Source: Aphrocallistes beatrix (taxonomy: Eukaryota; Porifera; Hexactinellida; Sceptrulophora; Aphrocallistidae). Taken from it: a stretch of 64,000 nt of DNA. This document shows, piece after piece, positions 1 to 64,000 of this stretch; the stretch's first letter is position 1, and the number at the start of each line of letters is the position of its first letter. The notes beneath the pieces were generated by a model. It saw only the letters and a list, made by a program, of their open reading frames with translations, had not been told where the DNA came from and did no database searches. The DNA is taken from the NCBI GenBank assembly GCA_963281255.1, contig OY725503.1:1-64000 (forward strand). The letters run 5' to 3'. The position numbers and the translations under genes are program-made.

Positions 1-4
1 CAAA

Positions 5-3000
5 GGCCTAGCTTCGCTCTCATTTGAACACATTCCGACCTCAAAATGTCACTGTACCCCCCCACAGCGAACTGAAAAAGCCTCAGATCACTTTCAATTT
101 CAATTTGTTCCTCACTTAAAAGGCTTCCTTTCACTTTGCTCTTATAACAAGGTTTCTTACAGAAAAGGCCTAGCTTCGCTCTCATTTGAACACATTCCGA
201 CCTCAAAATGTCACTGTACCCCCCCACAGCGAACTGAAAAAGCCTCAGATCACTTTCAATTTCAATTTGTTCCTCACTTAAAAGGCTTCCTTTCACTTTG
301 CTCTTATAACAAGGTTTCTTACAGAAAAGGCCTAGCTTCGCTCTCATTTGAACACATTCCGACCTCAAAATGTCACTGTACCCCCCCACAGCGAACTGAA
401 AAAGCCTCAGATCACTTTCAATTTCAATTTGTTCCTCACTTAAAAGGCTTCCTTTCACTTTGCTCTTATAACAAGGTTTCTTACAGAAAAGGCCTAGCTT
501 CGCTCTCATTTGAACACATTCCGACCTCAAAATGTCACTGTACCCCCCCACAGCGAACTGAAAAAGCCTCAGATCACTTTCAATTTCAATTTGTTCCTCA
601 CTTAAAAGGCTTCCTTTCACTTTGCTCTTATAACAAGGTTTCTTACAGAAAAGGCCTAGCTTCGCTCTCATTTGAACACATTCCGACCTCAAAATGTCAC
701 TGTACCCCCCCACAGCGAACTGAAAAAGCCTCAGATCACTTTCAATTTCAATTTGTTCCTCACTTAAAAGGCTTCCTTTCACTTTGCTCTTATAACAAGG
801 TTTCTTACAGAAAAGGCCTAGCTTCGCTCTCATTTGAACACATTCCGACCTCAAAATGTCACTGTACCCCCCCACAGCGAACTGAAAAAGCCTCAGATCA
901 CTTTCAATTTCAATTTGTTCCTCACTTAAAAGGCTTCCTTTCACTTTGCTCTTATAACAAGGTTTCTTACAGAAAAGGCCTAGCTTCGCTCTCATTTGAA
1001 CACATTCCGACCTCAAAATGTCACTGTACCCCCCCACAGCGAACTGAAAAAGCCTCAGATCACTTTCAATTTCAATTTGTTCCTCACTTAAAAGGCTTCC
1101 TTTCACTTTGCTCTTATAACAAGGTTTCTTACAGAAAAGGCCTAGCTTCGCTCTCATTTGAACACATTCCGACCTCAAAATGTCACTGTACCCCCCCACA
1201 GCGAACTGAAAAAGCCTCAGATCACTTTCAATTTCAATTTGTTCCTCACTTAAAAGGCTTCCTTTCACTTTGCTCTTATAACAAGGTTTCTTACAGAAAA
1301 GGCCTAGCTTCGCTCTCATTTGAACACATTCCGACCTCAAAATGTCACTGTACCCCCCCACAGCGAACTGAAAAAGCCTCAGATCACTTTCAATTTCAAT
1401 TTGTTCCTCACTTAAAAGGCTTCCTTTCACTTTGCTCTTATAACAAGGTTTCTTACAGAAAAGGCCTAGCTTCGCTCTCATTTGAACACATTCCGACCTC
1501 AAAATGTCACTGTACCCCCCCACAGCGAACTGAAAAAGCCTCAGATCACTTTCAATTTCAATTTGTTCCTCACTTAAAAGGCTTCCTTTCACTTTGCTCT
1601 TATAACAAGGTTTCTTACAGAAAAGGCCTAGCTTCGCTCTCATTTGAACACATTCCGACCTCAAAATGTCACTGTACCCCCCCACAGCGAACTGAAAAAG
1701 CCTCAGATCACTTTCAATTTCAATTTGTTCCTCACTTAAAAGGCTTCCTTTCACTTTGCTCTTATAACAAGGTTTCTTACAGAAAAGGCCTAGCTTCGCT
1801 CTCATTTGAACACATTCCGACCTCAAAATGTCACTGTACCCCCCCACAGCGAACTGAAAAAGCCTCAGATCACTTTCAATTTCAATTTGTTCCTCACTTA
1901 AAAGGCTTCCTTTCACTTTGCTCTTATAACAAGGTTTCTTACAGAAAAGGCCTAGCTTCGCTCTCATTTGAACACATTCCGACCTCAAAATGTCACTGTA
2001 CCCCCCCACAGCGAACTGAAAAAGCCTCAGATCACTTTCAATTTCAATTTGTTCCTCACTTAAAAGGCTTCCTTTCACTTTGCTCTTATAACAAGGTTTC
2101 TTACAGAAAAGGCCTAGCTTCGCTCTCATTTGAACACATTCCGACCTCAAAATGTCACTGTACCCCCCCACAGCGAACTGAAAAAGCCTCAGATCACTTT
2201 CAATTTCAATTTGTTCCTCACTTAAAAGGCTTCCTTTCACTTTGCTCTTATAACAAGGTTTCTTACAGAAAAGGCCTAGCTTCGCTCTCATTTGAACACA
2301 TTCCGACCTCAAAATGTCACTGTACCCCCCCACAGCGAACTGAAAAAGCCTCAGATCACTTTCAATTTCAATTTGTTCCTCACTTAAAAGGCTTCCTTTC
2401 ACTTTGCTCTTATAACAAGGTTTCTTACAGAAAAGGCCTAGCTTCGCTCTCATTTGAACACATTCCGACCTCAAAATGTCACTGTACCCCCCCACAGCGA
2501 ACTGAAAAAGCCTCAGATCACTTTCAATTTCAATTTGTTCCTCACTTAAAAGGCTTCCTTTCACTTTGCTCTTATAACAAGGTTTCTTACAGAAAAGGCC
2601 TAGCTTCGCTCTCATTTGAACACATTCCGACCTCAAAATGTCACTGTACCCCCCCACAGCGAACTGAAAAAGCCTCAGATCACTTTCAATTTCAATTTGT
2701 TCCTCACTTAAAAGGCTTCCTTTCACTTTGCTCTTATAACAAGGTTTCTTACAGAAAAGGCCTAGCTTCGCTCTCATTTGAACACATTCCGACCTCAAAA
2801 TGTCACTGTACCCCCCCACAGCGAACTGAAAAAGCCTCAGATCACTTTCAATTTCAATTTGTTCCTCACTTAAAAGGCTTCCTTTCACTTTGCTCTTATA
2901 ACAAGGTTTCTTACAGAAAAGGCCTAGCTTCGCTCTCATTTGAACACATTCCGACCTCAAAATGTCACTGTACCCCCCCACAGCGAACTGAAAAAGCCTC

Positions 3001-6000
3001 AGATCACTTTCAATTTCAATTTGTTCCTCACTTAAAAGGCTTCCTTTCACTTTGCTCTTATAACAAGGTTTCTTACAGAAAAGGCCTAGCTTCGCTCTCA
3101 TTTGAACACATTCCGACCTCAAAATGTCACTGTACCCCCCCACAGCGAACTGAAAAAGCCTCAGATCACTTTCAATTTCAATTTGTTCCTCACTTAAAAG
3201 GCTTCCTTTCACTTTGCTCTTATAACAAGGTTTCTTACAGAAAAGGCCTAGCTTCGCTCTCATTTGAACACATTCCGACCTCAAAATGTCACTGTACCCC
3301 CCCACAGCGAACTGAAAAAGCCTCAGATCACTTTCAATTTCAATTTGTTCCTCACTTAAAAGGCTTCCTTTCACTTTGCTCTTATAACAAGGTTTCTTAC
3401 AGAAAAGGCCTAGCTTCGCTCTCATTTGAACACATTCCGACCTCAAAATGTCACTGTACCCCCCCACAGCGAACTGAAAAAGCCTCAGATCACTTTCAAT
3501 TTCAATTTGTTCCTCACTTAAAAGGCTTCCTTTCACTTTGCTCTTATAACAAGGTTTCTTACAGAAAAGGCCTAGCTTCGCTCTCATTTGAACACATTCC
3601 GACCTCAAAATGTCACTGTACCCCCCCACAGCGAACTGAAAAAGCCTCAGATCACTTTCAATTTCAATTTGTTCCTCACTTAAAAGGCTTCCTTTCACTT
3701 TGCTCTTATAACAAGGTTTCTTACAGAAAAGGCCTAGCTTCGCTCTCATTTGAACACATTCCGACCTCAAAATGTCACTGTACCCCCCCACAGCGAACTG
3801 AAAAAGCCTCAGATCACTTTCAATTTCAATTTGTTCCTCACTTAAAAGGCTTCCTTTCACTTTGCTCTTATAACAAGGTTTCTTACAGAAAAGGCCTAGC
3901 TTCGCTCTCATTTGAACACATTCCGACCTCAAAATGTCACTGTACCCCCCCACAGCGAACTGAAAAAGCCTCAGATCACTTTCAATTTCAATTTGTTCCT
4001 CACTTAAAAGGCTTCCTTTCACTTTGCTCTTATAACAAGGTTTCTTACAGAAAAGGCCTAGCTTCGCTCTCATTTGAACACATTCCGACCTCAAAATGTC
4101 ACTGTACCCCCCCACAGCGAACTGAAAAAGCCTCAGATCACTTTCAATTTCAATTTGTTCCTCACTTAAAAGGCTTCCTTTCACTTTGCTCTTATAACAA
4201 GGTTTCTTACAGAAAAGGCCTAGCTTCGCTCTCATTTGAACACATTCCGACCTCAAAATGTCACTGTACCCCCCCACAGCGAACTGAAAAAGCCTCAGAT
4301 CACTTTCAATTTCAATTTGTTCCTCACTTAAAAGGCTTCCTTTCACTTTGCTCTTATAACAAGGTTTCTTACAGAAAAGGCCTAGCTTCGCTCTCATTTG
4401 AACACATTCCGACCTCAAAATGTCACTGTACCCCCCCACAGCGAACTGAAAAAGCCTCAGATCACTTTCAATTTCAATTTGTTCCTCACTTAAAAGGCTT
4501 CCTTTCACTTTGCTCTTATAACAAGGTTTCTTACAGAAAAGGCCTAGCTTCGCTCTCATTTGAACACATTCCGACCTCAAAATGTCACTGTACCCCCCCA
4601 CAGCGAACTGAAAAAGCCTCAGATCACTTTCAATTTCAATTTGTTCCTCACTTAAAAGGCTTCCTTTCACTTTGCTCTTATAACAAGGTTTCTTACAGAA
4701 AAGGCCTAGCTTCGCTCTCATTTGAACACATTCCGACCTCAAAATGTCACTGTACCCCCCCACAGCGAACTGAAAAAGCCTCAGATCACTTTCAATTTCA
4801 ATTTGTTCCTCACTTAAAAGGCTTCCTTTCACTTTGCTCTTATAACAAGGTTTCTTACAGAAAAGGCCTAGCTTCGCTCTCATTTGAACACATTCCGACC
4901 TCAAAATGTCACTGTACCCCCCCACAGCGAACTGAAAAAGCCTCAGATCACTTTCAATTTCAATTTGTTCCTCACTTAAAAGGCTTCCTTTCACTTTGCT
5001 CTTATAACAAGGTTTCTTACAGAAAAGGCCTAGCTTCGCTCTCATTTGAACACATTCCGACCTCAAAATGTCACTGTACCCCCCCACAGCGAACTGAAAA
5101 AGCCTCAGATCACTTTCAATTTCAATTTGTTCCTCACTTAAAAGGCTTCCTTTCACTTTGCTCTTATAACAAGGTTTCTTACAGAAAAGGCCTAGCTTCG
5201 CTCTCATTTGAACACATTCCGACCTCAAAATGTCACTGTACCCCCCCACAGCGAACTGAAAAAGCCTCAGATCACTTTCAATTTCAATTTGTTCCTCACT
5301 TAAAAGGCTTCCTTTCACTTTGCTCTTATAACAAGGTTTCTTACAGAAAAGGCCTAGCTTCGCTCTCATTTGAACACATTCCGACCTCAAAATGTCACTG
5401 TACCCCCCCACAGCGAACTGAAAAAGCCTCAGATCACTTTCAATTTCAATTTGTTCCTCACTTAAAAGGCTTCCTTTCACTTTGCTCTTATAACAAGGTT
5501 TCTTACAGAAAAGGCCTAGCTTCGCTCTCATTTGAACACATTCCGACCTCAAAATGTCACTGTACCCCCCCACAGCGAACTGAAAAAGCCTCAGATCACT
5601 TTCAATTTCAATTTGTTCCTCACTTAAAAGGCTTCCTTTCACTTTGCTCTTATAACAAGGTTTCTTACAGAAAAGGCCTAGCTTCGCTCTCATTTGAACA
5701 CATTCCGACCTCAAAATGTCACTGTACCCCCCCACAGCGAACTGAAAAAGCCTCAGATCACTTTCAATTTCAATTTGTTCCTCACTTAAAAGGCTTCCTT
5801 TCACTTTGCTCTTATAACAAGGTTTCTTACAGAAAAGGCCTAGCTTCGCTCTCATTTGAACACATTCCGACCTCAAAATGTCACTGTACCCCCCCACAGC
5901 GAACTGAAAAAGCCTCAGATCACTTTCAATTTCAATTTGTTCCTCACTTAAAAGGCTTCCTTTCACTTTGCTCTTATAACAAGGTTTCTTACAGAAAAGG

Positions 6001-9000
6001 CCTAGCTTCGCTCTCATTTGAACACATTCCGACCTCAAAATGTCACTGTACCCCCCCACAGCGAACTGAAAAAGCCTCAGATCACTTTCAATTTCAATTT
6101 GTTCCTCACTTAAAAGGCTTCCTTTCACTTTGCTCTTATAACAAGGTTTCTTACAGAAAAGGCCTAGCTTCGCTCTCATTTGAACACATTCCGACCTCAA
6201 AATGTCACTGTACCCCCCCACAGCGAACTGAAAAAGCCTCAGATCACTTTCAATTTCAATTTGTTCCTCACTTAAAAGGCTTCCTTTCACTTTGCTCTTA
6301 TAACAAGGTTTCTTACAGAAAAGGCCTAGCTTCGCTCTCATTTGAACACATTCCGACCTCAAAATGTCACTGTACCCCCCCACAGCGAACTGAAAAAGCC
6401 TCAGATCACTTTCAATTTCAATTTGTTCCTCACTTAAAAGGCTTCCTTTCACTTTGCTCTTATAACAAGGTTTCTTACAGAAAAGGCCTAGCTTCGCTCT
6501 CATTTGAACACATTCCGACCTCAAAATGTCACTGTACCCCCCCACAGCGAACTGAAAAAGCCTCAGATCACTTTCAATTTCAATTTGTTCCTCACTTAAA
6601 AGGCTTCCTTTCACTTTGCTCTTATAACAAGGTTTCTTACAGAAAAGGCCTAGCTTCGCTCTCATTTGAACACATTCCGACCTCAAAATGTCACTGTACC
6701 CCCCCACAGCGAACTGAAAAAGCCTCAGATCACTTTCAATTTCAATTTGTTCCTCACTTAAAAGGCTTCCTTTCACTTTGCTCTTATAACAAGGTTTCTT
6801 ACAGAAAAGGCCTAGCTTCGCTCTCATTTGAACACATTCCGACCTCAAAATGTCACTGTACCCCCCCACAGCGAACTGAAAAAGCCTCAGATCACTTTCA
6901 ATTTCAATTTGTTCCTCACTTAAAAGGCTTCCTTTCACTTTGCTCTTATAACAAGGTTTCTTACAGAAAAGGCCTAGCTTCGCTCTCATTTGAACACATT
7001 CCGACCTCAAAATGTCACTGTACCCCCCCACAGCGAACTGAAAAAGCCTCAGATCACTTTCAATTTCAATTTGTTCCTCACTTAAAAGGCTTCCTTTCAC
7101 TTTGCTCTTATAACAAGGTTTCTTACAGAAAAGGCCTAGCTTCGCTCTCATTTGAACACATTCCGACCTCAAAATGTCACTGTACCCCCCCACAGCGAAC
7201 TGAAAAAGCCTCAGATCACTTTCAATTTCAATTTGTTCCTCACTTAAAAGGCTTCCTTTCACTTTGCTCTTATAACAAGGTTTCTTACAGAAAAGGCCTA
7301 GCTTCGCTCTCATTTGAACACATTCCGACCTCAAAATGTCACTGTACCCCCCCACAGCGAACTGAAAAAGCCTCAGATCACTTTCAATTTCAATTTGTTC
7401 CTCACTTAAAAGGCTTCCTTTCACTTTGCTCTTATAACAAGGTTTCTTACAGAAAAGGCCTAGCTTCGCTCTCATTTGAACACATTCCGACCTCAAAATG
7501 TCACTGTACCCCCCCACAGCGAACTGAAAAAGCCTCAGATCACTTTCAATTTCAATTTGTTCCTCACTTAAAAGGCTTCCTTTCACTTTGCTCTTATAAC
7601 AAGGTTTCTTACAGAAAAGGCCTAGCTTCGCTCTCATTTGAACACATTCCGACCTCAAAATGTCACTGTACCCCCCCACAGCGAACTGAAAAAGCCTCAG
7701 ATCACTTTCAATTTCAATTTGTTCCTCACTTAAAAGGCTTCCTTTCACTTTGCTCTTATAACAAGGTTTCTTACAGAAAAGGCCTAGCTTCGCTCTCATT
7801 TGAACACATTCCGACCTCAAAATGTCACTGTACCCCCCCACAGCGAACTGAAAAAGCCTCAGATCACTTTCAATTTCAATTTGTTCCTCACTTAAAAGGC
7901 TTCCTTTCACTTTGCTCTTATAACAAGGTTTCTTACAGAAAAGGCCTAGCTTCGCTCTCATTTGAACACATTCCGACCTCAAAATGTCACTGTACCCCCC
8001 CACAGCGAACTGAAAAAGCCTCAGATCACTTTCAATTTCAATTTGTTCCTCACTTAAAAGGCTTCCTTTCACTTTGCTCTTATAACAAGGTTTCTTACAG
8101 AAAAGGCCTAGCTTCGCTCTCATTTGAACACATTCCGACCTCAAAATGTCACTGTACCCCCCCACAGCGAACTGAAAAAGCCTCAGATCACTTTCAATTT
8201 CAATTTGTTCCTCACTTAAAAGGCTTCCTTTCACTTTGCTCTTATAACAAGGTTTCTTACAGAAAAGGCCTAGCTTCGCTCTCATTTGAACACATTCCGA
8301 CCTCAAAATGTCACTGTACCCCCCCACAGCGAACTGAAAAAGCCTCAGATCACTTTCAATTTCAATTTGTTCCTCACTTAAAAGGCTTCCTTTCACTTTG
8401 CTCTTATAACAAGGTTTCTTACAGAAAAGGCCTAGCTTCGCTCTCATTTGAACACATTCCGACCTCAAAATGTCACTGTACCCCCCCACAGCGAACTGAA
8501 AAAGCCTCAGATCACTTTCAATTTCAATTTGTTCCTCACTTAAAAGGCTTCCTTTCACTTTGCTCTTATAACAAGGTTTCTTACAGAAAAGGCCTAGCTT
8601 CGCTCTCATTTGAACACATTCCGACCTCAAAATGTCACTGTACCCCCCCACAGCGAACTGAAAAAGCCTCAGATCACTTTCAATTTCAATTTGTTCCTCA
8701 CTTAAAAGGCTTCCTTTCACTTTGCTCTTATAACAAGGTTTCTTACAGAAAAGGCCTAGCTTCGCTCTCATTTGAACACATTCCGACCTCAAAATGTCAC
8801 TGTACCCCCCCACAGCGAACTGAAAAAGCCTCAGATCACTTTCAATTTCAATTTGTTCCTCACTTAAAAGGCTTCCTTTCACTTTGCTCTTATAACAAGG
8901 TTTCTTACAGAAAAGGCCTAGCTTCGCTCTCATTTGAACACATTCCGACCTCAAAATGTCACTGTACCCCCCCACAGCGAACTGAAAAAGCCTCAGATCA

Positions 9001-9400
9001 CTTTCAATTTCAATTTGTTCCTCACTTAAAAGGCTTCCTTTCACTTTGCTCTTATAACAAGGTTTCTTACAGAAAAGGCCTAGCTTCGCTCTCATTTGAA
9101 CACATTCCGACCTCAAAATGTCACTGTACCCCCCCACAGCGAACTGAAAAAGCCTCAGATCACTTTCAATTTCAATTTGTTCCTCACTTAAAAGGCTTCC
9201 TTTCACTTTGCTCTTATAACAAGGTTTCTTACAGAAAAGGCCTAGCTTCGCTCTCATTTGAACACATTCCGACCTCAAAATGTCACTGTACCCCCCCACA
9301 GCGAACTGAAAAAGCCTCAGATCACTTTCAATTTCAATTTGTTCCTCACTTAAAAGGCTTCCTTTCACTTTGCTCTTATAACAAGGTTTCTTACAGAAAA
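5..9400. repeat. 162-bp satellite array, 58 units
   Basis: The unit start (ggcctagcttcg) recurs at 5, 167, 329 and so on, giving a period of exactly 162 bp and 58 units to 9400. Rows 1620 bp apart (ten units) look identical, so the array is extremely homogeneous. Each unit holds a run of seven C, a short tttcaatttcaattt stretch and two related AAAAGGC segments. No open frame of 60 codons occurs in it. The window starts inside the array, so the true length is unknown. A centromeric, pericentromeric or subtelomeric location is possible but not shown. Confidence 0.98.
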
Positions 9401-9712
9401 TGCCTAGCTTCGCTCTCCTTTGGCCACATTCTTTTCTCAAAATGGCACTGTACCCCCCCACAGGGATGAAAAATGCTCCAAATCACCCGATATTTGTATT
9501 GCTTCCAAACTGAAAATGCTCACTTTCACTTTGCTCTTATAAATTTTCTTACAGAAAATGCCTAGCTTCGCTCTCCTTTCGCCACATTCTTTTCTCAAAA
9601 TGGCACTGTACCCCCCCACAGGGATGAAAAATGCTCCAAATCACCCGATATTTGTATTGCTTCCAAACTGAAAATGCTCACTTTCACTTTGCTCTTATAA
9701 CGTTTCTTACAG
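9401..9712. repeat. Two diverged edge units of the satellite
   Basis: Two further units start at 9401 and 9559 with the variant TGCCTAGCTTCGCTCTCCTT. They are about 158 and 154 bp long and share changes with each other (for example ctccaaatcacccgatattt in place of the main-array middle). They are closer to each other than to the 58 uniform units. This is the usual picture at the edge of a homogenising array, where old variants survive. A short ORF on the - strand here is satellite sequence, not a gene. Confidence 0.95.
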
Positions 9713-9875
9713 ATTCCTTACAGATTTATAGATATTTTTCGTTATTTGTTCTTATTCATGGTCCAAGAATGATTCCGGTGTGAGATACATTTTGTAATGA
9801 AATTATTGAGAATCAGGACCGATGTTACTCCAAGTTACTTCATTGTGTCACATTAGTGCTTACTATCGAAGCGTT

Positions 9876-10075
9876 GATCGAGATGGATTTTGCAGCTGAA
9901 TGTGCAGGTGAGACTCCATCCAGGACCTATGCATTTCTTGTACGTCTGTTTGATCCAAGGGAGAGAAACGCCCGTTTGAATTGAGTGGTGTGCGAAGTAC
10001 CACTGGCTTCACACCATCAGAGTTGCACGCGGGCGGGCTGGCTCGCAATCCCGCAACATGCCCGCACAATACATA
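9876..10075. repeat. Dispersed repeat C, copy 1
   Basis: This stretch is a diverged copy of 10752-10988. Shared segments include GCAGCTGAATGTGC, CCAAGGGAGAGAAAC, GTACCACTGGCTTCAC and CCCGCAACA, in the same order and orientation. Short - strand frames in both copies look alike because the DNA is alike. No coding signal beyond that is visible, and the element type is unknown. Confidence 0.75.
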
Positions 10076-10354
10076 CTACTCAACGACTGTCAGGCCAGTC
10101 AGGTAGGTCAAAGACGACATAACTCACCATCTAGCTAGTCCTGACCATCCGGGCGCAGATAATTTAAATCAACATCCTTTAAAATCCAACTGATCCCATG
10201 TTTCACTTATGTTGCTTGGTTTACTTTGTTATTTTTCTAATTAATTCTTGTTGTTTTCTTTATTTTTCTCCACATTTAAGACGATTGCAAATGCTATTTG
10301 GTATTGCTTATGTTGCCAGGTTAAATCTCCTCAAATATGTCTCGAAATTTTGTA

Positions 10355-10471
10355 AATTTTCAAGTGATATCGATTATAACAGTAAGACAGAAGTATTTAG
10401 AGCTGTTATCTATCTTATAATTAATGTGGAGCCAGCTGCGCAGCGCAAGCAAGCGAACCGCACTTGTACGA
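10355..10471 (-). repeat. Dispersed repeat A (GC-core family), copy 1
   Basis: The stretch matches the reverse complement of the 19.4-kb copy. It carries CTTATAATTAAT followed by GCGCAGCGCAAGCAAGCGAA, plus the AT-rich arm with TCGATT and AGTAAGACAGA. It lacks the central palindromic GC-rich part seen at 19.4, 42.8 and 57.6 kb. A + strand ORF overlapping it is judged spurious. Confidence 0.7.
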
Positions 10472-10751
10472 ATTAAATCTCTCAACTCATTTAGCAGTTT
10501 TAACGCTGCTTTTCTTTTCTAATGCTGGATTTTTTTCGTCGCAAAAGTTTAGAAATAGGTGGTAAAGAAGTTGTTATAAGCTTGGAACTTAACCTTCATC
10601 AGATTTATATTTATGATGAATCAATTGATTTAATACAAATGCTAGAAATTAATTTAGATCATTTATCCATGGTCCAACCACAGACGAGTAAAAATTAACA
10701 CTATTTTCTGAAGTTATATGTTGTTATCCATGGTTGAAGAATGATTTGGTT

Positions 10752-10988
10752 AATCGAGATGAATTCTGCAGCTGAATGTGCTGGTGACACTCAAGGACAG
10801 TCTTTTAAGATTCCTGCGAAGCTCCATCCATCTAGGAGCTACGCGTTTCTTGTGCGTATGTTTGGATCCAAGGGAGAGAAACATTCGTTTAGAACTGAGT
10901 GATGTGTGAAGTACCACTGGCTTCACTACAATCAGTTGCACTCGGGGCCGGCTGTTCCGCAAGCCCGCAACAGACCCACAATACATAC
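10752..10988. repeat. Dispersed repeat C, copy 2
   Basis: This is the second copy of the repeat at 9876-10075, longer by an insertion of about 35 bp after the GTGACACTC segment. It ends with CACAATACATACT, as the first copy does. The two lie in the same orientation about 0.9 kb apart. Confidence 0.75.
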
Positions 10989-11107
10989 TTTGTTTCTACC
11001 CCATATGACTAATTTAATTGTTATTTCTATAAGTATAAGTTACAATATCATAAATCGTAACTAATTATGACATAAACATTAATGTTCACTCTTGTAGATT
11101 GCGGCGT

Positions 11108-11430
11108 AGCTTTTCAGAGGATAACCTGGAGCTGTAGCGTAGCTTTCCCGGAGATATGCTGTAGCTGTAACGTAGCTGTAACGTAGCTATCGCGGAGATA
11201 TATACTGTAGCTGTAACGTAGCTTTCCCAGAGATATCCTGTAGCTGTAACGTAGCTTTCCCAGAGATATGCTGTACCTGTAACGTAGCTGTACCGTAGCT
11301 ATCGCGGAGATATGCTGTAGCTGTAACGTAGCTTTCCCAGAGATATCCTGTAGTTGTAACGTAGCTTTCCCGGAGATATGATGTAGCTGTAACGTAGCTT
11401 CCCCGGAGATATGATGTGGTTGTGCTGTAG
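11108..11430. repeat. 33-bp minisatellite
   Basis: About nine imperfect units built on CTGTAGCTGTAACGTAGC then TTTCCCAGAGATATC. Some units carry an extra 12-bp duplication of GTAGCTGTAACG. Because 33 is a multiple of three, a - strand frame stays open as an 11-residue repeat (SYVTATGYLRE-like). No other coding evidence supports that frame. Confidence 0.9.
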
Positions 11431-11807
11431 ATGTGGCGTAGGTAACCAGTTGCTGTCACGTAGCTAGCTATGATGAGTTGGAGAGAGAAGCCCATCAGAT
11501 GAGAAGTTTGGAAGAGTGATGGAGAGCGAAAAGGATCTGTTGAAATTGTTCGAAACTGTGTTCATCACTTGTATATATACTCTACACCGTTCCATGCAGG
11601 AGAAGACACCTGTCGCAACCACCTGTCTATTGCAGTTATAATTAGAACTAACTCAGTAGTAAACACTTGTCAGAGGCAGCACCTGCTTCAAAGGTGTCCA
11701 CACTCTAGTCTAATCGACAGGTGTTTAGTCTTACAGGTGTCTACTCCAGATAATGATTGGCAGGTGCCTACTGACAGATGCCTACTGCTATGTGGGACCG
11801 GAGAGAG

Positions 11808-11815
11808 TATATATA
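11808..11815 (+). promoter_or_regulatory. TATA box candidate for the 8-residue-repeat transcript
   Basis: TATATATA lies about 110 bp before a strong splice donor (CAG|GTTAGT at 11926). A similar element sits at 11571-11580. Either could place the start of the spliced transcript described at 11838-12412. Confidence 0.4.
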
Positions 11816-11837
11816 CGGGTGAAGAAGCTGCAGAAAC

Positions 11838-12412
11838 TATATTGCCGGCAATATTCGCTATACCTTCTTCAACGCTTCACCTCATCACCCCCGGGGGCAC
11901 CGCTACACAGTCAACTCTCCATCAGGTTAGTATTATTCTACTCTTACACTTGACAAATAGACTTTACAAATAGACCGACCTGATCTTTTCTCTTTTAGAA
12001 TTCTCACCGCCAGATTCAGGCTGAAGGACTAACAGATCTTCTGACTGAGGGACTTCCAGATCTTCAGACTGAGGGACTACCAGATCTTCTGACTGAGGGA
12101 CTACCAGATCTTCTGACTGAGGGACTACCAGATCTTCTGACTGAGGGACTTCCAGATCTTCTGATTGAGGGACTTCCAGATCTTCTGACTGAGGGACTAC
12201 CAGATCTTCTGACTGAGGGACTACCTGATCTTCAGACTGAGGGACTACCAGATCTTCAGACTGAGGGACTTCCAAACTGCCAGACTGTCGAGCTAAGGTA
12301 TGTGGCAAATCTTAACGCCATCACTCACTTCTTTCCCATTTTCAAACTAATCAACTCTCTCCTTCTTTCTAGGTGTGAGATGTCTCTAGCCTCATTCCTC
12401 ACTCATCGCTAA
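11838..12412 (+). CDS. Spliced open frame with ten 8-residue repeats, no ATG found
   Basis: Three exons can be inferred: about 11838-11925, 11999-12297 and 12373 onward. Their splice sites are near-consensus: CAG|GTTAGT ... TCTTTTAG|A, then AAG|GTATGT ... CTTTCTAG|G. Joined, they keep one open frame (phase 0, then phase 2) ending at TAA 12410-12412. Exon 2 carries ten tandem copies of the 8-residue unit DLLTEGLP, with DLQTEGLP and DLLIEGLP variants, and the last exon encodes CEMSLASFLTHR. No ATG occurs in frame upstream, so the start may lie in an unseen exon, be a non-AUG codon, or the RNA may be non-coding. I do not recognise a family. The start coordinate is approximate. Confidence 0.35.
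12031..12270. repeat. 24-bp minisatellite inside exon 2
   Basis: Ten tandem 24-bp units (CAGATCTTCTGACTGAGGGA plus CTWC) with few substitutions. The unit length is a multiple of three, so both strands stay open. The - strand reads as VPQSEDLV repeats, but the splice sites support the + strand. Confidence 0.93.
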
Positions 12413-12472
12413 CTTCATCATTTCCTGGGTAGTAGGGTACATTATTTTGCAGTTAGGTCAGTAGACTAGGTT

Positions 12473-12478
12473 AATAAA
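12473..12478 (+). promoter_or_regulatory. AATAAA polyadenylation signal
   Basis: AATAAA lies 61 bp after the TAA of the spliced 8-residue-repeat frame, at a distance expected for its 3' end. Confidence 0.45.
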
Positions 12479-12479
12479 C

Positions 12480-13240
12480 TTTCAGTGCGCTTTATGAGGT
12501 ATTCCAAATTATACCTCCCGTCTAGGTTCAGTTTATCGTTATCGTGCATACCCCTTAGAGGGGTATAGCTAAAAATTGTTGATTCTATTAGGTTTAGAAT
12601 TTTTATTTGGGGGGAGGGGGGAGGGTTGTTAATTATGAGCTTCGAAGTTGGTCATGTGGTCTCCTCAATACATTCGTTAAGATAGGTTAAGGTTCAGCTT
12701 AAGGTCGAATAAGAGAGTAACTCTTCGTTCTCGTTGACGTGGAAAGTTAGGTTATAAGGTCGAATTCGAATATCGTTCAAAATTAAGTTCAGTGTAGGTG
12801 TAAGTTCGAATACCCTCGTATCGTTTAAAGTTAAGTTAAGTTAAGTTTAAATTAATGTCCGATTTAGTCATAATTTTACGTCCAAAATTCAATCGTACTC
12901 ATTGTTGCATCCTAAGGGTATTTGGGAGGTCCTTAAATGGTGTTAAGTTATAAGTATAGGTATAGTAAGTATACAGTTAGGTTACATAATGAGGGGTCTC
13001 TCAATTCGGAGGGGCTCCGGCCTTGACACCCTCCAATTCTAGCTCAGGTTGGGGAAAGGTACATGAATGCGTCCCAAGTGCATTCACAGTTAGCCACAAA
13101 ACGGCTGCTGGAACCCTGAGGGGTCAACCTGAGTAATTAACTATAGGAATGGGGCGGGAGGGAAACATAGAAAGGCATACACAGCAGGGGGACCACAGTT
13201 CGGCGACCGGAGAGGAAAGGATGGGAGTGGAGCCGGAGCG
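12480..13240. other. Intergenic stretch without recognisable gene
   Basis: AT-rich sequence with loosely repeated AAGTTAAGTT and GGTTA words and a G-rich run near 12610. I see no gene, RNA or transposon signature. Confidence 0.5.
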
Positions 13241-13395
13241 GACTTACACGGACCGCGTTACTACACTGATGGAGGAGCTACACGGATCGCGTTACTACAC
13301 TGATGGAGGAGCTACACGGACCGCGTCACTACACTGATGGAGGAGCTACACGGACCGCGTTACTATGCTGATGAAGGAACCACATTGATGAAGGA
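13240..13395. repeat. 34-bp minisatellite
   Basis: About four units of CGGACCGCGTTACTACACTG plus ATGGAGGAGCTACA, period 34 bp, the last unit decayed. It is the third unrelated minisatellite within 2.3 kb. Short + strand ORFs here are made of the repeat and are not credible genes. Confidence 0.9.
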
Positions 13396-15160
13396 GCTGT
13401 TTAATGTCATTCTACTATTCTTGTCGTGTATGCATATTATCCACTCTGTATTTGAACACAATTTGACTATTAAATTAGCTACAAATCTGGTCTCACTTCA
13501 TATTGAACTACTGGGTAAATATTCAAAGAATTACAATCGAGGTTCCGGGATCAATAAGCGTTTAATTATAATGATATGCATATTTTAACTAATCTAATAT
13601 AGCAACATAAGAATCCCTACCTCATCAGCCTCCGTTTCATCTCTCTTAACTCACGTGCCTGGCAACATAAGCACTCCATCTGCCATCCTTTATGACGTAA
13701 AGCCATTGATGAAATTAAATTTTCTTGAGGAAACTATCTCGATTGTGCTCTCGGAACTCAATCTAAATATACTGCATGTTAACCCTCAATAGTGTTGCAT
13801 CTCGTTTCCTTGCTATATACTGCATGTTACCGCTTTATAGTGGTCCATATTAATTCGTTGGTATACTGCATGTTAATAATATCCCTCAATAGTATTGTAT
13901 TTCGATTCTTTGCTATATATTACATTTATTCCATTTTCTATTTAATCCATTTAGGTTGATTCCAAGTTCTATTTGATTAATTTCCTTCACTCTTGCAAGC
14001 AAATATTTTAATCTTTTTGATTGAGTTTTTAGAGCACGTTGTATTTAATTTTATTGCATTTATTTTGAATCTTAATTGCAATTTATATTTAATCGAGTTT
14101 TAATAGTAAGGATTATTTTTAGCTCTTTCTTGCATCTATATTTATTATAGGTTTGTAGAGATATTTATTTAGAGAACTTAGCTAAGAAGTGCCTCCGTGA
14201 CATCTGATGCTTATATGCTACGAAATACAGCTTTGCGTGTCGTTTTCGTGTGAAGTGAGGAGGAAGGTACAGGGTATCATTTACTCGGTATCACATCGCA
14301 TTTTGTAAAGCAAATTTGGTCCACCTGTGATGCTAGTACACTATGTATCGCTGGAATAGTGAGGTAGTCCTCGATGTGACATTCCACTGTACTTATGTAT
14401 AATCTTATACTCTACGCCACTTTTATTGTTCGATCGTTCACGATTCTTTTATCTGGCCTTGTACTGCCGGTCAGAATTTTGAATGCACCAAGATGGCTAA
14501 GTGTGCAGCCTTATGTTCCTCGAAAACGTGATAATAGTGATACAGATTAATCATATTAATGTTATTACAGTAGAACTCGGTTAGTACGTTCTTATGACTT
14601 TACTTCAGCATCATACTAACTAGCACATTTTATAAGATGAAACGCCACGAATAAAATCTACAGAGTCCATCCCACGACTGCTGTATCTTCAGAGGACTGG
14701 ATTGAAATATACGAAAATGCTTTTGCTAACTCATTTCCCGCTAAATCATTTTGTACGGGATGGATCCCTGGTCAATGATAAGCTTTAACCTAATTAAATA
14801 GCCGATTCAATCTCAACATTCATGATCAGCTAACGTTACCATACAGGAGCTAGTCTACCCATTCAGTATGATGCTGCTATATAGTGGTGCGGCATAGCAT
14901 GAAATTTATAACAATTGTGCATTTTGTGATAAAAGTACCTTAAAGTATATTCAGACTTGTTAGTTTCGATCTAAGATTACAGCATTATAATATACGATTG
15001 TACACTTGTGAGAATTGGGGAGATTCGAAGAAGACTTGAAACTGATATTCCTAAAATGATTTATACGTTCAAAATCCTATTTTTAATTTCTTCACAGCAT
15101 AATTATGCAACCTCCAAAATGTGTCGGGAAAGTACTGGGGAATGAGTGTAGCTAGCTGAG
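13396..15160. other. Intergenic stretch, nothing recognised
   Basis: AT-rich sequence. The words TACTGCATGTTA recur near 13770, 13820 and 13863, and a 20-bp segment near 14095 (cgagttttaatagtaaggat) recurs at 19920. No gene is supported. Confidence 0.5.
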
Positions 15161-15170
15161 TATATAATAA
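15161..15170 (+). promoter_or_regulatory. TATA box of the 15.2-kb gene
   Basis: TATATAATAA lies 30-39 bp upstream of the ATG at 15200, so the 5' leader would be very short. Confidence 0.6.
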
Positions 15171-15199
15171 CTCCTCTTACATGGTTATGTATACTAAAC

Positions 15200-15946
15200 A
15201 TGAGCGAACTACTCGAGTATTTAGGAAATTCTACTCTTCCTTTATTTAACTTTGATTGTATTATGAATCCACATCTTCAGAATTCTGCTCCATCATTCTT
15301 TCCCGTTGCGGAGAAGTCTCAAACACGGAACTCCGTTTCCACTCCGCTTCAACAGTCTCCCCTTCACCATCCGAACATCCGGTCGTTCCCCCCGTGCCAC
15401 TCCTTTCCGAGACCTCGCGCCTACTCCAGCCGATCATGTTCCGCTACCACACCACTCAGCGACGCCACACCCACTCCTCTGACAGGGTCGAATGTGTCGC
15501 CAGTGTTCCCTCCTGACTTCGCCTTCCCACAGCCACACAATGTGTCGCCCATCAGGGAGCATGGCATGCCTCCACTGATGCCACAAAATCCGCCACTTCT
15601 AGTGGATAACTCTCAGCACCATTCTTCAATGTGTGATTTGCCAAGGCCACAATTCAACACCTTCCAGAGCCAATCAGAACTGGCTCATCAGTTGCTACCA
15701 CTCAGTTGTGTCTTCAAAGAGACATGGGTCGACACTTGTGAAAGGTGGCCAAAGACTGGCGACATAATTGCCCTTATAAGGCAGTGCTTACATTCCGACA
15801 AGGTTGCTAGGAAAAAGCCACAGGAGTTGGCGGCCATCATGGGAACTGCTAAACTGGATGACGGACAGCAAGGGAAGGTACTGGACATTCGGCGCAAAAT
15901 AATGCGACAGAAAACAAGAAAAGGGAAAGTCCACGTCGCTGAATGA
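15200..15946 (+). CDS. Intronless protein with basic C-terminus, family S copy 1
   Basis: A 248-residue protein starting at the first ATG after a TATA box. Residues 1-160 are rich in Ser and Pro and probably disordered. The conserved part is the last 90 residues, shared with the gene at 17181: SELAHQL, PLSCxFKExW, a RQCL segment, KKPQE and a basic tail around LDIRRKIMRQK. The segment before LDIRRK faintly recalls the helix and basic region of CNC/Maf bZIP factors, but there is no leucine zipper. I do not recognise a family with confidence. A nuclear, nucleic-acid-binding role is only an inference from the basic tail. No intron is needed. Confidence 0.6.
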   Translation: MSELLEYLGNSTLPLFNFDCIMNPHLQNSAPSFFPVAEKSQTRNSVSTPLQQSPLHHPNIRSFPPCHSFPRPRAYSSRSCSATTPLSDATPTPLTGSNVSPVFPPDFAFPQPHNVSPIREHGMPPLMPQNPPLLVDNSQHHSSMCDLPRPQFNTFQSQSELAHQLLPLSCVFKETWVDTCERWPKTGDIIALIRQCLHSDKVARKKPQELAAIMGTAKLDDGQQGKVLDIRRKIMRQKTRKGKVHVAE

Positions 15947-17120
15947 GACGGCAATCTTACAGAGAATGTGACTATTTATATATTTCTGACACTTATTAGT
16001 ATCTGGTAACTATGGTCCCCCAAATGGAATTAATTCCATACAAGTATTCTCTTATGTTTGATTCATGTTACATTTATTCATTAAATTCTATTCTATTGTG
16101 ATTCCTCGTACTGAGGAGATGACGTGTTAGCAGGATAGATGCTACGTCCGTACGTTCATTATTCCTGAAGAATGCAGTGGACTCGTTACTGGTCTGTCTG
16201 TTATCCGTAGTTTCGCTTTGACATAGAAAGCTGTCCACTATGCTCAAGAGCTCAGACTGGGACCTAAGTTGCTTGAGATTCGGAATCGCCTCCCTGGGGC
16301 AGGACACCCTTCATGGCTTGAGAGAATCTCCCTTTGGGACCTGAACTAATCTCAAAAGCTGATTGGTCCACACAATCTGTAACCTTTCCTAAAGAGGTGT
16401 GGAATTTTCGCTGGGATATTGGAAGATATTTTTAGACAAAAATCAACTTTCAAACTTCTAACATTTTCTAGTTCCTAGTGAGCAATAGAACGCTGCGAAG
16501 ATTTGAGATTTACCTAAGAATACCGACGCTAATTTACAAGAATAAACCATCTTATCTCGGGCCTGGAAAATTCCGAAGGCGGTCACATAACTGAGAATAG
16601 TTCAGTTGGCGGAATACCTTGTCAGCTGAATGCCAGCTGCCCCAATTTACCAATGCGCCTCTGAAAATAAGCTACAGCGGTACTTAGCCACAAATAACCG
16701 TGACCCTGTGCACCAATCTGATTCTATCAGGTGCATGGGATATGTGTACACAGGAGCGCCTATGTGTGTACATAGTTATTGGTCTCGCAAATGTCTCGCA
16801 TTACATTCATTGATCTGTGTGCAGTGCTCGCTTGTTCGGTTGACTTACTATAAAGCAGTTGATATATTAATAAATAGAACTATTTTTAAATTTCCCAAAA
16901 AGAATAATTGAAATTAATTGGCCAAATCACTTTATTTTTAGAAGCAAAGGAAGTTTGAAGTTCAGAAGATTCCTATAAACTCCCTACTCGCTGACATCTT
17001 ACATTCTGCAGAGCCAAAAAGTACTGGAATAACTGAGAACTTTTCCTGGACTCGTTCTGGGCTGGAAAATCCTGCAACCTCGAGTTATACACTGCACTAT
17101 TTATGGTTTCGGTGTTTGCA
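15947..17120. other. Spacer between the two family-S genes
   Basis: Contains a - strand frame (16074-16307) and a + strand frame (16630-16911) with no family features. I see no supported gene here. Confidence 0.5.
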
Positions 17121-17130
17121 TTATATATAC
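17121..17130 (+). promoter_or_regulatory. TATA box of the 17.2-kb gene
   Basis: TTATATATAC lies about 50 bp upstream of the first ATG at 17181. Confidence 0.55.
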
Positions 17131-17180
17131 GATGTGTTTGTGTGTCCGTTTTAGTATAATACAAATTGGGTTATAACTTG

Positions 17181-17960
17181 ATGATGCGTCCTCAATATCC
17201 AAGTCAGTCCAACTGTCTCAAGTCTACGAATGGATTAACTGATCCTCCCTCTGCAAGAAGGGACCTAAACTCCCGCCCGTCTCTTCGATCTCTGTCCATC
17301 CCTTCCGCTCAGGAAGACATCCCACCACCCTTCTCTGATTCCTGCCTTCGAAGCGATCCATTTTCTCAGAATACGAATTATCCAGACTACAGCAGTGACT
17401 TGAATGCAGCTCTTACGTCGCATTTAGATTATAACACCACGACAGGGCCTGATCTAACTCCATTATTGACAGCTGAGGGAACTCCATTATTGACAGCTGA
17501 GGGAACTTCAGGATTATTGAATGTTCCACTTCCAGGACCAAACTCAAAGCCACTATTGGATCCTCTCACAACTCCACTATTGCGACAGAATGATCCTCGA
17601 ATGCTACCGCAAAACGTGCCACATTCTCACCACTCCATTCCACGGCCACTTTTCAGCACCTTTAGAAGCCCCTCTGAGTTGGCCCATCAGCTGAGACCAC
17701 TCAGCTGTATCTTCAAAGAGAACTGGGCTCAAATATGCGAAACTGCGGGAGCGACGGAGAAACGCGCCACAATTCGCCAGTGCTTGGACGCGAAGAAAGT
17801 ATCCCAGAAAAAGCCGCAAGAAATGAACAGCATCATGGCATCCGCCGAGCTCAGTGAGGAGGATCGGAGATGGCTGTTGGATGTACGGCGTAAGATGATG
17901 CGTCAAAGGAACAGACAAACCAAGCTTACAACCCGCGGAAAGTCCCAAACAGAACTTTAG
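17181..17960 (+). CDS. Intronless protein with basic C-terminus, family S copy 2
   Basis: A 259-residue paralogue of the 15200 gene in the same orientation. The frame is open from 17166, but the first ATG is at 17181 (Met-Met-Arg), just downstream of a TATA element. The N-terminal two thirds are Ser/Pro-rich and include a short tandem repeat (LLTAEGTP). The C-terminal block repeats the family features: SELAHQLRPLSCIFKENW, RQCLDAKK, KKPQE, then LDVRRKMMRQRNRQTK. The two proteins are similar only in this last third, so the disordered part evolves fast. Function unknown. A DNA-binding role like a degenerate CNC/bZIP basic region is possible but unproven. Confidence 0.6.
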   Translation: MMRPQYPSQSNCLKSTNGLTDPPSARRDLNSRPSLRSLSIPSAQEDIPPPFSDSCLRSDPFSQNTNYPDYSSDLNAALTSHLDYNTTTGPDLTPLLTAEGTPLLTAEGTSGLLNVPLPGPNSKPLLDPLTTPLLRQNDPRMLPQNVPHSHHSIPRPLFSTFRSPSELAHQLRPLSCIFKENWAQICETAGATEKRATIRQCLDAKKVSQKKPQEMNSIMASAELSEEDRRWLLDVRRKMMRQRNRQTKLTTRGKSQTEL

Positions 17961-18710
17961 ATAGTTATGAGTGTGATCCTCATTGTTAGATCTATCATGT
18001 AAATTGTTCTTAAATTGAAACGATTGGGATTATTGGTTTATTGATACTTAACTCATTGTGGCGGAGGAATGTTGTGCAACTAATGCGGTTCTATTAAGGA
18101 ATATATTTCTAGGATTCCAGCAAGCGAGATACTGGAAAATCGAGTTGAGCCAATTGTACCTAATTTGGATCAAATATTCCTTATATGGTAGAGATGTGCA
18201 AATGGTGCAACAATTGTAAATAAGAATTCTAAAATAGGAATGCGAGTACTTACAGAAGCAAATGGAGATATAAGCTGAACTCTTTACTAGCATTCTATTT
18301 GGTAATCTGAACTGTATGATAAGTCCCGTCATCAGAATATTATCAATAGTATTACATTGCAGTAGGGAATGCACCTCATCAAGCACTGTGTTTTCCAGCT
18401 TGGAGGTGTTCTCCCTACCACAGTATTATATACCATCAGATATCGTTGAGATGACCTAACTTAGCTTAACCACGTATCCTGACCACCAGACAGGTTTAGT
18501 TTCAGTTCCATTGCCTCTTCACAGTCAAGAGTGAGTTCTAAAATGAATTATACTGAAACTATTTATAGACTCAAGTTAAGCTGAGTAGTAATAGGATGTT
18601 ATCTATAGTATAAAATTTTATTATTGCATTTGATCATAAAGCTTTATAAAGTGTAAAATGTGCTATATATATGCGCTTAAGCAGCCGCAATCATTTGTGA
18701 GTGAAGTGAG
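17961..18710. other. Intergenic stretch, nothing recognised
   Basis: Contains single CArG-like (CCTTATATGG, 18179-18188) and MEF2-like (CTATTTATAG, 18559-18568) words. No gene is supported. Confidence 0.5.
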
Positions 18711-19094
18711 TCATTGTGAGCTGATCGGCAGGACTTGTTGGTAGAACGAAATCTCAGATTCCAGAGTCCGCTTCTGCTTCAGCAAGTCCTGCTTGAAGGC
18801 AGCGAGGTGCAGCACCTCTGAGTCCAGGCCTGAGAGGCTGTTCCTGTCGCGCGTGCGCTGGTTCCGCTTGTCGATGGCTTTCTTCTTGGTGTAGCGCGTG
18901 TTCAGGATCGGGGCGCTCTCGTGTGTGGGGACGTTGGCCTCTCGGAAGAGACGGTTTATGATGGAGCCGTTGATGGAGAGGAGGGAGGCGTAGTCGATCA
19001 AGTCCGACAAAGGACTTCCCATCCGGTACAGCTTCGTGCTCAGCTGCCAGTCCGACACAAGGACAGGTTGCAGTGGCTGTAAGGTTATTTCCAT
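18711..19094 (-). CDS. Intronless basic coiled-coil (bZIP-like) protein, copy 1
   Basis: A 127-residue protein. Residues about 75-92 are basic (RYTKKKAIDKRNQRTRDRN) and are followed by a heptad-like helix to the end, ending LESEISFYQQVL. The layout matches a bZIP domain, and the start of the zipper aligns reasonably with ATF4-type or CNC-type factors. The canonical Asn of the bZIP basic region is replaced, so DNA binding is uncertain. It is an inverted near-copy of the 22121 gene; only about four bases differ over 388 bp, three of them changing residues. Identity stops at the ATG and just after the stop. A TATA box lies at 19166-19173. An unrelated paralogue of the same layout is at 25358. 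Confidence 0.65.
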   Translation of the reverse strand: MEITLQPLQPVLVSDWQLSTKLYRMGSPLSDLIDYASLLSINGSIINRLFREANVPTHESAPILNTRYTKKKAIDKRNQRTRDRNSLSGLDSEVLHLAAFKQDLLKQKRTLESEISFYQQVLPISSQ

Positions 19095-19165
19095 TTTTTG
19101 TTCAATTGTTTGTTTGTTTGTTTGTTTTTAACTGTCGAGTTTGTGTTGGAAGAGCAGATTTCGTG

Positions 19166-19173
19166 TATTTATA
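19166..19173 (-). promoter_or_regulatory. TATA box of the 18.7-kb gene
   Basis: TATAAATA on the - strand, about 72 bp upstream of the ATG. The surrounding promoter has no similarity to that of the near-identical gene at 22121. Confidence 0.6.
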
Positions 19174-19424
19174 TGACTCGGATTTGTATCTCGACCTCAT
19201 TATAGTTCCACTCTTTCAATTCCTTTCGACTAATTTATTGCTGTGTCGCAATATTTTCTTTCAATTTGATGAATTCAGGATATTTTATCTCAAAAATATC
19301 AATTCTTACTCGAACAAGTTTCAATTTGAACTATGAAGAATTGCGACTTGAAGCTAGACCCTTTAGATGTGTATCATTTATCTTTTTGAGAAATTCCATC
19401 ACTTCTGGTTTATATGTGTGTACA

Positions 19425-19810
19425 CCGCGCTTCGCTTGCTTGCGCTGCTCGGCTGGCAGACACTGTGTCTGCCGGAAGCGCCCTTTGGGCGCCTGGGGGT
19501 CACATTGATTAATTATAAGGGAGATAACATCTCTAAATATGTCTGACTTACTGCTAAAATCGATACCACTCGAAAAATCATCAAAGTTGTCAATTTTTAA
19601 ATTTTTGATGCGTAATGATGACGTCATAACAGAATAATGAGTCATCATTTTTGGATGAGAGTTGTATCATATGTGAGATATATTAATATACACATTCTAT
19701 TAAAATTTCAACTTTCTATCACCTAAAATGGCTGAGTTATAGCTGAAAAACTGAAATTTCAAATTTAAAGGTGACAATGACGTCATAATTCCATAATGAG
19801 TCGCATTTTC
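19425..19810 (+). repeat. Dispersed repeat A, copy 2 (longest)
   Basis: It starts with CGCGCTTCGCTTGCTTGCGC, passes through two GC-rich palindromes (GGCAGACACTGTGTCTGCC and GCGCCCTTTGGGCGC), then CATTGATTAATTATA and an AT-rich arm of about 280 bp ending TGACAATGACGTCATAA. Parts recur at 10.4, 42.8, 57.7 and 58.9 kb. The palindromes suggest a structured non-autonomous element, but I see no terminal repeats or protein. Confidence 0.75.
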
Positions 19811-20117
19811 GTCTGAGGTCAGAGCTTACTGGAGCCATAGCCAAAAGACTCCCACATGCCAAAAATCAGTTTTCTGTGCCTGGCAGTTTCTTCAATCAAT
19901 TCGTTACAAAACATTAATCGAGTTTTAATAGTAAGGATATTCATATAATAATCAAATTCAGAATCTCCTATTGATCCTAAATATTAATACTTTCGCTAAT
20001 CCATTTCAAATTTGTTTACTTTATGAATAAAGGTGTGAAAATATACAATAACCTTTTTTATTGTTATAAAATTTAATAAAATAAAGATATAAATAAATAT
20101 TTTCCATTTTTTTTTGT

Positions 20118-20275
20118 AGAGGTGTGAAAATTTCGCTCAGTTCTTAGAACTTAATCGTAGACTCATCATTTGACACCTACATGCCAATTTTCATATCTCT
20201 ACGACTTTCCAATTCTTCATTCAATTCGGACAAAAACACACAAAAAATCCTTGCGTTTTAATATATAAAATACAC
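20118..20275 (+). repeat. Dispersed repeat B, copy 1
   Basis: It shares AGGTGTGAAAATTTCGCT, CTTAATCGTAGACTCAT, a CAATTCxxxxCAAAxAxAC segment and TTGCGTTTTAATATA with 42997-43140, in order and orientation. Both copies end at the TTGCGTTTTAATATA motif. The element type is not recognised. Confidence 0.7.
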
Positions 20276-22059
20276 TTTTGTGGATATTTTCTCGATCGAT
20301 TAGTCCCCAGAAATTTTGCTTTTGTTTGTGTGCATTTCATGGTTGAAACTTGAGTTTTCTGCTACTTCATCTATTTCGGTCCATCATAGTAACTTTGCCA
20401 TATAATATCACGAACTCGTGTAATGCTGTGCTAGCAACATAAACAATGATGTAAGAAGAGATAATCTATACTAAGTGACGAGGCACCATATCTATGATGG
20501 ATTTAGCCCTGATCAGTTGCTTATGGCTAGAATTGTAATTCACTATTGTCTCCACTTGTAACCCAATCCGGCGTGTTTTGTGCTGTAATGGTGAGTCCCT
20601 ATTCTCTAATTCGTGTTGAGAGATTCCATTGAAATTCTACTGACATTCGTCTCTCTTACAGTTTATCAGTTGCAACTGCTGATCAGCTGATTTAAACTTC
20701 TGTAGAATTCCTTCACACTAGTTCGTAAACCTAGCAACGGATGCAGGAGAGGAATTTGTGGATTTTGTGAAATATTTATTGATTTAACACAACCAATCAA
20801 ATGGAAGGCAAATATCATCACAAAGGTTCTAGATCATATTTGCCATCTTTTCAGGCGCCGACATAACTAATAGTACTTCCATATTAGGTCATTTCGTACT
20901 CCCCAGATGGAACAAGTTTTGAAAGTATAATGTTGTTTGTTTTCGTTTATCTTGTAAACAAAATTTGTGCTTATTTTGATCTAAAACTCTTCAAATTGCT
21001 CGTCTAATCAGGAACCTGTCTCGTTTCTATAATTAGCAGAAGAGTTAGATTCATTTCATAAAGTATTTGTTCTGTTTAGTCTGTTACGAGCATGTTGGAT
21101 ACAAAAGGTACACAATGGAATTCATCCTGAAACCATTTTTTAGACATCTCAACTGACGAATGGAGCTGCAGTTTAGTTTTCCTAAAAGTAACTAAACTCG
21201 ATATAACGAGCAACAAACGTATTTATAAAACCAATGAAAAAGTTTCGTTTGGCCATATTTAAGAAGTCTCGCATTGTGAGACGTAGCAGACATTTGTGAG
21301 ATGCAATCTCTTGAATAATTAATCAAATCCACTCGTAGGAATGAGATAACATACTGAAAGTGGATTTCTTTGTGTCTGATCTAATTACTGTAGGATCCGT
21401 ATCTTGTTAACTGCAAGAGTTTGTCTAAGCAATTTAAACCTATCAGAACATTTTATAACATTGAGACAACAAAATTGTTTTTGTCGATATGACATATTTA
21501 CCAATCCAGTTGTAACCAAGCATTTCAGACACAGCGTGTCTACGCGGTGGAGAGACTAGCTTCTGAAATTGATTGGACATTTCTCGTTATTTTGTAAAGA
21601 ACCAATTTGTCCCTGAAACTGATTTCGATTCGATTGTCCCTCAGATGTGGCCATTCTAGCCCAGACAAAATTAACTGGACATAAATTGGAAATTTTTATT
21701 TGTGTTGGGACGCTTGATAATTGCAGAACTCTCCTTGAGAAGTTTCAAATAGAAACTTCCTAACTCTGTGACGCGTTTCGGTGTAAATTAGTTTATTCTA
21801 GAATTGGCAATTTCTGCCTGTTAGAATAGCTTTTCTATACTAAATCCCGTTTTAGAATGGATGTATATGAAATTGGAACTTCGTCCTGACATGAGTCAGA
21901 GATATAAATTGCTGCTAAGTGGCAGTTAGTCACTAACCATACACGAAGCTTAGTGACTTTGTATAAATTCAATACAATCAATACGTGAATGAAAATTGAA
22001 AATGATAGATATTAGCCAATCAATGTGTTTAGTGCCAATCTGAGTTCAGCAAAATTTGC
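20276..22059. other. Spacer inside the inverted gene pair
   Basis: AT-rich unique sequence of about 1.8 kb. I find no ORF of interest, no RNA gene and no repeat shared with the flanking copies. Confidence 0.5.
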
Positions 22060-22067
22060 TATAAATA
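22060..22067 (+). promoter_or_regulatory. TATA box of the 22.1-kb gene
   Basis: TATAAATA lies 54-61 bp upstream of the ATG at 22121. Confidence 0.6.
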
Positions 22068-22120
22068 CTCTACCTGTAACTCGAAATTAAATAAATAAGA
22101 AAAATAATAAATAAAATAAA

Positions 22121-22504
22121 ATGGAAATAACCTTACAGCCACTGCAACCTGTCCTTGTGTCGGACTGGCAGCTGAGCACGAAGCTGTACCGGATGGGAAG
22201 TCCTTTGTCGGACTTGATCGACTACGCCTCCCTCCTCTCCATCAACGGCTCCATCATCAACCGTCTCTTCCGAGAGGCCAACGTCCCCACACACGAGAGC
22301 GCCCCGATCCTGAACACGCGCTACACCAAGAAGAAAGCCATCGACAAGCGGAACCAGCGCATGCGCGACAGGAACAGCCTCTCAGGCCTGGACTCAGAGG
22401 TGACGCACCTCGCTGCCTTCAAGCAGGACTTGCTGAAGCAGAAGCGGACTCTGGAATCTGAGATTTCGTTCTACCAACAAGTCCTGCCGATCAGCTCACA
22501 ATGA
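22121..22504 (+). CDS. Intronless basic coiled-coil (bZIP-like) protein, copy 2
   Basis: A 127-residue protein nearly identical to the inverted copy at 18711-19094. Residue changes are Thr to Met in the basic stretch and Leu to Thr in the helix; the remaining change is silent. The basic region and heptad helix are as described there. The 5' leader is A/T-rich (AAATAAATAAG-like) and unlike the GTTT-rich leader of copy 1, so the two genes have separate promoters and UTRs. Function unknown. A transcription-factor-like dimer is the simplest guess. Confidence 0.65.
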   Translation: MEITLQPLQPVLVSDWQLSTKLYRMGSPLSDLIDYASLLSINGSIINRLFREANVPTHESAPILNTRYTKKKAIDKRNQRMRDRNSLSGLDSEVTHLAAFKQDLLKQKRTLESEISFYQQVLPISSQ

Positions 22505-22793
22505 CTCCTGTCTTCTTCAAATAATTGCCTTTGCAGCTATTAGCATAGCAATGCCATTGTTGCACACAAATGCCACTATTTTCTAGATTATCTTACCTTT
22601 GCTTCTCTCTACTTGAATTATTGCATTTGCTTAAAAAAATTGCATAAAACTCCTCTTCATTTACAATTGCATTCAGAAATTAAGCGAAATGTTGGGTGCT
22701 GTTCCGCAGCAGAAATACTCGGAACAGAGAACTGAAAGAATGGCCACTGATTTCTTGGATGGACTACGCAAGAGAAATAGTTCACTTTGATCC

Positions 22794-23344
22794 CCAAATG
22801 TTAACCATAAAAATTTCAAGCAATTTGGAGATGATTTAGTGGTCGCGCAAGGTAGGCTTCTCCAAGTGCAGATTTATAATGGGATTTTTCCGGTTTAGGG
22901 ATAAAATTGCAAAAAGAGTACTTCTGATATAAGCAAAGGGTCTAGCAATCTGTATTTTGTATTGAGATATTTGGGGTGGTTTTATATCAGCTAATAATAC
23001 ATTTTGATGAGCTAAAATATACTGGTTTGGAGATATTGGTGAAACCAGTTGAGACCAGCCTTCGTACTTGTAATTATTAATGGCTCCAACTGATTTCACC
23101 AATATCTCCAAACCGGCAGATTTTAGCTCATCAAAATGTATTATTAGCTGATATAAAACCACCCCAAATATCTCAATACAAAATACAGATTGCTAGACCC
23201 TTTACTTATATCAGAAGTATTCTTTTTGCAATTTTATCCCTAAACCGGAAAAATCCCATTATAAATCTGCACTTGGAGAAGCCTACCTTGCGCGACCACT
23301 AAATCATCTCCAAATTGCTTGAATTTTTTATGGTTAACATTTGG
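22794..23344. repeat. 551-bp palindromic (foldback) element
   Basis: Two arms of about 250 bp are near-perfect reverse complements around a spacer near 23045-23090. The left arm starts CCAAATGTTAACCATAAAAA and the right arm ends with its complement. TGAT occurs close to both ends and could be a target-site duplication. ORFs reported in this stretch are mirror images of each other and not genes. It looks like a foldback-type or MITE-like element. Confidence 0.92.
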
Positions 23345-25315
23345 TGATAAAAACAAACTATTTGAAGGGTAAGCCTCTAAAGATTCAAACTTTTGCATTT
23401 TTTGAAACACTCTACTACGCAGTTTCACTATGCAGAATCTGAATTTCACTATGGAGACTGATGTGAAGAGCTAAGTTAATATTAACATCTGAATGTACCT
23501 ATCTTATCTTCACACCTTCCTTGTCAGCCTATTCTCAGCTACACAGAATGTAGTCCGGTCACACACAGCATTACAGTCATCTTCGTATTCACTTCAATGT
23601 CACTATTGTGCAAGACAATCTTGATAAGATATTTGCCTTAAAAAACAAAACAAAAAAATCGGAGCAGTTTTGCTGGTAAAGCAATATATAGATTAATGAA
23701 TGTTGTCCACTTAAGGACTAACTAAAAGGAGAGAATTGGCCAATCAGATATCTGCAGCTCCGTACCTACGCACTAATGTTCTGAATGTTCAGACATGGTT
23801 TGCTCGTTGGACATTATTCGAGTATTGCAGTATTGTAGTAATGGAGGTGTACAGAGCTACTTCTAGTTATTGGAGCTGATGAAAGCATGATTACAACATA
23901 ATAGCGCTACATTTTGAATAACGAATGGACATGTTTCCTATGTTTTCATTGGCTACTGTTTTACTGTCGCTAATGCAACATAATTTGACCAAAGTTCCTT
24001 ATATGGTAGAAATTTGCCCTGACTGGAAGTTTGAAATTTTCATACATTTTTCATAAATTATATTTGCCAGTCAAATTTAAGGAATTTACTTCACAGCTTG
24101 GAGCTTTAAATTTAGAATGCCCAGCATTTATATGGCTTCGCCATATAAATGCTGGGCATTCTAAATAGAAAATGGCTGGGAGACATCCGCATATCGGGGA
24201 CACTGTGGGCATTCTACGGTTAAATTTAGAATCACCAAGTTAGGTGTTAATCCCCAGGTAAGCAACTTCCATCGCAACTTTAGCTGGTTTGATAGGATGG
24301 AGAAATTGGGTGGACTTTCGTTGCTTTTATAACCTTAATTAATAGCTGAGATTCAGATGAAGTAAATGCAGTTAATCTAAGTCCCTCTTCGTGTTCAGTC
24401 TACTCAAATGAATCGAGACACTCCAGAAATGCAATAGTTTCAGAAAATTCTGCTTAAACTCCGACTGTCTTGTTAAGTAGGATGTCTTAGCTATGACTCG
24501 CTGTGTCTAGCAGATGATTGGGCAGTGCAGATCTATGGGGAATTCCCCCATTTCATTTCATTTCATTTCATTGTAACTGATACTTCTTCCAGTGAGAAAG
24601 ACTTCAAACTGATTAGACGGCAGAAAATATGTTGTTTTATCAAGTTTCGATCTCGTAACCACATTTGTTTACATGCACAGCTATTTTGACATTATTATGC
24701 TCCAACTTATCTAATCTACCTCAAAACGAGAGGATTTCTGCGAACTTATATTATCAATTTTTGTGGTGCCAAATCTTGTTTATCATATTTGCCAAAACAC
24801 ATTTTCAGAGAGTGGATATATCCATTTTTAGTCCGAAATGAGTCCTCAAAATAGTCAGCTGGAAATTCTGGCGCATAATTTTGTGGTATCCCAACTGGTG
24901 TGTTTCGGTGTCAATTCATTCCGCAATCTTGACCTCTCGGTTTCCACTCTGCCACTTCGTTTTCTGTTCACATCTGGAAGCCACAGTAGATCGCACCTAG
25001 TTTTCTGGTTTGCAATCAAAAATATATTTTATTCCAAATGCATTTTCAGTCGAGCCTAGACTACGACCTAGGACGTCACGCAATAATGCAAGATGTCTCT
25101 CTTCTATGTAAGATCAGTGCAGTAAGATGAGTTGCAATTATTTCAATGCAGATTGGACACAACTCTAAACGCAAGCAAGATCGATTGTCCCTAGAGCCAA
25201 CGCTACTAACATTCTAGAACCCAATCGAACTAAATTCTGCAAAATTTTGTTTGGAGTTTTAGCTCAAGTCATTTTATCGACCAGAGCCCCCTCTTGATGA
25301 GACGTTATTTGTTTG
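23345..25315. other. Intergenic stretch with a hairpin
   Basis: No gene is supported. Contents of note are the short perfect hairpin at 24110-24166, a CArG-like word at 23997, and a (TTTCA)n run at about 24550-24573. The frame at 24838-25059 has no family features. Confidence 0.5.
24110..24166. repeat. Perfect 57-nt inverted repeat (27-bp stem, 3-nt loop)
   Basis: The arm ATTTAGAATGCCCAGCATTT plus ATATGGC is followed by TTC and its exact complement. A perfect stem of this length would give a small-RNA-precursor-like hairpin if transcribed, or may be a tiny transposon remnant. No promoter is evident. Confidence 0.85.
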
Positions 25316-25323
25316 TATATAAA
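25316..25323 (+). promoter_or_regulatory. TATA box of the 25.4-kb gene
   Basis: TATATAAA lies 35-42 bp upstream of the ATG at 25358. A start site about 30 bp downstream would skip an overlapping short frame beginning at 25341. Confidence 0.6.
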
Positions 25324-25357
25324 GAAAAGAAAGAGAAACGATGGAAAATAAAAACAA

Positions 25358-25726
25358 ATGTCTTGCAACTTTGTAGAGAAGTTGGCGCCAATCCTCAAAT
25401 CTGATTTGAAGATTGCCCACGAAGAGGTGTCAAATATTTTTGAGTTAATCGACAATCGGAAACTCGCAAAGCTGGACTCGAAGCAGCTGAAGAGTCTCCT
25501 CTTCCAGTCGGAGATCCCGCGCGTCTTCGCGGAGGCGATTCTGAACGCGCACTACTCCAAGCGGAAGCTCTTCTACAAGCAGAGCAGGCGCGAGCAGGAG
25601 TTCGCGGAAACGGAGGAGATCGGCGCGAGTATCGGAGTCCTCCGCGAACTGAGGTCTTGCTATCTCACTGAAAAGCAGCAGCTGGAAAGCGAGATTCTCT
25701 ACTACCAGCAGCAAATGAAGATGTAG
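25358..25726 (+). CDS. Intronless basic coiled-coil (bZIP-like) protein, diverged paralogue
   Basis: A 122-residue protein with the same layout as the 18.7/22.1-kb pair: an acidic-polar first half, a basic stretch around AHYSKRKLFYKQSRR (residues about 68-82), then a heptad helix ending QLESEILYYQQ. The helix just before the basic part (LDSKQLKSLLFQSEIP) is where CNC and Maf factors carry their extended homology region, which makes a very divergent CNC/Maf-type bZIP plausible. The conserved bZIP Asn is not obvious. ATG 25358 is chosen because the upstream ATG at 25341 gives only an 11-codon frame. Confidence 0.6.
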   Translation: MSCNFVEKLAPILKSDLKIAHEEVSNIFELIDNRKLAKLDSKQLKSLLFQSEIPRVFAEAILNAHYSKRKLFYKQSRREQEFAETEEIGASIGVLRELRSCYLTEKQQLESEILYYQQQMKM

Positions 25727-26409
25727 GAAGCTGTGCTGAGTTTATACTTGTTCGTTCGTTTGTTCGTTTGTTTGTTTGTTTGTTCGTTATTGTTTCTTTG
25801 CTTGCGACATATATCCTGCACACATGCATATACATCCCACTATTTATTTCACACCTTGAGGATGCATTATTTGCTTACTCAAGGCGCCGCTTGCTTTATG
25901 CATGTACTAATTTATCCTTTACCCTAGAAACAGATGGTCCATAAAGAATGCGGCTAAGCAATATATCTACCATCTAATTAACATACCACAATCAGTTTAG
26001 GTTGTTATCCATGTTCATTGGTTATTTTGGCGTTTTTTTGTTGAATAACTTTTAAAAACACATTTTAATCCTTGTTGAATATTATTTCGATTCTGGGAAT
26101 GATTTTAGAACTTCGAGCTCAATTATACTGCAATTTTTTGGCCTAAAAGGACAATATATAACGATGTGTTAATTAGTTTATTGAACTGAACGATTTGTCT
26201 AGTGACGACCTAGAATTTGATAACATCATTGCATCCGATCAAGTTACGAGGCCGCTTATTCAGTGAAGGAATTGGATGATGAAGTAATTTGGATTCTCTT
26301 ATGTTGTTTCACTTTCAGCAATATTATTGGCTGGCTTTATGACAACCACAGAAGAGAAGTGAGAAGGGACAATGGATAAAATTTAGAAGTCTGAGTTTAG
26401 TTTTTGAAC
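25727..26409. other. Intergenic stretch with a GTTT/GTTC microsatellite
   Basis: A (GTTT/GTTC)n tract follows the preceding stop (about 25745-25790). The rest is AT-rich with no gene visible. Confidence 0.5.
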
Positions 26410-26414
26410 AAAAA
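26410..26414 (-). terminator. RNA polymerase III T-run terminator
   Basis: Five T on the - strand, two bases after the 3' end of the tRNA. Confidence 0.8.
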
Positions 26415-26416
26415 GA

Positions 26417-26498
26417 CGCTGCGAGCAGGGTTCGAACCTGCGCGGGAAAATCCCATTAGATTTCAAGTCTAACGCCTTAACCACTCGGCCATCACAGC
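26417..26498 (-). tRNA. tRNA-Ser (UGA)
   Basis: An 82-nt class II tRNA. The acceptor stem GCTGTGA pairs with TCGCAGC (one G-U) before discriminator G. The D region reads TGGCCGAGTGGTTAAGGC, the anticodon arm GACTTGAAATC gives anticodon TGA, a long variable arm follows as expected for serine, and the T arm contains GGTTCGAACC. No intron, and CCA is not encoded. Internal A and B boxes are intact and a T-run terminator follows. This is a nuclear-type tRNA-Ser, apparently functional. Confidence 0.97.
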
Positions 26499-26697
26499 AA
26501 TAATATTACATAATATTCCTGTTTCGGATTATATTTTGAATACGTAATGCCAAAATAAACCGACCTCAGTCAGCTCATTTATAAAGCAACTGAGGCAGAA
26601 TACCATTGCGCTTGAATTCTAGCGAAAAGATATTCTCTTCTCAAGATTTCTATCAGAGAAGAGAATAGTTCTGCTTTTTCAGCGAAGTTAGAACTGT

Positions 26698-27018
26698 CGC
26701 GTAGATCCGTGAGATTCTTATACTATAAACCATGGATGGTTTTGTAGCGTAGAATTCTAGATTAGCCGTAGAATCGTGAGGTTTTGTTTGAAATCGCCTT
26801 ATGGTTCAATCGGTTTAATCGTAACTTGATAACCACCGCCACCAAATTGTGTCGCGTGACACTATTTATTGGCGATGGTTATGAAGTAATGAAACCGATA
26901 GATCCACAAGGTCATTTGAGTAAGCGAAACAAAATCTCACGATTCTACGGGTAATCTCAGAATTCTACGCTACAAAACCATCCATGGTTATATAGTAAAG
27001 AATCTCACGGATCTACGC
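26698..27018. repeat. Foldback element related to repeat D
   Basis: The outer arms GCGTAGATCCGTGAGATTCT and its near complement enclose arms with ACCATGGATGGTTTTGTAGC and GTAGAATCGTGAG. The middle (ggttcaatcggtttaatcg ... caccaaattgtgtcgcg) is related to 58345-58480 and 60150-60240. It is a non-autonomous, hairpin-forming repeat with at least three copies in the window. Confidence 0.85.
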
Positions 27019-27539
27019 AATAGTTCGCTTCCAAGGAGCACATCCCTGGTCCTCTAGCTCATTCCATCCCAAACCTTAAAGATGATGCAATATTGAATTA
27101 TGTCAGCTGAATGCGTAAATTGCTTTAATTTAATTTGGCCAGCAAAGATGATCTTTCAGCTGTTGTACGGAATCTTCCAAGATTTCCTAAAGATTCTCCA
27201 AATCCAAACCCGAATCGATTATGTGTCTCCATTCCTCGACCGTCCCATTCCTCCTAGAAAGTGTTTGTATGAGAAAGTTTAATAATCAATAAATTCAAAC
27301 AAAATGATTGCAAAGATATACAAACAGAATCAAAGAGCAAATAAATAATAACAACAATAGAAATAACCAATCAAATTTTGAGAAATATAAATATCAGCAA
27401 TTTTGTAAAATTAGACACTCTGTTTCAAAATGTTAAAACAAGCGATTGGTGGTGGAAGTGATAGGTGTTAAAATAGAATTAAGTGTAAAAATCTATTTTT
27501 AACGTGTTAGTAAGTGTTGGAGCTAAAGTGACACGGAGG
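27019..27539. other. 3' flank of the CPEB gene
   Basis: AT-rich sequence. AATAAATAATAAC-type words on the + strand do not give an obvious - strand polyadenylation signal. No gene seen. Confidence 0.4.
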
Positions 27540-28958
27540 TTAGTCGCAGCTGGCCTGCGACTTGGTGGTTCGCATCAGTGGCTTATGGAGACGGAAACCG
27601 TCGATGGAATGGTGCCACTCCCAACAGAGACGACAGAAGTACTTGAAGCAGTTCATGTCGCGGCAGAAGAAGGGGCCCATTATCCGCCCGCAGATGTTGC
27701 AGGGGGTGTCCTCGAGGTAGGGGTCCACTTGGACCTTCTTGGCGAATTTGGAGGTTTTGATTTCGACGTAGCCCGCCTGCACCGCTTTCATGTAGTTCTT
27801 GGCGCTCACGAATGTGACACGGCCGGACCCGATTGGGTATTTGTGCCGGTCTGTGTCGATGCCGGCGTACACCACCCCGCCGAACAAGTCGTCCATTATG
27901 AGCGCCAAAGCGTCGGCGTTCAGCAGCCCGTGGAGACCACCCACAAACACGGTGGTGTTGGGATCTAGGCGGGGACTGGCGCGGTAGACGGAGTTGGAGT
28001 CGGAGAGGACCCAGGGGATGACCTGCACCTCCTTGTTCCTCATCCGCGAGGAGGAGACCTTGTAGTAGTAGTCGCCGCCCTCCGCCGCGTCCTGCGTGCA
28101 GGCCTGCAGCAGGAGCTTGACGCTCTTCTCCGAGTCGAAGATGAGGTAGGAGTAGCCCTTGGGCGGGTGGCGGTTGTGCTTGCAGTCCTTGCCGGGCCAC
28201 TCCACCTTCAGCCCGCCGAACGGCTTGAAGGTGTTGAGCAGCGTCTCCTCCGTGATGTCCCACGGGACCCCGCCCAGGAACACCTTGGTGCTGTAGACCG
28301 GGTTCCGGTACCTGCGCGGCGGCAGCTGGCCGGACCAGGTGCAGATGACCTCCGGCATCTTGAGGTACTCCTTGGGGTCCGCGCCCTGCAGCTTCTGGCG
28401 CGGGTAGAAGGGCGCCGGCTTGTCGGCGGGCTGGTAGAAGTGGTTGGGCAGGAGCGGCGGGTAGGACGGCTGCGAGGAGAAGCCCAGGCGGTGGTGCGCC
28501 GTGGGGGACGGGTTCCTCAGCTGCGCCATCTCGAAGCTCTGGTGGATCGAGCTCAGGAAGAGCGCGCCCGGGCCCGGGCCCGGCACCGGGGACGCCGGCT
28601 GCGGCGGAAGCTCCGGCTGCCAGAACCGGTTCTCGGGCGCCGATTGGCTGAGCCAGTCGGGCGGGGACGGGTGGATGACGTCCGACACGACGGGCTCCAG
28701 GGACTCGGAGGTGTTGGAGGAACTGTCCGAGGGGTCCTTCTCCACGGACGGACTCACGACGGGCGCGGTGAGGGACTGGGTCGGCTGTAGGCTCATCTCG
28801 TTCAGGAGATGCGTCATGTCCAGCAGCTGCTTTTCATTCGATTCCGAACTGTGTCCGTTAGAGATGAAATCGGGCGGGGAATCAGAGTTTGACACCTCTG
28901 TGGGTAGCTGGGGCAAATATGAACCGAAAGGCGAACTGAGATAATTAGCGGCCTCCAT
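27540..28958 (-). CDS. CPEB1-like: CPEB1-type cytoplasmic polyadenylation element-binding protein, intronless
   Basis: A 472-residue protein. CPEB proteins bind U-rich elements in mRNA 3' UTRs and control poly(A) length and translation in germ cells and neurons. Residues 1-220 are a Pro/Ser-rich disordered region. RRM1 spans about 224-315 ([12 protein letters not shown]), RRM2 about 335-412 ([10 protein letters not shown]), and a ZZ-type zinc-binding domain about 420-460 ([24 protein letters not shown]). The CFKYFC signature and the end (LHKPLMR) point to the CPEB1/Orb branch rather than CPEB2-4. The whole gene is one exon, unlike the multi-exon genes downstream, suggesting intron loss or an old retrocopy with all domains intact. 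Large antisense frames here are shadows. Confidence 0.95.
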
Positions 28959-29080
28959 TGCGACACTGAAAAGGTGTTAGTTCCAATTTGATGTAAACGA
29001 GAAAGTTTGAGAAAAAAGTTCTAAAAAATAGCTGAAAATAGCCTAAAAACTGACTCAAGAGTGAACTACAGTCGGCGGCG

Positions 29081-29092
29081 CTATATAAATAG
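29081..29092 (-). promoter_or_regulatory. Possible CPEB promoter element
   Basis: CTATATAAATAG (TATA or MEF2-like in either orientation) about 125 bp upstream of the CPEB ATG. A CCAAT word (ACCAATCAG) lies a further 120 bp out, near 29211. Confidence 0.45.
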
Positions 29093-29199
29093 CTCTGGAG
29101 GGAAGCCACTCGCGCGGGCTTTGTTTGGACTCTGAATGTGTCGGATGGTGTCCCTGAATCCTGCCATTGTGTCTTATGCTGATGCACGGCGCAGCACAT

Positions 29200-31166
29200 G
29201 TGGAGAAGCCACCAATCAGAGCTGAGCTTTTCAACCCAGCTTCCTTGAATCGAGCGAACAAAGAGAGCGGCTGGCTTCAGGACATATGGCGATGCCCTAC
29301 TTCAATGCTGGAACTAAATGGGACTCTTTCATTGTCAGCTGAAGAGACTTGTTTGTTTGCTCGCTGTTTACTCCTATTCGGTGAGTATTTACTTCTCTTC
29401 GCGTTGATAAACAAATTCCTCTCCCGAGAATTGAAATCCATTTTAGATTATTAGCTCAGTTCTACAAGTTCAATTCTGTGCAAGTGCAATTGCAGATTCT
29501 TCCATTTGATTGGTCGGATTGCATGCAATTTGAGAATAATGGAATGTGGTTTGGGGTGTGTGCATGTGTGGATTAGAACAATGGCTCAAACCATCTGTAG
29601 GTGGCATATGACCCAGTGGCAGGGTTTTCTCACCTCACGAGGGATGGAATAATAGAAAAAGATTTTAATTTCTCAGAGTTTTATTGGATTCAGTTCTGAA
29701 TAGAATTTCTGATAACAGCTTACTCTACCATCCATTCATTCCTCCACTGAACTCTGTGTTTGAGATAAAAGGTGTCACATTAGTGGCTGTAGCGATTGGT
29801 TGTGATGATTAGTCAAATTCTAATTTAGAAATTTCAAAAAACAAACTATTTTATAGAACATTCATTTTGATGATAAATACGTAACTCGACTGAGTCCCAT
29901 AATCATGAATAAGGAATTTGGTATAAACCCAGGCTGTAGCGATCATAGGCGCCAAGTGTGGGTACCTGGGGGGGGCGGTCCCCCCAGGTTTGGACCGGGG
30001 GGCCCCTGGTGGCGGGCAGTAGAGCAGTGGTGGAAGCTGTGGTCCATACAAACTTATAAGTTACAACTAAACCCCAAAATTATGCTAATTGAGTGTAGAT
30101 ATATATCCCAATTACATTTTAATTCCACTATAGTCCGAGATTTTCTTTTCCCTAGGTGACAACAATAGTTGTACATCGATATTTGAGCGTCCAAGATTTA
30201 AGAGTTCGTTTGGGTACATTTGTACTGTTGCTGAGAGATCTCAAAGTGCAAAGTTATTATTATCCCTTTGATGGACAAATTCCTAAAATTAACCATCAAA
30301 GCTGGAATTAGATTGGTTGCGATGATGATCGTTCTTTTCCTCTTTACTCACTGATTGGTTCGTTGAGTAATACGAAAAGAAAGGAGATTCAAAGGATTCC
30401 GATAACCCAAACAAATAACTAAGATTTACAAAATTTAAAATCGCAGCAGTCCTGCGGCCTATAAATATTGAGAGAAGGTTGGAGTGAGTATTTCAAATGC
30501 AAACTTTTTCATCACGATTTCCTGAATGTAATAAGTACACATTCCAGCCTTTCTCTCACGTATCTAGGGAAGAACTGTGCTACCTGCCACTCTGCGAACC
30601 AATCAGAAGGAAGCGAGAACCGCCTCCTGTTCACACCTCTTACAGAACAGGTGACACTTAATACAACTCCATTCATTCATAGAGGAATGTCCTATTACTT
30701 AACTCTGAAAGTAGCTTCCGATGGTTAATTAATTAATTAATTAATTAATACGATACGTCGCTTTAAAATGTTCGATCTTTGTGTAAAACAGACATTTGCA
30801 AGTCCACAGTTTATCACTGCTCTAGCGCGATACGATGGCAGTTTGGACTCTGGACTGTGGATTGTGGAGAACTCGTGTAGTGAGGTCTCTGCATGTTAAC
30901 AGTGGATAATGTACTTCACTCAATTGCACCAACTTTGTTACATATATTTCCTTATATGGCGTGCATATGTCTGGGGTCGAGATTGTGAATCTTAACACCT
31001 ACAAATAAATGACAAATAGTATACCGAATCAGATGCTAGGGTCTAGCATAATGGAACATGATTGGTCTCTAAGAATGCATATAAACAGGCCATACTGGCG
31101 CATATCCTGACATCTGATTGGACGCTAATAGACTGAGTCAGCTGTTCTAGCTAGCTTCCGGTTTTG
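29200..31166. other. Intergenic region between CPEB and FOX genes
   Basis: No supported gene in about 1.9 kb. It contains a short G/C-rich patch at 29955-30020, a (TTAA)n run at 30724-30748, a CArG word at 30950-30959 and several CCAAT/CAGCTG words near the FOX start. The frame at 30468-30728 lacks any family feature. Confidence 0.5.
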
Positions 31167-32553
31167 ATGGCGAAGTTAGAACGCAGCCTGACTAACATGG
31201 ACTGGCTAATCAGCTGTGCGAGACCAATCAAATCTAAGTCCGCGGAGAAACACTTCTGTGGGAAGTGCGTTGTCTGCTCGCGGGTCCGATCCCGTCGTCA
31301 TTCAGCTGTTCCTTCCTCAGACGCAGCCGCCGCCACACACGACGGTAGGCCTACTCACTCCTACGCGCGCCTAATCTCCGACGCCATCCAGAACTCCCGC
31401 GCGCAGAAACTCACTCTCGCGGAAATATACTCGGAAATCACCCGCCAATACCCATACTTCCTCTCCGCGTCTCCAGGATGGAAGGTAGCTTCTATTTATA
31501 GAATTGTGTTCTATTCATAGAACTGTGCACTATCTGTGAGCCTTGTTTTATTTAGAATTCCATAAGACACAACCTGTCTCTAAACAAGATGTTCAAGAAG
31601 GTCCCGCGCCCGAAAGGAAAAGGAAAGGTAAGCTTAATCAGCTGATTGCTATCACATTCCTTACTGTTTTCTTGTTGCCAGGGATGCTATTGGGAGGTGG
31701 ATGCAAATTCTCCCAAGAATGAGGACACGGGGACCAAAAGACGCAGGCCTGTGAGTTCACACCTCTACCTATTCACAGAAGTCCCATTCTTTAGCCGTTC
31801 TATTTATAGCTCCCAACAGCTAATCGAAATGAAGCAGAAGAGCAGACAACGGACCCGGAGATGTGCATTCCATACCAGTATCCCTGTTGTCAGGGGCTCC
31901 CTTACCCGCCCACTGTGTTCCCACCACCTCCTCCTCAAGATTTGCCGCCTTTTCTCCCCATCACGCAGAATCCACTGAGTGACTCATTCCGAGCTTTCTA
32001 CAGGTGACTCACCTCTTCTATAATTAACTCAACAGAAGAGATGTCATGGACCAGGGATTCTAGCTGAACTTGTCTATTTATAGATCTAAGCAGGATGCGA
32101 GCAGACAGGAGGAGCCAGCTGCTAAGAGGCAGAAGCTCTCGCTTCCTGATTCCGATTCTCCTCTCTCGGCTCTCAAACTGAAAATGAACTCTTTGGCACG
32201 CGGGACTGGCAATCTGTCCGACATCGATGTGTCATCGTTCGAACAGCTGGTCGCCTCCATCAACCCAGGTTGCAATGCCACTTCTATTTATAGTACACTC
32301 CTAGCTAGTACAGTGTAGATTGTATTGAGACTTTGCATGCTCGTTTTGTGCTGTCTGTTTAACGGAAGTATCCACAGCTGACAAACAGAAGGAACAGCTG
32401 TGTGTGGACTTCAGGGAATCCTTCAGCCAATTCCTCAGAGAACTGACCACTTCCGGAACTAAGAATGTACAACCGGAACTAACACCTCTGTCCGAGCATT
32501 TCTCTAGCAACGAGCCCTCCTCTCAGGACTTCGACTGGAACACTATTCTCTAA
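31167..32553 (+). CDS. FOXJ2/3-like: FOXJ2/3-like forkhead transcription factor
   Basis: Six exons: 31167-31484, 31556-31627, 31682-31750, 31810-32003, 32084-32268, 32378-32553, giving 337 residues. The forkhead domain is about residues 60-153: KLTLAEIYSEITRQYPYF, then GWK joined to NSIRHNLSLNKMFKKVPRP across an intron, ending KRRRP. The KKVPRPKGKGKGCYW wing and the later acidic motif DIDVSSFEQLVASI (about 264-277) match the FOXJ2/FOXJ3 branch, whose vertebrate members carry a similar DVDLSQFQ-type motif. The end is FDWNTIL, likely part of an activation domain. An N-terminal CGKCVVC cluster is unusual. Two introns end with CTATTTATAG used directly as acceptor. The E4-E2 gene starts only 250 bp downstream. 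Confidence 0.9.
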
Positions 32554-32609
32554 TTTCACACCTCGCCAATCAATTCTATTTTTGTACCCGGTCACTTTAT
32601 CAGATCTAT

Positions 32610-32692
32610 CTTTGAACTCACTGAACACAATCTTTGTTTGAACTCACTGAACACAATCTTTGTTTGAACTCACTGAACACAATCTTTGTTTG
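32610..32692. repeat. 26-bp tandem repeat, three copies
   Basis: TTTGAACTCACTGAACACAA plus TCTTTG is repeated three times between the FOX stop codon and the E4-E2 start, in the short intergenic space that must hold one 3' end and one promoter. Confidence 0.9.
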
Positions 32693-32802
32693 CTACGAAT
32701 GAATTAAGAGATTTTGAAATGAGTATTTTTCTAAAACATACTTGCTTGTTTGTTTATTTGTTTGTTCATTTGTTTGTTGTTGAGCTAGTATCAGCTGATT
32801 GG

Positions 32803-35800
32803 ATGGAATCAGCTGAGAATAGAGTCAGAATACTTTCACACCTTCTACAGTCTCAGATCTTGATAAAAGGGCAGCAGCCGCTCCCTAGCGACCAGAACTA
32901 CACTCAAATATGTCGGATAGGATCCGTCAGTGAGCTGCCATCAGGTGATGACGTCATGCGAAAATTCCAGAGCATATTTTTGAAACGCGTTGCCATGGAG
33001 CACGATGAAATCAAATTCCTACTGCTCACCTATAAGCGCGCGTGTTGCCAAGGCAGCCAGCGAGCTCCTGTGGAATGTGAGCGTTCCGCTGAATTCCAGA
33101 GCCTGTGCGAGGTTGCTAGGGAGAGCTGCATAGAACGTCTACTGACGCAGGTGAGATTAAGAAGTTATATTTAGAACTGAGTCCTTGCACTGACTGAACC
33201 ATGGATACAAGCAGAGTTAAGTAGCTCTGAGTGATCACTGTCCGCAGGTGCTGAGTGTGAGCTCGGAGAGTGACGTCACAGGGGAGGAGAGTCTGTGGAT
33301 GAGTGTCATGTTCCAGGGAGGACAGCCCACCCACGACTCGCGCCACTTGTCCGCCCTGCGACACCTGACGAACTGCGACCCTAACACCTCCCCTCTGCCC
33401 AATCAGCTGCTGCCACTCCTGGTGGGCAGACTGAGCCAGTCACAGCTCGGGACAGACACGCTTATTCGGTCGCTATTTTTAGTAACATTTTATTGGCGTT
33501 GATGCGTTGTTTCTATTTATATCTGCTCGCAGGCTGCTACGTGCGGGAGGCGAGCAGGTGCGAAGTGTCGAGTTAGAGGAAGTGTCCATGCGACACCAAG
33601 AGGTGTTTCCGCCGGTAGAGGTGTTAGTTTCAATTCCGGAATGCACTCAGATTCTCGCCGAGCAGCTGATTAAAGAGGTCAGCTGACCCATCTCAGATTA
33701 GCTGTGGTTCTATTTATAGATGTTGTGTAGGTGAAAGATCGGTCCAGTAAGACAGGCCATTTCTACTCACATTCCTCTGTATTCTCTGAGTTGCTAGGCT
33801 ACAGCCTACTTATGCCTAGCATTAACATCAAGTTCCTCAGCGACAAGCGTTACATTCCTCTCAAAGCTCTCCCTGGATACCCAACCAACATTCCGAGCAT
33901 GCTCCAGGTAGACACAGTTTCTATTTATAGACACTTAATTCATAGCATTATTATGCGCAGTATTTCTTTTGTCAGAAACACAATAGAGTTCTGAGCTATA
34001 AATAACTTTGTTCAGAGCGATTGAGATAAAAGCCTGAATTCCATATAATTGTTCTATATTTAGAACTGCGCCTCGCTGAGACAGCAGAATGGGGAGTACA
34101 CGCACAAACTATGCAAACTGGCGCACGCCATTTTCAAGAAAATGCTGCGCGCCCCCGCCAAGCCCCACAAAAGCGCGCCAATCTTGTGGCTGAGCGACGT
34201 GGTGAACGCGCACCAGCTGCTTTCCACACCTAAATTCCTGAAAGGGCGCGAGGAGGAGCTGGTGGCGCGGGCGGGATGGCGCCTGAACCTCTGCTACGTG
34301 CTGCTGCTGTTCTGCGAGCCGTTCTTCTCGCGCACGGCCAATCAGAAGCTGCGCGGGATCTCGGCGGGCTATCTGGGCTCGGCGGGGTGTCGCTTGGATG
34401 TGTCGCAGGAGGCGGGGCTAGCACGCGGCGCGCTGCCACCTCGAAGCTCTCAGAGTACCGACCAATCAGACGTGAGTTCCCTAGTCCACTAGCAAACCAT
34501 TCCTAGCATTCCAATCCCCACCACCTGTCTCCAGGCTAACTTCATTACGGAGGTGTTCTACGTGACGCTGCGCGCGCTCAACCTTCTGCTTCTGGCGCCC
34601 ATGCAGCTGAGTCTGCAGACGGCGGCGGACCTGAGCAAGGCGGCGCAGTCTCTGCCCGCCGAATCGCCGGAGCGGCGCGGGCTGGAGGAGCTGTCCGCGC
34701 TGGCCTTCCTCTCCTGGGACCTGAGCGTCCTCGACGAGCACTTCGCGCTCCTCCTCTCCCAGTTCTACGTCACCGCCGCCGTCTGGCTGAGGATGTGCGT
34801 AGAAGCGACGCAGAACACCGACACTCAGAAACAGGTATGCAGCAAGCCTGGTATTTCCCGGCCTGCATTCCAATGACACGCCGTCGTATCTAGGAGCTAT
34901 CGCACATTCCTGAGTTCCTGGTCAAGGACGCGTGTCAGTGGTTCCGGTTCCTGGTGACGTCACAGCCGCAGCTGTTCCGGCACTTGGAGATGTCCGCCGT
35001 GATTGACCTGTTCGTCCTTCTGCTGCAGAGACAGGACCTCCTGCCCGGACCCGTCGCCCAAGCCAAGGCGAGGATCTATAAATAGACTGTCATGCTGTTG
35101 TTGTTGTTTACAAGTCGAGGTGTTAGGTGGTCTCCTTCCTGCTGAGTCTGGTGCAGACGCCGATGGGCGCGGTTTCTCCCGCCCAGCTGATCCACAGCTG
35201 GTCCTCCGTGCACGGAGAGCTGGCCACGGTCATGCACTCCAACCCGACCGTGCGGGACCAGCTGGGGCCGGCGCTGCTCTGCGCCTACTCCGCCGTGGAC
35301 GTGGTGGAGGGGCTCGACGTGGACAAAGACGCCTTCGACAAGTTCGGCGCCCGCCAGGACATCTCCCAGCTGATCAGACACCTCTGGGACCGCCGGGACT
35401 GCAGGTGAGTCCCGCGCCCCGAGATTCCGCCCGGCCTGACACCTCTCCCTAGGGACTCCATCCTGCGGCAGTGCGGCACTCCGATCTTCCCCGCATTCCT
35501 GGGCGCCATTCTCGACACCCTGCTGTACATGCTGCACGACAGCCTGCACCGACTCAGGAATGCGCGCCTGATCCAGCTGAGCATGGAGGAGGCGGGATGG
35601 GCGCGCCTCACTTCGCGCGAGCAGCGCGCCAAACAGGAATTCCTGCGTAGCGAGGAGAGAGTCACGCGCGGTTTCCTGTCCATCTCCCAGGGCGCGCTTT
35701 CCCTGCTACAGCTGTTCACGGAGACGCCGGCCGTCTCCCGCCTCTTCTGCGCCCCCGCCCTCTCCCGGAGGACAGCCTCCGCCTTCATTGGTCAGGATTC

Positions 35801-37520
35801 AGCTCTTTGTTGTTGTTTGTTTGTTTGTTTGTTTGTTTGTTTGTTTGTTTGTTTGTTTGTTTGTTTGTTTGTTTGTTTGTTTGTTTACGTCTAAACGTGT
35901 CTGCAGGGTTCTTCGCATCTCTGTGCGGGACGCGCGCTAAGGAGATAAACGTGAAGAAGAAAGAGAACTTCAAGTTCGATCCCAAACAGCTGCTGCGCGA
36001 GCTTTCCCAGGTGTTGGCGCACATTCTGTCAGCTGACAGCGGAGAGTTCTTCTCCGCCCTGTCAGCTGATCAGGACCTGGAGCTGGGCGCGCTGAGGAGG
36101 ATGGCCCAGCTGATGCGGGAGGAGGGAGTGGCGTGGACTGACACCTTGGAGCAGCTGGTCGTAAGGCTGGTGAGTTCGCTGGGTTGACTGTTGCCCATAT
36201 ATGGAGTTGTGAGGTTGTTTGCAGTCAGCTGAAGCCCGCGTGGAGGAGGCGGGCGAGGAGGACACCAGCTGGCTTTCTCTGTCTCAGGAGATGGAGCTGG
36301 ACCTGGAGTCCCTCTCCGACGTCTACAAGGTGTCGCTGGAGGAGCTGCGCTACGACACCTGCCAGCTGACCCAGTGCCACGCCCTGCGACACTCTCTCTC
36401 CGACGCAGCCCCCGCACAGACCAGACTCAGAGCCCTGCTGAGAGAGGTGACACTCATTCCTACCTGTGCCACTTCCGCAGTAGTTCCCAACCTGGGGTCC
36501 ATGGACCCCTTAGTGGTCCACAGGATTCGAAATTTTGCATTACGGTTAATGGGAGGGTCCACTACCGCCATAGTTAATTCCCGTGGAGGGACAGGTCGCA
36601 TCTTGGACCAAAGTGGCTATCCTTAAACTTGGGAGTTGATTGGTTGGGGCCGAGTGTGAGTTCGCAGCTGTTCTTAACTAACTCAGCTCCGTGCAGGTTC
36701 CCAGGCTGCAGGACTCACTGCCGCTGCATCCTGATTCGTCGGTGTTCGCGCGCCAAGATGAAGACCGGATGGATCTGGTGCGGGCGCTAGTTACCGGTCC
36801 CACCGGCACGCCGTACGCGTACGGCTGCTTCCAGTTCGACTGTCTCTTCCCCCAGACCTACCCGGCCAACCCGCCGCTCGTCAAGTTCTGCACCACCGGC
36901 GGCGGGACCGTGCGCATGAACCCGAACCTCTACGCCGACGGGAAAGTCTGCCTCTCCCTGCTCGGAACCTGGCACGGCGGCGACCAATCGGAGAAGTGGG
37001 ACCCGGAGGTACTATAAATAGACTTGATTGATTGGTGATTCCTTCATTCCAGGACTTCTCTTGGAACTCAGCCAACCAATCAACTGACTGAGCTGTGTGT
37101 AGGTGTCGTCGCTGTACCAGGTGCTGGTGTCGGTGCAGGGGATCATCCTCATCCCGGAGCCGCTCTTCAACGAGCCCGGGTACGAGGGCATCCGCGGGAC
37201 GCGGGAGGGCGCGGACCGCAGCTCGCAGTACAACTCAGAGATCGCACTCTTCACGCTCAGACACGCCATGTGCGACGTAATCCGGTCTCCTCCGCGGGGG
37301 TTTGAAGACATTGTGCAGGTACCTGAATTCCGGTTCGATATTCCTGGAGGGGAACCGTCCATCAGCTGACGAGTTCTATTTATAGGTCCACTTCTCCCTC
37401 CTACGTCCGCAGATCTTGGGGCAGTGTCAGAAGTGGCTGCAGGACTGCGCCATTTCACACCTGCGGAACAGGATGGCGCGCGCAGTGAATCAGCTGAGAG
37501 AGCTGCTGGACAAGCTGTGA
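32803..37520 (+). CDS. UBE4/Ufd2-type E4 core fused to a BIRC6-type UBC (E2) domain
   Basis: Fourteen exons give 1178 residues: 32803-33150, 33248-33468, 33533-33677, 33731-33907, 34064-34471, 34535-34834, 34894-35067, 35127-35404, 35453-35790, 35907-36169, 36225-36446, 36697-37008, 37103-37318, 37386-37520. All phases agree. Residues to about 884 follow the Ufd2/UBE4 core, for example [23 protein letters not shown], and the late blocks [12 protein letters not shown] and [22 protein letters not shown]4 enzymes extend ubiquitin chains, often with VCP, through a C-terminal U-box. Here no U-box follows. After a linker (885-958) comes a UBC fold at about 959-1178 with [20 protein letters not shown], catalytic Cys1043 and [10 protein letters not shown], closest to BIRC6. 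Intron 7 starts with GC. The ATG is the first convincing one; further 5' exons are possible. Confidence 0.85.
35811..35886 (+). repeat. (GTTT)n microsatellite in intron 9 of the E4-E2 gene
   Basis: About 19 uninterrupted GTTT units between the donor at 35791 and the acceptor at 35906. It creates a spurious phenylalanine/cysteine/leucine/valine frame. Confidence 0.97.
36478..36638. mobile_element. Degenerate hAT-like MITE in intron 11 of the E4-E2 gene
   Basis: It begins CAGTAGTTCCCAACCTGGGG, the typical end of hAT-type MITEs. The far end (AAACTTGGGAGTTG) is a decayed inverted copy. A better preserved relative lies at 51527-51743. It sits exactly in the intron that separates the E4-derived exons from the first UBC exon. 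Confidence 0.55.
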
Positions 37521-37591
37521 AGCTAATTTTAGATTTGTAGCTATTTGTGTGCTAGCTTTAACTCAATATTGCATCCACTGTTCTCTCATGG

Positions 37592-37601
37592 CTATAAATA
37601 G
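37592..37601 (+). promoter_or_regulatory. TATA/MEF2-like box of the receptor gene
   Basis: CTATAAATAG lies 24-33 bp upstream of the ATG at 37625 and only 72 bp after the E4-E2 stop codon. It may serve as the TATA box, with a very short leader. Confidence 0.55.
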
Positions 37602-37624
37602 ACCGGCCCTAGCGCTCCATTCAA

Positions 37625-40604
37625 ATGTTGCTGTTACTAATTCTGACACTTAGTCTAGCCAACTGCGAACTCCAGACCGCGCATGGCAACCAATCTCCTG
37701 CTTGGAATGCCGACGAAATCAGGAAGTCAAATTTAGGCGCCACTTCAAAGATCTCGTTTCTCAACCAATCGGACGCCCGCGTTGTTCTGGCGCCCTGGCA
37801 GCCGTACCCCGCTGGGAGGTTCCAGTTCCAGTTCCGGACTCTGTCCGCTCCGACCCCACTGCTGTCCCTCTCCTCCGCTCGGCTGCTGATCAGCTGTTCC
37901 GTCAGCCGGGACGGTCTGCTCACAGCTGAGAGGCGGGACAGCTCTCACCCCGATCAGCTGATCGAACAGCTGATCTTGTCGGACACCCACGTGGCTAGCA
38001 ACCAATGGGCGACCCTCTCACTGCACTCCCTGTCCGACGGGCTGCGGGTGGAGGTGACAACTGACACTCTCAGCCAATCAGCTGTCCTGCCAGCTGATCT
38101 GTCAGCTGTGGGTCCGCTGGTCCCAGAGTTGGGGCCCGGGGGATTCCTGGGGTGCATGAAGGGAGTGAAGATGTCCAACCAATCAGCTGCTCCCCTCCTG
38201 CATTCCGCGCCCTTGGACTGGGGCGGGGTTGTGATTGGCGCACGCTGCGTGGACGCGTGTGAGAATGTCAGCTGCGGAGAGGGAGAGTGCGTCAACGCGT
38301 GGAGCGGACACTTCTGTGATTGCAGCGACACCTTGATGACAGGGGAGCAGTGCGAGGAAGGTTTGTTTACATAGTTGCAGTGAAATGTGTTGCTAAGGAG
38401 TTGAATCAGCTGATTGGAGACAGCTGGAGTCTGGATTGCGCGCTAAAACTTAATCTGCATTTCTATTGTCGCTCGTCTTTCAATTCAGAGAATTCTGCCA
38501 CTCATAACTGAGTCATTTTAGGTCATTCACTGTGCTATGGGTTCTCTCAGTTAAAGCGAATGCTATCTTAAGTCTATTTTAAGCTTTGTTCAGGTATGCG
38601 CTTATAGACTTCCTTATATGGTATTGTTAGGCTTCCTTATATGGTAATGCATTAGTGTTTGCTGTGTAGAGGCTGCTAAGTTTGGTGTGGCGGGCAACCA
38701 ACCAGCTGTCTTCCTCCCGAACAGCACCCGCAGACTGCACTCCTTCTCTTTCGTGTTCCAAGCCCTAACGCGAGATGGCACTCTCCTCCGGATACATTCC
38801 ACGCATTCCTATCTCTCTTCGCGTGACCAAGGAGCTATTCTTAGACGGGAGTCAGCTGTTTTCCAGCTGAGCAGCCAATCATCTCACTTGGAAGTGTCAG
38901 CTGTGATTGGAGGTGTCAAATTCTCTGCGCTACTCCCTCCTCTCCTCCTATCAGAATCCTCAGTTCAGACCTGGAACTACGTCACCATTCACTTCCGGTC
39001 CCACTCACACATACACGTAACGGTTAGTCTAAATTTAGAATCGCATTGAGTGCCTTATTATAGAATAGCATAGGTAAATAGAGCTGAAGCCACCTTAACA
39101 ACGAGCAACTGGGAATGGAATGCTGAGCGTGTGGAGCTAGGAGAGCGTTTGTTTGGCTGTCTGTCTCAGCTGATCACAAACAGATTCCAGGTAAGAATCA
39201 GCTGATCTGCCAGAAGCTGGCTCAGTGCGAATTCAGCGAATCAGCTGATCGATCAGCTGATTGAGGAGATAAGGTTGCTGCAGCTATGCTGTCAGCCAAT
39301 AGAACGCCGAGTAGAAGCCCTGAGTCTATTGGTGCTTTCTAGGTGCTGAGTGAGGTGAGTGGGGCGAGTAGGAACAGCTGTCCCACGCACAGGTCCATCT
39401 CCCTGCACATTCCATTCTCTGACACTCGTATCCAGGGACTGCTGGCAAGTGTGAGTTAGATCTGTTCTATTGGTCGCGAAATAATTCTATAAATAGCTAT
39501 CTCTAGGATATCCAGCTCAGCCCTAGCAACCTGATTCTTCAGATGGAATTCCTGCTGTCAGGAGGTGAGCAGGAGAGAGGACTGTTGCTGCTCTCTTTCC
39601 AGGGACAATTCCTCACAGCCCGCGTGCTGGGGGACACCGTGCACGTGTTGACACCTCTCCGACACATCCAGAGCCACGTCCTGGTCAGGGACTCCGCCTG
39701 GCACAAACTGGAACTGAAACTAAGAACGACTGGGAACAGGTCAGCTCCTCTTCGTAGCTATAATTAGCTCAGAATTCCCACTCTTCACTCATTCAATGAG
39801 ATCTTATCTCTCCCGAGTTTATTATGATAGTTGTATCTCCAAGTTATTTCTGTTCCAAGATTGGTTAGAGTAAGATCTATAAATAGCAGTTCTATTTCAG
39901 GTCTTGGATCAGGGTGTCGGTGGACGGACACGCCGAGTCAGAAGTGTTCTCTGCGAGTGGCACAGCTGCAGACGTTCTGATTGGACAGCTGAGGCTGGGA
40001 GGTGACAACTCAACGTCTCTCGGTGAGTGTGACGTCATGCTAGTAACTGCTGTACTTATCATACCTTGGATACAGGAGGGTGTCTGAGGAATGTGGCACT
40101 ATTCGGCTCCAACTTGTCCCTCAGCTCACTCGTGTCAGATCGAGCGGCCGACCAATCAGATTTCTGTCCTGTGAACACCCCCTGTGACTTCTCTCCCTGT
40201 GCCAACGGGGCTAGGTGTGAAACTGGAGGTGACAACTTTCCATTGTGCCATTGCTCGCGACACTTCTCTGGACGATTCTGCACCAGTAAGTTCTATTTAT
40301 TGATTTTAATTCCCAAACTCAGGTCTCATCCAATCTACTCCTAGACGCCACCACTTCACACCTCGAATCAGAGCCACTTCTCGCATTCCTCCTGCCCCCA
40401 CTGGTTGTGGTGCTGATGATCACAGTAGTGGTGTTTGCCGCTCTGTTAGCGGCCGTAAAGATTTCCCGTCGCAGTACCGGTTCCTACCGCACGCGGGAGG
40501 AGACCGGCATCTCCATCATCCAGGGGTCCAACTACTCACTCCGAGACCACCTCAGCGACAGTTTCATGCCACTTCCCAAGCCCGCGCCAGAATGGCCGGT
40601 CTAG
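37625..40604 (+). CDS. Crumbs/neurexin-like type I membrane protein (LamG-EGF)
   Basis: Eight exons (37625-38360, 38670-39022, 39074-39190, 39343-39450, 39507-39739, 39901-40022, 40076-40285, 40345-40604) encode 712 residues. There is a signal peptide (MLLLLILTLSLANC), LamG1 about 38-208 (closing LGCMKGV), EGF1 about 212-244, LamG2 about 250-435, LamG3 about 440-580, EGF2 about 587-625, a transmembrane helix about 638-665 and a 47-residue tail. The tail begins RRSTGSYRTREE and ends PLPKPAPEWPV. The juxtamembrane Gly-Ser-Tyr and the Pro-rich hydrophobic C-terminus recall Crumbs (FERM-binding GTY and a PDZ-binding end), while alternating LamG and EGF is shared with neurexins. Likely a surface adhesion or polarity protein. 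Orthology to Crumbs is unproven. Confidence 0.8.
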
Positions 40605-41109
40605 GATGTCCTATTTTTAGAACATGCAGTTGTTATATCACTTATCCCTAGTCCAAGTTTGTTAAGAATTGGACCAACTTTATGAATTTATTTCGATTCT
40701 TCAGTAGCAAACTTTTCCAGTAAAACCTGTTAACCCCGACACTCTACATCTGAAATTCCTTCCTTTCAGACAGTTTCATCCTAGCCAATGAAATGTGTCG
40801 TCTGGCACTATAAATAGAATCCCTCAGAATACGAGCTGCGAGGATAATTTAAACCGATTCCAGTTAAGACTTTGTGAGAATTGCTCCAATTAAATTAGTT
40901 CCGAATAAAACACAAAACTTCCTTTTTGTACGTTGAACGAGAGTCGAGTGTACTTTGCCGCGAAAAAATATATTACAGTTGAGTCTGTTCAGCTGTGAAG
41001 TGTCCCGCTTAAGCGGAGTCACCCCCGTGCATTGCTGGATATATTCAGTCCAATGCACTGAATAGCTCTGGCGTTTATTGGAGTTTCGTACTTTTTGAGG
41101 TTAGCTGCT
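40605..41109. other. Intergenic space with a CTATAAATAG word
   Basis: CTATAAATAG at 40808-40817 could be a promoter element of the small lysine-rich gene, though it is 290 bp from its ATG. No other gene is visible. Confidence 0.4.
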
Positions 41110-41370
41110 ATGCCCGGTAAGGCGCGCACTCGCAGCGCCAGTCCGAAGAAGAAAGCAGGCGGCGCCAAAAAGAAAGGAAAGAAAGGAAAGAAAACAAAAA
41201 AAGCCGCCAAACCGACAGGGCCCCCGAAGGAGCCGCTGACGCACACGGAGATCGTGGACGCATACTACGTCTGCCACAACGCCGCCCACTTCCTCAGCTA
41301 CACAGGGTTCGCTCAGCCGGAAAAGAAGAAGAAAGGAAAAAAAGGGAAGAAAGGAAAGAAGAAGAGTTAG
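41110..41370 (+). CDS. SMKR1-like: SMKR1-like small lysine-rich protein
   Basis: An 86-residue single-exon protein beginning MPGKARTR. Both ends are Lys/Gly-rich (KKKGKKGKK tracts) around a short conserved core containing DAYYVCHNAAHFL and GF. The vertebrate small lysine-rich protein SMKR1 has the same layout: a lysine-rich head, a YY-x-HN core with a following GF, and a lysine-rich tail. Its function is poorly known; an association with ciliated cells is sometimes noted, which I cannot confirm here. The frame is open a few codons upstream, but 41110 is the first ATG. Confidence 0.7.
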   Translation: MPGKARTRSASPKKKAGGAKKKGKKGKKTKKAAKPTGPPKEPLTHTEIVDAYYVCHNAAHFLSYTGFAQPEKKKKGKKGKKGKKKS

Positions 41371-41559
41371 AATCTCTCTTATTGTTGTCATATGATTATT
41401 TATTAACCGATCGCTTTAACGACCAATGCACTTATATATTAAAACAATTTGTTGCCGCTATTTTAGAGTTTAACCGTATTTTGACCCAACAGTTAGTGTT
41501 CCCACATACTAGTGTGTAATCCATGGTATTTAAATGGATTATCTCAGTCTGTGTACGAC

Positions 41560-42594
<1,035 letters not shown>

Positions 42595-42774
42595 TGAACT
42601 TTGTGGATTCAAATTGGCCTTACATTCAGGATTAGATTACTTAATGCGAAGCAAATTCTATTTATCACGAACCTAAATTTTCTACTACAGTTCTGATTTC
42701 ATTAAAGTAACTGCAGACAAATGACAATTCAGCATACTTAGTAGAGAACAAGATAGCGAAGTATTGTTTCTCTA

Positions 42775-42860
42775 TCTCCAAGCGCCCACTGGGTAACTCT
42801 GCGGACACGCAGCGTCCGCAAGCCGCGCAGCGCAAGCAAGCGAAGCGCGCTTGTTTATAT
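42775..42860 (-). repeat. Dispersed repeat A, copy 3
   Basis: The reverse complement of the GC-rich core: GCGCAGCGCAAGCAAGCGAA with the palindromic CGGACACGCAGCGTCCG and a CAAGCGCCCACTGGG segment. Confidence 0.7.
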
Positions 42861-42996
42861 GAAATAAAATCGTGTGAATCGCATTATAATAGTCCTTTTG
42901 TTTGTATGCATAAGCCACTACTGTTTTATCATAATGTATTTGCATTATAAAAGAAACGAATTTCATTAGTCAGCACAATTTGTCTCCTATCTCGGC

Positions 42997-43140
42997 GAGG
43001 TGTGAAGATTTCGCTTATATCTTCGAACTTAATCGTAGACTCATTATTTACCTGTGTGCCAAATTTCACATTTCTTGCACCTCCCAGTTCTCAATCAATT
43101 CTGCACAAACAAACCAAAAAACCCATTGCGTTTTAATATA
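42997..43140 (+). repeat. Dispersed repeat B, copy 2 (interrupted)
   Basis: Homologous to 20118-20275. It ends at TTGCGTTTTAATATA, where the 43141-43430 MITE is inserted; the sequence TATAAGATTTGTG resumes after it. Confidence 0.7.
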
Positions 43141-43430
43141 CAGTAGAACGTCAGTTATCCGAACTTCAGTTATCCGAACCCCTTGGTTGACCAAATTAAA
43201 ATATAATAAATGTATCAATGATGCATCCCTGAGTTGATAATTGAAACTATTACACTGCCATCATTTTATATACAATTGATGATACCTACATAAGCTAATA
43301 AGTATTTTATCCATATTCATCATTCTGACTACTTAGTACTACTGACCAACTTTTCTATATAATCACATAACAACTTCAGTTATCCGAACCCCCGCGGTCC
43401 CAACCCGTTCGGATAACTGACGTCCTACTG
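43141..43430. mobile_element. pogo/Tigger-like MITE with TA duplication
   Basis: Inverted ends CAGTAGAACGTCAGTTATCC and its near complement (GGATAACTGACGTCCTACTG), flanked by TA on both sides, 290 bp long and without an ORF. An internal copy of the end (CTTCAGTTATCCGAACC) is also present on both sides. The ends and TA target fit non-autonomous Tc1/mariner-pogo (Tigger) elements. Confidence 0.9.
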
Positions 43431-43440
43431 TATAAGATTT

Positions 43441-44167
43441 GTGTAAAACAGAAAAGTTGTAAAGTTCTAGTTTCTGCTAATTTTATTGATAACCTCGCTG
43501 AGTTCTTTTACTTTCACAATTTAAGTGCACAGTAGACGGGGTTTTAACCGTATTAGGCAACTCCAGTATGAAACCGCTAAGATGTCGCCTGTTTGTTTCA
43601 TTATGAATTCATTGAAATATTTGAATGTAGAAAGGAGTTAATTGTGTGTTAAATTCATTTGAGAATATTAACCCTGAATTTTTTCAGAAAATTTTTGAAT
43701 ATTGAAATATATTGAAATACTTTATTTGATTAAGCTGAGCCAACTTTTGATTTTCGTCATTCTACAGATCAGTTCTGTGAAACATTATTAATAATTCACA
43801 TTGAAACAGAGTCGACATTGCAAGCGAGTAATGGAATGTCCATACTTGGAGAACAAGGTCTGTTTCTAACCGACAATGTTAAAGGAAATGTTTGAGTAAA
43901 TCTGGTTACATTTATCCATAATTTGATTCCTCGAATCCGAATCTACATACATTTTCAAATTCCTAAGACGGTAAAGACGTGGGAGCTTGGCTGGTCAAGT
44001 CCCAGTGTATTCCATTCCGAGTAAGATTGCAGATGATTGGCCGTTAAACTTAACTCAATCAGTTTTACTTTAACTCTGAGAGTACGGATTCTAAATTAGG
44101 AACACTCTGTGATTAATGGAGTATAAAATTGGGATAAAATACAACTGTCAAAAATAAAACATAAAAG
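43441..44167. other. Intergenic stretch downstream of liprin-alpha
   Basis: AT-rich, no gene seen. On the - strand it is the 3' flank of the liprin gene; TTTATTTTTGACAG on the + strand near 44145 gives AATAAA on the - strand, a possible polyadenylation signal close to the stop. Confidence 0.4.
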
Positions 44168-47100
44168 CTAGCACAGCTGATCATCTTCATCATCAGAACC
44201 CACATTCCTTCTGCCTATCCTGTTGCCAGGAATGGGAGGCGCCAGGAAGTGCGTGGGGCTTGACGCGGGTTCCGGGGACTGGCACGGACTGACCGGCGTC
44301 TCTGCGGTGGGAGTGTCGCTCTTGCGCCGGAAAATACCGAAGCTCTTCCGGCGGCCTTTCTTGTCGGCGTTGGGGACCCGCGTGGCGGAGAGGAGCTCGC
44401 CGAGCGCGGTCTTGAGGAGTTTCCTGGCGGAGAGGTCGTTGAGCGGGATCTGCAGAGTGACGGCGATCTCGTGGTAGCCGTAGGAGGAGTCGAAGTAGAG
44501 GACGGCCCCGTGCAGGCCGGAGAACTCGAAGTTCATGGTGTAGCCCCCCAGCCCGATGGAGTGGAGCCACTTCCGGATCTGCTCGTTGGACCAGTAGGGC
44601 AGCTCGACCCTGTCGGACACAGACAGCGAGTGCTTCTCCTCCAGAGCGGCCCGGTCGTAGTTGAGGGAGCGGAGGACGTAGGTTCCGAACTGGAGGGAGT
44701 TCCGATGGACGCTCTCCACCATCCCAAGGCTGGTGCGCAGCTCCTTCTTGCTCAGGTGTTCCAGCACGCGACCGTCCACGCAGCACTGCCTAGAACAGCA
44801 AGCATGTCACAGACTATAAATAGCACAGACCAGTGTTTCCCGCCGAGCGCGTTAAGCGCGGTATTTAGCATGCGAAATAATGCAATTTACCCGAATAAAC
44901 CGCACAAAAATTCCAAAATTAACCCCGCCTATACCAGGAATGTGTTGCGTCATTTCCTGTTTAAGCCATTTTGGGCGGGGAAGCCATATAAATTTGGGGT
45001 CCAGACTATAAATAGAAAGACCGCAGGTAAAAGTGGCATTAACGGCTTTCCTATAATCATGAGGGAAACGCTGGCACATATCTATGCTTAGCCTCACCGG
45101 AAGTTGTTGGAGTACTGGGAGAGTCCGAGCGAGGGCAGCCAGCAGGTGGCGATCCAGTCGTGGTTGACTCCGCGGTAGGGCGAGTAGAGGCAGGGCATCC
45201 CCGCGTTGGAGAGCGCCGCTCGCTCCTGCACGGCCTTCATCAGCTTCAGACGCAGCAGCGGCTGCTGGATGGACAGCTCCATCTCGTAGTCCCGCTCAGA
45301 CATGGACAGGAGCATGGGCACCGTCCGGCACTGGTACCGGACCGCCACGCCGACGCTGTCCGGCAAACCCAGCTCCACCTCCACCCAGGCCTGCAGCGCG
45401 TCGGGCGGCCACAGCAGGAACTGCGTGTTTTCGCGCTCCACCGCCTGCAGCGACACCTCCAGGCGCGCCTGCCGCACGCCAAGCGCCTCGCGGGTGGGCG
45501 GGGGGGTCCCCGGAACCTCCCGCGGGCCCGCGCCCTTGGAGACGCGGAGGGAGCTGACGATGCGGCGCAGCGAGGACTTGCGCTTGAGGCCGCCCTTCTT
45601 GTGCGAGAGACGCAGGCTGGGGGGTCCCGGGTCGAACTCCGTCCGCTCGCGCACGCCTTCGTCCACGAGGTGCGAGCTGTCGGACACGGAAGTGGCGGTC
45701 TCGATGTCGGAGAGCGAGGACTGACTCCCGAGCAGCGCCGGGCCGACGCCGCTGAGGCTGAGCTCCGACTCCGTGGGGGACTGCTTGCGCGCGTCGTCCG
45801 TGGGCGAGCTCTTGCGGCTGTTGTCGGGCGTGGCCTCCGGGCTGTACAAGTGCGGTCTGGGGTGTCGCTGCGACCAGGAGTGGCTGATTTTGGGCGCCAG
45901 ACCCTCTTCCTGCTCCACGGAGACCGGCGCGGTGGTCGCGGACATGCGCTTCATCTCGGTGATCATGTTGTTCAGCGACTGGCGCTGAGTGCGCCTTTGG
46001 CGCCTAGAGCCGCGCTTCTGATTGGCCGTCAGGTTGTCCTGTAGCAGCTGCTTCAGCTCCATCCGATCCCGCTCCACCTGCGACAGCTTGGAGATGGTTC
46101 CGCGGAGGCTGGACCGGACCACCTGGTCAGCTTCCGCCGACTGCAGCAGCTGTTCCCTCATCGCCTGCAGCTCCATCTCCTGCGCCGCCACTCTGTCCCT
46201 CAGCTCTGCCACTTCAGTGTGCTGAGGAACAAACAGCTGTTCGACCGGTTGCTCCTCAATGATGGGTTCCGGGTCTCTGGTCAGCTGATCTTCTCTGCCA
46301 TTCACTTGTGTGTCGCTGCCAGTCAGCTGATCGTCTTTCCCCGCCTTCAGCTCTGAGATGGCGCGCTCCCTCTCCTCCAGTTTGTCCTGGAGCTCGAGAC
46401 AGCGGCGGTTTGCGTCCTGGGTCAGCTCTGCCAGCTCCAGCTGCAGCCGTCCCAGCTGCTTCTCTTGTCTGTCCAGGGCGCGCTCTTTGTTCGTCAGAAG
46501 CGCGTACAGCTCTTTCTGCTTCTTCGCCGCCTCACTCGTCTTCATCGTCTCCAGCTCGAGTCCGTTTCTAAACAACAAAACAACAACAAAGGTAAACACA
46601 AACAAACATTGGCTAGCGTCTAAGAACCCCAGTACTGACCTAGCCCTGGCCAGCTCCTGATTGGACAGTTCCAGCTGAGACAGCTGGTCCTCGCTCACGG
46701 CTCTTAACTCGTCCAACTCAAACTCCAGCTCTCCTTCCCTCTGCAGCAGCTGCGACAGCTTCTCTCCTTCCACGGAGTGCTTCAGTCCCAGCTGACTCAG
46801 CTCGCGCTGTGTCAGCGTCTCAGTCAGCTGATCTTCCAGCTCCTTCGTCCTCGCCACTTGCTGCTTCAGTTTGTCCTTCACGCGGTCCAGCGTCTTGTGA
46901 TGGTCGAAGAGACACTTCAGCGCCTTCAACACCTCCACCTGCACCGTTAGAAATAGAGCTATTAACAGCATTCCACAGAGGATGAACCTAGCAACCGCTC
47001 ATGAGAGCTCAGTGCTAGCGGACCAAGGATCTCACCTCGGAGGAGACGCCGTTCTGTGCGGTCTGGCGCTTCACGACGGTGGAGCGCAGGGAGCGCTCGT

Positions 47101-49020
47101 GGCGCGCTACCAGTCGCTCCAGGTGCTCCAGCAGGATCCGCGTGTTGGCGCGCTCGCTGAGCAGCTCCCGCACCTGGTCGTCCCGCTCGGACACGATGTC
47201 CCTCTGTCCGTACAGCTCCGCCTGCACCTGCAGGAAGTCCTCCCAGAAGCGGCGCGCCTGCGGACTCACGCCGGAGAGCTCGCTCTCGGGGCGCGTCCGC
47301 ATCCCCTCCAGCTCCTCCAGCTGCTGCTCCGTCAGCGCCGGCGTCAGCTGGCTCAGCTGCGCCACGAGGATGTCCCGCTCGCGCGCGCAGGCGCCGAGGT
47401 CCTGCTCCAGGTAGCGCGCGTTGTCCTCTCTCTCCGCCAGCTGCTCCTGCAGCCGCTCCTTCTGGTCCCGCAGCGTTATCAGCACCTACGCACATTCCTT
47501 GTTTGATAATGGTTGCTAGGCTACTTAGATACTTAGTCGCTGGAATTAGATGCGAACTGCTGAGATAGCGCACAGGAGTTAGTGAGTGGGATGGTTTAGA
47601 TATGCAAAGCTCGGCCGCTGACAACGCAATTGTTTAAGCGGGGAAATCAATATATTCTTCACGCGGGAGAATAGCGTTGAAAGCTAATCTGGATTTATTT
47701 CTAATTGAAACTAATTTGCTGACATCAATTATGCTTCTTCCAATAATATGAGAGGGCAGTTATTACGGATTTACAATTCAAATTCACCCTTGAATACCTC
47801 GTAGCATCACATGCACAGCAGAATGGAAGAAGTGCTAATCAGGATGTGAGCTAATCTCCCAACTAACTAATTAAGAGCAGGTGACCAATAAGAGGAGGCG
47901 CTGCCGCACTCACGATGGCGAATCAGTTTGGAGAGAGCTTAGGGACAGTTCTATTAACAATTCTCCCGCCTAATTCAGGGCTGCACCAGAAATTAGTCTG
48001 TTCAGATTACCGCTAATTAATGCTAGCCAAATCACGCGGGGATTTGCAGTGACATATTGCGTAATATGCAACGCTAATATCAGCGAATAGGTTTCTAGCA
48101 TTTCACTGTTATCAAAACAACACAAATTACATTTGGTATTCCTGTGTGGCTTCTCGGAGATTTGTGTCAGCGTAATTCTATACACCGCCACTCTATGCAG
48201 TAATGCGATATTGCAGATTGAATCAAATCCTACAACACAGCTCAGTTTCTGGAACAAAGCACGGAACGGAATTCATTTTCGATAAAGATTGCAGGGTGCA
48301 AGGAAATTGCGGCATCTCAGTCGTAAATGCTTATGCAACTCGCGAGCTCAGATAGGAAACGTTTGCAGTTAAATCAAACGACGGCAAACTTCCGAGCTAC
48401 AGAAGCTAATTCCTCCAGGACGTTAAGACGGCACGGGTCACCTTATCTACCACAATGATATCCTGGCAACCTAAACCATTGATAGGAATTTCGGAGTCAT
48501 AATAACCACCTACTCCCCGTCTACGATTAAACATTCTTATCTCACACCAGGTTGTTAGGATTCTTATCTTCCAATCAATTGAAGTTTTCAGGAATATTTT
48601 TGTTTCAAAGATTTGTGTTTGAACGCTAAATCTTGCAGATTTGTTCAAAGTTAACTTCAAACGATTCTGTGAGAAACCAATGAGACGAAATTACGTGTTT
48701 CATCAGCAGAAAAGTGTGGTAAACGTGCGAACAGAAATAAACAGTAAACAAGGACAGACCTGTTCCATGTAGTGAGAGTCTGCGGAAGAGAACTCGAGTC
48801 CCGAAAGCCCGCCCGGCTCCCACACCGTGTCCAGCTCTTCGTAGGAGGGCCCCAGGGGCGTGAGGACGGGGGAGGGGGAAGCGGCGACGTCCGATCGCTG
48901 GGGGGACAGGTGGAGTGCGTCCGGTTTCTTCCTCTCCAGCTTGACAGGGGGCGGCGTGAGGGCCCCGAATCGTGGGGGGTCTGTAAGTGTGGGGGATGGG
49001 GAATCGCTTGAATCTGACAT
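44168..49020 (-). CDS. PPFIA: Liprin-alpha
   Basis: Five exons (49020-48760, 47485-47036, 46938-46640, 46567-45098, 44789-44168; phases consistent) encode 1033 residues. Liprin-alpha is a cytoplasmic scaffold for LAR-type phosphatases and presynaptic or cell-contact proteins. Residues 88-500 are coiled coil and include the family blocks [17 protein letters not shown] and VVKRQ, then [15 protein letters not shown] across the exon 2-3 join. Three SAM domains follow: about 723-790 ([10 protein letters not shown]), about 800-870 ([10 protein letters not shown] then [10 protein letters not shown]) and about 885-955 ([10 protein letters not shown]). The protein ends DDQLC; vertebrate liprin-alphas also end in Cys as part of a PDZ ligand. 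A TATA box lies at 49053-49060. The gene is slightly shorter than vertebrate forms. Antisense ORFs are shadows. Confidence 0.96.
44935..45017 (+). repeat. Repeat E in the last liprin intron
   Basis: The segment with CATTTTGGGCGGGGAAGCCA, then GTTTGGG-like sequence and CTATAAATAG, recurs at 57840-57927 beside the dynein fragments. It therefore belongs to a small dispersed family. Confidence 0.7.
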
Positions 49021-49052
49021 AACACTATTTCAATGCAAAGCTGCAAGCCGAG

Positions 49053-49060
49053 TATTTATA
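49053..49060 (-). promoter_or_regulatory. TATA box of liprin-alpha
   Basis: TATAAATA on the - strand, 33-40 bp upstream of the liprin ATG. The neighbouring kinase gene ends only 100 bp further upstream. Confidence 0.55.
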
Positions 49061-49160
49061 CACTAAACCGAGCCAATTGAGACTAGGGACAATGGTTTAT
49101 AATATCTCAGTTCTACCAAGCAACGAACAGAAATGTACAAAAGATTCAAAAGTTAAAAGG

Positions 49161-52100
49161 TCAGGGGGCGGGCTTGGCGGTGGGGGCGTAGTGGTACTGA
49201 GCCTTCACGGTGTAGAACTCCGTCCCGGTCCTTCCCGCCGGGTACTCGCACACGTGCCGAGCCACTTCCTTCACCGGATTCTCCGTGGCTTGTCCTAAAT
49301 AAATAAATCAATAAATAACCATAGCCTGGGCATGCCTAATTTACGGGACGGGACGAGTTAAGATGCCTAATTTACGGGACGGGACGGGATGCCGTCCCGT
49401 CCCGTAAATTAGGCATGCCCCCATAGCCTAGCATGTAAGGCCTCACAGTAGCTTGTGGATTTTGGACTAGGGATGCGGTAGAAGATGGTTGAACTAATAC
49501 ATGAGCTGCCTTAACCCGAGGATTACTTGGGGTCAAAGGTATAAATAGAAATGACCCAGCTTTCACTTTCATTTTCAGTTTACTTTCAATTAACTTTCAC
49601 TTTCAATTCAACATTCCTGGACGTGCTCGGGTTAAATCATTAACAAAGCGCATATAGATATGGTGTCAAAGTAGTATATGATTGCGCAATGGGTTATATT
49701 TGTGACATATTAGTGTTTTCAGAGGCCTTTTAAGGCATGTTGCATGAAATTCTGAGACATTCGCTTAGAAGCCTTAGCAAGCTCTGATCTAATATTAAGC
49801 AACTTGCAGTTCCTATTGCAGAATGATATTTCACAAAACACGATTATTTTGTTCTATTTTGTAGCTATTAACACTTAACTCAATCATGTATACGGTGATC
49901 CTATAAATAGAACCAAATCATCGTGTTCTGTGAAATATCATTCTGCAATAGGAACTATAGTTGCATAATATTAGATCAGAACTTGCTAAGGCTTCTAAGC
50001 GAATGTTTCAGAATTTCACACAAGTTGTATATCCATGGTTCCTTTTATATAAGTGCCTCAGAATTTCACGCAACAGGGCACTTCTAAGTGTTTTTATGGT
50101 AACATTTTTAGTATAAAACTGAGATGTGAATGGGTTAACTAAATAACGAAAAATTTGGAATTTTTCATGGAATGTTTCTACATTCCAGTGTTGCTATAGA
50201 AACGTGTTTGGTCAGTTAGGGTCATGTCTTGAAACCACAAGAGCTAGACATTCAAATGTAATTCCATTTGATAGCGAATAGACTATTTCTTATTAAGTGA
50301 TAATATAATTTATTTGTCTAAATTCAATGGTTTACGAATTATTAGACAATTTATCAGTCACATTTGTTAATTGGTTGAATATCTCATAAACCATTGAATT
50401 TAGACGTCGAAATAATATTATCGCTTAATAGGAAATAGTATATTCGTTATCAAATGGAATCATGTTTGAATATTTAATTCTTGTGGTTTTCAAGATATGA
50501 CCCCAACTGACCAAAACACGTTTCCATAGCAACACTGTAATGTAGAAACATTCCATGAAATAATTCCAAATTTTTAGTATTAAGGCAGCCCATGTATTAG
50601 TTCAACCATCTTCTACCGCATCCCTAGTCCAAAATCCACAAGTTACTGTGAGGCCTTATATGCAGAGGCCATGAAATAACATGCATGCCAACTTGAGCCA
50701 TGGTAAAGCGGAACGCAATAAAAATTATTATATAAGGAATTTTAAAAAACATAATGGTAAATTCCATGTAAAAGCGGGACACTCGTGAAAATTAGCTCAA
50801 CAGAAGAGTTGGCATGCGTGAAACAAATAAACGAAGAGAGCAGAGCTAGTGACAGGTGGCACAAGTGGCACAGGTGGAGGAGCGTACCGAGGAGCCAGGT
50901 GCCCAGGGACTGGTCCTCTCTGAGTTTGAACTGCGGGTAGCAGGCTCTGTCCAGGAAGTACTGCTTGTTGTCGATGCAGAACGCCTTCGGGACTCCCTTG
51001 AAGGGCCCGAGCGGCTTCGTCGGGAGGAACAGCACGAAGTCTCCCTTCTTGAACCCCGCCACGCTGACGCGAGAGGACATGGGGTCTTTGTTCTCGTCCG
51101 TCTGCAGACGGCGCCCAAACTCCATCTTCAGCTGCTCCAGCGATTGGGTGTGACATCTGCGAGAATAAACAAAAATAAACAAACAAAGTAGGATTATAAA
51201 CAAGTTTGAAAACATTTAAGAGTTCACATTCCATCCAAGCAAATCTATTCGTGGGTTTATTAACTGATTTGCTATATAAGCATGAAACTCTCTGCGCCAA
51301 TGATCTAACAGGGATGAAGCAGGGCGCCGTTTTCAGATTACGCGCCTAGCTCACCTGGAGAGACTGTGGCAGAGTTCGCGACACGCGGTTTCCAGGTTTG
51401 GGTCACTCCAGTCAGCTGGCAGCTGCAGATCAGCTGTCTCGTCATTTGGCGCCTGAACGCCTAACTCTCCTCGCAGCCACTCTAGACAACTGGCGCACTC
51501 CGACACCTACGAAAGCTCACGTAAGGCAGTGGCTCCCAACCTCTTTTACCTCGTGCACCCCCTGACACCTAAAAATTATTTTGTGCACCCCAGGACCCAC
51601 CTAAGTCTGAAAAACTCTATTGATCCGACTTGTCGTTGCAATAAGGACGACTAATAATAAGGACGAATCCTTGTCCCGTGCACCCCCGACTAAGGACCCG
51701 TGCACCCCTAGGGGGTTCATGCACCCCAGTTTGGGAACCGCTGTTGTAAGGGAATTTCGGACTATAATGATTGGGAAGGAGAACCTTGGCATTGGCGGAG
51801 ACCAGCACTCCCTGCAGGATTGGAGTGTCTGTGGGTTGAGCTCTCAGCTGATCTCTCAGCTGATTCAGCTCCGCTTCTTGGCGCCCTTTCAGCTCCAGGA
51901 GTTGTGTCTGCTCGCGTTCCAACTCCGCCACTTTCGAGTGCCAGCGCTGCGAGTCTGCACTGCCCTCACTCTGCCCCTCCTGTCCAGCTGCCAGCTGATT
52001 GGCCGGCGCTCCTGGGGACTGGAGGATCCCGAGCAGGGTCTCCTGGAGTTTGGCGCCTAGAGTTTGCAATTTTGGCGCGTGCGTTTCCTAAAACAGATCC

Positions 52101-54807
52101 GTTATAACTAATTGGACCATGGACCATGGATACTATGCGTCATACCTGGATCTGCTTGTGTAGGCTGGCGAGGGAGGTCTGAGTGGCGGCGAACTGGGAG
52201 AGGCCGGCGTGCGTGCTGTTGAGGCGGTAGTGGATCTTGGAGGTGAGCTCCTGGTGCTTCAGCTCCACCGACACCTTCAGCGCGCCCACTCGAGTCAGCT
52301 GATCCTGCACGCCGAGCTTCCGCATTCCACGGGAATCACTCAGCAACGGCCTGCGGGGAAGGAATGTCAGGAATGTGTCGGGATGGAGAGCGGGGGTGTC
52401 GCTACCTGACAATTTCCCGGACGGAGATGATCTGCGCGCGCTCGATGTCCGACTTGATGGCTTTGTGGCGCAGGAACACTTCGGTGTCCACCTCCGACAC
52501 CTCTTGCTCCAGCCGCGCCCTCAGCTCTTCCAGCTCCTGCACTGAGCGCCGGAACCCCTCGGCCTCCTTCGCGTGGGGTCCGGGCGCCAGGACGCGCGCG
52601 AAGGCCTCCAGCTGCTGCTTGAGGGCGGCGAGCCCCGCGCAGAATGGCGCGTAATCTTCGTTGAACTTTACCCGCGTCGCCTTGTGCCGCTCTCGCGACC
52701 TCAGCGCGAACTGCACGTACGCGCCGAGTCCGGACCCCTACAGACAATCCCCGTCAACGCCACTTTGCCACTCCGCCACTAAGTGGCTCAAGTGGCACAG
52801 AAGGCCACTGACCTGAGACTCGCCCATCATCTCGATGTCCTTCACCAGCTTGGTGCACATCTGTGGGAGGAAGCCGGCGTTGTCGCGCGTGCGGACCTCT
52901 TCGATGGCCTCTTTGTCCGCCAGGAAGCTGTCCAGCTCCTGGTAGGGGAGCCGGGGTACGGCCGGGGGCTCGATCTGCTGGAGAGAGGATTGGTCGAGGA
53001 TGAAGAGCTTCGGGTCCTGCCCCGACCCGGCGAAGTGTTGCGACTGAGAGAAACTGCAGAATGCCTACAACGCCATGCCGTTTAGATAGATGTTCAAACA
53101 ACTGTTCAATCAGCTGTTCGATCAGCTTTCACTCACGTCTAGCTGCTGCTGCTGCGAGATGACGGAGTCGAGTTGAGCGTTGTCGCGGAGAATAATCTGG
53201 TTCCCCGCCTGAATCCCGAAGTCGGCCGCCACCTGCTTCTGCAGCTCGGACAGAGTCAGCTGTTTGTCTCCGTACGGGACTTTGCTCTCCAGACCCGAGT
53301 GCACCGACACCAGCCGGATCTTGGTCTGCACCAGGTCGTCCACCTCCTGAAACACGCAGTCACACGTGGACCATGGATTATGCCACCTCAACTCAATGGC
53401 AGAATCTGCCAGGACTTGCTAGGAGAATGAGCGGGGATTCTGATCTATAATTAGACGCACCTGGAAGAAGGAGGCATAGGTGATGCGGAGGCTGGGCTCC
53501 ACGCGGAGGCACTCCTTGATGAGCCACGTCATCTTGTCCTTGAAGACAGGCGTCAAGGTGTCGTCCACTTCCGCCGGAAGCTCTCGGATGTACTGCGTGC
53601 GTCTCTGCTGCCGCGAGAACGCGATGGCGTCTCCTACACGCGAATGTGGGAGATTATAAAATCTCCAAACCAGGAACTCAACAGCATAGCAACGCACCCT
53701 TCTTCTGAAGAATGTTGAGGATGTCCTGGATGGGCGCGAAGAAGCCGCACTTGCCGACGAGCACGCGGTACAGCAGAGCGCCCACGGACCAGATGTCGAC
53801 TGAGTGGTCGTAGGAGCCGCCCGGGTACATCACGCAGTAGAGCGCCTCGGGCGCCATGAACACCGGCGTGCCGGCCAGCGACTCCATGTCCACGGGCCGC
53901 TTGTTCGTGTCGCCGTCCTTCTCCTCTTTGTAGAAGCGCGAGTAGCCGAAGTCCGCCAGGCGGATGTCCCACTCGCACCCCTGTTCCTGCCCCCTGCCCC
54001 GTCCGTCCGTCCCAGGGAACTTGAGCAGGATGTTCTGGGGCTTCAGGTCTCTGTGCACGATGCTCAGGTCGTGCATGGCCTTCACTCCCACGCTCAGCTG
54101 CTTCAAGAACCTACAACAGTAAGCAATAGTAATAAATAGTCATAAATAGTAATAAATAGTAGTAATAGTAAATAGTAATAGTAAATAATAGTAAATAGCA
54201 GTAAATAACAGTAAATAACAGTAGAATATGAATAAGTAACAGTAGGACAAGTAACGCTAGGATAGGAGGATACCTTCTGAACTGCGGCTCTGTGATCTGA
54301 TTCTTTTTGAGATATTCCTCCAAATCGCAATCGCAGAGTTCCATGACGAGGAGCATCCCGACACCTCTCTGCTCCTCCACCTGCATCAGTCGGACCACAA
54401 ACTCACACCGCATCAGCGCCTAACGGACAGAAGTGATTAGACCTCTTACCGCACTCTAGATTCAGCCAATCAGATGGCGAGTTAGCTGTTGTTGACTGAT
54501 ACTTATACTCGCGAATGTAACGAATTAATGAAATAATGATTCTGGTCCATACCTGCATTATATCAATTTCTCGCTTCAAGTTTATGTACACTTTCTTCTC
54601 TTTCTTATAGAAGTCTTCCTTGACAACCTTCACGGCGACTTGGTATGAGTCAGGCTCATTGTAGCCGAGAAAGACCTCTCCAAACGCGCCCTTTCCGAGG
54701 CGGGTGCCGGTGTTCTGGTGCCAGAAATAGTCTCCGGTCTGGTGGAACTCGTGCGGAGTTTGCCGGTGCATCTCCTTCAACGCCAAAAGATGCACCTTTT
54801 TACTCAT
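49161..54807 (-). CDS. ULK/Atg1-like kinase fused to a FIP200/ATG11-type scaffold
   Basis: Twelve exons, 947 residues: 54807-54553, 54419-54274, 54110-53698, 53633-53461, 53346-53137, 53064-52813, 52737-52406, 52350-52146, 52087-51785, 51506-51355, 51156-50888, 49294-49161. All phases match. Residues 30-328 are a complete kinase: GKGAFG 38-43, VAVK Lys60, Glu80, HRDLKPQNILL 153-163, DFG 187-189, APE 220-222. The style is ULK/Atg1 or TBK1. Residues 335-425 are a ubiquitin-like fold whose end (FAGSGQDPKLFILDQ) resembles the FIP200 N-terminus. A helical or coiled part follows (430-830). The last 105 residues match the FIP200/ATG11 Claw: GFKKGDFVLFLP, QYFLD, GTWLLG, GTEFYTVKA. FIP200 normally scaffolds ULK1, ATG13 and ATG101 to start autophagy; here kinase and scaffold would be one protein. 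Confidence 0.88.
49328..49421. mobile_element. 94-bp miniature foldback element with 8-bp target duplication
   Basis: GGGCATGCCTAATTTACGGG begins a palindrome ending in its complement, with the left arm duplicated inside. It is flanked by identical 8-mers CATAGCCT at 49320-49327 and 49422-49429. It lies in the last intron of the kinase-scaffold gene. The 8-bp duplication fits hAT-type insertion. Confidence 0.85.
49436..50658. mobile_element. 1.2-kb nested foldback element
   Basis: Outer inverted arms of about 78 bp start TAAGGCCTCACAGTAGCTTG and end with the complement. Inside lie two independent long hairpins: 49740-49855 pairing with 49915-50020, and 50160-50335 pairing with about 50380-50572. 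A TA could be the target duplication. No ORF. The element fills most of the 1.6-kb last intron of the kinase-scaffold gene. Confidence 0.88.
51527..51743. mobile_element. hAT-like MITE in intron 9 of the kinase-scaffold gene
   Basis: Inverted ends CAGTGGCTCCCAACC and GGGAACCGCTG, 217 bp long. The flanks ACGTAAGG and TTGTAAGG share six of eight bases, in keeping with an 8-bp target duplication. The ends are the classic hAT/Charlie MITE type. Confidence 0.75.
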
Positions 54808-55475
54808 TTCTAATCGAGAATAATCGAAGAACGGTCATTGGTTAGAGAACAATCAATCAACAGCCAAATCTGATTAGTCATATGAGTAGAGTGAAGAGTT
54901 TGAACCATTGTAAGCAACCATATTATGTCACCATATAAGGAGACCTAGAGGTTATAGGTGCTACATGAGGATGGAGGCAAGCTATAAACAGAACTTAATC
55001 AATGGCTAACAATTGTGTTGCAAGAGATGGCAGTTGGAGTGTTTATGTTGCCATGTATGCTAAATAAAATATGTGTGTAAGTGCATTATGCTATATGCAG
55101 TGTTCTGTTGTATGACAGCTTTACTATTACTGATACCATGGATGAAGACATACTACGACGGATTTACTACCATGGCGATTATATTATAGTCCAATTATCC
55201 AATGACTTGTTTGGGCTATTAGGTGTTATCATTTTTGGTATACATAGCGCAACCTTTTGATGCATAGTTTTCAACAGTGGAATTACCCCAATAAGTCATT
55301 GAATATTGGAACTATGATATAATCGCAATGGTAGTAAATCTGTCATAGTGTGTTCATCCATGGTGTCGGTAATAGAGGTAGTACAACTGTCATACACATC
55401 TCTAAATCGTGAGTAGAAGTGAGTAAAGGTCTCATATGACCTGTTGCGCAATGCTATGATGACTACCAGCCTATA
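54808..55475. other. 5' flank of the kinase-scaffold gene
   Basis: A CCAAT word (ATTGG on +, 54838) lies near the start. A CArG word CCATATAAGG is at 54933-54942. A loose inverted repeat around 55140-55360 includes CCATGGATG and TACTACCATGGCGATTATA with complements. No gene is supported. Confidence 0.45.
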
Positions 55476-55763
55476 TACCGTATTTCCCTGAATAAGCGCC
55501 GGGGCTCGAATAAGCGTCGGACGCCGGGGCATTTTAGTTCTCTGAACATCATATCAAACTAGTATTCTCAGTAGTGGCATATATACAAGTGCTTTTTGAA
55601 ACATTACATTATCCTTTTTTAATAGAACTAACATTCTCAGTTGTGGCAAAAATAAAAGTGCCAGTCAATGTAGTTAATTAATAAATCACAAAAAAGAGCG
55701 CCGGGTCAAAATAGCGAACGAAATAAATAAGCGCCCGGGCGCTTATTCGAAGCAATACGGTAT
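55476..55763. mobile_element. MITE with imperfect inverted ends
   Basis: The ends TACCGTATTTCCCTGAATAA and (reverse) TACCGTATTGCTTCGAATAA, both followed by GCGCC(C)GGG-type sequence, enclose about 290 bp without coding potential. Such ACCGTATT...AATAAGCGCC elements are common in invertebrates. No clear target duplication is visible. Confidence 0.75.
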
Positions 55764-56060
55764 GCTAGTAATAGATTCTTAAAGTATATTCTGCATGATT
55801 CACGATTCTAGGCTAATTATGATTTTTTTCAAACGGCTACTACTTCATCCCTAGTCCATAATTTTACTCTACTGTAAACATTATATTGACTAAGCTATGG
55901 TATAATGTATGGATACACTTTCGTTTGATTCAGATTGATCTTACATACGATCTAACCGACTAATTTAACTTTGAGAAACAGGACACCATAGACTATATAT
56001 AATTTAATGTAATGTAATGTAATATTAATGTATATAAATTAAATTAAAATAAATTAAATT

Positions 56061-56624
56061 GGGGAGAGGAGGAGGCGTAGGAGGAGGAGGCGGAGGAGGC
56101 GGAGGAGGAGGCGGAGGAGGCGGAGGAGGAGGCGGAGGAGGAGGCGGAGGAGGAGGAGGAGGCGGAGGAGGAGGCGGAGGAGGCGGAGGAGGCGGAGGAG
56201 GAGGCGGAGGAGGAGGAGGAGGAGGCGGAGGAGGCGGAGGAGGCGGAGGAGGCGGAGGAGGCGGAGGAGGCGGAGGAGGCGGAGGAGGCGGAGGAGGCGG
56301 AGGAGGCGGAGGAGGCGGAGGAGGCGGAGGAGGCGGAGGAGGCGGAGGAGGCGGAGGAGGCGGAGGAGGCGGAGGAGGAGGCGGAGGAGGCGGAGGAGGC
56401 GGAGGAGGAGGCGGAGGAGGAGGCGGAGGAGGCGGAGGAGGCGGAGGAGGCGGAGGAGGCGGAGGAGGCGGAGGAGGCGGAGGAGGCGGAGGAGGCGGAG
56501 GAGGCGGAGGAGGCGGAGGAGGCGGAGGAGGCGGAGGAGGAGGCGGAGGAGGCGGAGGAGGCGGAGGAGGAGGCGGAGGAGGAGGCGGAGGAGGCGGAGG
56601 AGGCGGAGGAGGCGGAGGAGGCGA
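56061..56624. repeat. GGAGGC/GGAGGA microsatellite, about 560 bp
   Basis: A pure G-rich triplet array on the + strand. Its three-base period leaves all frames open as poly-Gly, poly-Pro or Ala/Ser, so the 200-residue frames on both strands are artefacts. It directly abuts a duplicated fragment of the kinase-scaffold gene. G-quadruplex or triplex formation is likely. Confidence 0.97.
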
Positions 56625-56655
56625 GGTTAAGATACCTTTTCCCCGCATCGGCTTC

Positions 56656-56945
56656 CCTCGCTATTCTTTTTGAGATATTCTTCCAAATCGCAATCGCAGA
56701 GTTCCATGACGAGGAGCATCCCGACACCTCTCTGCTCCTCCACTTGCATCAGTCGGACCACTGACTCGCACCGCACCAGCGCCTAAAGGACAGAAGAGAT
56801 TAGGCCTCTTACCGCACTCTAGATTCAGCCAATCAGATGGCGAGTTAGCTGTTGATGACTGATACTAATACTCGCGAATGTAACGAATTAATGAAATAAT
56901 GATTCTGATCCATACCTGCTTATTCGATTTCTCGCTTCCCTGGTG
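56656..56945 (-). pseudogene. Partial duplicate of the kinase-scaffold gene
   Basis: It matches 54285-54570: most of exon 2 (ALMRCE...LEEYLKKN becomes ALVRCESVVRLMQVEE-like), the complete intron 1 including flanking words, and the last bases of exon 1. Exon 2 is cut off by the GGAGGC array and exon 1 by unrelated sequence. Few substitutions have accumulated, so the duplication is recent. It cannot encode a kinase. Confidence 0.92.
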
Positions 56946-56947
56946 GA

Positions 56948-57020
56948 CGGTGGCCAATGGTTTTCAGGCTCTGGGTGGAGTGAATGTACATCCTCCTCAT
57001 GTGTTGGGGGTATGTACCTA
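56948..57020 (-). pseudogene. Z-exon fragment, copy 1
   Basis: The - strand GTATCTAG|GTACATAC... encodes YPQHMRRMYIHSTQSLK, a relative of the exon at 60621-60724. It is joined directly to the kinase-gene fragment. Confidence 0.55.
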
Positions 57021-57169
57021 GATACAAACATTTATTGCCCACAATATTTTAACATATTATAATTGGATTGTAGTTTAAAATACCAGTTGACATTATCTGA
57101 AAAACTTGAGTCAATTCGGCAAAACCGATGGTATTTAAATGTGTGTTGACCAGTGTTACGAGTTGTGAT

Positions 57170-57435
57170 CATAGGCGTCGTAACCCACCCGGTTACCCGG
57201 CAATGGCCGGGCGGCCCAGAGTGAATGCCGGGTACTACCCGGTAAAAAGCTTAGTGCTATTATGTACTGGTAATTGCTGTTACTAATTCCTCACGTAGAT
57301 CAAGGGTTCACGGCCCATTTGGCTGACGGTAACGCTGGATCAGCTGAAGATACGGCCCGATTAACTGACTGAACGGCCCTGGATTATCGTGGCCGGGCAG
57401 TCCAAGGGTAGGAAATAAAGTTTACGACGCCTATG
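57170..57435. mobile_element. hAT-type MITE with perfect 8-bp target duplication
   Basis: Inverted ends CATAGGCGTCGTAA and TTACGACGCCTATG, 266 bp, flanked by identical GTTGTGAT at 57162-57169 and 57436-57443. No ORF. The 8-bp duplication indicates hAT-superfamily transposition. Confidence 0.93.
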
Positions 57436-57639
57436 GTTGTGATACTACCTGAAGTAGATTTCAGAACAGGAGGGACAATGTGCTATATAGACACTTTTAC
57501 AGTTTACTCAAATCCTTAATTATGAGTTGTGAAGTAGATTTGAACAGGTTCTAGACAAAACATAATTGTCCGCCGAAAACTATCAAAAATTACAAATAAA
57601 ATATATGAAACGTATGTCTCGTGTATATATATAATACAA

Positions 57640-57755
57640 GCGCGATTCGCTTGCTTTTTCGCTGCGCGGCTGGCGAACACTTTGTGTCCGCCGGAGGCGC
57701 CCTGTGGGCGCCTGGGGTTACATTGATTAATTATATGGGAAATATTAACTCGATT
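57640..57755 (+). repeat. Dispersed repeat A, copy 4
   Basis: GCGCGATTCGCTTGC, palindromic GGCGAACACTTTGTGTCCGCC, GCGCCCTGTGGGCGCCTGGG and CATTGATTAATTATA occur in the same order as at 19.4 kb. Confidence 0.8.
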
Positions 57756-57839
57756 AATGTTTGTGTATATACAGTCAGGGTCGCTTATTGTGAACCACTA
57801 GGGGACCAAAAAATCTGTTCATAAAAGAGATAAAACCCG

Positions 57840-57927
57840 CACTTGGCGAGGTGTTTTGTAGCGTAATTTCCGGTTTAAACCATTTTGGGCGGGGAAGCCA
57901 TACAAGTTTGGGTCTTACTATAAATAG
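57840..57927 (+). repeat. Repeat E, second copy
   Basis: A copy of the liprin intron segment at 44935-45017, including CATTTTGGGCGGGGAAGCCA and CTATAAATAG. Confidence 0.7.
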
Positions 57928-57939
57928 ACACTCCCTCAC

Positions 57940-58279
57940 CTGTCTCAGGAACTCCTCCAGCACCTTCTTACCCTGCGCCTGTTGACAAATGTCCTGGATG
58001 ATCCCGTCGTTCTCCACTAAGTCCCCATCCCAGAGATGCCCCAGGACAGACTTTCCAGTGTTTCTCTTTCAGGGCGTCGGACTTTAGGTCGATCAGTCGC
58101 GCGTTCATTTGATCAGCACATTGAGCACAGGAGGTCCCAGCCGTGAACAAGCTGGCACTCCCCGTATGGAATAAGAAGGAGCTGGTAGGAGCTCCAGCAC
58201 TCTCTCACTTCGTGCAGGAACTCCTCCAGCCCCTTCTCTCCCTGGCTCGTGGTGGTGGTGGGAGTTGACTCGGAGTTGA
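57940..58279 (-). pseudogene. Permuted cytoplasmic dynein heavy chain 1 fragment
   Basis: The - strand reading gives [22 protein letters not shown], then, in another frame, QMNARLIDLKSDALKEKHWK, and after a deletion LGHLWDGDLVENDGIIQDI and VLEEFLRQ|GTGAGG. These are tail/linker segments of the cytoplasmic dynein heavy chain (DYNC1H1). In the intact protein QMN..LIDLKS lies before LEEFL..HGWDL, so the pieces are out of order and two copies of the LEEFL segment are present. A deletion shifts the frame after KHWK. It cannot make a motor. Confidence 0.8.
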
Positions 58280-58339
58280 CTAAAATTGTAAATATTAACA
58301 GTAAAAATTGATTTGTAATAAGGAAGAGTGTCAGTATAA

Positions 58340-58480
58340 TTATAAGCGCTAGAATTCTGAGATTATCAGTAGAATCGCGTGATTTTCTCGTTAAACTGAA
58401 ATAGCCTTTTGGTTCGATCTGTTTTTCCGTAACTTAATAATTATCGCCATCAAATTGCTTTGCGCGACACAATTTGAAGA
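58340..58480 (-). repeat. Repeat D copy beside the dynein fragment
   Basis: Related to the foldback at 26.7-27.0 kb, and the inverted partner of 60150-60240 (shared words GATTATCAGTAGAATCG, TTTTCTCGTTAAACTGAAAT). It is part of the larger inverted duplication of 58.07-58.8 with 59.85-60.5 kb. Confidence 0.75.
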
Positions 58481-58685
58481 AAACTAAATTTAGAACAGTG
58501 TTTGCATGCGGTAAGAAAGTGACACCTGCAGTTGTCAGAATCCATAAGTTTAATTATTCCAGGATTTCCTTACTGGCGTTCGGTCGAGTAAGTCTACTGA
58601 TTATAGTTACGTTGAAATTATGGATAAACATTCTAGGCTGACTCTACTACAGTCGCATACACTCATTTTAAATTGGTTTCTTATG

Positions 58686-58770
58686 AACTCACCTTCATCC
58701 GGACGGATACATGCCCCCAGACCTGATCGTAGCTGTCCTTTCAGGCTCTGGGTGCCGTTTTGGGGAAACC
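58686..58770 (-). pseudogene. Z-exon fragment, copy 2
   Basis: Inverted relative of 59866-59950 and of 60621-60724 (shared CAGAGCCTGAAAGGACAG and CCAGACCTG on either strand). Part of the inverted duplication. Confidence 0.55.
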
Positions 58771-58902
58771 TAGATACAAACATATATTATCCACAATATT
58801 CAACATATAATAGCATTGTTGTTTACATACTAGTTGGCATCCTTACTATTAATGTTTGTGTAAGTTCTGAGCTCAGACCAAAATGTCGACTCAACATTGA
58901 AT

Positions 58903-59045
58903 TATGACGTCATTGTCACCTTTTTTTATAATTAGAAATTTCAGTTTTTCGACTACTATGGTGATAGAAGGCTGAAATTTTAATAGAATGTGTATATTAA
59001 TATATCTCAAATGTGTACAACTACAATAAAAAATGATGACTCATC
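58903..59045 (-). repeat. Dispersed repeat A, distal arm only
   Basis: Reverse complement of 19640-19800: TTATGACGTCATTGTCACCT, AGAATGTGTATATTAATATA and AAAAATGATGACTCAT in order. Confidence 0.8.
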
Positions 59046-59216
59046 GTATATTTATTGTGGTTTACTATTAAAATAAGGTTTATTGAGGATGTGACAAGTA
59101 AGATTAGCTCTGTTGTGATTAAAACAATATTTGTATGTCAGTTAGTCAAGGTAAACTTGGAAGATTTTGTCCAGTCATAATCAAACGGAATTCTAGTCTA
59201 ATTAGGTTAACTCACC

Positions 59217-59395
59217 CGCATTGCTGCACCAGTGTACCACAAATTCTCCCATCGCTATTGACGAAGCCGCAGGTAAGGTAGAGGAGTTCTCCCACCTTCT
59301 TGGACTTCGCCCGTCTCTCCTTGGCGATGAGGAGCCGCCTGGTTAGTGGGCGTGTTCTGGTGCATGCTGGCCATGTGATGGGGAACTCCGCCTAA
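59217..59395 (-). pseudogene. Copy of the second zinc-finger-family exon
   Basis: The - strand encodes RRLLIAKERRAKSKKVGELL, then TCGFVNSDGRICGTLVQQCG up to a GTGAGT donor. It is the inverted relative of 60950-61110. The reading frame with the conserved ending is shifted by one from that of the finger encoded upstream. Family unknown. Confidence 0.5.
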
Positions 59396-59865
59396 AGAGA
59401 GAAATATTATAAAATAAATAAATAACATTACAATACATATAAAGAAATAGCAAGATAATATACACTACGCATGTCCATGAGGTAGAGTGCGGATACAGTG
59501 TGGATATCCAATGTATACTAATTCATTGGTTAAAGTAACTCTGGTTATGGTATAAATATCCAGTCTCCATTTCACTGCTTTAAAATATTCTACCAACTGA
59601 AAATAACCGCTGCGAGGTGTATTATTGATTAACTCCACCGGTACAAGGAGACTGTCCAAGTAAATATAACCCACTGAGACGCGGCAACTTCTCACAGACA
59701 AGGAGAGACGGGCGAAGTCCAAGAAAGTATGAGAAAGCAAACAACGGAGAAAACAAGAAAAATTGAAGTAAAGCTAAATAATAAATTAAATATGTGCGGG
59801 AGAGGAGATGCAAATAGGGAGAAGAGATATGTTAAAATATTTTAGGTAATAAATGTTTGTATCTA
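59396..59865. other. Spacer of the duplicated block
   Basis: It includes a diverged copy of the promoter-side sequence of the 60.87-kb gene (GGTATAAATATC near 59550) and a segment matching 60505-60620 (AATATGTGCGGGA ... AATGTTTGTATCTAGGT). No intact gene. Confidence 0.5.
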
Positions 59866-59950
59866 GGTTTCCCCAAAACAGATACACAGTCTCTCTAACC
59901 AGAGCTTGAAAGCACAGCGCCTTGTCCAATCAGGTCTGGGGGCATGTATC
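59866..59950 (+). pseudogene. Z-exon fragment, copy 3
   Basis: Follows TATCTAG as the 60621 exon does. It resembles that exon with several changes and ends before GATGAGTTC rather than a GTGAGT donor. Confidence 0.5.
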
Positions 59951-60149
59951 CGTCCCGATGAAGATGAGTTCATAAGAAAAATATTTTGAAATTTGAATGT
60001 AACTTAATTATGCCTAACAAATATACCAAAACAATACTGATTTCATTGATTGAAGATGACTCTAGTTTTGTATAATTAATATACAGGAAAATATTAGGAA
60101 CAGTATCTGGCAAAATCGGGAAAATCGGGAAAATATAGGAAAAAAACAG

Positions 60150-60240
60150 ATTGAACCAAAAGGATATTTCAGTTTAACGAGAAAATCACACGATTCTACT
60201 GATAATCTCAGAATTCTAACGCTTATAATTATACTAACAC
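60150..60240 (+). repeat. Repeat D copy, right arm
   Basis: Inverted partner of the 58340-58480 copy. It ends with GATAATCTCAGAATTCTAAC and ATAATTATACTAAC; the latter recurs at 61135. Confidence 0.7.
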
Positions 60241-60288
60241 TCTTCCTTATTACAAATCAATTTTTACTGTTAATATTTACAATTTTAG

Positions 60289-60495
60289 TCAACTCCGAGT
60301 CAACTCTCACCACCACCACGAGCCAGGGAGAGAAGGGGCTGGAGGAGTTCCTGCATGAAGTGAGAGAGTGCTGGAACTCCTACCAGCTCCTTCTTATTCC
60401 ATACGGGGAGTGCCAGCTTGTTCACGGCTGGGACCTCCTGTGCTCAATGTGCTGATCAAATGAACGCGCGACTGATCGACCTAAAGTCCAAAGCT
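60289..60495 (+). pseudogene. Permuted dynein heavy chain fragment, + strand copy
   Basis: Nearly identical to the reverse complement of 58085-58279. After a TTTTAG acceptor it encodes [25 protein letters not shown] and stops. In the next frame QMNARLIDLKS continues briefly and ends. The two copies form an inverted duplication centred near 59.3 kb. Confidence 0.8.
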
Positions 60496-60620
60496 ACCTA
60501 ACAAATGAAAATATGTGCGGGAAAGGAGAAGCAAATGGGACAAGAGAAATATCTTAGTATTTTAACAACAATGCAATTCCAATATGTTAAATATTGTGGG
60601 AAATAAATGTTTGTATCTAG

Positions 60621-60724
60621 GTACTCACAGCACCTGAGAAGGATACACGGTCTCTCCACCCAGAGCCTGAAAGGACAGTGGCTGGTCCAATCAGGTCTGG
60701 CAGCATGCATCCGTCCTGATAAAG
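60621..60724 (+). CDS. Z-exon, best preserved copy (partial gene)
   Basis: An exon-like block between TATCTAG and GTGAGT. It encodes HLRRIHGLSTQSLKGQWLVQ and SGLAACIRPDK. The spacing of His and the LRRIHG word look like the end of a C2H2 finger. Four copies exist in 5 kb. It may be joined to the exon at 60870 or be one of several dead copies. No family assigned. Confidence 0.35.
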
Positions 60725-60833
60725 GTGAGTTCAGAAAGAAAAATATTTTGAAATTTGAATGTAACTTAATTATGCCTAACAAGTATACCAAAACAATACT
60801 GATTTCATTGATTGAAGATGACTCTAGTTTTGG

Positions 60834-60841
60834 TATAAATA
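60834..60841 (+). promoter_or_regulatory. TATA box candidate of the 60.9-kb gene
   Basis: TATAAATA lies 29-36 bp upstream of the ATG at 60870. Confidence 0.45.
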
Positions 60842-60869
60842 TCGAATCTTCATTTTATAGTTATAAAAT

Positions 60870-61064
60870 ATGACTTCCTCCACTCCATTAAAAAAGATGA
60901 CCTGTGAGATATGCGGGGGACTCTACGTTAATGTCCACCGTCATATGAAAAGCATGCACCAGGGCACGCCCACTAACCAGGCAGCTCCTCATCGCCAAGG
61001 AGAGACGGGCGAAGTCCGAGAAGGTGGGGGAAATCCTCTACTTGACTTGTGGCTTCGCTTATAG
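60870..61064 (+). CDS. Small C2H2 zinc-finger ORF
   Basis: A 64-residue frame beginning MTSSTPLKK with one clear C2H2 finger (CEICGGLYVNVHRHMKSMH, residues 12-30). The frame ends at 61064, but a +1 frame stays open to a GTGAGT donor at 61110 and encodes the block (SEKVGEILYLTCGFAYSDGR) also conserved at 59217-59395. Either a frameshift has broken the gene or two exons overlap here. Function unknown. Confidence 0.45.
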   Translation: MTSSTPLKKMTCEICGGLYVNVHRHMKSMHQGTPTNQAAPHRQGETGEVREGGGNPLLDLWLRL

Positions 61065-61192
61065 CGATGGGAGAATATGTGGCACACTGGTGCAGCAAAG
61101 CGGGTGAGTTAACCTAATTAAACATTCTAACGCCTATAATTATACTAACGCCCTTCCTTATTACAAATCAATTTATACTCTTATTTTTTACA

Positions 61193-61684
61193 ATGTCTAC
61201 TCCCACCACTCAGGGAGAGAAGGGGCTGGAGGAGTTCTTGCGGGAAGTGAGGGAGTCCCAGCTGATTCACGGCTGGGACTTGTTCAACAAATGCAGGGAG
61301 CACCTCCATTCCCTCGCAGCGATGAAGCTGTCCCCTTACTTCAGCAGGTTTGAGGAGGAGGTGCTCCAATGGGAGGTGAAGCTGGTGGAGACTGCGACTC
61401 TCTTTGACTTGTGGATTGACATGCAAAGGCGATGGGTCCACCTGGACGGAATATTTGAGTCTACTGATGTAAAATCAGCTGATCTTAAATGCCTCTTACC
61501 AACCCAAACAAAAGAGTTTGTGAGTAAATCCACCGAGCTTCTCGCTCTCATGCGGAAATTAGCAGAAAAAATGAGAAAGATTTCTGAATGGATGGGATGG
61601 TTGAGTGGCAATTCAAGGGAGTGTCAAGTGAATATAGAGGGACAAACGGTTTCTTTTGGATGTGATATGTTAAGAATAAAATGA
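61193..61684 (+). CDS. Truncated cytoplasmic dynein heavy chain fragment with satellite-encoded end
   Basis: A 163-residue open frame. Residues about 8-122 match the cytoplasmic dynein 1 heavy chain N-terminal (DHC_N2) region: [58 protein letters not shown]. From residue 122 the dynein match stops and the remaining 40 residues come from the first unit of the 155-bp satellite. A complete heavy chain is over 4000 residues with an AAA+ motor, so this is a captured fragment. Whether it is expressed is unknown. The exon may begin at an acceptor (CACTCAG|G) just after the ATG. Confidence 0.7.
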
Positions 61685-64000
61685 AAAGTAGCATTTTGAG
61701 TTGAGAAAGTTAGCAGAAAAAATGAGAAAGATGCATTTCTGAATGGATGGGATGGTTGAGTGGCAATTCAAGAGAGTGTCAAGTGAATATAGAGGGACAA
61801 ATGGTTTCTTTTGGATGGGATATGTTAAGAATAAAGCGAAAAGCAGCATTTTGAGTTGAGAAAATTAGCAGAAAAAATGAGAAAGATGCATTTCTGAATG
61901 GATGGGATGATTGAGTGGGAATTCAAGGGAGTGACAAGTGAATATAGAGGGACAAATGGTTTCTTTTGGATGGGATATGTTAAGAATAAAGTGAAAAGTA
62001 GCATTTTGTGTTGAGAAAATTAGCAGAAAAAATGAGAAAGATGCATTTCTGAATGGATGGGATGGCTGAGTGGGAATTCAAGGGAGTGACAAGTGAACAT
62101 AGAGGGATAAATTGTTGCTTTTGGATGGGATATGTTAAGAATAAAGTGAAAAGTAGCATTTGGTGTTGAGAAAATTAGCAGAAAAAATGAGAAAGATGCA
62201 TTTCTGAATGGATGGGATGGCTGAGTGGGAATTCAAGGCAGTGACAAGTGATTATAGAGGGACAAACGGTTTCTTTTGGATGGGATATGTTAAGAATAAA
62301 GTGAAAAGTAGCATTTGAGTTGAGAAAATTAGCAGAAAAAATGAGAAAGATGCATTTCTGAATGGATGGGATGGATGAGTTGGAATTCAAGGGAGTGACA
62401 AGTGAATATAGAGGGACAAATGGTTTCTTTTGGATGGGATATGTTAAGAACAAAGTGAAAAGCAGCATTTTGAGTTGAGAAAATTAGCAGAAAAAATGAG
62501 AAAGATGCATTTCTGAATGGATGGGATGGCTGAGTGGGAATTCAAGGGAGTGACAAGTGAACATAGAGGGATAAATTGTTGCTTTTGGATGGGATATGTT
62601 AAGAATAAAGTGAAAAGTAGCATTTGGTGTTGAGAAAATTAGCAGAAAAAATGAGAAAGATGCATTTCTGAATGGATGGGATGGCTGAGTGGGAATTCAA
62701 GGCAGTGACAAGTGATTATAGAGGGACAAACGGTTTCTTTTGGATGGGATATGTTAAGAATAAAGTGAAAAGTAGCATTTGGTGTTGAGAAAATTAGCAG
62801 AAAAAATGAGAAAGATGCATTTCTGAATGGATGGGATGGCTGAGTGGGAATTCAAGGCAGTGACAAGTGATTATAGAGGGACAAACGGTTTCTTTTGGAT
62901 GGGATATGTTAAGAATAAAGTGAAAAGTAGCATTTGAGTTGAGAAAATTAGCAGAAAAAATGAGAAAGATGCATTTCTGAATGGATGGGATGGTTGAGTG
63001 GGAATTCAAGGGAGTGTCAAGTGAATATAGAGGGACAAACGGTTTCTTTTGGATGGGATATGTTAAGAACAAAGTGAAAAGCAGCATTTTGAGTTGAGAA
63101 AATTAGCAGAAAAAATGAGAAAGATGCATTTCTGAATGGATGGGATGGTTGAGTGGGAATTCAAGGGAGTGACAAGTGAATATAGAGGGACAAATGGTTT
63201 CTTTTGGATGGGATATGTTAAGAACAAAGTGAAAAGCAGCATTTTGAGTTGAGAAAATTAGCAGAAAAAATGAGAAAGATGCATTTCTGAATGGATGGGA
63301 TGGCTGAGTGGGAATTCAAGGGAGTGACAAGTGAACATAGAGGGATAAATTGTTGCTTTTGGATGGGATATGTTAAGAATAAAGTGAAAAGTAGCATTTT
63401 GTGTTGAGAAAATTAGCAGAAAAAATGAGAAAGCTGCATTTCTGAATGGATGGGATGGTTGAGTGGGAATTCAAGGGAGTGACAAGTGAACATAGAGGGA
63501 CAAATTGTTGCTTTTGGATGGGATATGTTAAGAATAAAGTGAAAAGTAGCATTTTGTGTTGAGAAAATTAGCAGAAAAAATGAGAAAGATGCATTTATGA
63601 ATGGATGGGATGGTTGAGTGGGAATTCAAGGGAGTGACAAGTGAATATAGAGGGACAAATTGTTGCTTTTGGATGGGATATGTTAAGAATAAAGTGAAAA
63701 GTAGCATTTTGTGTTGAGAAAATTAGCAGAAAAAATGAGAAAGATGCATTTATGAATGGATGGGATGGATGAGTTGGAATTCAAGGGAGTGACAAGTGAA
63801 TATAGAGGGACAAATGGTTTCTTTTGGATGGGATATGTTAAGAATAAAGTGAAAAGTAGCATTTTGAGTTGAGAAAATTAGCAGAAAAAATGAGAAAGAT
63901 GCATTTCTGAATGGATGGGATGGCTGAGTGGGAATTCAAGGGAGTGACAAGTGAATATAGAGGGATAAATTGTTGCTTTTGGATGGGATATGTTAAGAAT
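61556..64000. repeat. 155-bp satellite array, about 16 units
   Basis: Units starting near AAATTAGCAGAAAAAATGAG recur every 154-155 bp to the end of the window, with several percent divergence between units, in clear contrast to the uniform 162-bp array at the other end. The unit contains ATGGATGGGATGG, GGAATTCAAGG and TTTCTTTTGGATGGGATATG. The first unit lacks four bases (GCAT after AAGAT) present in the others and forms the end of the dynein-fragment frame. ORFs on the - strand are satellite sequence. Confidence 0.97.

Follow-up and report, generated by a model that had tools for sequence, protein, structure and literature searches.

The first 64,000 nucleotides of contig C17 of the glass sponge Aphrocallistes beatrix, which make up the whole stretch analysed (hereafter the window) within a searched genome of 100.5 Mb, raise the question of whether an autophagy kinase and its scaffold are encoded there as one protein, and what such a protein would have to do with the TBK1/IKK kinases. 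The initial annotation proposed a fusion of a ULK/Atg1-like kinase with a FIP200-type ubiquitin fold, a coiled coil and a C-terminal Claw. An exon-by-exon rebuild gives 12 in-frame exons on the minus strand (54807-49161) with a predicted product of 947 aa. All 11 introns are GT-AG with compatible phases, and a single frame runs from the start codon at 54807 to the stop at 49161, as the annotated twelve phase-matched exons had implied. Every kinase and Claw motif that had been named (HRDLKP, DFG, APE, GDFVLF, YFLD, WLLG and GTEFYTVKA) was located in the translated protein, the catalytic residues being intact, and the introns between the kinase and scaffold parts have the short lengths reported (72-114 bp), namely 114 bp between exons 4 and 5 and 72 bp between exons 5 and 6. 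Pfam recognises a Pkinase domain at residues 34-329 (E 1.4e-50) and PF10377 (ATG11/Claw) at residues 830-916, with 27.6 bits for a cut-off of 22 bits. The features of the locus are as follows.

56660..56794, minus strand: isolated, incomplete copy of exon 2 (kinase), lying upstream of the gene (84% identity to the window protein over residues 82-126)
54553..54807, minus strand: exon 1, N-lobe of the kinase, with the start codon at 54807 (gene model)
54274..54419, minus strand: exon 2, kinase (gene model)
53698..54110, minus strand: exon 3, kinase with HRDLKP, DFG, activation loop and APE; S211 codon at 53879-53881 (gene model and activation-loop reading)
53461..53633, minus strand: exon 4, end of the kinase C-lobe, to aa 329 (gene model and Pfam)
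52987..53346, minus strand: ubiquitin-like domain, about aa 330-425, exon 5 and the start of exon 6, enclosing the intron 53065-53136 (profiles; fold in the model of the paralogue P0012)
51355..53064, minus strand: exons 6 to 10 (53064-52813, 52737-52406, 52350-52146, 52087-51785 and 51506-51355), predicted scaffold helices and coiled coil, the start of exon 6 belonging to the ubiquitin-like domain (gene model; analogy with models of relatives)
50888..51156, minus strand: exon 11, most of the Claw, which begins at about 51080 (gene model, Pfam and Claw profiles)
49295..50887, minus strand: intron 11, the sole long intron (1593 bp), mostly a fold-back element with arms of 84 nt (49431-49514 and 50580-50663) that are 96% complementary
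49161..49294, minus strand: exon 12, closing part of the Claw with GTEFYTVKA, then the stop codon (gene model and Claw profile)

The joins between exons 3/4, 4/5, 5/6 and 6/7 are spanned by the annotated Oopsacas minuta protein P0121 (69% identity over residues 185-502), and those between exons 9/10, 10/11 and 11/12 are backed by a single frame on contig C13 that shares 32% identity with residues 754-936. Joins 7/8 and 8/9 are based on splice sites and frame, together with a weak match (19%) of a copy on contig C16. With regard to the other copies in this genome, an uninterrupted ORF of 779 aa (C17:3939636-3941972, minus strand), identical to database protein P0012, displays the same domain order, and the C16 copy consists of kinase, scaffold and Claw matches, as distinct from a full exon model, in order within 3.2 kb. 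Contig C13 harbours a kinase copy at 4069-4074 kb (63% identity to residues 139-278 of the window protein) and, some 70 kb further along at 4145.5 kb, on the same strand and in one frame, a coiled coil and Claw. Judged from the alignment, the latter piece is most likely the 3' end of the C13 kinase gene, because the match covers residues 754-936 and extends beyond the Claw alone; that C13 is a single gene is less certain, since receptor-like genes intervene and its upstream coiled coil has no match to the sponge-family scaffold profile. Claw-like sites in the genome comprise the window gene, C13, C16, the 779-aa ORF and a fragment on C4 that is 95% like C13, and at least three copies carry kinase, scaffold and Claw in order. 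On such comparative evidence, and with exons predicted from the DNA, the window gene is one gene coding for a kinase, a ubiquitin-like fold, helices and a Claw, in agreement with the initial proposal. The idea that two neighbouring genes, one for a kinase and one for a Claw, were merged by the gene model is scarcely credible and was rejected: the 12-exon model is a prediction, but the paralogue has kinase and Claw in a single ORF, P0121 runs across four joins, and annotated proteins of Sycon and Corticium bear both domains.

Far from being a lone fusion, this gene belongs to a sponge-wide family. A database search with residues 1-430 returned as its best 14 proteins P0001-P0014, which include Dysidea avara, Sycon ciliatum, Amphimedon, Corticium candelabrum, Oopsacas minuta and other relatives; a database protein with an Em-type gene identifier is presumably from Ephydatia. 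Below the family, scores drop from 232 bits to 197 bits, for a protein that has three kinase domains, and then to 139 bits (ULK type). Four named relatives, a set outside which Amphimedon falls, were looked up for their class and represent Demospongiae, Calcarea, Homoscleromorpha and Hexactinellida, i.e., all four sponge classes. Annotations list both a kinase and PF10377 for the Sycon and Corticium proteins, and several relatives are named 'IKK-beta-like' or 'TBK1-like' in the database, so that, with these names and the Pfam ATG11 assignment for two proteins, the family facts are already visible in the records. Among the matches listed, P0121 (423 aa), which ends before the Claw, stands closest to the window gene. 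A search with the window scaffold and Claw part alone found no relatives in the database. In the literature, the titles and abstracts searched, a set that leaves preprints and most subscription journals outside, describe no kinase-scaffold-Claw fusion of this kind.

To which kinases does the family belong? In pairwise comparison, the kinases of known structure that score highest are ULK2 (103.6 bits) and ULK1 (98.2 bits), and to this extent the ULK/Atg1-like designation stands; it does not stand in the trees, where the family is sister to IKK/TBK1. In the first tree, with 14 of 17 family rows, the family formed one clade (100/95), sister to IKK-beta and TBK1 at 98/93 and adjoining ULK/ATG1. 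The grouping of family and IKK/TBK1 was recovered at 97/95 without the long rows (8 family rows; AU p 0.037 for family with animal ULK, and 0.166 for IKK outside family and ULK/ATG1), and at 98/96 when the non-sponge fusions described below were included, P0190 then falling inside the family. With 7 family rows, the joint clade received 90/84 with TBK1-type rows alone (AU of the animal-ULK alternative 0.133), 96/89 with IKK-alpha/beta rows alone (0.080), and 97/94 with five rows of both types (0.043); the animal-ULK alternative thus escaped rejection when either type was used singly. The largest support came from a tree with 8 of 18 family rows, into which the sponge's own two IKKs, its own ULK and the C16 copy had been brought: IKK and TBK1 (seven rows) closed at 100/99 and the sponge family stood outside as their sister, the joint clade reaching 100/97 (AU p = 0.016 for family with animal ULK, a grouping that is accordingly disfavoured, and p = 0.048 for IKK outside). 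Long-branch attraction is disfavoured, because support would be expected to fall once the sponge's own IKKs break the branch, and it did not. The joint clade adjoins animal ULK (90/87), within the ULK/ATG1 rows, as a ULK-type origin predicts. The activation loop points the same way: the Ser of the IKK/TBK1 position (S-x-x-G-T) is present in all 15 family rows read, the next two residues being GT in 12 of them and GS in three, and the same position holds Ser in 5/5 IKK/TBK1 rows and Thr in 6/6 ULK/ATG1 rows. Three non-sponge fusions likewise have Ser there. The suggestion that this gene bears on the origin of TBK1/IKK is supported, and the best reading is that of a fourth lineage alongside ULK, TBK1 and IKK, with a TBK1/IKK body and a FIP200 tail.

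The region following the kinase is consistent with such a body. Its profile matches IKK-alpha/beta with an E of 9.4e-7 and TBK1 with IKK-epsilon at 0.036, and gives no match to the sponge's own two IKKs (E 0.12 and 0.71). The FIP200 ubiquitin-like domain aligns with the family in the same register as the others at E 0.0033 (20 shuffles at 0.086 or above), and TBK1 at 0.017; both values are weak by themselves because a decoy reached 0.0095. Of the FIP200-type ubiquitin fold originally put forward, the domain itself is retained, its fold being visible in the predicted model of P0012, with a closer match to IKK-alpha/beta than to FIP200. Taken alone, the helical scaffold yielded no sequence signal against IKK/TBK1 (E 0.37; 0.29 and 0.49). 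The predicted models of the relatives P0012 and P0007 display the order kinase, ubiquitin-like domain and long-helix scaffold, and TBK1 chains rank first to third in both of their structure-search lists. The models align with TBK1/IKK over about 430-600 residues with a whole-body rmsd of 10-20 A (7.5 A over 381 residues for 4im0); in the Corticium model, 588 of 657 residues are aligned for TBK1 and 598 of 650 for IKK-beta. The window protein and nine relatives have no Pfam ATG17_like match, and the failure of FIP200 chains to appear in the structure search carries no evidential value because kinases filled the lists.

The FIP200/Atg11-type Claw at the C-terminus has been confirmed, both by the PF10377 match and by profile comparison. 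Thirteen family sequences were scanned with Pfam (the window protein, P0001-P0007, P0012, P0014, P0121 and the C13 and C16 Claws): ATG11 was above cut-off in four (window protein, Sycon, Corticium and C13 Claw), below it in two, and unlisted in seven, P0121 among them. A profile of 13 Claws matched the human FIP200 Claw (6dce) with a probability of 97.6% and an E of 4.4e-12, and 20 shuffled targets gave at most 0.57% probability. Matched singly to the FIP200 Claw, the window-type group reached E 1.8e-8 (best of 20 shuffles 0.0012), the demosponge group 4.3e-7 (0.0063) and the Sycon and Corticium group 3.6e-6 (0.077). The glass-sponge 779-aa type is near noise on its own (0.0017, best of 20 shuffles 0.006) and matches the window-type group at 2.2e-11. 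By Pfam and profile, the Claw was seen neither in the Ephydatia protein P0002 nor in P0014, an incomplete protein, and the Corticium model has low confidence in the Claw region. Binding of p62 by human FIP200 has been reported to need N1517, R1573, F1574 and R1584 (PMC6477179). The position of R1573 is basic in one of nine aligned family rows (E in the window protein), that of R1584 in 2 of 13 (T in the window protein), and N1517 is kept in none of 13. The aromatic at 1574, kept in 8/9 aligned rows, is the only pocket residue generally retained. As far as alignment can tell, the Claw fold is present and the phosphate-binding clamp mostly absent; with its receptor pocket changed, the Claw may bind another ligand than human FIP200 does.

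What else does the genome encode? A separate TBK1 lies on C10 (68% and 51% identity to the human protein over two exons), a separate ULK1/2 on C12 (49% to human ULK1), and two IKK-alpha/beta-like genes on C11; an ATG101 match and four RHD (NF-kB-type) sites are also present. Consequently, the window gene was rejected as the sponge's TBK1, as its IKK and, with the kinase trees, as its ULK, and the family stands beside these three kinases without replacing them, since each has its own gene. The search for separate partners proposed at the outset succeeded for ULK1/2 and returned no separate FIP200 in the 100.5 Mb, in searches run without a positive control (queries PF10377, the window scaffold and Claw part, the C13 Claw, and the human FIP200 N-terminus and human Claw, the last two giving nothing significant). 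A search of the genome for ATG13 gave no match, a negative that carries no weight with the tool used. In ULK/Atg1, the C-terminal MIT/EAT region binds ATG13. No MIT/EAT match (PF12063, PF21127) was obtained in the window protein, P0001-P0007, P0012 or P0014, nor in the sponge's own ULK, and the Corticium ULK has matches below cut-off only. This absence was dropped as evidence because sponge ULKs miss the same cut-offs.

Compared with known systems, the family resembles TBK1/IKK-epsilon and IKK-alpha/IKK-beta in the succession of kinase, ubiquitin-like domain and long-helix scaffold, in the activation-loop Ser and in its position in the trees. However, TBK1 and IKK end after the scaffold, whereas the sponge proteins add a coiled coil and a Claw, and their kinase sequence is more ULK-like. 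The C-terminal end of TBK1 is adaptor-binding, and no Claw was found by profile in the sponge's own two IKKs. With FIP200/RB1CC1 and Atg11, the family shares the C-terminal Claw, the coiled coil preceding it and a ubiquitin-like domain earlier in the chain, but FIP200 has no kinase, and the sponge family lacks both an ATG17_like match and most of the basic receptor-binding residues. ULK1/2 and Atg1 provide the best pairwise kinase similarity and the tree neighbourhood from which the joint clade arises; unlike them, the sponge proteins have Ser instead of Thr in the activation loop and an IKK-like body in place of the ULK tail.

Kinase-scaffold fusions also occur in P0030, P0169 and P0170, whose carriers are apparently non-sponge. 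These proteins combine a ULK-like kinase, a ubiquitin-like part (below the Pfam cut-off) and a FIP200/Atg17-like scaffold, with ATG17_like scores of 53.1 bits for P0169 and 64.2 bits for P0170 (cut-off 43) and of 40.0, just below, for P0030. By eye, P0201 resembles them. Their kinases form a clade of their own apart from the sponge family (97/92), and they end in a UBA or zinc-finger-like stretch where the sponge family ends in the Claw. None of the five non-sponge fusion proteins tested has a Claw by profile, and the sponge-scaffold profile has no similarity to P0169 or P0201. A Claw had been suspected at the C-terminus of P0190 and was dropped for want of profile support. Since the non-sponge fusions sit in another kinase clade, the joining of kinase and scaffold may have occurred more than once, which lessens the weight of any single-origin story.

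We propose that this sister family to IKK/TBK1 is probably a cargo-triggered kinase, with an IKK/TBK1 body, a coiled coil and a Claw, stemming from the fusion of a ULK-type kinase with a FIP200-like scaffold. The scaffold and coiled coil would keep the kinase dimeric, a property we infer from the likeness to TBK1/IKK and from fission yeast, where Atg11 serves mainly to dimerise Atg1 and artificial dimerisation bypasses the need for it (PMC7511232). The Claw would grip a short motif on a receptor marking cargo or membrane, and clustering at that receptor would lead to phosphorylation of S211 and switch the kinase on locally. Recruitment, the task of FIP200, and signalling, that of TBK1/ULK, would thereby be combined in one chain, and, with a scaffold and a Claw of its own, the kinase would need a receptor alone in order to be concentrated and activated. 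Both the Claw ligand and a use in autophagy are parts of this proposal. As for ancestry, the same fusion event would have given IKK/TBK1, which later lost the Claw. We give slightly less than even credence to the more specific idea that the ancestor from which all IKK and TBK1 kinases descend survives in the sponge family: a ULK kinase with a whole FIP200-like scaffold, in which the Claw was retained.

Alternatively, in the sponge stem lineage, an IKK-like kinase may have acquired the FIP200 Claw independently by exon capture, in which case the family would be silent on the origin of TBK1/IKK. The Claw is found in sponge members only, among the proteins examined, and profiles detect none in the sponge's own two IKKs or in the five non-sponge fusions. 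However, the family branches as the sister of IKK/TBK1 and not from within, and it has both ends of FIP200, the ubiquitin-like domain and the Claw, in their proper order, for which one fusion is the simplest account; we regard independent capture as somewhat unlikely.

It is unlikely, too, that these proteins are immune kinases of IKK type, acting in an NF-kB or IRF pathway, with a Claw serving as an adaptor- or dimer-forming end and no role in autophagy. The database names, the IKK-like activation loop, the RHD sites and the unconserved receptor pocket would all suit such a function, but canonical IKK-like and TBK1 genes exist alongside, and the other known Claws belong to autophagy scaffolds.

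Slightly less likely again is a one-piece autophagy-initiation kinase of sponges, in which a ULK/Atg1 kinase fused to FIP200 has replaced FIP200 itself. The proximity to ULK2/ULK1 by sequence, the ATG101 match and the lack of a separate FIP200 hit in the genome would fit it, but the FIP200 searches had no positive control, a separate ULK1/2 gene exists, and tree and activation loop point to IKK/TBK1; the family also has no MIT/EAT match, a feature that sponge ULKs share at the cut-offs used. The related claim that one protein combines the whole initiation complex is unproven, given the separate ULK1/2 and TBK1 and the mostly changed phospho-receptor pocket.

The cargo-triggered kinase that we favour has a counterpart in structural work. 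Shi et al. (2020) described FIP200 as TBK1-like at its front and Atg11-like at its end, its N-terminal domain resembling the TBK1 body, and on structural grounds put TBK1 forward as a chimera of a kinase and the FIP200 N-terminal domain (PMC7337493). The sponge family has the look expected of that chimera with the FIP200 tail kept, and it branches beside IKK/TBK1. TBK1 and IKK may therefore derive from an autophagy kinase fused to its scaffold and, if this is true, would be machines for initiating autophagy whose cargo-binding end has been lost. An autophagy-first origin of innate-immune kinases would become testable in living animals, and the sponge proteins would offer a natural single-chain kinase-scaffold for asking how cargo activates kinases of the TBK1/ULK type.

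Two further genes lie downstream of the kinase–Claw gene of the window, and repeated sequence is found upstream of it and within its intron 11:

27540-28976, reverse strand, presumably a CPEB-like RNA-binding gene
44168-49029, reverse strand, gene with coiled coil and SAM, which we take from its appearance to be liprin-like
49431-50663, fold-back element in intron 11 of the kinase gene
56050-56620, long GGA/GGC microsatellite, adjoining the next feature
56641-56794, partial copy of kinase exon 2, upstream of the kinase gene

The liprin-like neighbour seems to start only about 140 bp past the stop of the kinase gene. The fold-back element appears to be one of this genome's mobile elements, since an end sequence judged similar by eye recurs at L001 3121-3285, downstream of the Claw piece on contig C13. 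This piece most likely belongs to a paralogue whose two halves are on the same strand, separated by about 70 kb:

G000:C13:4069484-4074000, kinase half
G000:C13:4143700-4146100, Claw half

In the stretches read between them, several intronless receptor-like genes (7TM by eye) were noticed. Elsewhere, a fragment at G000:C4:4709622-4709789 shares 95% identity with residues 1-56 of the C13 Claw query and is a stray copy.

The sponge genome also harbours two IKK-like genes of its own, one of which lies here:

G000:C11:757848-758786, IKK-like gene

Its catalytic loop carries HRN in place of HRD, and it may therefore represent a pseudokinase. In the kinase tree, the database protein P0190 (1332 residues, a kinase with a long coiled coil) sits on a long branch, grouped with IKK/TBK1 and the sponge family (support 98/96); no Claw was detectable at its C-terminus.

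In four other database proteins, P0169, P0170, P0030 and P0201, the chain of a ULK-like kinase also contains a part resembling ubiquitin, together with a scaffold of the ATG17_like/FIP200-like kind. The ATG17_like Pfam domain is matched by P0169 and P0170, both of which end in a UBA, and below cut-off by P0030, which ends in a zinc-finger-like stretch; for P0201, the scaffold likeness was judged by eye. These proteins represent a second clade of kinase–scaffold fusions, apparently outside sponges.
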